From a virus: a stretch of 38,097 nt of DNA. The stretch spans positions 1-38,097 of IMG/VR virus record IMGVR_UViG_3300031963_000404; one strand, written 5' to 3'. A program made the translations under genes and the position numbers. Positions 1 through 38,097 of this stretch are shown here, piece by piece; position 1 is the first letter of the stretch; each line of letters opens with the position of its first letter. The notes under the pieces are model-generated. The model saw only the letters and a list, made by a program, of their open reading frames with translations. It was not told where the DNA came from and did no database searches.

Positions 1-107
1 ATGAACGACAAGCCGTAGGGCGGGTCGCACACGATGGCGTCAACGCTCTCGGCGTCGAGTGTCGCCATGACTTCGCGGCAGTCGCCGTGATGGATCGTGA
101 AGGCCAT
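1..107 (-). CDS. DNA adenine/cytosine-N4 methyltransferase, N-terminal fragment
   Basis: The first 35 codons of a SAM-dependent DNA methyltransferase run off the left edge of the window. The translation begins MAFTIHHGDCREVM and reaches VDAIVCDPPYGLSF. DPPY is the catalytic motif IV of N6-adenine/N4-cytosine methyltransferases, and the N-terminal HHGDCREVM is the usual lead-in of beta-class enzymes. The likely role is modifying phage DNA against host restriction. The ATG at 107 follows the zinc-ribbon gene by 39 bases. The gene belongs only to the left-arm allele; no counterpart exists near 36.0-36.4 kb in the right arm. The rest of the protein is not in this window. Confidence 0.85.
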   Translation of the reverse strand, partial: MAFTIHHGDCREVMATLDAESVDAIVCDPPYGLSF

Positions 108-146
108 AGCGCGAATGTACGCGCGATGTCCAGTTTCCAAATGGCC

Positions 147-275
147 TCAAGAGACGCGAACTAGGCGAAACTCAGGGTTGCCGCATCGGGGGCATGGGCC
201 GTTTGTCGCCTTCCGTTCGTTGCATCGGTTGCACACGGCGACGGGCGGCATGAACGGGAGTTGCTTCTGTTTCAC
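147..275 (-). CDS. Small zinc-ribbon protein (42 aa)
   Basis: A 42-residue protein with two CxxC pairs, CNRC and CPRC, spaced as in a zinc ribbon. The GTG start at 275 is chosen because GGGAGGGGAGAG lies just upstream; the open frame is longer but has no ribosome site there. Its stop is 39 bases before the methyltransferase start, so the two are probably co-transcribed. The role is unknown; a structural or nucleic-acid-binding zinc knuckle is the most that can be inferred. Confidence 0.6.
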   Translation of the reverse strand: MKQKQLPFMPPVAVCNRCNERKATNGPCPRCGNPEFRLVRVS

Positions 276-301
276 CGACTCTCCCCTCCCTGTAGCGCAC
301 T

Positions 302-634
302 TCAGGCGGGCGGCTCGGGTAGCGGCATCCAATGGGTCGGCTTTCCGTCCTTCATTGAATCGCAGCCTGTCCATCCGCCACGGTCGTCAATCCAGAAGAC
401 CTCGGCGCTGACTTGCCGCTTGCCGCCCCAATGCCCACGAAACGCGACGATGACCATTTCGCCTCGCTGGGGCAGTTGCTCGCTCACGGGAATCCAGCGA
501 CGTTCAGACCGCAGGCGCTTGATCTCACTCGCTGCCTCCTCCATCCACGCCTCAAGCACGAACTCGTAGCAGCCGAGGTCTTCCGTGCGGTGGGCAAGCA
601 GGCTTTCGATCGCGTCGACAACGTCTCGCTTCAC
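302..634 (-). CDS. DUF551-domain protein
   Basis: A protein of about 110 residues. The N-terminal half is helical and resembles phage proteins with EEAASEIKRLR repeats. The C-terminal half is a DUF551-type domain running from WIPVSEQLPQRGEMV to HWMPLPEPP. The GTG at 634 follows GAAGGGA by five bases; a TTG at 652, overlapping the previous stop, is the alternative start and gives 116 aa. DUF551 proteins are common phage accessory genes of unknown function. In the right arm the equivalent slot holds a different gene. Confidence 0.65.
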   Translation of the reverse strand: MKRDVVDAIESLLAHRTEDLGCYEFVLEAWMEEAASEIKRLRSERRWIPVSEQLPQRGEMVIVAFRGHWGGKRQVSAEVFWIDDRGGWTGCDSMKDGKPTHWMPLPEPPA

Positions 635-648
635 GACCGTCCCTTCGC

Positions 649-855
649 TCAAGAGCGCACCGGCGGATCGCTCAACGGCATCCAGTGTGTCGGCTGCTCG
701 GCATCGTCGTATTGTTCGTCAAAAACCCACCGCCCGTTAAACATGAGTGCGCCAATGGTGTGCGAGTGTTCGTGTGGGTGGCACTCAACAAATGCGAGGA
801 CGCGGATGCCCTTTTCAGGAAGCCGCTCGCTCACAGGAACCCATTCGGCGTCCAT
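649..855 (-). CDS. DUF551-domain protein (68 aa)
   Basis: A second DUF551 protein, made almost only of that domain: EWVPVSERLPEKGIRVLAF through HWMPLSDPP. The start at 855 is preceded by AGAGAGGGACGCG, a leader shared with three right-arm genes. Its stop overlaps the TTG alternative start of the next gene. The two neighbouring DUF551 genes are diverged paralogues. Function is unknown. Confidence 0.7.
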   Translation of the reverse strand: MDAEWVPVSERLPEKGIRVLAFVECHPHEHSHTIGALMFNGRWVFDEQYDDAEQPTHWMPLSDPPVRS

Positions 856-872
856 CGCGTCCCTCTCTGATT

Positions 873-1088
873 TCAGTAGCGCGGTTCGCTGAACCGGACG
901 GTCGGATGCTCCATCATCATCACCCGCATGGTGGCGAGGTGATCGTCAAAAGCCCTCGCCGCAGCCATCCAGTGGTTGCGTTCCTGCCGCAGCCGTTCGA
1001 TCTCGTTTGCTGCCTCCTCCATCAGTGGATCGGTGGCTTTGAACGAATAGGCCCGGTCGCGGAGCCTTTGCACTAGCGTGTCTTGCAT
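873..1088 (-). CDS. Small helical phage protein (71 aa)
   Basis: A 71-residue predicted helical protein (LMEEAANEIERLRQERN). It resembles the short accessory proteins that sit next to Ea22-like and DUF551 genes in many temperate phages. ATG 1088 has CAGGGA seven bases upstream. It lies directly downstream, in minus-strand sense, of the conserved structured element at 1139-1210, so its expression may depend on that element. In the right arm this slot holds an unrelated 88-aa gene. Confidence 0.6.
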   Translation of the reverse strand: MQDTLVQRLRDRAYSFKATDPLMEEAANEIERLRQERNHWMAAARAFDDHLATMRVMMMEHPTVRFSEPRY

Positions 1089-1122
1089 ATGGAATCCCTG
1101 CTACCGGCAGCCTTTACTACGG

Positions 1123-1210
1123 CTCTCTGCGGCGTGTTGTGCCGAATCATATTGTCGATTACCCGCTCGGGACAATCGCCGTGTTTTGCGTCGGGCTGTC
1201 CTGAGCGGGA
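1123..1210. other. Conserved structured noncoding element, left copy
   Basis: 88 bases matching 37428-37515 with one mismatch (position 1138); 1139-1210 is identical over 72 bases. No gene crosses it. It holds a 13-bp stem, 1162-1174 with 1197-1209 (CCCGCTC.GGACA / TGTCC.GAGCGGG). One position is a G-U pair in plus-strand RNA but an A-C mismatch in minus-strand RNA. A competing short repeat, GACAAT/ATTGTC, overlaps it (1152-1157 with 1171-1176). The flanking genes are only about 76 % identical or unrelated, so the block is under constraint. It could be an RNA regulatory leader, an operator or a recombination site. Confidence 0.7.
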
Positions 1211-1223
1211 ATAGTCGTCCATG

Positions 1224-1439
1224 TCAGTGCAACAGGTTTACGAGGTCGTGCGGGATCATCGCCCGCACCGCTTCCAGATCGTGCGTGGCCTCCGCTGACG
1301 GCTGGCCGTGCTTCAGTCGGCCTCTCGCCCACTGGTCGATCTGCTCCAGGGCGATCAGCGCATCACGCCCGGCGAGGGCGTAGCGATGCTCGCGGGCGTC
1401 ATCGGGATCGCTCAGGTTGAATCGGAGCGTGGCGATCAT
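1224..1439 (-). CDS. Conserved small protein (71 aa), left-arm allele
   Basis: A 71-residue protein of unknown function, about 76 % identical to the right-arm protein at 37526-37741. The shared core runs FNLSDPDD, HRYALAGRDALIALEQID and ends VRAMIPHD(L/I)VNLLH. Protein-level conservation with many silent differences shows it is a real gene. The -10 box at 1447-1452 places transcription start at about 1440, so the ATG at 1439 may be translated from a leaderless mRNA; no ribosome site is visible. Confidence 0.8.
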   Translation of the reverse strand: MIATLRFNLSDPDDAREHRYALAGRDALIALEQIDQWARGRLKHGQPSAEATHDLEAVRAMIPHDLVNLLH

Positions 1440-1446
1440 GGCTCAG

Positions 1447-1474
1447 ATTCTACCCGTGCGGCCCAGCCGCGCAA
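1447..1474 (-). promoter_or_regulatory. Sigma70-like promoter of the 71-aa gene, left arm
   Basis: -35 TTGCGC (1474-1469), 16-bp spacer and -10 TAGAAT (1452-1447). The same hexamers with a 16-bp spacer occur in the right arm at 37784-37811, although the spacer sequence has diverged. That pattern supports a used promoter. Confidence 0.65.
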
Positions 1475-1489
1475 TGCCATTCCGACACA

Positions 1490-1521
1490 AACCTATGCCC
1501 GTTTTTCTTTCGGCATAGGTT
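1490..1521. promoter_or_regulatory. Hairpin upstream of the small-gene operon
   Basis: AACCTATGCC (1490-1499) pairs perfectly with GGCATAGGTT (1512-1521) around a 12-base loop. In the right arm the equivalent hairpin (37825-37860) keeps the pairing with changed bases. It lies upstream of the -35 box, so it is more likely an operator or terminator arm than part of the transcript leader. A 13-bp palindrome TGGCTGCCAGCCA, conserved in both arms, lies beside it at 1551-1563. Confidence 0.5.
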
Positions 1522-1550
1522 CCGTAACAGGCATCCCATTTCTGGATTAT

Positions 1551-1563
1551 TGGCTGCCAGCCA
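1551..1563. promoter_or_regulatory. Palindromic site TGGCTGCCAGCCA, left arm
   Basis: A perfect dyad with 6-bp arms and one central base. It is retained without change in the right arm at 37887-37899 while surrounding bases differ, which suggests a protein-binding site in the intergenic region upstream of the small-gene operon. Confidence 0.45.
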
Positions 1564-1607
1564 TCCCGGCCGAAATACCGTACCGTACTCTGGTGCAAGA
1601 GCGTCGT

Positions 1608-1634
1608 GAACTACCGAGCCTTTCTCGGTTGTTC
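1608..1634 (-). terminator. Terminator-like hairpin at the end of the late operon, left arm
   Basis: GAAC-t-ACCGAG (1608-1618) pairs with CTCGGT-t-GTTC (1624-1634) around CCTTT, 24 bases beyond the stop of the last late gene (1658). No U-tract follows on the minus strand, so it is a weak or factor-assisted terminator at best. At the same place the right arm has a different hairpin, ATACCG-TATC-CGGTAT (37946-37961). Confidence 0.45.
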
Positions 1635-1640
1635 CCAACA

Positions 1641-1767
1641 TAAGGTGAAGAGCGTCATTACATCGCGGGCGACACAACCGCCAGCCCTGCGGCCGCAAGC
1701 GACTCCGCCCAGCCCCACGCCTGCCCCGTCGGCTCTGTGACGTTCGACGCCTGGAGATCACCGCCGA
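1641..1767. repeat. 127-bp exact direct repeat, left copy (assembly junction)
   Basis: Identical to 37971-38097, the very end of the window. A 127-base exact overlap equals a commonly used assembler k-mer length. This marks where a circular contig of 36,330 bp closes on itself and where the 1-1640 arm enters the same graph node. It lies mostly inside the 3' part of the gene at 1658-2014, so it is not a biological repeat as such. Confidence 0.85.
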
Positions 1768-2014
1768 CGCCGTGCCGCCAGAACTGCACGCCAGAGAGGC
1801 TTGGCAGGGCAGTAGCCATTGCCGTCACCATCTGGTCGGTGGCGCTGGTGTAGAGAGCGTGATGCGTGGCGGGCTGCGAGCCGTCAGCGGACAGGGCAAC
1901 CGTAAACGCCTCGCCTTGGTAATCGGGGCCAGTGCTGTTGATCGCACGCGCAGCCTGCTCGGCGGCTGGTTTGGATGCTGCGGGCACGATGATAACGACG
2001 CGGTAGTTCCACAT
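1658..2014 (-). CDS. Hypothetical protein (118 aa), last gene of the late operon
   Basis: The start is the ATG at 2014 in a TAATG overlap with the adhesin-like gene; a longer frame back to 2035 lacks a ribosome site. The protein begins MWNYRVVIIVPAA and shows an alternating pattern ending in small residues. No known motif was recognised. Because it is coupled to the LamG-like gene it may be a partner or chaperone of that protein. A terminator-like hairpin follows its stop. Confidence 0.6.
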   Translation of the reverse strand: MWNYRVVIIVPAASKPAAEQAARAINSTGPDYQGEAFTVALSADGSQPATHHALYTSATDQMVTAMATALPSLSGVQFWRHGVGGDLQASNVTEPTGQAWGWAESLAAAGLAVVSPAM

Positions 2015-2787
2015 TAGGCGACCGTGATTCCCCATTTTGTGCCAAGCCAGCGAGTCACAGACACTCGCTCGGCATCAGTAAGCGATCGGCTGTAAACAAC
2101 CGTTTCGCAGATGCGATCCTGCCAGAACGCCGTACTTGCCGTTGCTCCAATGCCATTGCCAATGGCGAACCGCGTGAACGTCTTGTTGAGCGCGTTAGAA
2201 AAAGTGGCGGCCGTTCCTCCGTTGATCCGGTTTGAAATGACGCTGCCGGTGTGCTGAGAACTGGCGATAACCATATTCCCTGTTGTTACAAGCTGTGCGC
2301 CGACATTTGCGCCTCCAGCAAAAGACGCGATTGCGGCCTGGGTGACGTTCCTCAGAATCGGTATGTAATGCCCTGAAGTTGAAAAGTCTTCGCCGGAATC
2401 TGACTGCGAAAAACTTCTGGCAAACGATGTCGCGCCGCTCGCCATACGAATCACCTGAAAGACAGTTTCGCCCGTCAGGGTGATCGTGTAGTTTGCGTTC
2501 AGCGAATCACCGCCATCAAACCCCAGCACCGCCCGTCCGTTCTGCCCTGACGAGATAAGCGTCGGGGCGGCGCTGTCGGCACCGGATTGCGTCATGTGGA
2601 TGCCGTTGCCGCTCTTGTCGGCAACGTATTTCACTGGGCCGTTATTGCTGACAGAGCCGACGCCGCTGGATGTCGGACCCATCATCGCCGTGTCGGAGAA
2701 GTCCCACCAGCCAAGAAGGCCCGCTATCGTCTTCGGGCTGAAACCGCCAGCGGCTCGCGGCCTCAACAAACGTGGCGACATGGGCAT
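2014..2787 (-). CDS. LamG/concanavalin-like domain protein, probable adhesin
   Basis: 257 residues from ATG 2787; a second ATG at 2781 is possible. An N-terminal basic, proline-rich tail is followed by GLLGWWDFSD, the typical opening of LamG-like jelly-roll domains in phage and planctomycete surface proteins. Then come YVADKSGNG and AVLGFDGGDSL, and the protein ends RWLGTKWGI. The family binds glycans or surface polymers, so this is a candidate receptor-binding or tail-fibre protein, although it sits in the lysis end of the operon rather than beside the tail tip. Confidence 0.65.
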   Translation of the reverse strand: MPMSPRLLRPRAAGGFSPKTIAGLLGWWDFSDTAMMGPTSSGVGSVSNNGPVKYVADKSGNGIHMTQSGADSAAPTLISSGQNGRAVLGFDGGDSLNANYTITLTGETVFQVIRMASGATSFARSFSQSDSGEDFSTSGHYIPILRNVTQAAIASFAGGANVGAQLVTTGNMVIASSQHTGSVISNRINGGTAATFSNALNKTFTRFAIGNGIGATASTAFWQDRICETVVYSRSLTDAERVSVTRWLGTKWGITVA

Positions 2788-2818
2788 GGAAGTGCGCTCT
2801 TGTGGTGATGTAGTGCGG

Positions 2819-3079
2819 TCAGTTCGCCGCGTCGGTGTCGGGCATGCGGGCGGCTGCTGACTTCGGTTGTAAGGCATAGAGCAAGCGGGTCTGCTCGGCG
2901 ATGGCTTGGCCGATCTCTTTCTGTGTCTCAGCAACTTCACGCAGGAAGTCCCGGTGAGCCTCAACCATTGGCAGGATGATGTCTTGGCGGCCGACGAACA
3001 ACAGAGCGCACGCAACGAGGGTCGCAAACCCGTACCGCTCCAAAATCCCGAACAGGGTGCCTTTTACTTCGTCGGTCAT
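2819..3079 (-). CDS. Small membrane protein with coiled coil, lysis-cassette candidate (86 aa)
   Basis: One hydrophobic segment at about residues 17-30 (GFATLVACALLFVG) is followed by a charged helical stretch (HRDFLREVAETQKEIGQAI) likely to form a coiled coil. ATG 3079 has GGAG eight bases upstream and overlaps the preceding stop (ATGA). The architecture fits a holin accessory or spanin-like protein. Its place after the protease, lipoprotein and another TM protein supports a lysis role, but no family was recognised. Confidence 0.55.
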   Translation of the reverse strand: MTDEVKGTLFGILERYGFATLVACALLFVGRQDIILPMVEAHRDFLREVAETQKEIGQAIAEQTRLLYALQPKSAAARMPDTDAAN

Positions 3080-3417
3080 CGTCGCATCTCCGTTTGCCAC
3101 CCTAACATCACGGCCCGATGGCTGGCAGATTGCAGCCACCACCGGAGCACGGCCTTGACGATCTCGGAGAGCAGGGCCGACAGCACGAGCGTGAGGATGA
3201 TGCCCATGCCGTAGTTCTGCCGTTCGCTTCGCTCGATACTGCGGGCAATCTCGTGCATCACCATGTCGTAGGACTCGGGCCGGGTCTGGCTCATGACCAG
3301 GTGCGGGAACTTGCGGACCACTCGCTTGGTGAGCCGGGCCACGAGCGGGCGGCCTGCGGCGTAGCGGCGAGGGGAGAGCTGCGACCACACGTAGGCATCC
3401 AGGTCCTCAAGGCTCAT
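3076..3417 (-). CDS. Membrane protein, possible holin or spanin component (113 aa)
   Basis: The N-terminal half is soluble and basic; a hydrophobic segment lies at about residues 69-92 (MGIILTLVLSALLSEIVKAV). ATG 3417 overlaps the lipoprotein stop and the stop overlaps the next ATG, so translation is coupled on both sides. The gene order protease, lipoprotein, TM protein, TM protein is what a lysis module would look like. The function is inferred only from context. Confidence 0.5.
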   Translation of the reverse strand: MSLEDLDAYVWSQLSPRRYAAGRPLVARLTKRVVRKFPHLVMSQTRPESYDMVMHEIARSIERSERQNYGMGIILTLVLSALLSEIVKAVLRWWLQSASHRAVMLGWQTEMRR

Positions 3418-3710
3418 GGCTTGCAGGCTCCCGTAGTGCAGGTGCCTGTGACCAGCACAGACTTGGCCTTCTTGCCTGTGCCCTTGCACACGGGGCACGT
3501 CATCACGATCCGGCCGTCGCCGATCTTGCCGGTGCCGTCGCAGTTGTCGCACTTGTCCGAGGCCGGGGCCGGCGTCATCTGCTGCCCGAGCTGCACGGCC
3601 ATGCGGGCTGTCTCGCACGCCAGGTCCGCAACGATGTCGGGGCGATCAACGGCGGTTGCGTTGACGCAGCCGGCGACGAAGGCCAGGAGCAGAATGCGGG
3701 ACAACCTCAC
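3414..3710 (-). CDS. Lipoprotein with DnaJ-type zinc finger (98 aa)
   Basis: GTG 3710 is preceded by GGGAGG and overlaps the protease stop (GTGA). The N-terminus is a lipoprotein signal: LLLAFVAGC with the lipobox cysteine at about residue 15. The mature part carries two CxxCxGxG repeats, CDNCDGTG and CPVCKGTG, the zinc-binding signature of the DnaJ cysteine-rich domain. A secreted lipidated DnaJ-like finger next to a protease and TM proteins suggests an envelope role, possibly an outer spanin analogue. No J domain is present. Confidence 0.7.
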   Translation of the reverse strand: MRLSRILLLAFVAGCVNATAVDRPDIVADLACETARMAVQLGQQMTPAPASDKCDNCDGTGKIGDGRIVMTCPVCKGTGKKAKSVLVTGTCTTGACKP

Positions 3711-4618
3711 AGCACGCCTCCCGTCCAATCGGGCAGCATGCGGGGCGGGAAGCCTGCGTAGCCGCTCAGGGCGAAAGAGTCTTCCCCTGAGAGCATCGAC
3801 GTGCAGGTAGCAGCATCCACCCAGCCGGCCGACTTCTGGAACTGCGGCGGCAGGTTCGGGTCAACGCTGCCCGAGTAGCAGTCGCCCCAGCTGTTCACAC
3901 AGAGCAGGGCCGGGCGTGGCTTCCACCGGACGCCGGCAAACATCATGCAATGTGCCCACTGGCCCATCGGCGTCAGGTAGCCATCACGCAGCGTCATGGA
4001 GAACCCGCGCATGGAGCACACGGCCACCGGGTAGCCGTTCTGAATGCTCTTGGCGGCATCCTCAAACGTTTTCACCAAGGCCACGCTCGACACGGTTCGC
4101 TTCGCAGCGAACGGCTCAAACCGATCGGGCACACCGTCGCGGCCCCATTCCTTCTCTCGGCTGCCACTGTTGTCGGTGAACGTCACGCCGTCATAGTTCT
4201 GCCCGTAGTGCAGCGTGCCGTACTTCGTGACGGCCTTGGCAGCAGCACCGCCATAGGAGCCGTCGCCCCCGAGGTTTCGGCCGCCACGCACTTCGACGCG
4301 AGAGAAGGCGTAGATGCTGGCCTCGAGCACCCGGCCGCCGTAACTCTCCGTTTCACGGCGTAACAGGATGTCGCACGCGGCGAGGATGTCGCATGACAAG
4401 GCCCAGCCCCAGCCGACACAGCTGCCAATCTTCTGGGCTCCACGCTTCCAGCCAGGATCGCAGGCGAGCAGATACTGCCCGAGGAACACGTCTTTTGATT
4501 CGTCCAGCACGAGATCCGGCCCGGCCTGGGCGAGCGTCGGGCGAGCGAGCGTGGCCAGGAAGTCATCTGTGCCCTTGCGATCGGGCGCGTACCCCATGAG
4601 TGGCAGGAAGTCGGCCAT
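3707..4618 (-). CDS. Papain-like (C1) cysteine protease, possible endolysin substitute
   Basis: 303 residues from ATG 4618, with GGGAGGGG seven bases upstream. The papain triad is visible: Q62 and C67 in QKIGSCVGWGWALSC, H223 in GQWAHCMMFAGV and N242 in VNSWGDCYSG. No signal peptide or propeptide is obvious. It lies between a two-TM protein and a lipoprotein. No lysozyme, amidase or other recognisable endolysin was found elsewhere in the window, so this enzyme may attack a proteinaceous wall or peptide cross-links during lysis. It could instead be a structural or prohead protease, but a dedicated S78 protease is already present. Confidence 0.8.
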   Translation of the reverse strand: MADFLPLMGYAPDRKGTDDFLATLARPTLAQAGPDLVLDESKDVFLGQYLLACDPGWKRGAQKIGSCVGWGWALSCDILAACDILLRRETESYGGRVLEASIYAFSRVEVRGGRNLGGDGSYGGAAAKAVTKYGTLHYGQNYDGVTFTDNSGSREKEWGRDGVPDRFEPFAAKRTVSSVALVKTFEDAAKSIQNGYPVAVCSMRGFSMTLRDGYLTPMGQWAHCMMFAGVRWKPRPALLCVNSWGDCYSGSVDPNLPPQFQKSAGWVDAATCTSMLSGEDSFALSGYAGFPPRMLPDWTGGVL

Positions 4619-4620
4619 GG

Positions 4621-5229
4621 TCAGCCCCTCCCGTAGCCAGCCCACGCGATCGCACGGCACGCCTCGGCATACCGCCGCTTCATCTCGGCATCCACAGGCT
4701 TCACGTCGAGCCCCACGGCTTCGCTCATGACGGCCTCGACGGCTTCACGCAGCCCCGGCATGGTGCCCGGCTGAACGCCAGCCATGCGCCGCCAGGCGAT
4801 GTCGAGGCTCAATACGGTGAAGCCACGCAGCGAGCGGCTGTCGGTGAAGACGGCCTCTTTACCCTCCGGGGCTGCCACCACCACGGCGGCCTTTTCCCAC
4901 ACTGATGCCCAGATGGCACGCTCGGCGGGATTCGCCCCGGCCAGTGCTCGAGCAACGCCCGCCACCCTCGTCTGCATCTCCACGCTCGGCGTCTCCACGG
5001 TGATCGTCGGCACAGGCATGCTCGGCAGCTGCGGCAGCTTCGGCAGCTGCACGCCAGACGCTACAGCGAGCAGCAAGGCAACAGCGCCCCAACGCATCAG
5101 CCCGCCGCCGCTGGCTCGCACGGTCTTGGCGGCACGCTCGGCCGCAGCTCGGATCTCCGCCCAGTACGGCGAAGCTGCGAGAGCAGCTGCGGCAACGACA
5201 CAGCAGGCGCGTAGGAGCGAGTCATTCAC
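4621..5229 (-). CDS. Protein with two N-terminal membrane segments (202 aa)
   Basis: The GTG at 5229 has GAGG upstream and overlaps the previous stop. Hydrophobic segments lie at about residues 6-22 (ACCVVAAAALAASPYWA) and 44-60 (LMRWGAVALLLAVASGV). A PKLPQLPSMPVP linker and a soluble helical C-terminal half follow. A two-TM hairpin with a large soluble tail is compatible with a holin-like or anchoring protein. No family was recognised. It is directly upstream of the protease, three bases apart. Confidence 0.5.
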   Translation of the reverse strand: MNDSLLRACCVVAAAALAASPYWAEIRAAAERAAKTVRASGGGLMRWGAVALLLAVASGVQLPKLPQLPSMPVPTITVETPSVEMQTRVAGVARALAGANPAERAIWASVWEKAAVVVAAPEGKEAVFTDSRSLRGFTVLSLDIAWRRMAGVQPGTMPGLREAVEAVMSEAVGLDVKPVDAEMKRRYAEACRAIAWAGYGRG

Positions 5230-5534
5230 TTCGCGGCCTCGGCTTGCAGCAGCAGGAACCGAACGAGGTTTTCGCCCTGCGGCGTCTTCAGCACTTCGGC
5301 CAGCAGTTGTACGAGCCGATCGTCGGTCTGTGCGTTTGTTTTGCTTGCGAGCCATTCTGCTAGATCACTCACCACGAGGCTTTTACGGTACGGGTCGATC
5401 TCATTGACGAAGCGTTGGCCAAACCCGATCAACGGGCTCCACTGGCTCAGCAGTTGGAGCTGCTGCCACACGTTCAGCATCGGCCCGAACTTGGCGTACT
5501 CGTCGGCGGTTCCCTGGTAGTTCGGCATGCTCAT
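5226..5534 (-). CDS. Hypothetical helical protein (102 aa)
   Basis: ATG 5534 is in an ATGA overlap with the previous gene and is preceded by GGAGGA. The sequence is mainly helical (NVWQQLQLLSQWSPLIGF, DDRLVQLLAEVLKTPQGE) with no TM segment, cysteine cluster or known motif. Its place at the head of the presumed lysis cluster is the only functional hint. Confidence 0.55.
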   Translation of the reverse strand: MSMPNYQGTADEYAKFGPMLNVWQQLQLLSQWSPLIGFGQRFVNEIDPYRKSLVVSDLAEWLASKTNAQTDDRLVQLLAEVLKTPQGENLVRFLLLQAEAAK

Positions 5535-5800
5535 GTGGCGTCCTCCTCCCCCGATTGTGCCGGGCCGTCCTCGGCCTCTGGCAGAGGCCACACGCACGTG
5601 TCTGACACGAACTGGTACACGTCCTGCCAGCAATCACCAGCCTCTTCGTGAGCGTCTTTCCGGTCGAGCAGGAAGGGCTGCGTGAACACTTCCTCAAAGC
5701 CCGGCACCAGCTTGCCGTCTGCGTCCTGCATGGTCAGGTAGACATACCGCCGGCCGTACTCCACGACGATCCGCCGCTCTACGTGGTCTTGATGCTGCAT
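5531..5800 (-). CDS. Hypothetical protein (89 aa)
   Basis: A short acidic protein: a predicted beta-hairpin start (RRIVVEYGRRYVYLTM) and an acidic C-terminal tail ending GEEDAT. ATG 5800 overlaps the stop of the HTH gene (TGATG). No known family was recognised. Confidence 0.5.
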   Translation of the reverse strand: MQHQDHVERRIVVEYGRRYVYLTMQDADGKLVPGFEEVFTQPFLLDRKDAHEEAGDCWQDVYQFVSDTCVWPLPEAEDGPAQSGEEDAT

Positions 5801-6159
5801 CACTCGTCCTCGAACTGGCCGAACGCTTCGCGGGCCTCGTCGGTCATCTCTATCCGCCGCAGGCTGACGTGCTGCGTCTTAATCACAGCCCGCTCCTCAC
5901 GGGTGCGAGCGTCCCACTTGGCTTGAATCTCTTTGCACGCCTGAATGATCTCGCGCGGCGTCGGGTCGCGCATGTCGCAGCGGCGTGGCTTGAACCGCAG
6001 CCGGCGGTCATTGCGTAACGGCAGATGCCACACATCGCGGAGCCGTATGACTTGGTCGCGGGTAATCGTGTAGCGCTCGCAAAGTGCCCGCATGGGCATG
6101 TGCGTTTCCCAGTCGGCGCGAAACGCCGTCACGCTAATCGTGGCCGTTACGCCCGCCAT
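5800..6159 (-). CDS. Helix-turn-helix protein with DPTP motif, paralogue 1
   Basis: 119 residues from ATG 6159 (GGAG eight bases upstream), overlapping the glycosyltransferase gene by 26 bases. An HTH (HMPMRALCERYTITRDQVIRL) is followed by HLPLRND and then a conserved segment, MRDPTPREI. The same order occurs in the protein at 8225-8551 (KLPPRR, ADPTPDEI), so the two are diverged paralogues. It probably binds DNA and regulates phage genes; a target is not visible. Confidence 0.6.
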   Translation of the reverse strand: MAGVTATISVTAFRADWETHMPMRALCERYTITRDQVIRLRDVWHLPLRNDRRLRFKPRRCDMRDPTPREIIQACKEIQAKWDARTREERAVIKTQHVSLRRIEMTDEAREAFGQFEDE

Positions 6160-7045
6160 CGCTTTGCTCCAGCCAGTGCATCACCGTTCGCATCGCAGGG
6201 TCGAGATACAGACGCAGCCCCGTCCGCTCTGCCATCGTCCGATGAAAGCCCACGTGCTCGCAGTCGGCACCGTCGTACGTGCCCTTCAGGTAGGCGTACG
6301 TGTCGTAGATCGCCATGCCGCCGAAGGCCGACACGACATGCACGGGCGCACTGCCCACGGGCGGTATCCACTGGTGCTTCCAGCCACCAAGGCCAGCGGT
6401 GTAATCGTCCCACGCTGAATTCAATCTCAGACACCACGCGTCGTAGTGCAGCCACGCCTTGGCTGGCCGCGTCTCGCCCGCCTCGTTAGTTTGATGTACT
6501 GGATGCTCCATGATCGACACGCTGGCCATGCCTGCGGCGTCTGGCGTCATCAGCAGGCGGCCCAGGCCGTGCATGAATCCAGCGTGCGACCACCCGCCCC
6601 ATGCGTCCCAGTCGATCACCACGACGTAGTCGGCATGCCTGGCGTTCTCCCGCACCCACGTTTGGCACGCCGTGCGGTACTCAGCCAGCGCCTCCGTGCG
6701 GCGGCCTGCGAACTCCGTGGTGTACTGCTTGCGGCCCAGCCGCTGGCTGTGGAACGTCGCCTGTGGGAACTCACGGCAGAAGTCCATGAGCACCTGGTCG
6801 GTGGCATCTGTGTTGTCGTTTGTTTCGATATGCAGCCGCCACTCTCGGCATGACTGAGTGAGCATCTGCAGCCGCCCGAGGTTGGCGGCCAGCCAGCGGT
6901 CGCAGTTGCGGGCGAGCCCCACGAAGACCACGCTGGCGTCTGCCAGCTCGCTCTCGCCGATCTCGACGTGCCGCTGGAAGTCGGCCGCGAAGGGCTCGAG
7001 CGGATACACGAGGTGCTCGGGCACTGTTACCGGATGACTTTGCAT
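6134..7045 (-). CDS. Glycosyltransferase, Anp1-like GT-A fold
   Basis: 303 residues from ATG 7045, with GGGAGG just upstream. VVFVGLARNCDRWLAANL opens the GT-A fold, HIETNDNTDATDQVL follows, and the nucleotide-sugar/metal site is YVVVIDWDAWGG. The C-terminal part has FGGMAIYDTYAY and CEHVGFHRTM. This resembles the Anp1/mannan polymerase family (PF03452), unusual in phages. It overlaps a second glycosyltransferase gene by 19 bases; the pair may add sugars to a host surface polymer, a virion protein or modified DNA bases. Confidence 0.7.
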   Translation of the reverse strand: MQSHPVTVPEHLVYPLEPFAADFQRHVEIGESELADASVVFVGLARNCDRWLAANLGRLQMLTQSCREWRLHIETNDNTDATDQVLMDFCREFPQATFHSQRLGRKQYTTEFAGRRTEALAEYRTACQTWVRENARHADYVVVIDWDAWGGWSHAGFMHGLGRLLMTPDAAGMASVSIMEHPVHQTNEAGETRPAKAWLHYDAWCLRLNSAWDDYTAGLGGWKHQWIPPVGSAPVHVVSAFGGMAIYDTYAYLKGTYDGADCEHVGFHRTMAERTGLRLYLDPAMRTVMHWLEQSDGGRNGHD

Positions 7046-7653
7046 AGCGCCTCCCGAATCCATTTCGTTCGCTCGGCCTGCGGGTACACGCCGCACGGGT
7101 GGTACACGAAGTCGCCCGGCTGCCAGTGCCCGCCGATCTCGTCGCGTGAGTTCGCCGGCCGATTCCATACGCAAGAGTTGAACGCCCGAAGCGGGGCAAC
7201 CGTCACGAGCTCTGGGTGCTTGTCGGCAACAAACTCCAGCCACGTCTGCCACTGGCAAGGCATGTTTTCCCACTGACTTACCGCTGCCGAGATCGCCACG
7301 AGCAGCTGCCGGCTCTCGGGCGTGTTGCGCCAGATCGTGCTGCCGCAGTTCAGCCTGTTCCAATCGACGATGCCTTCTTCGCACACGGTCATGTGTGGCC
7401 CGAGGCACGCCAGCTCGTGCACAGGCTTGCTCATGTCCGTGATGACGGCATCGCTGTCTAGGCACCACACGAGATCAAAGCGGTCTAGGTAATCGCAGAT
7501 CGTGTTGGTGCTGCGTACTGCCAACTCATACGGCATGTTGTCCGCGATCAGCGAATATCCATGACGCAGGCAATACTCGAACTTATTGGCAACGGTAAGC
7601 GCCGCCATCTCGACGATGTTGGCCGACACGCTGGTCAGCAGGGCCACGCTCAT
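7027..7653 (-). CDS. Glycosyltransferase, GT34 (galactosyltransferase) type
   Basis: 208 residues. The GT34 signatures are in order: YCLRHGYSLIADN, the DxD-type site LVWCLDSDAVITD, DWNRLNCGSTIWRN (acceptor/Asn-Gly motif) and FNSCVWN near the end. ATG 7653 overlaps the RusA stop. GT34 enzymes are typical of fungi and plants and rare in phages. Its coupling to the Anp1-like gene suggests they act on the same product. Confidence 0.75.
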   Translation of the reverse strand: MSVALLTSVSANIVEMAALTVANKFEYCLRHGYSLIADNMPYELAVRSTNTICDYLDRFDLVWCLDSDAVITDMSKPVHELACLGPHMTVCEEGIVDWNRLNCGSTIWRNTPESRQLLVAISAAVSQWENMPCQWQTWLEFVADKHPELVTVAPLRAFNSCVWNRPANSRDEIGGHWQPGDFVYHPCGVYPQAERTKWIREALCKVIR

Positions 7654-8057
7654 GTGATCCGCACGGTGGTCCGTGCCTCCGTGCCGTACGTTTTCTCGAC
7701 AATCACCCGCCCGATCTGCGAATCGTCCACCCAGGCCACGCCGTTCAAAGCGTCCTCTAGCCCCTTCAGCACGTTCGAGCAGTCGGGCCGTGGCAGCTTC
7801 GGGGCATCGTCTCGCAGCCCGCTCTTGCGGAAGTGGCTCTTCGGCCGGGTCCACACGAGATCAACGATCAGCGTGATTGGTGCGGAGTCGGTCGGCGTTG
7901 CCCCGGCTTCGATCGCTGCGGCTGCAATCGCTGCACGATAGGCGTGGATCGGGTGGGCCGATGGCGTGTAGGCGTGCCCGTGCTTGCCTCTGACGGTGAT
8001 GCGAGCCCGTGGCTGCGGCACCGGATCGCCCGGCACGCTGAACGTGATGGCGTTCAC
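7650..8057 (-). CDS. rusA: RusA-like Holliday junction resolvase
   Basis: 135 residues from GTG 8057, preceded by GGCGAGGG and overlapping the small membrane protein stop. The length matches RusA. The active-site region is clear: PDCSNVLKGLEDALNG followed by WVDDSQIGR, which supplies the catalytic aspartates, and the N-terminus VPGDPVPQPR is typical. It cleaves four-way junctions produced by RecT-mediated recombination and replication before packaging. Confidence 0.9.
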   Translation of the reverse strand: MNAITFSVPGDPVPQPRARITVRGKHGHAYTPSAHPIHAYRAAIAAAAIEAGATPTDSAPITLIVDLVWTRPKSHFRKSGLRDDAPKLPRPDCSNVLKGLEDALNGVAWVDDSQIGRVIVEKTYGTEARTTVRIT

Positions 8058-8203
8058 GATGCCCTCGCCGCCAGGTACAGGCCGACGTTGGCGAACGCAT
8101 ACCCGAGGTACGCCAGACCCAGCCCCGCTTTGCCATGCAGGACTAGGTCTGCCGCCACCACGAGATAGATGCCGCCCGTCAGTGCTATGAGCCACGGTGC
8201 CAT
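8054..8203 (-). CDS. Small two-TM membrane protein (49 aa)
   Basis: A 49-residue protein almost wholly hydrophobic: WLIALTGGIYLVVAADLVL and LGLAYLGYAFANVGLYLAA form two TM helices joined by a HGKAG turn. ATG 8203 lies 21 bases after the HTH gene and the stop overlaps the RusA start (GTGA). Similar tiny membrane proteins are frequent in temperate phage early regions; function is unknown. Confidence 0.6.
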   Translation of the reverse strand: MAPWLIALTGGIYLVVAADLVLHGKAGLGLAYLGYAFANVGLYLAARAS

Positions 8204-8224
8204 GCACGCAGCATGGCGGTCACG

Positions 8225-8551
8225 TCAAGCGTGACGGCCTCCGCCGGGAAGGCAGATGCCATTCTGCCACTTCCACACTTTCGTTCTCGTAACCTCATCC
8301 GGCTCGGCCCGCCTCTGTGCGAAGTGCTTCTCCCGGCACTCTGCCGCACGCTGTGCAATCTCGTCGGGAGTCGGGTCCGCCACATCGCGTCTGTAGTCAC
8401 GCCGCCGTGGCGGCAACTTGTGCCGTGTCACGAGCCGCGTCAGGTGCGTGTGGCTGATCCCGAGCATGGCTGAAACTTGCACGCGAGTCAGCGTGTGGTC
8501 GTTCCACAGTCGGTGCAACGTCTGCACGTCTACGTTTCGCACTACGGGCAT
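8225..8551 (-). CDS. Helix-turn-helix protein with DPTP motif, paralogue 2
   Basis: 108 residues. The HTH is LTRVQVSAMLGISHTHLTRL, then KLPPRRRDYRRDVADPTPDEI and a charged helix (QRAAECREKHFAQRR). ATG 8551 has GGGGGAG eight bases upstream, just after the clamp stop. It is the paralogue of the gene at 5800-6159. It probably binds DNA; regulation of the early operon is the likely job. Confidence 0.65.
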   Translation of the reverse strand: MPVVRNVDVQTLHRLWNDHTLTRVQVSAMLGISHTHLTRLVTRHKLPPRRRDYRRDVADPTPDEIAQRAAECREKHFAQRRAEPDEVTRTKVWKWQNGICLPGGGRHA

Positions 8552-8555
8552 TGCT

Positions 8556-9659
8556 TCACTCCCCCGCCATCGGCATAACGACGCCCGTGTGGCAATCCGT
8601 CCGCAGGATCACCGCACTCTGTGCGTCTCGGGCCTGCACGCTCACCGTGGGCTCGCCGTCAGCCGGCAGACCCTCCAGCCACTGCCGCACGTAGCGCGGA
8701 TCCAGCTTCACCACGCATTCCGTGCCAGCCTCCACGAGGTCGCACGTCACGCTCGACTCGCCGGCCTCGCTCGACTTACCGTGGAGCCACAGCCCCTTGT
8801 CGGAGAAGGCGAAGTCGATGCCTCTGCTGGCCTCCGTGGTGACGATCGCCGCCGCCTTCACCGCCGCCAGCAGCTGCTCGGCGAGCACGGTGGTGGGCTC
8901 GCAGTCGAGATCCGGCACCACGTCGCGCCACTTGGGGAATCGCCCTTCGATCAGCCGGGCCGTCACGGTCGCCGTGCCGATTGTGGCCACGATCTCGCGG
9001 GCCGTCGACTCAAGCTGGATCGAACCATCGGAGTCGGCCAGGGCCAGCCGCGACAGGATCGCCATCACCCTGCTCGGCACGAGCGTCTGCGAGTCATCCA
9101 CCGCCAGGTCGTGCTCGCACTCCACGAGCGACAGCCGCCGGCCGTCCGTTGCCACGAAGCTGACCAACTCGCCCTTCACCTCGATGAGCACGGCACCCAA
9201 GGCGAACCGGCTGGAGTCATCGTCAGTGGCAAAGTTGACGCCACGCACGGCACGGCAGAACTGATCGGCAGGCAGCCGCGTGACCGGCTTCGCGTCGGTC
9301 GGCTCCCACAGCGGGTACTCGCTCGCGTTCTCCGTGGGCAGCGTCCACGTGCCCGAGCCCGCCCGCACCACGCAGGACGTATCCCCAGGCTCCAGCGTCA
9401 CCGTCTCGCCCGTAGCGGCCCCGAGGATCTGCGAGAGCCTGCCATGCGGCAGCAGGATCGCATCCCCGTGGTAGTCGAGCGACAAGTCGATGCGGACTTC
9501 GCCATCCGATCCCGTCAGCAGACCGTCGCCCAGACGCACGGCTTGGTAGATCGGCTTCGGGCTGCGCGTCGGCACGGCCGGCGAGACTGCGGCCAGCGCC
9601 GCCTTCAGGTCAGACGCCGCCAGTTCAATCCCGGTTCGTTTCTTCGTCGCGGTTGCCAT
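8556..9659 (-). CDS. dnaN: DNA polymerase III beta subunit (sliding clamp)
   Basis: 367 residues, the full length of a bacterial beta clamp. Visible landmarks are SRFALGAVLIEV in domain 2, FVATDGRRLSLVE, the domain-3 entry EGRFPKWRDVVP and the C-terminal VVMPMAGE, matching the conserved MPM end of DnaN. The clamp tethers polymerase to DNA. No phage DNA polymerase was found, so it presumably recruits the host replicase or other clamp-binding proteins to phage DNA. ATG 9659 follows AAGGGAATCTGACA. Confidence 0.88.
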   Translation of the reverse strand: MATATKKRTGIELAASDLKAALAAVSPAVPTRSPKPIYQAVRLGDGLLTGSDGEVRIDLSLDYHGDAILLPHGRLSQILGAATGETVTLEPGDTSCVVRAGSGTWTLPTENASEYPLWEPTDAKPVTRLPADQFCRAVRGVNFATDDDSSRFALGAVLIEVKGELVSFVATDGRRLSLVECEHDLAVDDSQTLVPSRVMAILSRLALADSDGSIQLESTAREIVATIGTATVTARLIEGRFPKWRDVVPDLDCEPTTVLAEQLLAAVKAAAIVTTEASRGIDFAFSDKGLWLHGKSSEAGESSVTCDLVEAGTECVVKLDPRYVRQWLEGLPADGEPTVSVQARDAQSAVILRTDCHTGVVMPMAGE

Positions 9660-9768
9660 TGTCAGATTCCCTTCGTTTCAAAGAACAACCCACCAAAATC
9701 CCAATGCCGAACGTCAGCATCAGGATCAGTTCGCCAAGTGAGAGCATCACGAAGTCGCGCACGGTCAT
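9625..9768 (-). CDS. Small single-TM protein (47 aa)
   Basis: ATG 9768 has GGAGG seven bases upstream. The hydrophobic span is about residues 9-26 (LSLGELILMLTFGIGILV), followed by GCSLKRRE and a polar tail. The 3' end overlaps the beta-clamp gene by 35 bases in another frame. LVGC resembles a lipobox, but it lies at the inner end of the TM segment, so a simple membrane protein is more likely. Confidence 0.55.
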   Translation of the reverse strand: MTVRDFVMLSLGELILMLTFGIGILVGCSLKRRESDNGNRDEETNRD

Positions 9769-9956
9769 CGCGTCGCCTCCGCTCGCTCGAGGTGCAACGC
9801 CTGGCGGACCAGCCGCTGCATCAGGTGCCGAATCGTGTCGGCCGCAAACTCCAGACGCAGCCGCGTGTCATCGTCCACGTCATCCGCCCACGCACGCTGG
9901 GCACAGAGGTCAGCCACGATCGACGGGGGCGGCAGCTCGTACGGGTTCTCGCTCAT
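9765..9956 (-). CDS. Hypothetical protein (63 aa)
   Basis: A small acidic helical protein (MSENPYELPPPSIVADL, then RLRLEFAADTIRHLMQRL). ATG 9956 overlaps the preceding stop and its own stop overlaps the next ATG, so it is part of a coupled run. No recognised family. Confidence 0.55.
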   Translation of the reverse strand: MSENPYELPPPSIVADLCAQRAWADDVDDDTRLRLEFAADTIRHLMQRLVRQALHLERAEATR

Positions 9957-10195
9957 GCGTCCACCTCTTGAAGCGGGCGAAGCGTGCGAGACTGACGCTC
10001 GTTCCACACCACGTAGCCCTTGCTGCGAAGCGGGCGAAGATGGCACATGGCACCTTCGGTTGAGGCGAAGCCGAACGCCAAGCACAGCTCGCGGATCGTG
10101 GGGCTGAACCCGTGGCCGGCGATGTAGTTCACGATCCAGCGGTAGATCTCGCGCTGGCGATCGGTCAGCGGGCGTATCGGGGTGGTCGTGGTCAT
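9953..10195 (-). CDS. LexA-type winged-helix DNA-binding protein (80 aa)
   Basis: The protein is essentially a LexA N-terminal DNA-binding domain: LTDRQREIYRWIVNYIAGHG, FSPTIRELCLAFGF and MCHLRPLRSKGYV, the winged helix. The S24 peptidase part of LexA is missing, so it cannot self-cleave in the SOS response. It may act as a phage repressor or as a competitor at LexA boxes. It is coupled to the replication initiator gene by ATGA. Confidence 0.7.
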   Translation of the reverse strand: MTTTTPIRPLTDRQREIYRWIVNYIAGHGFSPTIRELCLAFGFASTEGAMCHLRPLRSKGYVVWNERQSRTLRPLQEVDA

Positions 10196-11076
10196 GTGCT
10201 CTCCTCCGTGAGTTTCAACCCGGCCGCAAGCGCGGCAGATTCCTTCGGGGTGCGGTACTGGGCGGGGCGGTACTGGTCGCGCCACACCTGCGGCTGCGGC
10301 TTCGCCTCGGTCCTGGCCCCCGGCGTGCGGTTCGTGCCGCCTCGGTCCTGCGAGCGAGTCAGCCAAGAGACGATGAACCGCCGCCAGTTGCTCTTGTGGG
10401 CCTTCGTCGGGTTGGCCTTAAGCCAAGCGGTCGCCCTGGCCAGTTCGGGCTCCAGATCGCACGCTGGGTAAGCCTGACGCCATTCCTGCCGGTCGGCGTC
10501 GGTGATCCCCTGCCACCCTGCGTCAGCAGACCACGACACGGAGTCGGCTGGCTGCGAGCGTGTCCGCCGCTTCGGCGGATCGCTCGTAGCTACCGGCGCA
10601 GCCGGTATGTCTTCTCTCTTATCTTGTCTTGTCTTATCTAGCGCAACAGTTACGCGTAACGGCTCCGTAACAGTTACGGTGTTACGCGCAACATCCTGTT
10701 TCGCCCGGTGTTTTCGCATTCTTTCGGCGGCGGTGGTGTCCTTGGCTGGCGTGTTCCACTGGCCAAAGTTGGGGAAAGTCAGGGTCTGGGCTGCCTCGTC
10801 CGCCTCGAGCCAGCCCGCTGACCGCATGGCGGACCCAAACCCTTCGATGCCGGCGATGTCGTCCAAATCCTCTGGGTAGGCGTTGGCCATCACCCCGTCT
10901 GCGGTGTGCTCGTTGACGGCGGCCCACACGGCGTGCAGGCCACCAACCACCAGCAGCCGCATCGAGTGGCGGGACAGCCCGCTGAACTCGTCGGCCAGGC
11001 CGATCGCTCGGGCCATCGCCGCCACCTTTGGGCAGGTAGTCAGGGCCGCTCGCATCTTGATCCAGTCACCGGCCAT
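10192..11076 (-). CDS. Replication initiator-like protein
   Basis: 294 residues. The start at 11076 gives MAGDWIKMRAALTTCPKV, the characteristic opening of phage replication proteins with an N-terminal winged helix, and GTGGAGG precedes it. The region up to about residue 100 (GWLEADEAAQTLTFPNF) is the winged helix. A basic linker (ERMRKHRAKQ) and a C-terminal part with WRRFIVSWL follow. It is likely to open the phage origin and recruit host helicase. The middle (about 10620-10700) has lower GC and is rich in TTAC/GTAAC repeats, a candidate origin inside the gene. Confidence 0.6.
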   Translation of the reverse strand: MAGDWIKMRAALTTCPKVAAMARAIGLADEFSGLSRHSMRLLVVGGLHAVWAAVNEHTADGVMANAYPEDLDDIAGIEGFGSAMRSAGWLEADEAAQTLTFPNFGQWNTPAKDTTAAERMRKHRAKQDVARNTVTVTEPLRVTVALDKTRQDKREDIPAAPVATSDPPKRRTRSQPADSVSWSADAGWQGITDADRQEWRQAYPACDLEPELARATAWLKANPTKAHKSNWRRFIVSWLTRSQDRGGTNRTPGARTEAKPQPQVWRDQYRPAQYRTPKESAALAAGLKLTEEST

Positions 11077-12391
11077 GCGTGGCCTCCACTTCTGCAATAC
11101 GCTTTCCAATCCATGCCATGACCGGCACCGCCATGCTGTTGCCCAGCGCCCTGTAGCGCGGGCCGTCAGAGGCAGGCTTTCCTCGGTACGTGACGTCCGT
11201 GTACCCGTCTGGAAAGCCTTGCAGCCGCTCGCACTCTTTCGGTGTCAGCCTGCGCACTGCCATGCCGTGCATGATGTGCATTGCGGCCTCTGTCTTCGGG
11301 TCGCTGTTGTTGCGGTGGTTGCTGCGAAGTGTTCCGATTGTTTCGCCGTCGCCGCACACAACACCTACGCCTTGATGGCTCCCATCGCTGTGCCCGCTCG
11401 CAGGCAGGCAATCAGTGCGGTCTCCGGTCATCCAAGCTGGCTGGTTGCTGTAGCCGCTGTAGGTGAAACCTTGGGCCACCACAGTCGTCGTGCTGGCCTC
11501 ACTCTGCCCCGGCTGCCGTGCTCGAAGCGGCACATGAACGTCGGTTGTCTTTGCTGCCTTGGTGGCTGGCGTGCCAAGAATGTCAAACGCCACGGCTGGC
11601 GGGTTCCCTCCGCTATTGCTGCCAATCTTTAACGGGGGCGAGAGGCCCGCAGGCGGGATGTTGTCGCATCGCGACTCGTTGCTGTAGATAGCGTGCGGCT
11701 CTGCGACAAGGTTGTAACACTCGTCCCCGGCTGGGCCTCCGGTTCCCTTGGCCCATTTGCTGCTGACATTTCCAGCGATGCCTTCAGGGCTGGAGGTAAT
11801 TCCTTGCCCCTTCGCTCCGCGCGTCGGAGGATTCCCGCGCAAGCTTTCGCGCTCAAAAAGTACCGCTGCTGCACATCGCCAATCTCGAGCGTGTGCGACA
11901 ACGAACACACGGCGACGTCGCTGGGCGACTCCAAACCATTGAGCGTCCAGAACTCGGTAGGCGAACCCATACCCGAGTTCTGCCAACGCCCCGAGGAAGG
12001 TGCCAAAGTCCCTTCCGCCCCTAGACGACAAGACTCCAGGGACGTTCTCCCAGACAACCCAATTGGGACGAAGGACGTCAACAAGCTGTACGAATCGCAG
12101 GGCCAAGTTGCCACGTGGGTCAGCCAATCCGCCACGCAGTCCTGCGACAGAAAAGGATTGGCATGGAGTTCCTCCGACCAGAAGGTCAATTGGGCCGTGC
12201 TCATTGAGTGTTTCCTGCGCGAGTTTTGTCATGTCGCCGACGTTCTTCAGTTTCCAATGGTGGTCAACCACTGCGGCCGGGAATGGCTCAATCTCTGAAG
12301 TCCAAGCACATTCCCAGCCGAGTGGCTGCCAAGCCACATGAGCCGCACCGATGCCGTCGCAAACGCTGGCGTACTTCATGTGGCTGCTCAT
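11066..12391 (-). CDS. C5-cytosine DNA methyltransferase
   Basis: 441 residues with the full motif order: motif I (ASVCDGIGAAHVAW), IV with the catalytic Cys (GGTPCQSFSVAG), VI (WENVPG), VIII (QRRRRVFVV), a long variable target-recognition region, IX (RRLTPKECERLQGFPDG) and X (YRALGNSMAVPVMAW). ATG 12391 is just behind the ParB-like stop. There is no accompanying restriction endonuclease, so it is an orphan enzyme that probably protects phage DNA. Confidence 0.92.
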   Translation of the reverse strand: MSSHMKYASVCDGIGAAHVAWQPLGWECAWTSEIEPFPAAVVDHHWKLKNVGDMTKLAQETLNEHGPIDLLVGGTPCQSFSVAGLRGGLADPRGNLALRFVQLVDVLRPNWVVWENVPGVLSSRGGRDFGTFLGALAELGYGFAYRVLDAQWFGVAQRRRRVFVVAHARDWRCAAAVLFERESLRGNPPTRGAKGQGITSSPEGIAGNVSSKWAKGTGGPAGDECYNLVAEPHAIYSNESRCDNIPPAGLSPPLKIGSNSGGNPPAVAFDILGTPATKAAKTTDVHVPLRARQPGQSEASTTTVVAQGFTYSGYSNQPAWMTGDRTDCLPASGHSDGSHQGVGVVCGDGETIGTLRSNHRNNSDPKTEAAMHIMHGMAVRRLTPKECERLQGFPDGYTDVTYRGKPASDGPRYRALGNSMAVPVMAWIGKRIAEVEATHGR

Positions 12392-12392
12392 G

Positions 12393-13220
12393 TCAGGCGA
12401 CAGCCTCCACTGCGATGTCGACGCGACTCTCGTCCCAGTCGAGGGCTTTTGAGCCGAGCCGGACGTTGTAGACCTTGTGAAAAGCGCGAGCGACGCCTTC
12501 ATCACGCGTCGTGCCACTCATCATCTTGAACGTGTCGCCATTTCCGATCAGCGAGTTAGGCGACTGCCGCTCCATCAGCCCTTGAAGCCGCTTTCGGTCC
12601 ACGTTGTCCCCGAATCGACGCAAGAAAAACGCAAGCCCACCGATCACGGCGCAGTGATAGGCAGTCTCGTGATGCTCTTGCCCCCACGTCCGACGCAACA
12701 TCGTCAGCACTTCAGTGACGTGAGCCGCGCCAGTCTCGCCACCACCCATTCGGCGGTACGCGGTCTGACACTGCTTGACGCCGCCGATGCTCTGCCGTCT
12801 GCCGTTGGGCTTCATCCCGCGAACATTCAGCCCAGCCTCAGTGATCGCTTCGTAGACAGCGACCGCATCCGGCTTTCCAGCGCACACGTCAGCCTTAAAC
12901 AGCTGGTGCGTGCTCAATCCGCGACGCTTGTTGAGCTTGCCGAACAACTCGGCCTCATGCTCCGCGCCGCGACTCTTGATGATCTGGCACGGCACATGAG
13001 CCACGCCGCGTTCCATCGCGGCATTCAGCCGCTGGAAGCCATCGACCGGGTGAAGGCTGCCATCATCCCGCTCGCCAGCGACGATGACACCGAATGCCTC
13101 CTCATCGAAGTTCTTAGCGATCCCGGCCACATGGGCCGCGATAGCCTCGCGCTGATACTCCTCATCAACTATCAAGTCTCCTACTGCCACCATCCTCACG
13201 TCAGGCTTATGCAAACGCAT
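12393..13220 (-). CDS. ParB/sulfiredoxin-fold protein
   Basis: 275 residues from ATG 13220, preceded by GAAAGG. The N-terminal half is ParB-like: VAVGDLIVDEEYQRE and then PVDGFQRLNAAMERG, the box that corresponds to the ParB nucleotide-binding loop. The C-terminal half is helical and family-specific (possibly DUF6551). In phages such proteins often sit beside DNA methyltransferases, as here, where the methyltransferase follows by one base. It may be a nuclease, a CTPase clamp or a regulator. There is no ParA gene, so plasmid-like partitioning is unlikely. Confidence 0.65.
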   Translation of the reverse strand: MRLHKPDVRMVAVGDLIVDEEYQREAIAAHVAGIAKNFDEEAFGVIVAGERDDGSLHPVDGFQRLNAAMERGVAHVPCQIIKSRGAEHEAELFGKLNKRRGLSTHQLFKADVCAGKPDAVAVYEAITEAGLNVRGMKPNGRRQSIGGVKQCQTAYRRMGGGETGAAHVTEVLTMLRRTWGQEHHETAYHCAVIGGLAFFLRRFGDNVDRKRLQGLMERQSPNSLIGNGDTFKMMSGTTRDEGVARAFHKVYNVRLGSKALDWDESRVDIAVEAVA

Positions 13221-13254
13221 GTGCAAACCTTTCACAAAAAAACTCACCAACCGT

Positions 13255-13283
13255 GCCACTGACTCGCGTTGAGTCAGACTGGC
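13255..13283 (-). promoter_or_regulatory. Hairpin in the leader of the ParB-like gene
   Basis: CTGACTC (13277-13271 on the minus strand) pairs with GAGTCAG (13265-13259) around AACGC. Outer GCCA and TGGC extend it past a two-base bulge. A run of seven T follows about 17 bases later (13242-13236). It could attenuate transcription between the winged-helix gene and the ParB-like gene; the spacing is too long for a classic terminator. Confidence 0.4.
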
Positions 13284-13298
13284 AATCCTTGTCACCGC

Positions 13299-13604
13299 TT
13301 ACGCCACCCTCCATTCCCGTTCCCCGCGCCCGCTCGCGCTGGCGACGATCTCGCCCGTGGCCACAATCCGCCCGCACTTGGCGAGCTCGTGTATCCGCTT
13401 GTTGACCTGGTGGGCGAGCAGGCCGCACCGTGCCGCGATGCCACTGGCCCCGGCCGGGCCTTGGCTCAGCGCCTCGAGGATCGCCGCGTGGTGCTCGCCC
13501 CTAAACGTCTTCGCGTCAGCGGCTGCGGCCTTGCTCGTCACCGGGTCGGTGCGTCGAAACAGCGGCAGCGTGTCGAGCGCTGGCATGTAGTGGTCGTTGC
13601 TCAT
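13299..13604 (-). CDS. Winged-helix DNA-binding protein (101 aa)
   Basis: It begins with the phage-typical LFRRTDPVTSKAAAAD segment, followed by a winged-helix domain (HHAAILEALSQGPAGASGIA, HQVNKRIHELAKCGRIVATG). ATG 13604 has GGAGG upstream and overlaps the HNH stop region (TAGTAATG). Proteins with this opening are common in phage recombination and replication blocks; they presumably bind DNA. Confidence 0.65.
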   Translation of the reverse strand: MSNDHYMPALDTLPLFRRTDPVTSKAAAADAKTFRGEHHAAILEALSQGPAGASGIAARCGLLAHQVNKRIHELAKCGRIVATGEIVASASGRGEREWRVA

Positions 13605-13606
13605 TA

Positions 13607-14113
13607 CTAGCGCCTCCGTGCCCTAATCCAGAAAACGCCTGCGTAATCGCGTGGAACTTCTTGCTTCTCTTCCGTTCGCCTGTGCCAGGCCGCTTTGCGG
13701 GCTGAGTTGTCAACTTGCCGCTTTGATTTCCAAGGCTTTCGATCACGGTAAAACCGAAGAAGCCACTCTTGCTTTGGGTTTTTCTTGCGTGCCATATCAA
13801 GCATGAGCGTGTTAGCGCGAGCCAAGGAACCCTTTTCACCGGACTCGTCAATCTCCATCCGCTCATGGCAAGAACGGCACAGCGGCGCAAGGTTCAGCGT
13901 GTGCAAGCCGAGAAGAGTTGCTGAGTCGTACTTGACGTGATGCACAACCTCAGCAGCACGGTCGCAACAGATGCACTCCGAGTACTGCTGGAATACTCTT
14001 TGGCGAATAGCCTTCCATTCGTCTGATTTCAGGTACTGCTTGTAGGTGCGATACCCAAACGCAATCAGCAGCTCGTTTCTTGTCGAATAAACAAAAGCGT
14101 GTTTCTCACGCAT
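13607..14113 (-). CDS. HNH endonuclease
   Basis: 168 residues from ATG 14113 (AAGGAG upstream). The HNH site is clear: CICCDRAAEVVHHVKYD, then LNLAPLCRSCHERME. Two CxxC pairs hold structural zinc and the HH pair supplies the active-site histidine. An N-terminal helical region (YRTYKQYLKSDEWKAIRQRV) precedes it. It sits in the replication/recombination block rather than near packaging, so it may be a homing or recombination nuclease. Confidence 0.82.
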   Translation of the reverse strand: MREKHAFVYSTRNELLIAFGYRTYKQYLKSDEWKAIRQRVFQQYSECICCDRAAEVVHHVKYDSATLLGLHTLNLAPLCRSCHERMEIDESGEKGSLARANTLMLDMARKKNPKQEWLLRFYRDRKPWKSKRQVDNSARKAAWHRRTEEKQEVPRDYAGVFWIRARRR

Positions 14114-14195
14114 AAAAGGCTCCTTCCCTTTGGTGGTGTGTTGGCCCATGCGCCTTGGGCAGCGCTTCGGCAAGGGCTGTGCCGGGTGGTGTTCG

Positions 14196-14459
14196 CTACC
14201 ATTCCCCGCCGTAGCGGGCTTTCATTGCGTTGCTGTACTCGTCATCCATGCCGAGCTCGTAGGCACGACGAGCGTGCTGATAGCCAGGCTTGATCACCAG
14301 CTCGGGCCTGGGCGGCGTCTTCGGCTCGAGCACCTTCCCAAGGTCCGTTTCCATGTTCGCCCGCTCTGATGCGATCTCAGCGGCCAGGTCATCGAGGCGC
14401 TTCCACTCGCGCCGCTGTGTCTGCATGCGGTCCTCATCGGGCTCGATGTCGGGGCTCAT
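14196..14459 (-). CDS. Hypothetical protein downstream of RecT (87 aa)
   Basis: A charged, mostly helical protein (MQTQRREWKRLDDLAAEI) with ATG 14459 overlapping the RecT stop. The position behind recT is often filled by an exonuclease partner, but this protein is too short and has no nuclease motif. Function is unknown. 82 bases without a gene separate it from the HNH gene. Confidence 0.55.
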   Translation of the reverse strand: MSPDIEPDEDRMQTQRREWKRLDDLAAEIASERANMETDLGKVLEPKTPPRPELVIKPGYQHARRAYELGMDDEYSNAMKARYGGEW

Positions 14460-15121
14460 GCTCGGGCCTCCGCTTCAATCTCAGCTGCGTCGAAGTGCTC
14501 CACGTCCGAGTCCACGGCGTCCACGTGGGTGATCCGTGCAACCTGCTGGCGGGCCTGCTGCACGTTCACGGCCACGTTCACGCTGGGCCGCATGCGGTCG
14601 GCCTCGTCGGGGTCCACGATGCCGCTGAAGCCGAAGGCGTAGCGGATCGCCTGAATGGCGGCCTTGTGCCGAAGCATGCGAGCGGGCCACTTTTTCCACG
14701 GGTCCGTGCCCTGCTTGCACTCGGCCAGGTACTCCGTGACTTCGACGGGATGGCTGCGGTCCTTGCGATGCACCTGGGCCGTGATGGCGAGCAGCTGCCC
14801 GTCATCGCCCAGCCGATCCACGAACGTGATGCCGTCGTAGGCCGGGTGGTTGTTGGCCATTGTCATCCACCCGTCGATGCCGACGATGGGCTGGATGCCG
14901 CCGCCCCGAGTCGGGAAGGCGTAGATTTCCTTCGTGACGGGGTTCAGGCCGTACTCGTTGGCGACGAGCAGGAAGGCAGCGAATTGCTCCTTCGTCGCCT
15001 TGTCGCAGCCGCAGGTGGCCCGCACCGTCTGCTCGAAGGCAGCGGGCTCCATGCCGAATCTCGTGGCCATCGAAAGCAGGATGCTCTTGCGGTCCTGCGT
15101 GTTTGCAATCTGCGTGGTCAT
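14456..15121 (-). CDS. bet: RecT/Bet single-strand annealing recombinase
   Basis: 221 residues from ATG 15121, with AAAGGGA eight bases upstream. RecT/Bet-family features are ATKEQFAAFLLVANEYGLNP, IYAFPTRGGGIQPIVGIDGW and PARMLRHKAAIQAIRYAFGF. It anneals complementary single strands for phage recombination and gap repair. No dedicated phage exonuclease is visible nearby, so a host nuclease may supply the single strands. RusA would resolve the products. Confidence 0.9.
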   Translation of the reverse strand: MTTQIANTQDRKSILLSMATRFGMEPAAFEQTVRATCGCDKATKEQFAAFLLVANEYGLNPVTKEIYAFPTRGGGIQPIVGIDGWMTMANNHPAYDGITFVDRLGDDGQLLAITAQVHRKDRSHPVEVTEYLAECKQGTDPWKKWPARMLRHKAAIQAIRYAFGFSGIVDPDEADRMRPSVNVAVNVQQARQQVARITHVDAVDSDVEHFDAAEIEAEARA

Positions 15122-15147
15122 CTTTCGCGTCCCTTTCTGCGATGTGA

Positions 15148-15212
15148 AATCCCGGCTCCGCGTCCTGCCTTGCCGGGGCGATCCCTTCCTGGGCAATCCC
15201 GGCTCCGCCGGG
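15148..15212. repeat. Direct repeat with hairpin upstream of recT
   Basis: AATCCCGGCTCCGC occurs twice, at 15148-15161 and 15195-15208. The second copy is part of a compact hairpin, CCCGGC-TCC-GCCGGG (15198-15212). The block fills most of the 101-base gap between recT and the next gene. It may be a weak terminator or an operator pair; no U-tract follows. Confidence 0.45.
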
Positions 15213-15222
15213 CTCCTGTGTC

Positions 15223-15441
15223 TCAGTGCGTGATGTCCTCCGGGTTCACCACGATCCACGCGCCGCTGACCTCGATGGCCAGGCGGCCGGGCTCGGCGGT
15301 CATCACGTGGCCAGACCACCGCTTGCCGCAGGTGCAGCCCGAGACGAAGTCGCCAATGGCGGGCAGGCTCTTTGCCGTGCCGTAGATTTCGTTCATGCCG
15401 GCGACTGCGGCGGCGTACTCGTTTTCGTGAGGGCTTTGCAT
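15223..15441 (-). CDS. Hypothetical early protein (72 aa)
   Basis: ATG 15441 has AAGGAGA nine bases upstream and a strong promoter (15467-15494) about 25 bases away. The protein contains CTCG and a beta-rich half (RLAIEVSGAWIVVNPEDI). It is the first gene of the early operon leading to recT. No family was recognised. Confidence 0.6.
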   Translation of the reverse strand: MQSPHENEYAAAVAGMNEIYGTAKSLPAIGDFVSGCTCGKRWSGHVMTAEPGRLAIEVSGAWIVVNPEDITH

Positions 15442-15466
15442 GGGGGTCTTCTCCTTTGGGTTGGGG

Positions 15467-15494
15467 AATATACGCATGTTCACTTGGGAGTCAA
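15467..15494 (-). promoter_or_regulatory. Strong sigma70-like promoter of the early operon
   Basis: -35 TTGACT (15494-15489), 16-bp spacer and -10 TATATT (15472-15467). An overlapping TTGATT offers a second -35. The predicted start, about 15460, gives a 20-base leader with the ribosome site AAGGAG. Unlike the three upstream promoters, the spacer carries no CTACCG operator. Confidence 0.75.
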
Positions 15495-15547
15495 TCAACC
15501 GAATCATGAATTTTTTGTTTGTGCGGTGCAGGGCTTTTGCGTGATGG

Positions 15548-15587
15548 CTAGCGGTAGGTAGGCTACCGACTAGCGGTAGTTCGTCAA
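15548..15587 (-). promoter_or_regulatory. Promoter/operator unit 1 (CTACCG dyad)
   Basis: The dyad CTACCG-ACTAG-CGGTAG spans 15563-15579, with a half-site CTAGCGGTAG 22 bp away at 15548-15557. A -35-like TTGACG lies at 15587-15582 with a weak TAGCCT -10 at 15565-15560, so the dyad fills the spacer. The architecture matches units 2 and 3. Two sites about two helical turns apart suggest cooperative binding upstream of the early promoter. Confidence 0.6.
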
Positions 15588-15727
15588 CCCAAAATTCTGG
15601 CGAGTGTGCCCACGGCAAAGTCGATGCTGTGAGCGATGGTCTGCGCCAGCTCGCTCGAAGTGCCCAGCTCTTGGCCGAGGCGGATGCAGAGCAGCGAGTG
15701 GATCGCGGCGTTCCAGGTGCGTGGCAT
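15584..15727 (-). CDS. Small regulator candidate (47 aa)
   Basis: A 47-residue helical protein. ATG 15727 has CACGGAGGACACA directly upstream, an excellent ribosome site. The sequence opens MPRTWNAAIHSLLCIRLG and continues with ELAQTIAHSIDFAVGTLARI. It is transcribed from promoter/operator unit 2, in the position of a lysogeny-switch gene between the excisionase-like protein and the early operon. No family was recognised; a small repressor or anti-repressor is conceivable. Confidence 0.6.
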   Translation of the reverse strand: MPRTWNAAIHSLLCIRLGQELGTSSELAQTIAHSIDFAVGTLARILG

Positions 15728-15804
15728 TGTGTCCTCCGTGACGGTGAAAGAAGTGCCACCCGTTTTGCAGCTGTCGGCAGGCCGGGTGGCCCCACCACTT
15801 GCGT

Positions 15805-15833
15805 ACTGTAGGCTATCGGTAGTTGGGCGTCAA
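15805..15833 (-). promoter_or_regulatory. Promoter/operator unit 2 (CTACCG half-dyad)
   Basis: -35 TTGACG (15833-15828), 17-bp spacer and -10 TACAGT (15810-15805). The spacer contains CTACCGATAG in minus-strand sense (15822-15813), the same 10-mer as in unit 3; the second arm is degenerate. It would drive the 47-aa gene with a leader of about 70 bases. Confidence 0.65.
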
Positions 15834-15879
15834 GAGGGTTAGAAAGATTTTTTTGGCTGCGTGTCAGCCGGGGAAAACG

Positions 15880-16137
15880 CTACTTCTTCCGCTTCGCCTT
15901 CTTGCGCTTGGCGGCAGGACGCTTGGCCAGGTGCCGCTTGGCGTTGGCCCTGGTGGTCAGGGCGTCGCGGACGTGCGTTGCAGAGCTCTTCCTGACGAGC
16001 CGCATCCGCTGCCCGAGCAGGCGGCTTTCGAGCTTGCCCTCGCGGCAGAGCATCCGCACCCACCCATCGGTGCAGCCCATGTAGTCCACGGCCTCAGAGA
16101 TCGTGAGGTATTCCACGCCGTCGATGTTGCAGGGCAT
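15880..16137 (-). CDS. Excisionase/MerR-like HTH protein with lysine-arginine tail
   Basis: 85 residues from ATG 16137. The N-terminal half is a helix-turn-helix of the HTH_17/excisionase type (EYLTISEAVDYMGCTDGWVR, REGKLESRLLGQRMRL). The C-terminal 25 residues are almost only K, R and A (AKRPAAKRKKAKRKK). Starts at 16155 and 16146 are in frame, but 16155 lies inside the -10 box, so it cannot be on the mRNA. It faces the integrase across a shared regulatory gap: it may be the excision directionality factor, the regulator binding the CTACCG sites, or both. Confidence 0.7.
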   Translation of the reverse strand: MPCNIDGVEYLTISEAVDYMGCTDGWVRMLCREGKLESRLLGQRMRLVRKSSATHVRDALTTRANAKRHLAKRPAAKRKKAKRKK

Positions 16138-16153
16138 TGCGACCATCCATCCC

Positions 16154-16181
16154 ATACTACCGATAGTCGGTAGGTAGTCAA
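16154..16181 (-). promoter_or_regulatory. Promoter/operator unit 3 (perfect CTACCGA dyad)
   Basis: -35 TTGACT (16181-16176), 16-bp spacer and -10 TAGTAT (16159-16154). The perfect 17-bp dyad CTACCGA-N3-TCGGTAG (16157-16173) fills the spacer and half of the -10 box, so a bound repressor would block this promoter. Transcription should begin near 16147, ten bases before the ATG at 16137. Confidence 0.75.
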
Positions 16182-16281
16182 TCTACGGCAGCCGCAGGCC
16201 GCTGTATTTCACCAAGCCTGCGCAGATTTGCCGGCTGGCGCCTGCCTCCCGTAGCATAGTGAACAGACCAACCAGCGGAGG

Positions 16282-16311
16282 GCATGGTGGTTGTACGTTT
16301 GTACACCATGC
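16282..16311. promoter_or_regulatory. Inverted repeat in the integrase promoter region
   Basis: GCATGGTG (16282-16289) is complementary to CACCATGC (16304-16311); the inner TGTAC-GTTT-GTACA (16292-16305) forms a second dyad. A -10-like TACACT lies directly downstream (16312-16317). It is probably an operator controlling the integrase or an arm-type integrase site. Apart from this, the gap 16182-16342 shows only the integrase ribosome site (GGGAGG, 16330-16335). Confidence 0.5.
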
Positions 16312-16342
16312 TACACTCCGCATTCAAAAGGGAGGATTTGAA

Positions 16343-17230
16343 ATGCTGTTGAGGGACTTTCTGAACGACCGCTACGCCGTGCTCCACAACCTGAAGCCTC
16401 GCACCGTCGAGATCTTCGGACACTCTATCGACCGGCTGCGGGACTTTCTCGGGCGCGAGCCGGAACTCGCGGATTTTGACGATTTGACCATCGGCAAGTT
16501 CCTGCGGTGGCGGGCCGTCACGCCGCACCGTGGGCGGATCTGTGCCGCTGCCAGCGTGGCCAAGGACAAGGCCCACCTGGTCAGCCTGTGGAATGCTGCC
16601 GCTCGCAAGCGGCTCGTGGAGGTGTTCCCAGACCTGCCGCGTGGCATCGTCAGGGTGCCCCACCGCTCGCCGTCTGCCTACACGGTGGAAGAGATCAGCC
16701 GCATGGTGCAGCAGGCCAGGCGGCGGTCAGGGCTCATCGGCCCGTGCCCGGCTCCGTGGTTCTGGACCACGCTGCTGATGTCGAACTGGTACACGGGCGA
16801 GCGGATCGGGTCGCACCTCGAGACAAGGTGGGAGCAGGTGGACACCGCCCGCCACACGATCACGTTTCTCTCGGAGCACCGCAAGGGGCTCGGGCGAACG
16901 ATTACACGGGCGATCACGCCGCAGCTGGCGTCGATGCTCCAGGCCGGGCGGCGAGCCTCTGACGATCTTGTGTGGCCCTGGACAGACCACAGGGCCGCGA
17001 ACTCCATCTACCAGCGTATTCGGTACATCTGCCGGTCGGCGGGCGTAAAGCCGAGGGGATTCCATGCAATCCGCAAGGCGGCCGGCTCCTACCTGAAGGC
17101 AGCCGGAGGGGATGCCACGGAGTTCCTGACGCACAAAGACTCAAAGACCACGCGGGATCACTACCTTGATCCAAAGATCGTGGGCGAGGCGTCGGCCTTG
17201 GACTTCCTGCCACCTCTCGACCTTGGCTGA
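16343..17230 (+). CDS. int: Tyrosine-family site-specific integrase
   Basis: 295 residues from ATG 16343, with AAAAGGGAGG eight bases upstream. The N-terminal core-binding domain covers about residues 1-100. The catalytic domain has R154 (YTGERIGS), K181 (EHRKGLG), H241xxR244 (FHAIRKAAGSYL), H264 (LTHKD) and nucleophile Y274 (RDHYLDP). It inserts and excises the phage genome, so the phage is temperate. It is on the opposite strand to almost all other genes. attP is not recognised; the gaps 16182-16342 and 17231-17318 are the candidates. Confidence 0.93.
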   Translation: MLLRDFLNDRYAVLHNLKPRTVEIFGHSIDRLRDFLGREPELADFDDLTIGKFLRWRAVTPHRGRICAAASVAKDKAHLVSLWNAAARKRLVEVFPDLPRGIVRVPHRSPSAYTVEEISRMVQQARRRSGLIGPCPAPWFWTTLLMSNWYTGERIGSHLETRWEQVDTARHTITFLSEHRKGLGRTITRAITPQLASMLQAGRRASDDLVWPWTDHRAANSIYQRIRYICRSAGVKPRGFHAIRKAAGSYLKAAGGDATEFLTHKDSKTTRDHYLDPKIVGEASALDFLPPLDLG

Positions 17231-17318
17231 TGGAACAACCCATCTACTTGAACGCCTGTGCAGTTTTTCTGGCCAGCCCCCTGGCGTAGCGTGTCATACC
17301 CCAAACGGAGGACAAGCG

Positions 17319-17684
17319 ATGAAGAGAATCTTGATTCGTTGTGCAGCTGCGGCGGGCATAGGGTTTGCGCTGCTGTGCGTGCTGACAGTTGCCCTAACCG
17401 TGCTCGACCCAGAAGGCATGAAGGCGGCGCGCGAGCGGGCAAAGGCAGCAAGGGCCGATCAAAAGCTGGCCAAGAAAAGCCCTGATGAAAGCGGCCAGAA
17501 AATAGTTCGGCACGCCTTCACTAAGGGCTACACCATGGCCAAGCTTGGAGCCGTGAAGCCAAGCTCGGATGAGGTGGATGCACTTGCTCGACGGGCAGCC
17601 AACGAACTTGGAGACAACGGAGGGCTGGGATTTAAGACGCAGTGGAAGAGTGCATTCTGGAACGGCTGGAACAAAGGCGACTGA
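17319..17684 (+). CDS. Membrane-anchored moron protein (121 aa)
   Basis: ATG 17319 follows CGGAGGACAAGCG. An N-terminal TM or signal anchor (about residues 8-29: CAAAAGIGFALLCVLTVALT) is followed by a charged helical domain (KAARERAKAARADQKLA) and a C-terminal part with FTKGYTMAKLGAV and FWNGWNKGD. It reads on the plus strand behind the integrase and ends at a strong convergent terminator, so it can be expressed from the prophage. That fits a lysogenic-conversion or superinfection-exclusion gene; no family was recognised. Confidence 0.65.
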   Translation: MKRILIRCAAAAGIGFALLCVLTVALTVLDPEGMKAARERAKAARADQKLAKKSPDESGQKIVRHAFTKGYTMAKLGAVKPSSDEVDALARRAANELGDNGGLGFKTQWKSAFWNGWNKGD

Positions 17685-17694
17685 GCCCGAGCAA

Positions 17695-17744
17695 GCGGGG
17701 AGGCGACGCGGGGGAAAGGGAGACCCTGCGCCGCCTCTACCCGC
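17695..17744. terminator. Convergent bidirectional terminator hairpin
   Basis: GCGGG plus GAGGCG-a-CGCGGGG (17695-17713) pairs with CCCTGCG-c-CGCCTC and CCCGC (17724-17744), leaving a ten-base loop. It lies between the plus-strand moron (stop 17684) and the minus-strand gene (stop 17753). GAGCC/GGCTC (17683-17687, 17750-17754) could extend the stem. No U-tract is present in either direction. Confidence 0.6.
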
Positions 17745-17752
17745 CGCCCGGC

Positions 17753-17932
17753 TCATGAGTCCACACGCCGCGCCCGCTCCACGGCCAGGTCGCCCTTCGT
17801 GCGGCTGAGCTCGGCGAGCAGACGCATGACGTGGGCCGCAAGCGTGCCGCTCGTGCCCTGGTCCCAGCAGCCAGAGAACTTGCGTGCGTCCCATTCGCAT
17901 TGCTGCAGGTAGGCGTCACTCAGCTTTTCCAA
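17753..17932 (-). CDS. Hypothetical protein (59 aa)
   Basis: The best start is TTG 17932, with GGGAGGAG five bases upstream, inside the end of the previous gene. The protein contains LQQCEWDARKFSGCWDQGTS and ends in a helical segment (HVMRLLAELSRTKGDL). Two cysteines and three aromatic residues in the first third are notable. No family was recognised. It is the last gene before the convergent terminator. Confidence 0.55.
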   Translation of the reverse strand: MEKLSDAYLQQCEWDARKFSGCWDQGTSGTLAAHVMRLLAELSRTKGDLAVERARRVDS

Positions 17933-18284
17933 GGTGCTCCTCCCGATAGAGCAGCAGGGCTAAGAGAGCGTACGACGCCAGGTCCATAAGATTGTCTTCG
18001 ACGCCTTCGTGCTCGAGGCGGCCCGTGCGATTGAACGTGGCCAGCCGCGTCACCTTGTCCGAGAGCCTGACCATTGCACCCTTCCAAGGCTCAATGCCCA
18101 CGAACAGGGCACCGTTTCTGATGTTCGCCAGCGGGTCGTGTTCGCTCCCGTAATCCCGGCTCTTGCTGGAATGAAGAGCCTTCATCCTGTCGAGCAAATC
18201 GAAGAACGCCTGGCTCGTCGGGTGAACGTCTTCCGCCAGGAGCGAGTCGCCGAGGCATCGCCCTTCACAATACGCCGCTGTCAT
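17916..18284 (-). CDS. DUF1599/Nmad1-like protein
   Basis: 122 residues. The core matches the nucleotide-modification-associated domain 1 (DUF1599) pattern: HSSKSRDYGSEHDPLANIRN, PWKGAMVRLSDKVTRL and EDNLMDLASYALLALLLYRE. This is an all-alpha, MazG-related fold seen in many phages and linked bioinformatically to modified nucleotides. ATG 18284 overlaps the phosphoesterase stop. It may hydrolyse or bind nucleotides; its role here is not certain. Confidence 0.7.
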   Translation of the reverse strand: MTAAYCEGRCLGDSLLAEDVHPTSQAFFDLLDRMKALHSSKSRDYGSEHDPLANIRNGALFVGIEPWKGAMVRLSDKVTRLATFNRTGRLEHEGVEDNLMDLASYALLALLLYREEHLGKAE

Positions 18285-19459
18285 GTAGTCCCTTTCTGAA
18301 GTCTTGAAACGTGCATGGCCGTCAGCCCTCCCTCTGGGCTGTAGATGAATGTTTCGCATGCCTGTCTACTGCCGATGAATCCGTTCACGCTGTGCCAGTC
18401 ATCCGGCGGGCAGAGTGCCGGGGCCGTCCGCACGATCACGCCGTCGAGCGTTTCGATCGGGCGTTGCCACTCGGCTGCCTGAGAGTGGAAGTGCCCCGTG
18501 TGCCACTCCCGATACGGGCACTGGCTCCAATCGGCGGCAGCCTCCAGGGCCATGATCTGCGGCAGCTTCCGCTTTGCCCTGTGCCCATGCACGAAGCCGA
18601 GAAGGTTGCGGCCGTGCGTCACGTACTGCCTGCCCGTGTACCGCCCGTCGATCCGCACGCGGCGGTCGTTCCTAAAACGCTCCTGCATGATCCGCTGAAA
18701 CGCCCAGGTCAGCGTTTCGTCGTGGTTGCCGTTCACGATCGTCACGTCGGTGGGCACCGTGGCTGCCGATCGCTCAATGGCACCGAGCAGCGAATCGCAT
18801 CCGACTTGAATCATCTTCTGTAGCCGGCCGTCGCGCTCGAGCGGCGTGCCGCTGGTGGTCGTGCCCGCAGGCGTGTCGTAGTGGAAGAGATCCCCGAGCA
18901 GGGCAATGGTGCGGCGCACGGGCTTGTACGTGTCGCCCATCGCCAGGAGCTCTTCAGTCGCTTCGCCCACGAGCCGCTCGGCGATCGTCAGGTCATAGTC
19001 ATCGCCGCCAGTGGTTTCCCGCCAGGCGTACTTGGCGAAGTGCGTGTCCGCGATCACGAGCACTTGCCAGAGCCCGTCTCGCTTCGGGGCCTTTACGCTT
19101 TTGGTTAGCGGCTTCCGCAGGGGCTTGCTCGCCGCCTGGATCATAGCCTCGACGCACTCGCGCGTGCTCGGCCCGGCCTTGGGCTTCAGCCGCACGAAGA
19201 CACGGTGCAGCTCCAGCGTCGAGCCTTCGCCGTCGCCCGTCTCCCACTTCGTCGCCTCGCTCGCCGCGATCTCGAAACGCTGCATGTCGGCTTCGATGTG
19301 CCGTAGCAGATCCTCAACCGTCTTGATCCGCCGGCTCGTGGAGCGGGCCTCGAGCACGTCGCCGCTCTGCGTCTGCGTCACCTGCTCGGCGTCGGCGGCC
19401 GGCTTTGGCGGCGGGAGTTTCGCGGCGATAGAGGCCGCTACGCTTTTCTGTTTAGCCAC
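18281..19459 (-). CDS. Calcineurin-like metallophosphoesterase
   Basis: 392 residues. The C-terminal two thirds is a metallophosphatase with all metal ligands in order: VIADTHF, ALLGDLFHYD, IVNGNHDETL, FVHGHRAKR and WHTGHFHSQ. The N-terminal 130 residues are an extension with a helical segment (TVEDLLRHIEADMQRFEIAA). Such enzymes are frequent in phages and may act on nucleic acids or nucleotides. The GTG at 19459 overlaps the previous gene by 22 bases. Confidence 0.85.
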   Translation of the reverse strand: MAKQKSVAASIAAKLPPPKPAADAEQVTQTQSGDVLEARSTSRRIKTVEDLLRHIEADMQRFEIAASEATKWETGDGEGSTLELHRVFVRLKPKAGPSTRECVEAMIQAASKPLRKPLTKSVKAPKRDGLWQVLVIADTHFAKYAWRETTGGDDYDLTIAERLVGEATEELLAMGDTYKPVRRTIALLGDLFHYDTPAGTTTSGTPLERDGRLQKMIQVGCDSLLGAIERSAATVPTDVTIVNGNHDETLTWAFQRIMQERFRNDRRVRIDGRYTGRQYVTHGRNLLGFVHGHRAKRKLPQIMALEAAADWSQCPYREWHTGHFHSQAAEWQRPIETLDGVIVRTAPALCPPDDWHSVNGFIGSRQACETFIYSPEGGLTAMHVSRLQKGTT

Positions 19460-19701
19460 GTAATCACCGCCTGTTCGCCGGGTTTCGTGTGCCCACGCTC
19501 CGCCACCACTTCGGCAATCGCCGTGGCCAGCGCACGCTTCTGGGATGCAATCCCTCCGGCGTGGAACCGCTCGCGGATCGCGGCGAGCTCGGCCTGGAGA
19601 TCGTCAGGCAGACGCTCGTTCCACGGCATGAAGCCGGGCCGCTTCGCCTTCACGCGGGCGAGCACGTCATCGAGCAGGCTTGGTGCTTTTGCCTTTGGCA
19701 C
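19438..19701 (-). CDS. Small helical protein upstream of the phosphoesterase (87 aa)
   Basis: GTG 19701 is preceded by GGGAGCC. The sequence contains WNERLPDDLQAELAAIRERF and ends AEVVAERGHTKPGEQAVITW, resembling a small HTH protein. It is translationally overlapped with the phosphoesterase, suggesting a shared task such as guiding it to DNA. This is an inference. Confidence 0.55.
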   Translation of the reverse strand: MPKAKAPSLLDDVLARVKAKRPGFMPWNERLPDDLQAELAAIRERFHAGGIASQKRALATAIAEVVAERGHTKPGEQAVITWLNRKA

Positions 19702-19861
19702 GCTTGGCTCCCTTGGGCTTAGCGGCATCACGCCGCAGGACCATGTTGCCGTCATCGTCTAGGATGCCGAGGCCCGTAGCCTCCTCATCATCGAAGTCGA
19801 GCTCGGCGAGATTAGGCCGCTGGGCCTTCGGCTGCGGCTTGGCTTGCTTCTTCGCTGGCAC
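19667..19861 (-). CDS. Short lysine-rich protein (64 aa)
   Basis: GTG 19861 has GCGGAGGCG upstream and lies inside the end of the previous gene (50-base overlap). The ends are basic (PAKKQAKPQPKAQR and KPKGAKRAKGKSTKP) around an acidic centre (LAELDFDDEEATGLGILDDD). It looks disordered. The overlap on both sides makes the start uncertain. Confidence 0.45.
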   Translation of the reverse strand: MPAKKQAKPQPKAQRPNLAELDFDDEEATGLGILDDDGNMVLRRDAAKPKGAKRAKGKSTKPAR

Positions 19862-20312
19862 GCTTCGCCTCCGCTTTGCGGGCGTTGGCAATCGCCCGTC
19901 TCACGAGCAACCTAGCCGGGAGGTCAAGGAACGGCAGGCCGCGCTCTTCGGCCGCCTCGCGCAGGAAGCCCATGATCTCGGCCATGCCTTCTGGCGACTC
20001 GCACCAGTCGCAGCCCTTGGCGTCCATGTAGGCGGCGCGGCTCGTGCATTTGCAGTCGGGCGTGGCGACGATGCGGAAGGGCCAGCCGGCGAGAAGGGAT
20101 TTCAGTTCGGTGCCTGGGCCGTGCGATGGCGATGGTGGCTCTGGCTGCGGCGGAATGAATCCCGGTTTCGGATGCCGAGGATACGCCGGATGCTCAACGT
20201 CGATTGTCCACTCGTCGCCGTCCTGCGCGACGACGCATGGCATTACCTCGCTGAGCGTGTAGCCACGCTCTCGGCAGCGGGCATCAAGGTGCGATCGGTG
20301 GCAGGTGGTCAT
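19812..20312 (-). CDS. Cysteine-containing phage protein (166 aa)
   Basis: ATG 20312 overlaps the tail-tip gene stop. The N-terminal half reads CRERGYTLSEVMPCVVAQDG and DEWTIDVEHPAYP, a pattern conserved in its homologues by my recollection. The centre has CKC and CDWC, possibly a metal site, and the C-terminal third is a basic helix (ARLLVRRAIANARKAEAKRA). It comes straight after the tail-tip genes. Function is unknown. Confidence 0.55.
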   Translation of the reverse strand: MTTCHRSHLDARCRERGYTLSEVMPCVVAQDGDEWTIDVEHPAYPRHPKPGFIPPQPEPPSPSHGPGTELKSLLAGWPFRIVATPDCKCTSRAAYMDAKGCDWCESPEGMAEIMGFLREAAEERGLPFLDLPARLLVRRAIANARKAEAKRASEEASQAAAEGPAA

Positions 20313-20959
20313 GGGAGCGGACTGGACGCAAAACTGACGGTGATTGTCTGCGGGTGCACAGGAATACTAAAACCAGGACCAAAGAAAAATCCGGGGCATG
20401 ATATTGTCAGCGAGCGGCCGCCAAGCAAACTTCCTGAGCTTGGCAAAGATTCAATGCTCAGGCAGTCACTCTTGAAAAATCCTTGATAGTCAAGACCATA
20501 GGTTGAAAACCCAAAGCCATAACGACGAGTCATCGTTACAAAAGCGCGAAATCGGACGTTCCCGTTACTGCACTGCTCGGAACTCGTGTCTCTCGACGGG
20601 TCAAATGGCGAAAAATGAGCCCGTACAGATACAGCTGACGACCTAATGAAAAATCCGCCCTCAATTGGATCGGGTGGGCCTCGTCTTTGTGCCAAACAAG
20701 AACCGCACAACTCTCCTGCGGCTGTTGATCCATTCGCAAAAGACAAGTCCTTGTTCGCGAGATCCCAAATCGGAACAGAAGTGTTGTCTGTTGTTGCATC
20801 AACAAACCCTGAAAACGAAACTGTAATTGGAATGCTTAAACAATTTCCGCGCTTTCTGTTGTCACTGGAAATGCAGCTTGTGGTGCTTGCTGGCAATACA
20901 GACGGCAAGGGCGAATTAAACACACAACAGCACAGCTCACTACCACAACAGCACGCCAT
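20309..20959 (-). CDS. Cysteine-rich tail-tip or accessory protein
   Basis: 216 residues beginning MACCCGSELCCCVF, with further single cysteines spread through a beta-rich, serine-rich body (ISIPITVSFSGF-like strands, YGFGFSTYGLDYQGFF). The coding region is clearly lower in GC than its neighbours (about 42 % in the line 20821-20880), pointing to recent acquisition. The position after the tail proteins suggests a tail fibre or tip component with host-specific function. No family was recognised. Confidence 0.5.
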   Translation of the reverse strand: MACCCGSELCCCVFNSPLPSVLPASTTSCISSDNRKRGNCLSIPITVSFSGFVDATTDNTSVPIWDLANKDLSFANGSTAAGELCGSCLAQRRGPPDPIEGGFFIRSSAVSVRAHFSPFDPSRDTSSEQCSNGNVRFRAFVTMTRRYGFGFSTYGLDYQGFFKSDCLSIESLPSSGSLLGGRSLTISCPGFFFGPGFSIPVHPQTITVSFASSPLP

Positions 20960-20961
20960 CT

Positions 20962-21450
20962 CTACACCCTAAGCCGGAGAAACGATATGGACGCAGTCAC
21001 CAGCGTTTTGCCAATGCTTATCGTGCACGCCGATGTGTTTAGCGAAGCCGACAGCGTCACGTCGGTTATGACGGTTGTAGATGCCGACTCAAGTGGCACG
21101 TCGATCAGATACCACGCCGTGCCGTCTTTGGCGATTGCACAGTCTGTGCTCCCGGCCGCCGTTGATGTCACTGGGTAGAACAGATTCACCACCGCCACGG
21201 TATTCGGCGTGGCCGTCTGATTCTTGAACGTCACCGTCTTCGTGGCGTTGATCGACCACGCACCGGTGAAGGTGCAGACGCGGAAGGCCTTGCCAGAAAC
21301 TCCACCGATGCGAGCCCCAAACGTCAGCGGGTCGCAGTCACGGTCGCCACCTTCGACGGTGCGGACCACCTTGGCGATGCGGTCAGCCGCGCCGCTCGTG
21401 AACGTGACGCGCTCAGTGGCGGCCGGCTTGTTGTCTGCCTTCTTCGCCAT
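20962..21450 (-). CDS. Tail-associated beta-rich protein (162 aa)
   Basis: A short basic N-terminus (MAKKADNKPAATERVTF) leads to a threonine/valine-rich beta domain (SINATKTVTFKNQTATPNTV). ATG 21450 has AAGGTG upstream. It lies between the post-tape-measure protein and the cysteine-rich protein, so a tail-tip or fibre role is likely from position only. Confidence 0.5.
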   Translation of the reverse strand: MAKKADNKPAATERVTFTSGAADRIAKVVRTVEGGDRDCDPLTFGARIGGVSGKAFRVCTFTGAWSINATKTVTFKNQTATPNTVAVVNLFYPVTSTAAGSTDCAIAKDGTAWYLIDVPLESASTTVITDVTLSASLNTSACTISIGKTLVTASISFLRLRV

Positions 21451-21458
21451 GCGTCACC

Positions 21459-22328
21459 TTAAAACGGCGGCGTGCCGAAGTACGTGGCGAAGTTCACCGC
21501 AGGGTTCACGCGGCGCTGCAGGATGATCGGGTCGCCGGAAGTTTGAATTGCGCCGCCGGCAGTCAACTTGACGACGTTGGCGGACGGGATGTCGTCGTTG
21601 TCTGGCGGCGGTCCCTTGACGGTCGCACGTTTCAGCACGCCGCCGTCTAGGTAGTTCCACCCGGCGTTGGGCAGGTACAGCTGATACCCGCTCGGCTTGT
21701 ACGTGAGTTCTGCGGCCACTTGCCAGTACGTCACCTGAAAACCGTTCACCACCTCCGTGGTCTGCTGGCCGCTGATCCCGAGGCACTGCCACTGATACGG
21801 CGCGGCCCCGAGGTAGCTATCTGCATTGAGCGCGCCAGTGACGGCGATTGCGTTGGCCGCCGGGAACGTGGCACGGTTGCCGGCGATTGTCAGCCTCAAT
21901 TCGCCCTCGATGGCTTGGGCACCTTCGATGATGTCGCCGGCGGAGTTAACGAGCGGTTTGATGTCGGCGTTGCCTGTTCCGTTGTAGTAGCGAAACGTTG
22001 GCACTGCCACGCCGCTTGTGGAGAACGACCACACGTCATCGCGTGCCAGCGGGCTCGCCTCAAACCCGGCCGTGCCAACCGCAGGCGTGGCGAACGAGTA
22101 CACGGCTTCCGCCTGGTAAGCACTCGACTCTGTCACCTGGCCATCGGTGCAGAGCATGTACGCGTATTCGGGGTGCGGCGTACCGTGGACGTAGCCACCA
22201 GACGAAATGATGGACTGCGTCGGCGTCGCGCCGTCGAGCAGAAACGCTATGCGAATCTGCGCCGTGGGGCTTTCACCAAAGCGGTGCGAGAACGAGCGGC
22301 CGAGTTCTCTGGTGCTCACTACTGCCAT
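21459..22328 (-). CDS. Tail-tip/distal tail protein candidate (289 aa)
   Basis: Directly behind the tape-measure gene (3-base gap), the position of the distal tail or hub protein in siphophages. It is beta-rich throughout (YVHGTPHPEYAYMLCTDGQ, FQVTYWQVAAELTYKP, WNYLDGGVL). The last third recalls small virion-associated proteins with PSANVVKLTAGGAI. There is no enzymatic motif. Confidence 0.55.
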   Translation of the reverse strand: MAVVSTRELGRSFSHRFGESPTAQIRIAFLLDGATPTQSIISSGGYVHGTPHPEYAYMLCTDGQVTESSAYQAEAVYSFATPAVGTAGFEASPLARDDVWSFSTSGVAVPTFRYYNGTGNADIKPLVNSAGDIIEGAQAIEGELRLTIAGNRATFPAANAIAVTGALNADSYLGAAPYQWQCLGISGQQTTEVVNGFQVTYWQVAAELTYKPSGYQLYLPNAGWNYLDGGVLKRATVKGPPPDNDDIPSANVVKLTAGGAIQTSGDPIILQRRVNPAVNFATYFGTPPF

Positions 22329-22331
22329 GCT

Positions 22332-25214
22332 TCACCCACGAATATCGACGGGCGCTGCGGCCAGCCGGTCGAGTTTGTTTTCCAGTCTGCGCAGTGCGTC
22401 AAGTTGCTTTCGGTATTCAGCGATCGCCGGATCTTCGCGGCCCGTGGCGAGACGCACCAATTCCGACGCGCCTTCCTGCGTGCGGATGTCGTTGAGCACG
22501 AGCGGATTCTGCGATGCACGCCGCAGGGCCTCTAGACGCTCCTGCTCGAGCGTGGCCCGCTCTTCGATGATCTGCAGCTCCAGGTCGCGAATCTCGCCGA
22601 GCTGCTGCAAGCGGTCGTCAAAGAGATCCTGCTGCTTTTGAATCGCCGCGTCGAACTGTGCCGGGTCGATCAGCTTGGCTTCCAGCTGCTGACGTGAGGC
22701 TTCCACGCCCTTCTGGAACTCAACGCCGGCCGCGAGGCCCGCCTGCCCGTAGCGGTCGCCAATCGTGCCGAGGTCCACGCTGAGGCCGGCGTTTGCCAGG
22801 TCGCCGTTCAGGCCGTCGATGGCACGGCGGGCGTTGTCGAGGTCTGAGAGATCGACCGTTACGCCGAGGTCGGACAGCTCACCCTGCAGGTTTTGGGCGG
22901 CATCCCGGCTGGCGTTGGAGAACTCGCCCACCTTGGCGATGACGGCGTCGATCTGCTCGCGCGAGCCGCTGATGGCTTGCTGGATGTCGTTGGCATTGAA
23001 GCCGAAGTCGAGCGTCTCTTGGGCGGCGGCCTGGGCCTGCTCGAGGATCTGCAGCCGCCGGAGGGCTGCCCGCTCGGCTTCGCGGTCGCTGGCGGCGCGG
23101 GCCTGAACGATGGCCGTCTCGGCTTCGTCAATCTGCCGCGTGATGGCCAGCAGGTTCTCTGCGGCTTCGCTTTCGTTGCCAAGGCCGTTCTGTCTCACAA
23201 AGGCATCAGCCCGCTGACGGTCGGCTTCGATCAGTCTCTCGGCAGCACGCACGCGATCGTCGGCAGCCTTCTTCACAGCGTCGGCTGCCTGCTTCTGGGC
23301 ATCCGCCTCGCGGCCCAGCAAGTCGATCTGCCGCTCAAAGTCCTGTCGAGAGTTGGCCACCGCGCGGGCCAACTGCTCTCCCGACAATCCAGCCCCTTCG
23401 GCGGCCGCTGAAATGTCTTCCAGCGACTTCGCAAAACCGAACACGGCATCGGTGCCAGCGGTGCCAAACTGAGACGCTTGCTGCAGGGCCTTGGCCAGTT
23501 CTTCGTTGAGCTGCACGGCACCGTCGCCCACGTCTCCAAGTGACGCCACGAACTCGGCCAGCGGTTGGTTGGCCAGCAGCTCCTTCGCCTCGCGGGCACG
23601 CTCCAGCCTGGCCCTCAGCTGGTCGATCGGCTCAAACAGCGTGCCGATGCCCTGCTCAGCGCGGCTAAGGTCGGATGCCTCGTTAAAATTCTGCTGTTCT
23701 TTTAGGAAGCGATTGATTGCCCCAACGGACTCAGCCACGCTGTCGGCAATGCTGCGGCCGATGCGGGCGAAACCGCTCGTGACCTGTCTCTCTAGGCCCT
23801 GCGTGGCAACGGCAGCCCGATCCATGGCATCACCGAAGGCATCAAGGTCTGCCCGCTGCTGGTCTGTAATCGCGCCGCCAATTCGCTCTATGTCTGCAGC
23901 GGCGGCCCCGATCTGGCGAAACACTGGCAACAGCTCCGCGCCGCTCTTGCCGAACAAAGAAACGGCAGCGCCGGCCCGGCGTGCCGGGTCGGAAATCTCT
24001 GCGATAGCCTGCGCGGCCTGCGTGAACAGCTGCTCGGGATTACTAGACCGCACATCCTCCGCGCTTAAACCGAGATCACGGAACGCTTCGGCGGCGTTCT
24101 TGCCGCCTTGGCGAGCGTCGTCCAGCGTACGCAGGAACTTCGTAAAGCTGACACCCAAGCTTTCGACGCCGACGCCTTCACGAAGTGCGGCATTTTCTAA
24201 GACTTGAATAAACCCAAAAGAAGCACCTAGCTGGTCAGCCAAGATGCCAAGCCGGGCCACATCGCCCTCAAGCTGCACCAAGCCACGGCCCGCGACGACA
24301 GCCCCAGCACCCAAGGCAGTGAGCCCGCCAAGCGCCAGGGTCGTTGGATTGAGCAGGCCAGCCATAGCGGCCCCAAACTGGCCAATGCCGCCGCCGCTGG
24401 CGAACACGCGGTTGAGCCCCTCGGCTGCGCTCGTAATGCCAGAGATGCGGCCAGCCACGTTGCCGATCGGGCCGGGCAGGATGGCCAGCGTGCCGGCGAG
24501 CTCAGCGAAGCCGAGGTTGCCGCGCGAGCCGGCACTATCCACGGCGGCGTCGTAGCCCTTGGCTGCCGACTCGGCACGGATGAAACGCTGGGTGGCCTGC
24601 TCTAAAAGTGCGTTAAATTGCGGTGCCGTGAGGTTGAAGGCTTTCTTGTGGGCCAGCAACTCTTGAACCTCGGCGTCGTATCGCTCCATGGGCGTACGGG
24701 CCTGCTCCTGCAACTGGGCTGCCCTTGCCGCAAACGCCGCCCGCTCTTGCTCCGACTTGGCGACTTGCTGATTGACGCCAATGGCATCGGCAGACGCTCT
24801 GTTGAGGGTCTGCAGGCCGATCGCACCAAGGTCGTAAAGTTCGACAAGGCGTTGCGTTGTCTTTGCCTGTCCCTCTTGGGCCGTGGCAAATTGTTCAGTA
24901 AGTCGCAGCCCTTCCGCAAACAAATCTGCCGTGGCTCTGGCAGCCTGCTGAAGACGCTCAAATTCTGCCGCAAATTCTTGAGGGCTTCGAAGCCCGCGCT
25001 TCATCTCGCTCGTCAGGAATGCTACGTCAGTGGCGAATTGCCTTTGTGCAGCCGAGGCCCCGCTTGTTGAGCCCAGGAATTTGTCGAACAACGCCGCCGA
25101 CGCACTGGCCTGCTCGCCCAGCCGTTGCAGTGCCCGGTCCACCGGCGTGAGGTTTTTTTGGAGACCACTGGCATCCGCCGTGATCTTCATCGCCAAGCCG
25201 AGGACGGTAGCCAT
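22332..25214 (-). CDS. Tail tape measure protein
   Basis: 960 residues, the largest gene and the classic tape-measure layout. It has long alanine/glutamine-rich coiled coils (AAQLQEQARTPMERYDAEV; DADAQKQAADAV-type repeats), one central hydrophobic stretch at about residues 275-315 (LNPTTLALGGLTALGAGAVV) and a helical C-terminus. It sets tail length; at about 1.5 angstrom per residue it implies a tail near 140 nm. ATG 25214 overlaps the gpGT stop (TAATG). Confidence 0.9.
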   Translation of the reverse strand: MATVLGLAMKITADASGLQKNLTPVDRALQRLGEQASASAALFDKFLGSTSGASAAQRQFATDVAFLTSEMKRGLRSPQEFAAEFERLQQAARATADLFAEGLRLTEQFATAQEGQAKTTQRLVELYDLGAIGLQTLNRASADAIGVNQQVAKSEQERAAFAARAAQLQEQARTPMERYDAEVQELLAHKKAFNLTAPQFNALLEQATQRFIRAESAAKGYDAAVDSAGSRGNLGFAELAGTLAILPGPIGNVAGRISGITSAAEGLNRVFASGGGIGQFGAAMAGLLNPTTLALGGLTALGAGAVVAGRGLVQLEGDVARLGILADQLGASFGFIQVLENAALREGVGVESLGVSFTKFLRTLDDARQGGKNAAEAFRDLGLSAEDVRSSNPEQLFTQAAQAIAEISDPARRAGAAVSLFGKSGAELLPVFRQIGAAAADIERIGGAITDQQRADLDAFGDAMDRAAVATQGLERQVTSGFARIGRSIADSVAESVGAINRFLKEQQNFNEASDLSRAEQGIGTLFEPIDQLRARLERAREAKELLANQPLAEFVASLGDVGDGAVQLNEELAKALQQASQFGTAGTDAVFGFAKSLEDISAAAEGAGLSGEQLARAVANSRQDFERQIDLLGREADAQKQAADAVKKAADDRVRAAERLIEADRQRADAFVRQNGLGNESEAAENLLAITRQIDEAETAIVQARAASDREAERAALRRLQILEQAQAAAQETLDFGFNANDIQQAISGSREQIDAVIAKVGEFSNASRDAAQNLQGELSDLGVTVDLSDLDNARRAIDGLNGDLANAGLSVDLGTIGDRYGQAGLAAGVEFQKGVEASRQQLEAKLIDPAQFDAAIQKQQDLFDDRLQQLGEIRDLELQIIEERATLEQERLEALRRASQNPLVLNDIRTQEGASELVRLATGREDPAIAEYRKQLDALRRLENKLDRLAAAPVDIRG

Positions 25215-25887
25215 TACTGGATGCCTTTCTCTGCCATCCGGGCCTTGGCCTTTTCGATGGCGTCAATGATCTGAGTCTCGTGCTGCGGCGGGCGCTCAAC
25301 CGGCACGAAATCTTCGGTCTTGGGCGTGCGGCCCTTCGGACAGTATGGCGCAAGGGCGGCACTGGCTAGCAGTCCCGTCTGCCGCCAAGGATCGGGCAGC
25401 GGATCGAAGAAGCGGTGCATGGCCACCCACTCGGAGAGCTCGCGCGAGTCCATGCGCCGGCCGAGCTCTTTAACCGTCATGCCGAGGTGTGCCGCCAGGC
25501 GGAAGAGGAATCGGCGCGTCGGCCTGGCGTTTAGGCTTTTCCCAGCTCTTGCACGTCCTCTTCACTGAGGGCGTTGTGCTCCATGGCCTTCTGCCACAGA
25601 AGGCTCATCACCTTGGCAGACTTGTTGCCCAGTGCGTCCACGTCCGCAGTGGTCGTAAACAGCAGCTCGCCGATCTCGTTGCACAGCACCTTCTGGAGGA
25701 ACTTTGTGCGGAAGTTGTCCACGCTTTCGATGCCCGCCTTGCGGTTGCGAATCCACTCATTTTCGTAGGCATCGCGCTCGGCCACGCTCATCACGCGGAT
25801 ATACACGCTGCCGCCCCACGACTTCACCGGCACCTCGAGGAGGCCCAAGTCATCGGCCGCCAGGATCTGCTCTTTCGTCAACGCCAT
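25214..25887 (-). CDS. Tail assembly chaperone gpGT, made by -1 frameshift
   Basis: Residues 1-117 are shared with the G protein. At GGGAAAA (25543-25537), which sits as G-GGA-AAA in the G frame, a -1 slip gives the extension SLNARPTRRFLFRLAAHLGM and continues to the stop at 25214, about 224 residues in all. The T part (FRLAAHLGMTVKELG, SELSEWVA-type) is the conserved siphophage T domain. The arrangement before the tape-measure gene is the same as lambda G/GT. GT binds the tape measure and recruits tail-tube protein. Confidence 0.88.
25531..25887 (-). CDS. Tail assembly chaperone gpG
   Basis: 118 residues, ending at TAA 25533-25531 just after the slippery site. It begins MALTKEQILAADDLGLLEVP and holds a conserved chaperone core (VYIRVMSVAERDAYENEW). 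It is the major product; the frameshifted GT is the minor one. It coats the tape measure during tail assembly. Confidence 0.85.
   Translation of the reverse strand: MALTKEQILAADDLGLLEVPVKSWGGSVYIRVMSVAERDAYENEWIRNRKAGIESVDNFRTKFLQKVLCNEIGELLFTTTADVDALGNKSAKVMSLLWQKAMEHNALSEEDVQELGKA
25537..25543 (-). other. Programmed -1 frameshift slippery heptamer GGGAAAA
   Basis: The heptamer is in the canonical X-XXY-YYZ register of the G gene (G GGA AAA), followed by GCC and the G stop. The downstream open frame is exactly -1 relative to G, and runs without a break to the tape-measure start. Confidence 0.85.
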
Positions 25888-25891
25888 GTGT

Positions 25892-26179
25892 TCAGCTCAC
25901 GATCTGGAAGGTTGCGGTGTACCGGATGGCATCGTTCACCTGAGCGCTGCCACCCACTGACGTACATACTGCAAACCCTGTCAAGCCGCCGACGCTGTAG
26001 GTAACTCGCGCCCCATATGCAGTGCCTATTGGCTGGAATGACTCAATCGTAAAACTGCCAAGGCTGTCGCTCCACGTTCCGGAACGATCCGTTGGCAGCC
26101 CGCCGCCCTTTTGCCACGTGACCGAGTACACCTCACCAGGGCTTGGCGAGACCGTGAAGCCTTGCGACAGAACTGCCAT
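25892..26179 (-). CDS. Small tail protein, paralogue A (95 aa)
   Basis: A beta-rich protein (SPSPGEVYSVTWQKGG; AQVNDAIRYTATFQIV). The C-terminal VNDxIR motif is shared with the next two genes, so the three form a tandem family. It comes immediately before the chaperone genes, where the tail tube protein is expected. It may be a minor tube or tube-decoration protein. Confidence 0.55.
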   Translation of the reverse strand: MAVLSQGFTVSPSPGEVYSVTWQKGGGLPTDRSGTWSDSLGSFTIESFQPIGTAYGARVTYSVGGLTGFAVCTSVGGSAQVNDAIRYTATFQIVS

Positions 26180-26182
26180 GCG

Positions 26183-26524
26183 TCACCCGATGGATACGGT
26201 GACAGAACCCCGTGGCACGTCGTTCACGGACAGCGTCAGCGATGCGGCCGTGACCGTCTGGCCCGCCGCCGTTTGGCCAACGCTGAACAGCGTGAGATCC
26301 ATGTAGTCGATCTGGTACTCAGTGACAGCGCCGCCCGTGGCGTTGGGATCAGGCAGGGCCGCGATCGTGACGACGCTTGTGCTCGTCACGCCCAGGTGGC
26401 TCACGTCAATCGTGTTTTCGGTGGCCGAGATGTTGTTGCTCGTCTCAACGAATCGAGTGATTTCGCTGAGCTTCGTGCCGACGACAGTGAAAGAGCCACG
26501 ATTGCCTTGTGAGCTGGATGCCAT
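26183..26524 (-). CDS. Tail tube-like protein, paralogue B (113 aa)
   Basis: Beta-rich, with NTIDVSHLGVTSTS, the TIDV.. turn typical of tube proteins, and a C-terminal LSVNDVPRGSVTVSIG. It shares both landmarks with the next gene. This or the next is the best candidate for the major tail tube protein. Confidence 0.6.
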   Translation of the reverse strand: MASSSQGNRGSFTVVGTKLSEITRFVETSNNISATENTIDVSHLGVTSTSVVTIAALPDPNATGGAVTEYQIDYMDLTLFSVGQTAAGQTVTAASLTLSVNDVPRGSVTVSIG

Positions 26525-26533
26525 TACTGCACC

Positions 26534-26884
26534 TTACGGAACGAGGATGGTTGCCGAGCCGCGAATCACGTCATTGACGCCGAACGTCGTGGACGAAGAA
26601 GACACAGTGCAGTTGCTGCGGCTGCCGAGCACTGGCAGCGACACGGTGACGCTGTTGGAAGTTGCGACCGTGACGCCGAAATACTCGACCGTCACCGAGT
26701 AGGTGGCACCGGCCGCGCCAGCCGCACGCAGCGGGCGTGCGAAAGTCTTGATGGCGTTGTCGTTCAGCGTGGTCACGTCGATCGTGTCATCGCCACCGCC
26801 GCCGCCCGATCCAGAGAACTGGACCGAGTAGGCCGCAACCGTGCTGCCGGCGATCGTCACCGAGCCACTCGAAAGGCTTGCCAT
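26534..26884 (-). CDS. Tail tube-like protein, paralogue C (116 aa)
   Basis: Contains a glycine run (SGSGGGGGDDTIDVTTLNDN) and the tube-like TIDVTTLNDNAIKTF, then ends FGVNDVIRGSATILV. It follows the tail-completion gene by one base. The paralogy with the two following genes points to duplication and divergence of a tube subunit. Confidence 0.6.
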   Translation of the reverse strand: MASLSSGSVTIAGSTVAAYSVQFSGSGGGGGDDTIDVTTLNDNAIKTFARPLRAAGAAGATYSVTVEYFGVTVATSNSVTVSLPVLGSRSNCTVSSSSTTFGVNDVIRGSATILVP

Positions 26885-26885
26885 A

Positions 26886-27302
26886 TTAGGTCTCCACCCA
26901 GAACAAAGCGTAGTTTTGCGTCACGCTGTACACCGGCGGCAACTCCGCTCCGGTGAGCTGCACGAAGTCGTCGGACTCCTGCTCCAGCGAAGCGTTCTGC
27001 ACTTCCACATTGTTCAAGTTTCCGGCGTAGCCATCCAGAACTTTGCGGAACGAGTCGGCCACTTGGCGAGCGTTTTCGTAGGTCGTGGCGTATATCTGCA
27101 CTTCCATGTTCACGGTCGGCAGCCCCAGCGGGCCGGCGAGCGTCTGCTGCCGCTGGATTGAACTGCGGCGGTACACGGCAAAAGGCAGCGTGGCCGTGGA
27201 CGGTGCCAGCACCGGATAGATGCGGGAGCCCACCAGAGACGACACGGCCGTGCTCGTCACGAGAGCATTGCGGGCGACCTGTTCCGGGCTCTTCAGCGAC
27301 AT
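26886..27302 (-). CDS. Tail completion protein, DUF3168-like
   Basis: 138 residues with the DUF3168/Gp17 order: ALVTSTAVSSLVGSRIYPV, TATLPFAVYRRSS, VNMEVQIYATTYENARQVAD. The family caps the tail at the head-proximal end. It sits between the HK97 gp10-like gene and the tube genes, its usual place. Confidence 0.8.
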   Translation of the reverse strand: MSLKSPEQVARNALVTSTAVSSLVGSRIYPVLAPSTATLPFAVYRRSSIQRQQTLAGPLGLPTVNMEVQIYATTYENARQVADSFRKVLDGYAGNLNNVEVQNASLEQESDDFVQLTGAELPPVYSVTQNYALFWVET

Positions 27303-27338
27303 GCTGCCATTATCCCGCAGAGGGGGCTTGTCTTTGAG

Positions 27339-28061
27339 TTATCCAGACACGGTGCTGCCAGAGAATCGCGTGATGGCTTCCAGGGCACGCTCGAGCGACA
27401 TAGAAAGCTGCTCACGCAGGATGCTCGTGACTTGCGGCCTGGAGCGGTTCCACGCCGTTTCGACCGGGGGCTGCCGTGCCACGCCGCCGCGAGGTGTCGC
27501 CGGTATCTCAAACGGCTGGCTGCGTTTGACGAAGAACGCCTTCGGGTAGCCGGGCCGAGTTGTGAACTTCTCGCCTTGCTTGCGGATTGAGAACGGCCCG
27601 AGCCCGTTAAACGAACTGGCGATATAGCCATTCTGCCCGCTCACCCAATGCACTAGGCCGTTCTTGCTCCGCCGCTGGTATGGCTTATTGGCCAGCGTGT
27701 CGATCTTGCGTGGGCGGGTGCCGTTCTCGATCCACCACTGATGAAAGGCCCGATCTTTCCCGGCCCGCACCCGGCCACCTTGGGCGCTCGACGCCGAACC
27801 CTTGCCGCTTTGGTTGTAGCCCACCAGGCCCACGCCAGTGCGGTCGCGCGGGTACATGACCACCTTCTTATTGCGAGCCCGGTAGAGGTTGCTCGTCGCC
27901 CCCACGGGCGTGACGTTGCCCAGCGCCGTGAACGCCGGCTGAATGGCCTTCTCTAGGGCGGCCTTCAGCATCTTGCTGGCGACTTCATCCGGCAGGGCTC
28001 GCAGCATCTCCAGCGGCTTGCCCACGTCATCGAATGAAACCTGAACCCTGATGCCTGCCAT
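27339..28061 (-). CDS. HK97 gp10-like head-tail/tail protein
   Basis: 240 residues, starting at the TGATG overlap with the adaptor gene. The N-terminal region (VQVSFDDVGKPLEMLRALPD, KMLKAALEKAIQPAF) is gp10-like; it is longer than HK97 gp10 because of a C-terminal basic half (TAWNRSRPQVTSILREQL). Involved in head-tail joining. Confidence 0.7.
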   Translation of the reverse strand: MAGIRVQVSFDDVGKPLEMLRALPDEVASKMLKAALEKAIQPAFTALGNVTPVGATSNLYRARNKKVVMYPRDRTGVGLVGYNQSGKGSASSAQGGRVRAGKDRAFHQWWIENGTRPRKIDTLANKPYQRRSKNGLVHWVSGQNGYIASSFNGLGPFSIRKQGEKFTTRPGYPKAFFVKRSQPFEIPATPRGGVARQPPVETAWNRSRPQVTSILREQLSMSLERALEAITRFSGSTVSG

Positions 28062-28378
28062 CAGGGGCTCTCCGTACAGATAGCCTCGTGCTCGCTGCGG
28101 TTGTTGTGCTCGAGCAGGCTGATAATGTCGAGCGTGCGATTTCGCCACCGGAACCGCATGCTCTGGGTGAGCCCTGCCAGATACCGCAGCCTCACCTTGT
28201 GAGTCAGGCTCACGTCCTGCTGCCCGGCCACGAGGGCCTCGCGTGCCGAGACGCCCTCGACGCTTGCCCACACTGTGGCGAAGTTGCTCCACGTGAGCAC
28301 GGTTTCGCCGAGGTTGTTGGTGCTGCCCGAGGCGGATTGAACCGTCACCCGCTCGCGGAGCTTGCCAGCGTCGATCAT
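28061..28378 (-). CDS. Head-tail adaptor (SPP1 gp16/H-T joining type)
   Basis: 105 residues beginning MIDAGKLRERVTVQSAS, the signature opening of this family, with WASVEGVSAREALVAGQ and HKVRLRYLAGLTQSMRF. It forms the second connector ring. The start overlaps the previous stop (ATGA). Confidence 0.85.
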   Translation of the reverse strand: MIDAGKLRERVTVQSASGSTNNLGETVLTWSNFATVWASVEGVSAREALVAGQQDVSLTHKVRLRYLAGLTQSMRFRWRNRTLDIISLLEHNNRSEHEAICTESP

Positions 28379-28986
28379 CTGTAGCTGCCCCACTTCTGGG
28401 AAGACAGCAGCGACTCCACGGCAAACTCTAGTTGCTTGCTGATGCTGCCCACGAGCACAGTGCTGCGGTTGTCGTACCAGAAGGCCACAAGCATGAGCAT
28501 GGCGTGGCGGATGGACTGCGGCACGTCCGATCCGCTCGGGCCGTACCCGCCCCACCACGTCACGCTGATGGCGTTGTCATCTTGGAGGTGCGGCGGCCAT
28601 GCCTGGCCGTACAGAGTTTTCACGGCCCCCGGCGTGCTCGCCCGGTCCACGCGGTAGCTCGCTGTGCTGTAGGTGGACGTGGTGCCGTTCTCAAACGTGA
28701 ACGTCAGGGCCACCGCCGTGGCCGTGCCGCTGGCCACGATCGGCGGGCGTGGCAGCTCGATGTCGTGCGTGCCGTCAGGTGGGAATCTGTCGAACCGCAT
28801 CACCCATTGGGTATGCACGAGCGTGCGATCCAGGTACTGCTCGCACCACTCGCGGGCTGCACGGATCAGCCCTGTGATGTATGTGTCATCGTCGGCCGTG
28901 TCAACACGCAGATGGCTCTTCGCCTCCGCGAGCGTGACGGGCTCAACGGCGGGCTGCGTCTGACGGGCCAGGCTTCGGTACTGCAC
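28375..28986 (-). CDS. Head-tail connector protein (gp6-like)
   Basis: 203 residues from GTG 28986, with GAGGAG upstream. EPVTLAEAKSHLRVD and DDTYITGLIRAAREWCEQYL are hallmarks of the gp6/DNA-packaging adaptor family, which forms the first ring beneath the portal. It overlaps the previous small gene by 44 bases. Confidence 0.85.
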   Translation of the reverse strand: MQYRSLARQTQPAVEPVTLAEAKSHLRVDTADDDTYITGLIRAAREWCEQYLDRTLVHTQWVMRFDRFPPDGTHDIELPRPPIVASGTATAVALTFTFENGTTSTYSTASYRVDRASTPGAVKTLYGQAWPPHLQDDNAISVTWWGGYGPSGSDVPQSIRHAMLMLVAFWYDNRSTVLVGSISKQLEFAVESLLSSQKWGSYR

Positions 28987-29182
28987 GTCGCTTGCTCCTC
29001 TTGGGCGTGGCGTCTGCCGTCTCCGCCTCGGGCTCAACGGCGGCTGTCTCGATCAGTTGTTGCTGGCGATCCTCGACGGCCACGCCTTGGGCGAGCAGCT
29101 GCGTGGCGAGCCCGCCCGAGATCTCCGCGACCTGGCCCGATCGGTACGCACGCCACGACCGTACGAATTTGATTTTCTTCAT
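28943..29182 (-). CDS. Small protein before the connector (79 aa)
   Basis: It begins MKKIKFVRSWRAYRSGQVAE, followed by QLLAQGVAVED and an acidic then basic tail. Similar short proteins with a SWRAYRxGxVAE start sit beside connector genes in other phages, by my recollection. ATG 29182 overlaps the glycosyltransferase stop. Confidence 0.55.
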   Translation of the reverse strand: MKKIKFVRSWRAYRSGQVAEISGGLATQLLAQGVAVEDRQQQLIETAAVEPEAETADATPKRSKRRAVPKPGPSDAARR

Positions 29183-29946
29183 TCCCCCACACTCCATGCA
29201 GTTTCGGGCTTCTTCATCGTGTTGCAGTACTCAGTGGCGTGCTGATACACGGGCTTTCCCAAGTCTTTGCCGGGCCATGTGAAAACGTATTCGCCGTGGC
29301 CGATACACACCCGTGGCGTGACAAACACGCGGTTGCCGCTCTCTCGCCAGTTGACCCAAAACGCTATGTCAGAGTCGCGCCGTGGCCGCCAGTTAGGGTC
29401 GCCAGGAGTCTTTGGCTCTTCGTCCCAGGTGCCGTCGCTGTTTGGCAGTTCCTGCATCCAAGGCAGCTTGCACCGCTTCAGGGCGGCCGTGCTCAGGATG
29501 GTGCATCCGAAGTGTGCCGTGTCCACCTCCTGAACGGGTTCGGCAAACCACGACATCGGCAGCTTAGTCTTTCCTTCATCCGGCGGATTCTCCAGCGTGC
29601 CCGGCAGCGTGAGCATCGGGCGGCCGTCCTCACGCTTTGTCTGGAGCGGGGCCAAGGCGTCGCACTGAAACGTCATCGCCATTGCGAATAACTGCTCCAG
29701 ATCGGCCCGGCTGAACGCGCTGTCGTAATCGACCACCAGCAGATACTCGGCCTTGTCAAGGAAATTTTGGCAGACACGCGACAGGCATTGAGACCAGAAG
29801 GCTCCCTGCATCATCGTGGGGCGGATACCCAGCGGCATCAGCGCCTGAGCCCACGTGTAGAAGTTCGACATGAACCCGAGCCGTGGAACACTCATGACGC
29901 ATTCCACGCGAATGTCACACTCAGTGGAACCTACCTTGACGATCAT
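29179..29946 (-). CDS. Family-2-like glycosyltransferase in the head operon
   Basis: 255 residues from ATG 29946 (TTGGAGT upstream). GT-A landmarks are AEYLLVVDYDSAFSRADLEQ (metal site DYD), CDALAPLQTKR, VDTAHFGCTILSTAALK and SDIAFWVNWRESGNRVF near an IGHGE end. It sits between the capsid terminator and the connector genes, an odd place for such an enzyme. Glycosylation of a virion protein is a reasonable hypothesis. Confidence 0.75.
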   Translation of the reverse strand: MIVKVGSTECDIRVECVMSVPRLGFMSNFYTWAQALMPLGIRPTMMQGAFWSQCLSRVCQNFLDKAEYLLVVDYDSAFSRADLEQLFAMAMTFQCDALAPLQTKREDGRPMLTLPGTLENPPDEGKTKLPMSWFAEPVQEVDTAHFGCTILSTAALKRCKLPWMQELPNSDGTWDEEPKTPGDPNWRPRRDSDIAFWVNWRESGNRVFVTPRVCIGHGEYVFTWPGKDLGKPVYQHATEYCNTMKKPETAWSVGE

Positions 29947-29956
29947 GCGTGACTCC

Positions 29957-29997
29957 AAAAAGAGAGCGGGCGGCCCCCGCTTGGAAGCCGCCCGCTC
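29957..29997 (-). terminator. Rho-independent terminator after the capsid gene
   Basis: On the minus strand GAGCGGGCGG (29997-29988) and CCGCCCGCTC (29973-29964) form a perfect 10-bp stem with a 14-base loop, followed by CTCTTTTT (to 29957). It is 30 bases past the capsid stop. It would make capsid mRNA more abundant than the downstream head-tail mRNA. Confidence 0.85.
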
Positions 29998-30026
29998 AGA
30001 GTCGCACATCAGTCAAGCCGTCAGGC

Positions 30027-31343
30027 TCACGCACCCCGGAGGCCGATGACCGGGCCGGCAACCGTGTCGGTTCCCAGCGTGTGCCACGAGATCGCCACGC
30101 GGGCGGTCGCACGCAAAACGGTCTGGTCGCTGAGGAATGCCACCTCGGAGCTCGAGGCGAGCTCGATGCCCTGGCGGGTGCCGAAGATCGCGGCGTTGGC
30201 CAGGTTGGCGAAGAGGCAGAACACGTTGCCCGTCTGATCGCCAGAGCTCGGCATTTCGTCCGTGAGAACCACAGGGTATCCCATGAACGTGAGGCCAAGG
30301 CCCTGCGACAGGCCGACCGAACCGCCCTGGGCGGCGTCGAGGGCCTGCATGCAGTCCGCGAAGAAATACGGGCTGCAGTACCACTTCGCACCCGCCCTCG
30401 AATGACTTGGCATCAGAGCCATCATCCGCAGCATGTTGGCACGGGTGACTTCGTCGGGCGTGTCGCCGGCAGCCGTCACGAGCGAAGCGGCGTAGGTTGC
30501 CGCCGAGCCCGCGAGGAGGCCGTTCGCCGTCAGGATGCCCGCCACGCTCGGAGCGTTGGCCGAGTTGCCGTTGTACGCAATGTTCTCGATTGCGTTCGTC
30601 AGCGTCAGGGCCAGCTCGGAAGCGATCCAGTCGGCATAGGCCGCCGGGTTGACCGCGTCCGAGAGGAGCTCGTTGGCGATCCGCGTGGCCGCAGTGGCCT
30701 TGCGGGCGGTCAGCGTCACCTGGTTGCTGGTGGGGTCGCTGTCCGTAATCGCCACGTTCTCGTTCTGCCAGTTCACGGTCGCCCCGCCCGTGCGGCGCGG
30801 CACGAGGACCACGTCGGACGGCATCTGGATGTTCAGAGCGTTCGATGCGAACGACGAGTTCTCGGTCACGAGCCGCAGCACCGTGTCGGAAAGGAGAATG
30901 TCCCGCACGAAAGCCGAGCCCGTGGTGGAGCCAGTCGAGCCCTGGGCACGCACCTCGATGCCGGCATCCTCACACCACCGCTTCGCCTCGGCGTCACGGA
31001 GCAGCGTGGCCTTCAGCTGCATGCCGCTCTTGTAAGCGTCTTCATGCGAGCGGAACGCCTTCAGCTTGCCGTGGAACGGCACAGCCTGGATGCGGGGAGC
31101 CTTGCGCTCCTCGGTCACTTCGGGAGCCGGGGTGCAGCGATCAACGACGCTGCGGAGGCTCTTTGCCGACTCGACCACCTTCTTTTCGAAGTCGATCTTG
31201 GCGGTCAGTTCGTCGGCACGCTTGTTGAGGTCGATGAGCTCGACATCACGAGCGGTCGTGTCTTCGGCCTCGACGGCACGCACGGCGTCGATCCGGTTGG
31301 CGAGGGCAGCCGCCTCGTCCTGAAGCTTCTTGAGGTTGTCCAC
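30027..31343 (-). CDS. Major capsid protein, HK97 fold
   Basis: 438 residues from GTG 31343 (GGCGGAG upstream). The N-terminal 110 residues are a coiled-coil scaffold-like delta domain (LKKLQDEAAALANRIDAV, LNKRADELTAKIDFEKKV). The body follows HK97 order: SAFVRDILLSDTVLRLVT, RIANELLSDAVNPAAYADWI, KWYCSPYFFADCMQAL, FMGYPVVLTDEMPS. The delta domain is presumably removed by the S78 protease at 31554-32225. Confidence 0.9.
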   Translation of the reverse strand: MDNLKKLQDEAAALANRIDAVRAVEAEDTTARDVELIDLNKRADELTAKIDFEKKVVESAKSLRSVVDRCTPAPEVTEERKAPRIQAVPFHGKLKAFRSHEDAYKSGMQLKATLLRDAEAKRWCEDAGIEVRAQGSTGSTTGSAFVRDILLSDTVLRLVTENSSFASNALNIQMPSDVVLVPRRTGGATVNWQNENVAITDSDPTSNQVTLTARKATAATRIANELLSDAVNPAAYADWIASELALTLTNAIENIAYNGNSANAPSVAGILTANGLLAGSAATYAASLVTAAGDTPDEVTRANMLRMMALMPSHSRAGAKWYCSPYFFADCMQALDAAQGGSVGLSQGLGLTFMGYPVVLTDEMPSSGDQTGNVFCLFANLANAAIFGTRQGIELASSSEVAFLSDQTVLRATARVAISWHTLGTDTVAGPVIGLRGA

Positions 31344-31390
31344 GTATGTGATCTCCGCCGGCGGTATTGCCGATGGAGTCAATAGTGCCA

Positions 31391-31561
31391 CTACGTGCGG
31401 GGAACCTTGCAGAACCGCACTTCGGAAAGTGTTGTTTTCACAAACGCCACCGCGCGAGCCCCGCACCTCGGGCAACGTAAATACCGCTGCCGCTCGTCAC
31501 CACATGGACGGCTGGAGCGGCACCGGAGTTTCTCGCCGCAAGTGCAGCGTGCTTCAGACAC
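31391..31561 (-). CDS. Zinc-ribbon protein between protease and capsid (56 aa)
   Basis: GTG 31561 (GAGG seven bases upstream) overlaps the protease stop; TAG is at 31393. The protein has RCTCGEKLRC and, after GDERQRYLRCP, RCG, giving the cysteines of a zinc ribbon; the VAFVKTTLSEVRF end is basic. It resembles Ogr-type late-gene activators in size and metal site, but that link is only suggestive. Intergenic bases 31344-31390 hold only the capsid ribosome site. Confidence 0.6.
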   Translation of the reverse strand: MSEARCTCGEKLRCRSSRPCGDERQRYLRCPRCGARAVAFVKTTLSEVRFCKVPRT

Positions 31562-32225
31562 GTCGCAACCTCAGAGCCCACGCAGCAGCTGCGTCACGGA
31601 CCAGGGAACGCATGGCGATCTTCACTTCGGGCTCGGCATCCGCATTGGCCTCGACGGCGGCAGCCTGCTCTGCCAGCCACGCCTCATAGGACCGCCGGGA
31701 CACCACCGCAGTCGTAGCACTGCCGTAGGCCGGCACGTTTACCGGACCAACTTCGTACAGGCCCGAAGCCTCCACGATCTCGCGGATGGCCTTGCCTGAT
31801 TCGTCGGTCGTGTAGCGTTCTCCGCGCTGGCTCACGGTGAACGCAAAGGAACTGCCAGTGAGCAGGCGAGCACGCACCAGGGCCAGCACGTCACGGCCCG
31901 CCGAGGTATCCGGCGGCTCCACGACATACGAAATGCCACGATCGTCAGCGATGATCTCGAGCGTGCCAGCCGACTCACGGCCAAGCAGCATGTCGCTGTT
32001 GTGGTTGTAGTAGCTCAGGATCTCGCCCTTGCCACGCTGGCGGTTCAGCACCTTGTCGAAGGCACCTGGCAGGATTCGCTCCCGAAAGCCACCGAGGTCA
32101 AGTGAAAGCCGGTTGTATGGCACCGCCAGCCCACGGATCGCCTCGCGTCCGCTGGAGCGCGTCTCAATCTGCAGCTCGCACTCTGGTGCCTCGTCTACGG
32201 TCAGGCAGCGGCGTTCAATTTCCAT
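31554..32225 (-). CDS. Prohead protease, S78 family
   Basis: 223 residues with the HK97 gp4 pattern: IRGLAVPYNRLSLDLGGFRE, the active histidine in YYNHNSDMLLGR and serine in TGSSFAF. It cleaves the capsid delta domain and is then degraded. The ATG overlaps the portal stop by 11 bases. Confidence 0.88.
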   Translation of the reverse strand: MEIERRCLTVDEAPECELQIETRSSGREAIRGLAVPYNRLSLDLGGFRERILPGAFDKVLNRQRGKGEILSYYNHNSDMLLGRESAGTLEIIADDRGISYVVEPPDTSAGRDVLALVRARLLTGSSFAFTVSQRGERYTTDESGKAIREIVEASGLYEVGPVNVPAYGSATTAVVSRRSYEAWLAEQAAAVEANADAEPEVKIAMRSLVRDAAAAWALRLRRV

Positions 32226-33507
32226 TGGTCTGGCCCTCCTGCTCGGCCTGGTCTTCTGTGTCGTCTTCGGGCAAATCCTCTACTTCCGCGACGGGCGCGG
32301 GCATCGGCTCCGGTGCGGGCGGCTCTTGGCCCATCTTGTCGAGCGTTGTCATGTTCAGCTGCACGAAATGCTTGTCACCCTCTGGCCCGATCGGGTTCAG
32401 GTTCTCAAGCTCGCGGATTTCGTTCACAGTCATCCAGCCGTTTTGCAAAGCCGAGACGTAGTAGGCCGAGCGTGCGGCGTGATCAGCCCGAAGAATCCCA
32501 CTCACCGCGTGCTCGGCAAAATACTTCTCGTCGTCAACGATCAGGTCGCGGGCGATTGCCGCCTCCCACCGCTTCAGGTGCGGCAGCAGGCAGTGCTGGA
32601 GAAATTCAACCGACTGCGTTTCGATATTTGAAAAACTCGACCGCGACAGATCCTGAATCAGATGGGGCGGCACTCTGAAGATTCGGCAGCACTCGATCAC
32701 GGCGAACTGCCGGCTCTCAAGCATCTGGGCACTCTCGTTGCTGCCGCTGAGCTCGTGGGCCTTCACTCCGTTTGGAAGCACGGCAGTCCGATGGGCACGA
32801 TCCGGCCCACGGTGCATCCGTTCCCATTGCTCACGGAGACGCTCGGCGGCCTCTGCCGGAATCGGGTTGTCGCTCTCAAGGATCACGCCCGGCCGAGCGC
32901 CGGAACCGAAGTACGTGGCCGCGTGCGTCTCAAGAGCCTGCGAAAGGCCGATCACGTTCTGGAACAGCTTGTAGGTTGGGATCGGCTTGATGCCGTCCTC
33001 GGTCGTGAACCGCAGGGCGAAGATTTGATCCTGGCTGTAGATCGTCTGCTTGCCGCTGGGCTCGCGGTACTTGTATCGCAGCGTGCCGTCCTCGAGCCGC
33101 TCGGCCTCCATGCGGCTGGAGTGCAGCGGCCAGAGCTCGGAGACGGCACCTCGGGCACCTGGGCGGATCTCGGCGTACGACGCACCGTAGTGCAGATACA
33201 TGCCCGTCATCCAATCCCTAAACTCCTGAGCCGTCTGCCACGGGTTGGGTTGCTGGTGCAGGAGCCGATAGACGGGATGAGCGGTAGCCTTCGCCTTGCC
33301 GCCGTTGGCCATCCGCTCGTAGACGTGCAGCGGCAGGGCTGAGACTGCATCCGATATGACGCGGATGCAGGCCGTGTACGCAGAGCATGCCATCGAGTTG
33401 TCGGCGGTGACGCGAATGCCGGCTGGCGTGCGGGTGCCGCTGGACTCGGTCCAGTCGATGCCACGCAAATCGAGCATTTTGAAGTCGGCGGCGGCGTTTT
33501 CACTCAT
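32215..33507 (-). CDS. Portal protein, HK97 family
   Basis: 430 residues. Family landmarks are YTACIRVISDAVSALPLHVY, HPVYRLLHQQPNPWQTAQEF, ELWPLHSSRMEAERLEDG, and RVPPHLIQDLSRSSFSNIET. It forms the dodecameric DNA entry ring. ATG 33507 overlaps the terminase stop (ATGA). Confidence 0.92.
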   Translation of the reverse strand: MSENAAADFKMLDLRGIDWTESSGTRTPAGIRVTADNSMACSAYTACIRVISDAVSALPLHVYERMANGGKAKATAHPVYRLLHQQPNPWQTAQEFRDWMTGMYLHYGASYAEIRPGARGAVSELWPLHSSRMEAERLEDGTLRYKYREPSGKQTIYSQDQIFALRFTTEDGIKPIPTYKLFQNVIGLSQALETHAATYFGSGARPGVILESDNPIPAEAAERLREQWERMHRGPDRAHRTAVLPNGVKAHELSGSNESAQMLESRQFAVIECCRIFRVPPHLIQDLSRSSFSNIETQSVEFLQHCLLPHLKRWEAAIARDLIVDDEKYFAEHAVSGILRADHAARSAYYVSALQNGWMTVNEIRELENLNPIGPEGDKHFVQLNMTTLDKMGQEPPAPEPMPAPVAEVEDLPEDDTEDQAEQEGQTNGN

Positions 33508-35155
33508 AGCGTCATGATGTCCCAGGATTGTTCTGGCGGCGGTGCCGTTGCTGTGGCGTGCAGGCCCAGGCCCATGACGAGAGCCACTATGCCGTCGATC
33601 CGCTCGGTGCTCTTAGCCTTGCTGCATTTCATGTTGCCCTGGTGGTCGGTCTGCACCGCCACGTTGGCGGCCATCCAACTCAGCACCGGGTGATTTGCGT
33701 GCCGTATCCGCTCCGACAGCACGAGCGTCTCGAGCTGGCGGCAAGGGCTCGTCATGCTGGCAAACCCTTGCCCGTACCCTGCCACATTTAGCCCATCGCC
33801 TTGCAGTTGCGTGGCCAGTTGCGTGGCGTTCCAGCGGTCGATTCCGATCTGCCGGATGTTGTATTGCTTGGCCAGTTCGTTGATGTCTCGCCTGATTACG
33901 TCGTAGTCAGTGACGTTTCCATCCGTGGCACGGATAAAGCCGTCACGAATCCAGCCGACGTAGTCCACTTTGTCCCGCAGCGTCCGCTCGGCTGCGTGTA
34001 CCTCTGGCACCCAGAAGAACGGCAGCACGTCGAAGGTGCCGTCGCTGGACTGGCTCACGAGCACCAGCGCCGACAGGTCCGTGGTGCTGGCCAAATCGAG
34101 TCCCGCAAACCACTCCCGCTTCTCTAGGTCAGAGTCGATCGGGTTGCCGCACTTGGCCCATGCGTCTGGGGCAATCCACCGCGTGTCCTGAGTGGTCCAG
34201 ACATTGAGCCTGTATCGCAAAAAGGCGTTCAGCTTGCTGGGCGACTGATCCGCTTCGCGGGCGTCGGCAGCGAAAGACTCCTCGGTGATCGTCTGGCCTA
34301 GCGACGGGTTCGCCTTGTGCCACGTCTTTGGGTCTTTCCAATCGTCTTCCGGCGAGGCGGCATAGATGCAGCCGAAGAAGGCCGGGTCCACTGCCGGATC
34401 GGCTATGCAACGCTCTGCGTACTGGTGCTGCTCCCAACAGATGCTCTTGCGGTCGAAGCCCGCCGTGGTGATCGATAACAGCATTGGTGATCTCCGAGCC
34501 GCCCCGCCGTACCTGAGTGCATCTCTTGTTGTGCCGGGCCTTCGCCCCCAGCCTCTCGGCCAGGGGCGAAAGCCCAGAGGCGGCGGTCTCTTTGTGCATG
34601 GAGTTCATCAAAGAGCAGGGCGTGGATGTTGAGGCCCTCGGCCCGGAACGCATCAGCCGAGAGAACCCGGTAAAACGAATTGCTCGCCTTATGCACGATG
34701 GTCTTGCGGCTGTCGATCACCTCGAGGTGGCGAGACAACGCAGGCGAAGCCCGCACCATTGACGCGGCCTCGCGGTAGATGATGCCTGCCTGCTCACGAT
34801 CCGCAGCCGCCGAATAGCACTCAGCACCAGGCTCAGAGTCGAAGGCCGTCAGATAGAGGGCGATGCCGGCAAGTGTGGTGCTCTTGCCTTGCTTCTTCGG
34901 CAGCTCAATGTACCCAACACGATGCTGCCGCGTGCCGTCAGGGTTCAGCCGGCCGAAGAGCTCACGCAGCACATGATGCTGCCACGGCAACAGCGTGAAC
35001 GGCTTGCCGGCGTTCTGGCCTTTGCTGTGCCGCAGCACCTTCTCGAAGAAGGCCACGACGCGCTCGTACTTCGCCTGGCCCTCGGGCGTCAGCTCACGCG
35101 CCGTGGACGCGGAAGAAGTCTTCGACTTCGTCGCTGGGCTTTTCTTCTTTGCCAC
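33504..35155 (-). CDS. terL: Large terminase subunit, frame interrupted by a 50-nt hairpin insert
   Basis: The ATPase part (codons 1-194, 35155-34574) has Walker A at IELPKKQGKSTT and Walker B at HALLFDELHAQ, then RDRRLW. The frame then passes into a 50-nt segment (34573-34524) and is lost. Translation resumes at GAT 34523 in another frame with DALRYGGAARRSPMLL and runs to 33504, including the nuclease aspartate in WFAGLDLASTTD. Removing the 50 nt gives 533 residues with W-D adjacent, as in terminases of this type. GTG 35155 is the likely start. Without bypass, a frameshift or a correction of the sequence the gene would be broken. Confidence 0.85.
34534..34577 (-). other. Twenty-base-pair hairpin inside the terminase gene
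   Basis: In minus-strand RNA, 34577-34558 pairs with 34553-34534 without a break (20 bp, four of them G-U), capped by GAGA, a GNRA tetraloop (34557-34554). The central 16 bp (34573-34558 with 34553-34538) make up 36 of the 50 inserted bases; the stem base reaches into the TGG codon before the gap. CCGGCACAACAAGA (34537-34524) is the rest of the insert. Confidence 0.85.
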
Positions 35156-35564
35156 CTAGGCGTGCCCTTGATGTCGGCGTCAATCCAAACTCGCCCATTA
35201 GCGAAGCCTGAAGGCTCACTAATCCACGATATAGCGGGCCTGCCGGGTTGGGTTTCACACCGCCCAGGTCGGTCCTCATCACCGGGCCGGTCGCCCGCAA
35301 CTCCAACAGGCACGCCTGCGTGGCAGCGTACACCTCGCACAAAGTGGCAAGGGCCTCGCCATCGGCCGTGGTCAGCGTGCCCAGTTGCATCAGGATCGGC
35401 ACGAGCTCGGTCCACTTCTCAACCGCCAGCGGCTCGACCATCAGACGCTTCGGCATCGGCGGCGCGCCGGGCGGAGCGGGCAGGTCGGGGCGGATCTTCC
35501 GCTTTCCGGGGTTGCCGTCCATCAGCTTTTGTGCTGCGGTCTTTGGTTTTCGGCCACTGGTCAT
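35094..35564 (-). CDS. terS: Small terminase subunit, P27 family
   Basis: 156 residues: GRKPKTAAQKLMDGNPGKR at the N-terminus (DNA-binding tail), EKWTELVPILMQLGTLTTAD and LYRGLVSLQASLMGEFGLTP. These are family-typical for P27-like terminases, which recognise the packaging site. It overlaps the large subunit by 62 bases. 114 bases without a gene separate it from the HNH gene. Confidence 0.88.
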   Translation of the reverse strand: MTSGRKPKTAAQKLMDGNPGKRKIRPDLPAPPGAPPMPKRLMVEPLAVEKWTELVPILMQLGTLTTADGEALATLCEVYAATQACLLELRATGPVMRTDLGGVKPNPAGPLYRGLVSLQASLMGEFGLTPTSRARLGGKEEKPSDEVEDFFRVHGA

Positions 35565-35653
35565 TGCAGAACCTCAAAAACGCTGCGGGATTTCGCGGCC
35601 GCGCGTATAGCTGTTGGACGGCGGGTATTGCTCAATGGCAGGCCTAGAGGCGG

Positions 35654-35672
35654 CACCCACCCTCGGTGGGTG
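35654..35672. promoter_or_regulatory. Perfect hairpin between HNH and small terminase genes
   Basis: CACCCACC (35654-35661) pairs perfectly with GGTGGGTG (35665-35672) around CTC. It is seven bases past the HNH stop and has no U-tract. A 10-bp palindrome CGCGGCCGCG lies close by (35595-35604). Cohesive-end sites usually lie beside terminase genes, so this gap is the candidate packaging site. Confidence 0.45.
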
Positions 35673-35678
35673 TGGCGA

Positions 35679-35996
35679 TCACTTTCCGTTTCGCACGCGC
35701 TCGCGTGCCGTCTTGCGGTTGTGACATGCGTGGCAACGTGCCGCACCATTGGCAACGTCATACCTATCGCCGCCTTGAGTGATCGGCACGACGTGGTCAG
35801 CGTGAAGATTTGTAGCAACTCGCCCGCAATCCACGCATTGCCAGTCGCACTTGGTCAGCACCGCTTGACGCCACAGCTTGTGGGCTTTGCTGCAGTAGCC
35901 TCGGGCCGCAGCGCTGGGCCTGGCCGAGTCGTCTTGCTTTGGCCCGGCGGCAGTGCGCAACCGCAGCGGCCTGTGGCTTGGTATCCGAGTGGGCAT
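35679..35996 (-). CDS. HNH endonuclease next to the terminase
   Basis: 105 residues with CVDCGRVATNLHADHVVPI and ARCHACHNRKTA, the beta-beta-alpha metal site with two CxxC pairs. In HK97-type phages an HNH protein beside terminase is needed for cos cleavage, so this gene probably works with both terminase subunits. ATG 35996 lies five bases after the previous stop. Confidence 0.85.
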   Translation of the reverse strand: MPTRIPSHRPLRLRTAAGPKQDDSARPSAAARGYCSKAHKLWRQAVLTKCDWQCVDCGRVATNLHADHVVPITQGGDRYDVANGAARCHACHNRKTARERVRNGK

Positions 35997-36001
35997 ACGC
36001 C

Positions 36002-36358
36002 TCAGCTCTTGAACATCACCACGCCTGTGGTGCCCGTGCTGTTCGTCGTGCTCGACACGATCTTCAGATATTCGGTGCCGAACACTTCATCAGGCAACGC
36101 GTAGGCCCGGCCGTCCGTGCTTGAGGGGGCCATGGTCAGATCAGCGGCCGAGCCGTCCGACTTGTACAGCCGGCGGAACGTGCCGGTAGGCGAAGTGCCC
36201 GCCCACATCTGGAGCGTGCTGGCGTTGGTCGAGATCGTGCCAATGGTTAGCACAGCCCCGGCAATGTCACGCATATCGAGCGTGGTGGCCAATGCAGTGG
36301 CCGTATGCAGGGTGATGTCAATATCGCGGTTCAGTCGGCTGATTCGGCTCGTGGACAT
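36002..36358 (-). CDS. Beta-rich protein before the packaging genes (118 aa)
   Basis: ATG 36358 has ACAGGAGA upstream. The sequence is rich in Thr, Ser and Ala and predicted to be beta strands (DITLHTATALATTLDMRDIA, LQMWAGTSPTGTFRRLYKSD, YLKIVSSTTNSTGTTGVVMF). It resembles small virion decoration or fibre-type proteins. No family was recognised. Confidence 0.5.
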   Translation of the reverse strand: MSTSRISRLNRDIDITLHTATALATTLDMRDIAGAVLTIGTISTNASTLQMWAGTSPTGTFRRLYKSDGSAADLTMAPSSTDGRAYALPDEVFGTEYLKIVSSTTNSTGTTGVVMFKS

Positions 36359-36444
36359 GCGGAGTCTCCTGTGCTTCTAGGCTAGGCATGGGCGGGCTTC
36401 CCCTTGCAGTACGGCGCGGCACGACATCGCCGCTGTAGCGCACT

Positions 36445-36561
36445 TCAGGACAGGTAGGCCGCCCACCGCCGAGCCTGGGCGTCGGTCATCCGCAGCCGCA
36501 GGGCAACAGGCGTTGTCCGTAGGAGAACGGCCAGACGAAACAGAAACGCACTCGCGTCCAT
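36445..36561 (-). CDS. Orphan T-domain-like mini-gene (38 aa)
   Basis: The product, opening MDASAFLFRLAVLLRTTP and ending RMTDAQARRWAAYLS, aligns to the T part of the tail chaperone at 25214-25537 (FLFRLAAHLGMTVKELGRRM): 13 of about 31 positions are identical. ATG 36561 follows AGAGAGAGACTG. After its TGA the same frame runs 20 codons more and contains AAPYCKGKP, recalling LAPYCPKGR of gpGT, so this may be a decayed or stop-interrupted copy. The stop lies inside a linker shared with the left arm. Confidence 0.55.
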   Translation of the reverse strand: MDASAFLFRLAVLLRTTPVALRLRMTDAQARRWAAYLS

Positions 36562-36577
36562 CAGTCTCTCTCTTCGC

Positions 36578-37135
36578 TCAAGAGCGCAATTCCAGCCGGT
36601 TGAGCAATGCACGCAGCGTGTCAGTGTGTCGCTCGCAAACAGGGTGCGTTTCGCACCGTAGCGTCAGTTCTGCATAGGCAATCGCTGCCACCTCCGCTCC
36701 GGTGAGGCCGGGATGCGGCCTTTCGTAGAGCGGCTCCAGTTCGCAGGCGTGTCGGCAGGCAAGTGCCTTCGCGTCCACTTCATTGCTGCACAAGGTCGGC
36801 TCCAGCGGGTCTACAAACACCGCCCATGCAACCGGCTTCGGTGTGTTGCCAGTGCCTTGTCCTTCGTCCGCAGGCTGCCGCAACGTGGCGGCAGACGGAT
36901 GCTGTGCATCACTCTTGCAGGAAGGCTCCGCTGTCGCCGCTGGCTCGGCGTCATGATTTGTGACTTGCAAAAAAGCCTCCGCCACACGCTTCTGCATGGC
37001 CGCAATGACTTTTTCGGCCATCCGATCAGCCGCTTCTTGCCGCGACTTGCGCAGGTTCTCTTCGGAAAACTCGCCTATCCCAAGCACCCAATCGCGGATC
37101 GTCTTGCCGGGAAAAGGCTCGCAGTTGCTGTCCAT
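36578..37135 (-). CDS. Ea22-like/accessory protein (185 aa)
   Basis: The start at 37135 uses the shared leader AGAGAGAGACGCG. The N-terminal region is helical (NLRKSRQEAADRMAEKVIAA), the middle looks disordered, and the C-terminal half begins PKPVAWAVFVDPLEP and has ELEPLYERP, the pattern of Ea22-like phage proteins. Function is unknown. It occupies the slot that holds a DUF551 gene in the left arm. Confidence 0.6.
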   Translation of the reverse strand: MDSNCEPFPGKTIRDWVLGIGEFSEENLRKSRQEAADRMAEKVIAAMQKRVAEAFLQVTNHDAEPAATAEPSCKSDAQHPSAATLRQPADEGQGTGNTPKPVAWAVFVDPLEPTLCSNEVDAKALACRHACELEPLYERPHPGLTGAEVAAIAYAELTLRCETHPVCERHTDTLRALLNRLELRS

Positions 37136-37153
37136 CGCGTCTCTCTCTGATTT

Positions 37154-37420
37154 CTAGAGCGTCGTTCGTTTTAGCAACGCCCGCAGCGTAGCCGCTGCCT
37201 CTTCATCATTTGGCCCGCCGTAGGTGATGTCCTCGCACCACTCAATAGCACTCGCAATCGCCTCCCGCTCCGCCTCTGTGAGCCGCAGGCGGGCGATCTC
37301 AGCGTCTCGCTGGATCACGCGATTCTCGCACTGTGTCAACAATTCGTAGTGCCACGCTGCCCTGCCTGCCTGCTCCTCCAGCGCGGCCTGAAGGCTGGCG
37401 ATCCTATGCGCATCGTCCAT
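37154..37420 (-). CDS. Helical accessory protein (88 aa)
   Basis: ATG 37420 is chosen because the shared AGAGAGAGACGCG leader precedes it; the longer frame to 37480 would run into the conserved element. The protein is helical (RIASLQAALEEQAGRAAWHY, RDAEIARLRLTEAEREAIAS) with ATLRALLKRTTL at the end. It replaces the 71-aa gene of the left arm. Confidence 0.55.
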   Translation of the reverse strand: MDDAHRIASLQAALEEQAGRAAWHYELLTQCENRVIQRDAEIARLRLTEAEREAIASAIEWCEDITYGGPNDEEAAATLRALLKRTTL

Positions 37421-37427
37421 CGCGTCT

Positions 37428-37515
37428 CTCTCTGCGGCGTGTAGTGCCGAATCATATTGTCGATTACCCGCTCGGGACAATCGCCGTGTTTTGCGTCGGG
37501 CTGTCCTGAGCGGGA
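37428..37515. other. Conserved structured noncoding element, right copy
   Basis: One mismatch in 88 bases to 1123-1210, identical at 37444-37515. The stem is 37467-37479 with 37502-37514. As in the left arm it lies between the 71-aa gene and a small helical gene, although the latter is unrelated to its left-arm counterpart. Confidence 0.7.
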
Positions 37516-37525
37516 TTATCGCCCA

Positions 37526-37741
37526 TCAGTGCAACAGGTTTACGATGTCGTGCGGAATCATCGCCCTGACGTACTCCAAGGCGTGAACCTCGTCGGTCGT
37601 CGGCTGGCCGTGCTTGATCCGCCCCCTGCAATGCTCATCGATCTGCTCTAGGGCGATGAGCGCGTCCCGCCCCGCGAGGGCGTAGCGGTGGGCTCGCTCA
37701 TCGTCGGGGTCGCTCAGGTTGAACTTCAGAATTGCTTGCAC
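37526..37741 (-). CDS. Conserved small protein (71 aa), right-arm allele
   Basis: About 76 % identical to 1224-1439, with the same length and the same ends (FNLSDPDD to VNLLH). The start is GTG 37741 instead of ATG. The predicted start of transcription is near 37777, so unlike the left allele this one would have a leader of about 36 bases. The strong conservation at protein level is evidence of function, but its role is unknown. Confidence 0.75.
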   Translation of the reverse strand: MQAILKFNLSDPDDERAHRYALAGRDALIALEQIDEHCRGRIKHGQPTTDEVHALEYVRAMIPHDIVNLLH

Positions 37742-37783
37742 GGATATACCGGCGGTGTATTCCTAGCCTGCGAATCGAAGAAC

Positions 37784-37811
37784 ATTCTATCGCAGCGGTC
37801 ACGCCGCGCAA
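37784..37811 (-). promoter_or_regulatory. Sigma70-like promoter of the 71-aa gene, right arm
   Basis: -35 TTGCGC (37811-37806), 16-bp spacer and -10 TAGAAT (37789-37784). Hexamers and spacing equal those of the left arm (1447-1474) while the spacer differs. Confidence 0.65.
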
Positions 37812-37824
37812 TGCCATTCCGACA

Positions 37825-37860
37825 GAAACCTATGCCCGTTTTGCTTTGGGCAGCGGTTTC
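37825..37860. promoter_or_regulatory. Hairpin upstream of the small-gene operon, right arm
   Basis: GAAACC-ta-TGCCC (37825-37837) pairs with GGGCA-gc-GGTTTC (37848-37860). It matches the left-arm hairpin 1490-1521 in place and loop, with altered but still paired bases at its ends. The palindrome TGGCTGCCAGCCA recurs at 37887-37899. Confidence 0.45.
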
Positions 37861-37886
37861 GTAACGGCATCCTATTTTTCGATTAG

Positions 37887-37899
37887 TGGCTGCCAGCCA
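37887..37899. promoter_or_regulatory. Palindromic site TGGCTGCCAGCCA, right arm
   Basis: Identical 13-bp dyad to 1551-1563. It is one of the few unchanged stretches between the promoter and the 127-bp repeat, so it is probably a binding site. Confidence 0.45.
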
Positions 37900-37945
37900 G
37901 TCCGCCGGAAATACCGTGCCGACGCGACACTGGTGCAAGAGCGTC

Positions 37946-37961
37946 ATACCGTATCCGGTAT
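37946..37961 (-). terminator. Terminator-like hairpin, right arm
   Basis: ATACCG-TATC-CGGTAT, 27 bases after the late-operon stop (37988 in this copy). The left arm has a different hairpin at the same place (1608-1634). No U-tract follows. Confidence 0.4.
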
Positions 37962-37970
37962 AGCCGTCTC

Positions 37971-38097
37971 TAAGGTGAAGAGCGTCATTACATCGCGGGC
38001 GACACAACCGCCAGCCCTGCGGCCGCAAGCGACTCCGCCCAGCCCCACGCCTGCCCCGTCGGCTCTGTGACGTTCGACGCCTGGAGATCACCGCCGA
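37971..38097. repeat. 127-bp exact direct repeat, right copy (circular junction)
   Basis: Identical to 1641-1767. Joining this end to position 1768 closes a 36,330-bp circle without breaking the gene at 1658-2014. Confidence 0.85.
37988..38097 (-). CDS. C-terminal part of the last late gene (second copy, partial)
   Basis: Identical to the 3' part of the gene at 1658-2014, because it lies inside the 127-bp overlap. It is the same gene seen again at the circle junction, not a duplicate. The upstream codons are at 1768-2014. Confidence 0.8.
   Translation of the reverse strand, partial: GGDLQASNVTEPTGQAWGWAESLAAAGLAVVSPAM

Follow-up and report, generated by a model that had tools for sequence, protein, structure and literature searches.

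Hairpin insertions in phage terminase genes suggest a widespread mobile element that ribosomes would jump over

To our knowledge, efficient translational bypass of a long gap has been established in one phage gene, gene 60 of T4, and in one yeast mitochondrion. In T4, the ribosome slides processively over distances of up to 56 nt, with a drop at longer ones (PMC11194080), and protection from a homing endonuclease has been proposed as a role for the gene 60 element (PMC5009743). The latter source describes the byp elements of Magnusiomyces capitatus mitochondria as occurring in many copies and at many sites, as tolerating imperfect landing codons and as depending little on context (PMC5009743), and it mentions a suspected terminase bypass, with a possible regulatory role, in Streptomyces phage Hau3 and a related prophage (PMC5009743). 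A search of the open-access literature turned up reports of such elements only for T4, for yeast mitochondria and, as a suspicion, for the Hau3 terminase. The insertions described here, the first of them in the large terminase gene (terL) of an environmental phage, resemble T4 gene 60 in having a gap of about 50 nt and a putative take-off codon in the 5' side of a tetraloop hairpin. In T4, the GGA take-off codon lies within a UUCG-capped stem, which is the same layout, and bypass there involves a stem-loop in the A site.

The window, that is, the whole stretch of 38,097 nt that was analyzed, is an IMG/VR virus contig in which the gene for the small terminase subunit (terS) stands before terL, and portal, protease and capsid genes follow it. 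The window also holds a gene for a C-5 cytosine-specific DNA methylase (11066-12517, minus strand). Read on the minus strand, terL runs CGC CGC CTC TGG, is followed by 50 nt, and resumes with GAT (34523-34521) GCA CTC AGG TAC; after the 50 nt the gene continues as GAT plus DALRYGGAARRSP, with the frame changed. The features of the interrupted gene are as follows.

34574..35155, minus strand: 5' half of terL, 194 codons with a GTG start, encoding the TerL ATPase with Walker A and Walker B (ORF 34403-35155)
34574..34576, minus strand: inferred take-off codon TGG (Trp) at the stem base, assigned from the sequence and the like geometry at other sites
34535..34576, minus strand: take-off hairpin, 19 bp including TGG, with a GAGA loop at 34557-34554, assigned from the fold and from pair counts on relatives
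34524..34573, minus strand: non-coding gap of 50 nt, a class A element; uninterrupted relatives are without it and read RRLWDALRYGG
34527..34534, minus strand: A/C-rich unpaired 3' tail from the hairpin to the landing triplet, its letters and length varying among relatives
34524..34526, minus strand: landing-position triplet AGA (an Arg codon), read from the sequence
33504..34523, minus strand: remainder of terL from the resume codon GAT to its 3' end, 339 codons and a stop, encoding the TerL nuclease (Pfam PF20441, 1.5e-44)

The upstream ORF matches Pfam TerL_ATPase (PF03354, 2e-16), and joining the two parts gives 194 + 339 = 533 residues, the right length. An earlier sequence-only reading had described an insert of exactly 50 nt, mostly one hairpin, that splits terL between codons, and direct reading of the minus strand agrees; the 533-residue terminase expected on joining is likewise borne out by the codon counts and by the Pfam ATPase and nuclease halves. 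The GAGA-capped stem, given there as 20 bp, comprises 19 bp (34576-34558 pairing with 34553-34535), or 20 bp if the outer C34577-G34534 pair is counted. It was also correct for the window copy that no stop follows the take-off codon and that AGA precedes the landing point; indeed, no stop codon is present anywhere within this class A gap. The 121-nt RNA context folds at -64.1 kcal/mol (z = -5.1; 0/200 shuffles equally stable), and the hairpin is the strongest inverted repeat within the 38-kb window. The identical 50 nt was found in contigs of other samples (L002, L003, L004), which makes it very unlikely that a base was missed or the assembly is wrong.

A scan with the C-terminal half of terL gave 325 relatives, of which 80 were kept, and pattern scans enlarged class A to ~ 46 contigs with 23 distinct gap records. 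This search of TerL homologues, which had been proposed as a check, recovered the same insert, diverged forms of it and uninterrupted versions. At the site-A junction, a given contig carries the window's insert, a diverged insert or the uninterrupted RRLWDALRYGG. Insertion sites were located by comparing uninterrupted terL proteins with every locus and by a hairpin scan of all loci with follow-up. Counted by contig from the scan tables, ~ 77 IMG/VR contigs carry an element. Ten sites were identified, of which nine are in terL and the tenth lies in a second gene, and uninterrupted homologues exist for every one. The 45 gap records comprise 43 distinct records at eight terL sites, plus site G (L147) and site H (L087), and gap length over all sites is 45-52 nt. 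The sites are listed below with the flanking residues, the putative take-off codon and landing triplet, the gap length and the occupancy; all window positions are on the minus strand.

Site A: RRLW / DAL; TGG to AGA, CGC, CGA or TGA; 50, 51 or 52 nt; filled in the window
Site B1: EGL / NIH; CTG to CTG or CTA; 50, 48 or 45 nt; filled in 15 contigs; window 34630..34631, empty
Site B2: DEL / HAQ; CTG to CTG; 50 nt; filled in L005, L083, L086, L088 and L092; window 34600..34601, empty
Site C: RYR / LNVW; CGG to CGG; 47 nt; filled in L046, L072, L077 and L176; window 34208..34209, empty
Site D: IEL / PKK; CTG to CTT; 52 nt; in the P-loop stretch
Site E: ADR / EQA; CGG to CGA; 46 nt; filled in L076, L078, L079, L080 and L169; window 34795..34796, empty
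Site F1: PKKN / GKS; AAT to ATC; 46 nt; in the P-loop stretch
Site F2: PKKNG / KST; GGT to GGC; 46 nt; in the P-loop stretch
Site G: IELP / KKN; CCG to CTG; 52 nt; L147; in the P-loop stretch
Sites D, G, F1 and F2 together: window P-loop stretch 34885..34901, all empty; the intein site of relatives, GK/ST, adjoins
Site H, second gene: GAFW / SQVN; TGG to TGG; 50 nt; filled in L087 (reverse strand, ~ 5125); window 29793..29794, empty

The gene with site H corresponds to window ORF 29179-30009, which follows the capsid gene and is glycosyltransferase-like by eye; the window and > 40 other homologous loci have this gene without interruption. Two elements can occur in one contig, as in L098 (sites A and B1) and L087 (terL and the second gene). 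The UUCG-type hairpin pattern matched 14 contigs out of 2.9 million, all at B1 or B2. No close copy of the element was found in cultured phages, and Rfam returned no match above the gathering score, only a chance SNORD10 (E 0.6).

The nearest cellular relatives found are terL genes of Planctomycetota prophages (up to 57% identity), and the phage hosts are, on this basis, probably Planctomycetota. These prophage genes have no such insert, and the hairpin core pattern is absent from 392 Planctomycetota genomes. Since bL9 restrains ribosome hopping in E. coli, loss of host bL9 was considered as an explanation and was rejected, bL9 being present in 13/13 Planctomycetota genomes.

Each gap contains one stem of about 18-22 bp with a loop of mostly 4-5 nt (GAGA, UUCG, GAAA, UAAC). 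The hairpin starts with the putative take-off codon (TGG, CTG, CGG, CCG, GGT or AAT, at the stem base) or with its last base, and is followed by a tail of ~ 2-10 nt and then by the landing triplet. For classes A and E taken together, whose hairpins have a common core although the sites differ, 98.7% of pair cells form, and covariation was 0.194 compared with 0.166 after shuffling (0/500 as high) and at most 0.104 in slid controls. For B1, B2 and C, 96.9% were paired, with covariation of 0.328 compared with 0.144 after shuffling (0/500 as high). The observed covariation exceeds every slid control and all 500 shuffles. In L166 both arms are altered together, GGGTCTT/AAGACCC in place of GGGCTTT/AAGGCCC. 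Within the stems, read in the mRNA sense, G-U pairs are frequent and A-C pairs are absent, indicating that the structure is maintained in the mRNA strand.

Upstream of the B1 take-off codon, a 5' stem-loop, CTGAGTGC-TGAC-GCATTCAG, is clear in 8/8 B1 contexts; it is not evident at A, C and E. Upstream of B1, diverged terL genes (those of L040, L045, L082, L084, L089, L098, L136 and L137) are identical over 30 nt or more, AGTGCTGACGCATTCAGAGCCGAGGGACTG, and this block forms an 8-bp 5' stem-loop. At no site does a stop codon directly adjoin the take-off codon, and UGA is the second codon after take-off in B2 and some B1 copies and the sixth in most A copies and in E. By inspection, the peptides upstream of the sites have nothing obvious in common.

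At 7/10 sites (B1, B2, C, D, E, F2 and H), take-off codon and landing triplet begin with the same two bases, for which the chance is about 1/16 per site and p is about 4e-7 if the triplets were random. At F1, with AAT to ATC, and at G, with CCG to CTG, only two of three bases agree, and the landing at site A is unmatched. The site A triplet is an Arg codon in 22/23 distinct class A records and TGA in one (L110), and tRNA-Trp would pair with its middle G at most. Because class E, with the same core, goes from CGG to CGA, the Arg triplet of site A may be an inheritance from an element that moved off an Arg site; matching of Trp to Trp exists in the same phage group, at site H. The UGA landing triplet of L110 (~ 3070) argues against a translated Arg codon, unless it is an error. 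A 3-bp target duplication is another possible source of the codon identity at the two ends, but drift restricted to the third base would not then be expected on a discarded copy.

Taken together, the terL insert is most likely a translational bypass element belonging to a mobile family in phages, a reading favored by a gap size, stem-base geometry and tetraloops that are as in T4 gene 60 and by the codon identity at 7/10 sites. Bypass had been put forward as a candidate from the window alone, and the comparative data, with ten sites in two genes, strongly favor it. Ribosomes would read terL up to the codon at the base of the very stable hairpin and would stall there, the stem-loop having come to lie at, or within, the A site. 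Codon-anticodon pairing would be lost, the ribosome would slide across the 45-52-nt gap, and translation would restart just past the landing triplet, which lies beyond the short unpaired tail that follows the hairpin. The predicted product is a full-length terminase.

The other explanations differ in how much of these data they accommodate. That the insertions inactivate terL, so that the contigs represent dead or decaying alleles, would account for a broken frame in a gene that is intact in close relatives, and a gene-killing palindromic insertion had been named as an alternative at the outset. However, the downstream frame is intact to the normal stop in 66/66 class A loci, and dN/dS of the class A downstream parts is 0.141 compared with 0.146 for uninterrupted genes, a rough comparison as dS is near saturation in many pairs. 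Open frames and low dN/dS together exclude decay. Purifying selection goes on, the hairpins themselves are constrained, and interrupted alleles predominate in some clades (27/29 rows in one); with ~ 77 contigs carrying such hairpins, the dead minority variant that had been set out as a refuting case is also weak, and inactivation is hardly credible. A programmed frameshift or stop readthrough giving an in-frame insert of ~ 15-17 residues is just as hard to credit. The 51-nt class A gaps, which are in frame except for one UGA in the loop, suit this idea, but site A gaps of 50, 51 and 52 nt cover all three residue classes, the 50- and 52-nt forms of sister alleles shifting the frame oppositely, and B1 gaps measure 50, 48 and 45 nt. 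Since the W-then-D outcome is constant, no single frameshift or readthrough serves; moreover, the variation tracks base pairing rather than codons, and there is no slippery site in common. The related suggestion of a 17-residue in-frame insert with a missed G is weakened by the sharing of the sequence among other samples. It is very unlikely that two terminase polypeptides are made, with a stop in the gap and a restart after it, and then reassemble: the loop UGA of 19/23 class A records would provide the stop, yet the gap is without one in four class A records, the window's included, and beyond the gap the class A loci have no conserved start codon in frame. In addition, many sites lie within the ATPase domain, the P-loop among them, and in the nuclease part, where splits would rarely all work.

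The main rival to bypass, in itself unlikely, is removal of the hairpin from the mRNA by a novel small intron, for example by cutting at the stem base and ligation, after which the joined message would be read normally. Splicing accounts equally well for the free frame, for the conservation of the RNA stem and, through a 3-bp target duplication, for the duplicated codons, and at site A it does not require a landing codon for Trp. Against it, the ends have no conserved nucleotides across sites, the distance of the cut from the stem base could not be the same at all sites, and no Rfam family was matched. Third-base changes keep codon identity (CTG/CTA, CTG/CTT, CGG/CGA, GGT/GGC), which is what bypass predicts, and we know of no bacterial machinery that splices hairpins of 45-52 nt. 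From these comparisons we infer ribosomal bypass and not RNA removal. A further proposal, about as doubtful as splicing, keeps bypass and changes its product: the site A jump would begin earlier, at Arg CGC (to CGC, CGA or AGA) or at Asp GAC (to GAC or GAT), deleting LW or RRLWD. In its favor, all of class A has the upstream CGC, nearly every record has an Arg codon as the landing triplet, and the Asp codons match in all class A records. Against it, uninterrupted homologues conserve LW, CTC remains Leu even though its CT is unpaired, and the tRNA for CGC does not read AGA. The tRNA-Asp jump from GAC to GAT, which had been raised in the sequence-only reading, is weak, as it deletes RRLWD and goes against the stem-base geometry of the other sites. 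A jump at site A from Gly GGC (before the UGA) to a GGN landing was tried as well; it fits most of class A and is refuted by L129 (GAG) and L133 (GCA).

The proposed bypass elements appear to move. In a tree of 108 downstream proteins, 17 changes are required to explain where class A is present, 12 or more of them on well-supported branches, and close relatives differ in which site is filled; the downstream proteins of L004 (site A filled) and L005 (site B2 filled) are identical. L005 and the window have 98-100% identity in terS, in the two end portions of terL and in a large part of the portal gene, compared with 73-93% over ~ 400 bp (about 34950-34480), where L005 has A empty and B2 filled. 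This tract is the footprint of gene conversion or recombination, with the element and its flanks moving together, and we infer homing-like gene conversion as the mode of spread. The HNH gene by terS (window 35679-35996, minus strand) was considered as the mobilizer and rejected. It occurs in most element-bearing and element-free relatives alike and, being present with and without hairpin elements, is probably the usual packaging-associated HNH. Inteins occupy the terL P-loop (GK/ST) in L061 (730-1743), L147 (~ 580 onward), L142 and L133; the L061 intein keeps LAGLIDADG-like motifs, that of L133 resembles a mini-intein, and in L147 a bypass-like hairpin precedes the intein by a few codons. As sites D, F and G adjoin the GK/ST inteins, a protective role against a homing endonuclease would be a reasonable idea, and the elements may guard the gene from inteins or homing endonucleases aimed at the same ATPase motifs. 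The broader proposal, that these elements form a populous mobile class in bacterial viruses that spreads by homing-like conversion among sites in terL and other genes, uses no common nascent peptide and in its commonest class lands unmatched, is put forward as probable, with less assurance than bypass itself.

The data suggest a widespread mobile element that ribosomes would jump over. If this is true, the 45 records at ten sites, together with empty-site alleles in near-identical phages, form a natural set that would reveal what bypass requires of hairpin, tail and landing codon, whether such elements count as independent mobile elements, and how many seemingly broken genes of viral metagenomes are in fact intact. 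Beyond the gap and the hairpin layout, T4 gene 60 and the elements described here both are inserts within an otherwise intact essential phage gene. An identical or synonymous landing codon (GGA in T4, 7/10 sites here) is also common to the two, several copies here have, like T4, a stop codon soon after take-off, and the 5' stem-loop of gene 60 has a counterpart at site B1. There is a link to mobile DNA in both cases, in T4 through the homing endonuclease MobA, whereas no dedicated homing endonuclease was identified here. The stem is 10 bp in T4 and about 18-22 bp here; many sites in two genes are used here, unlike in T4; the T4 landing is matched, whereas three sites here, the window's included, are mismatched; and T4 bypass depends on the nascent peptide, whereas no common nascent-peptide signal was seen here. 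The Magnusiomyces capitatus byp elements share with those studied here the many copies at many sites, the imperfect landing and the slight dependence on context; they belong, however, to a yeast mitochondrion with another ribosome, while the present elements are those of a bacterial virus and have far more stable hairpins. The Hau3 case concerns the same gene, but its gap is described as much shorter and as tied to a UUA codon (PMC5009743). Terminase inteins and homing introns likewise lie in conserved ATPase motifs and are patchily distributed; unlike them, the hairpins described here are 45-52 nt long, encode nothing and are out of frame.
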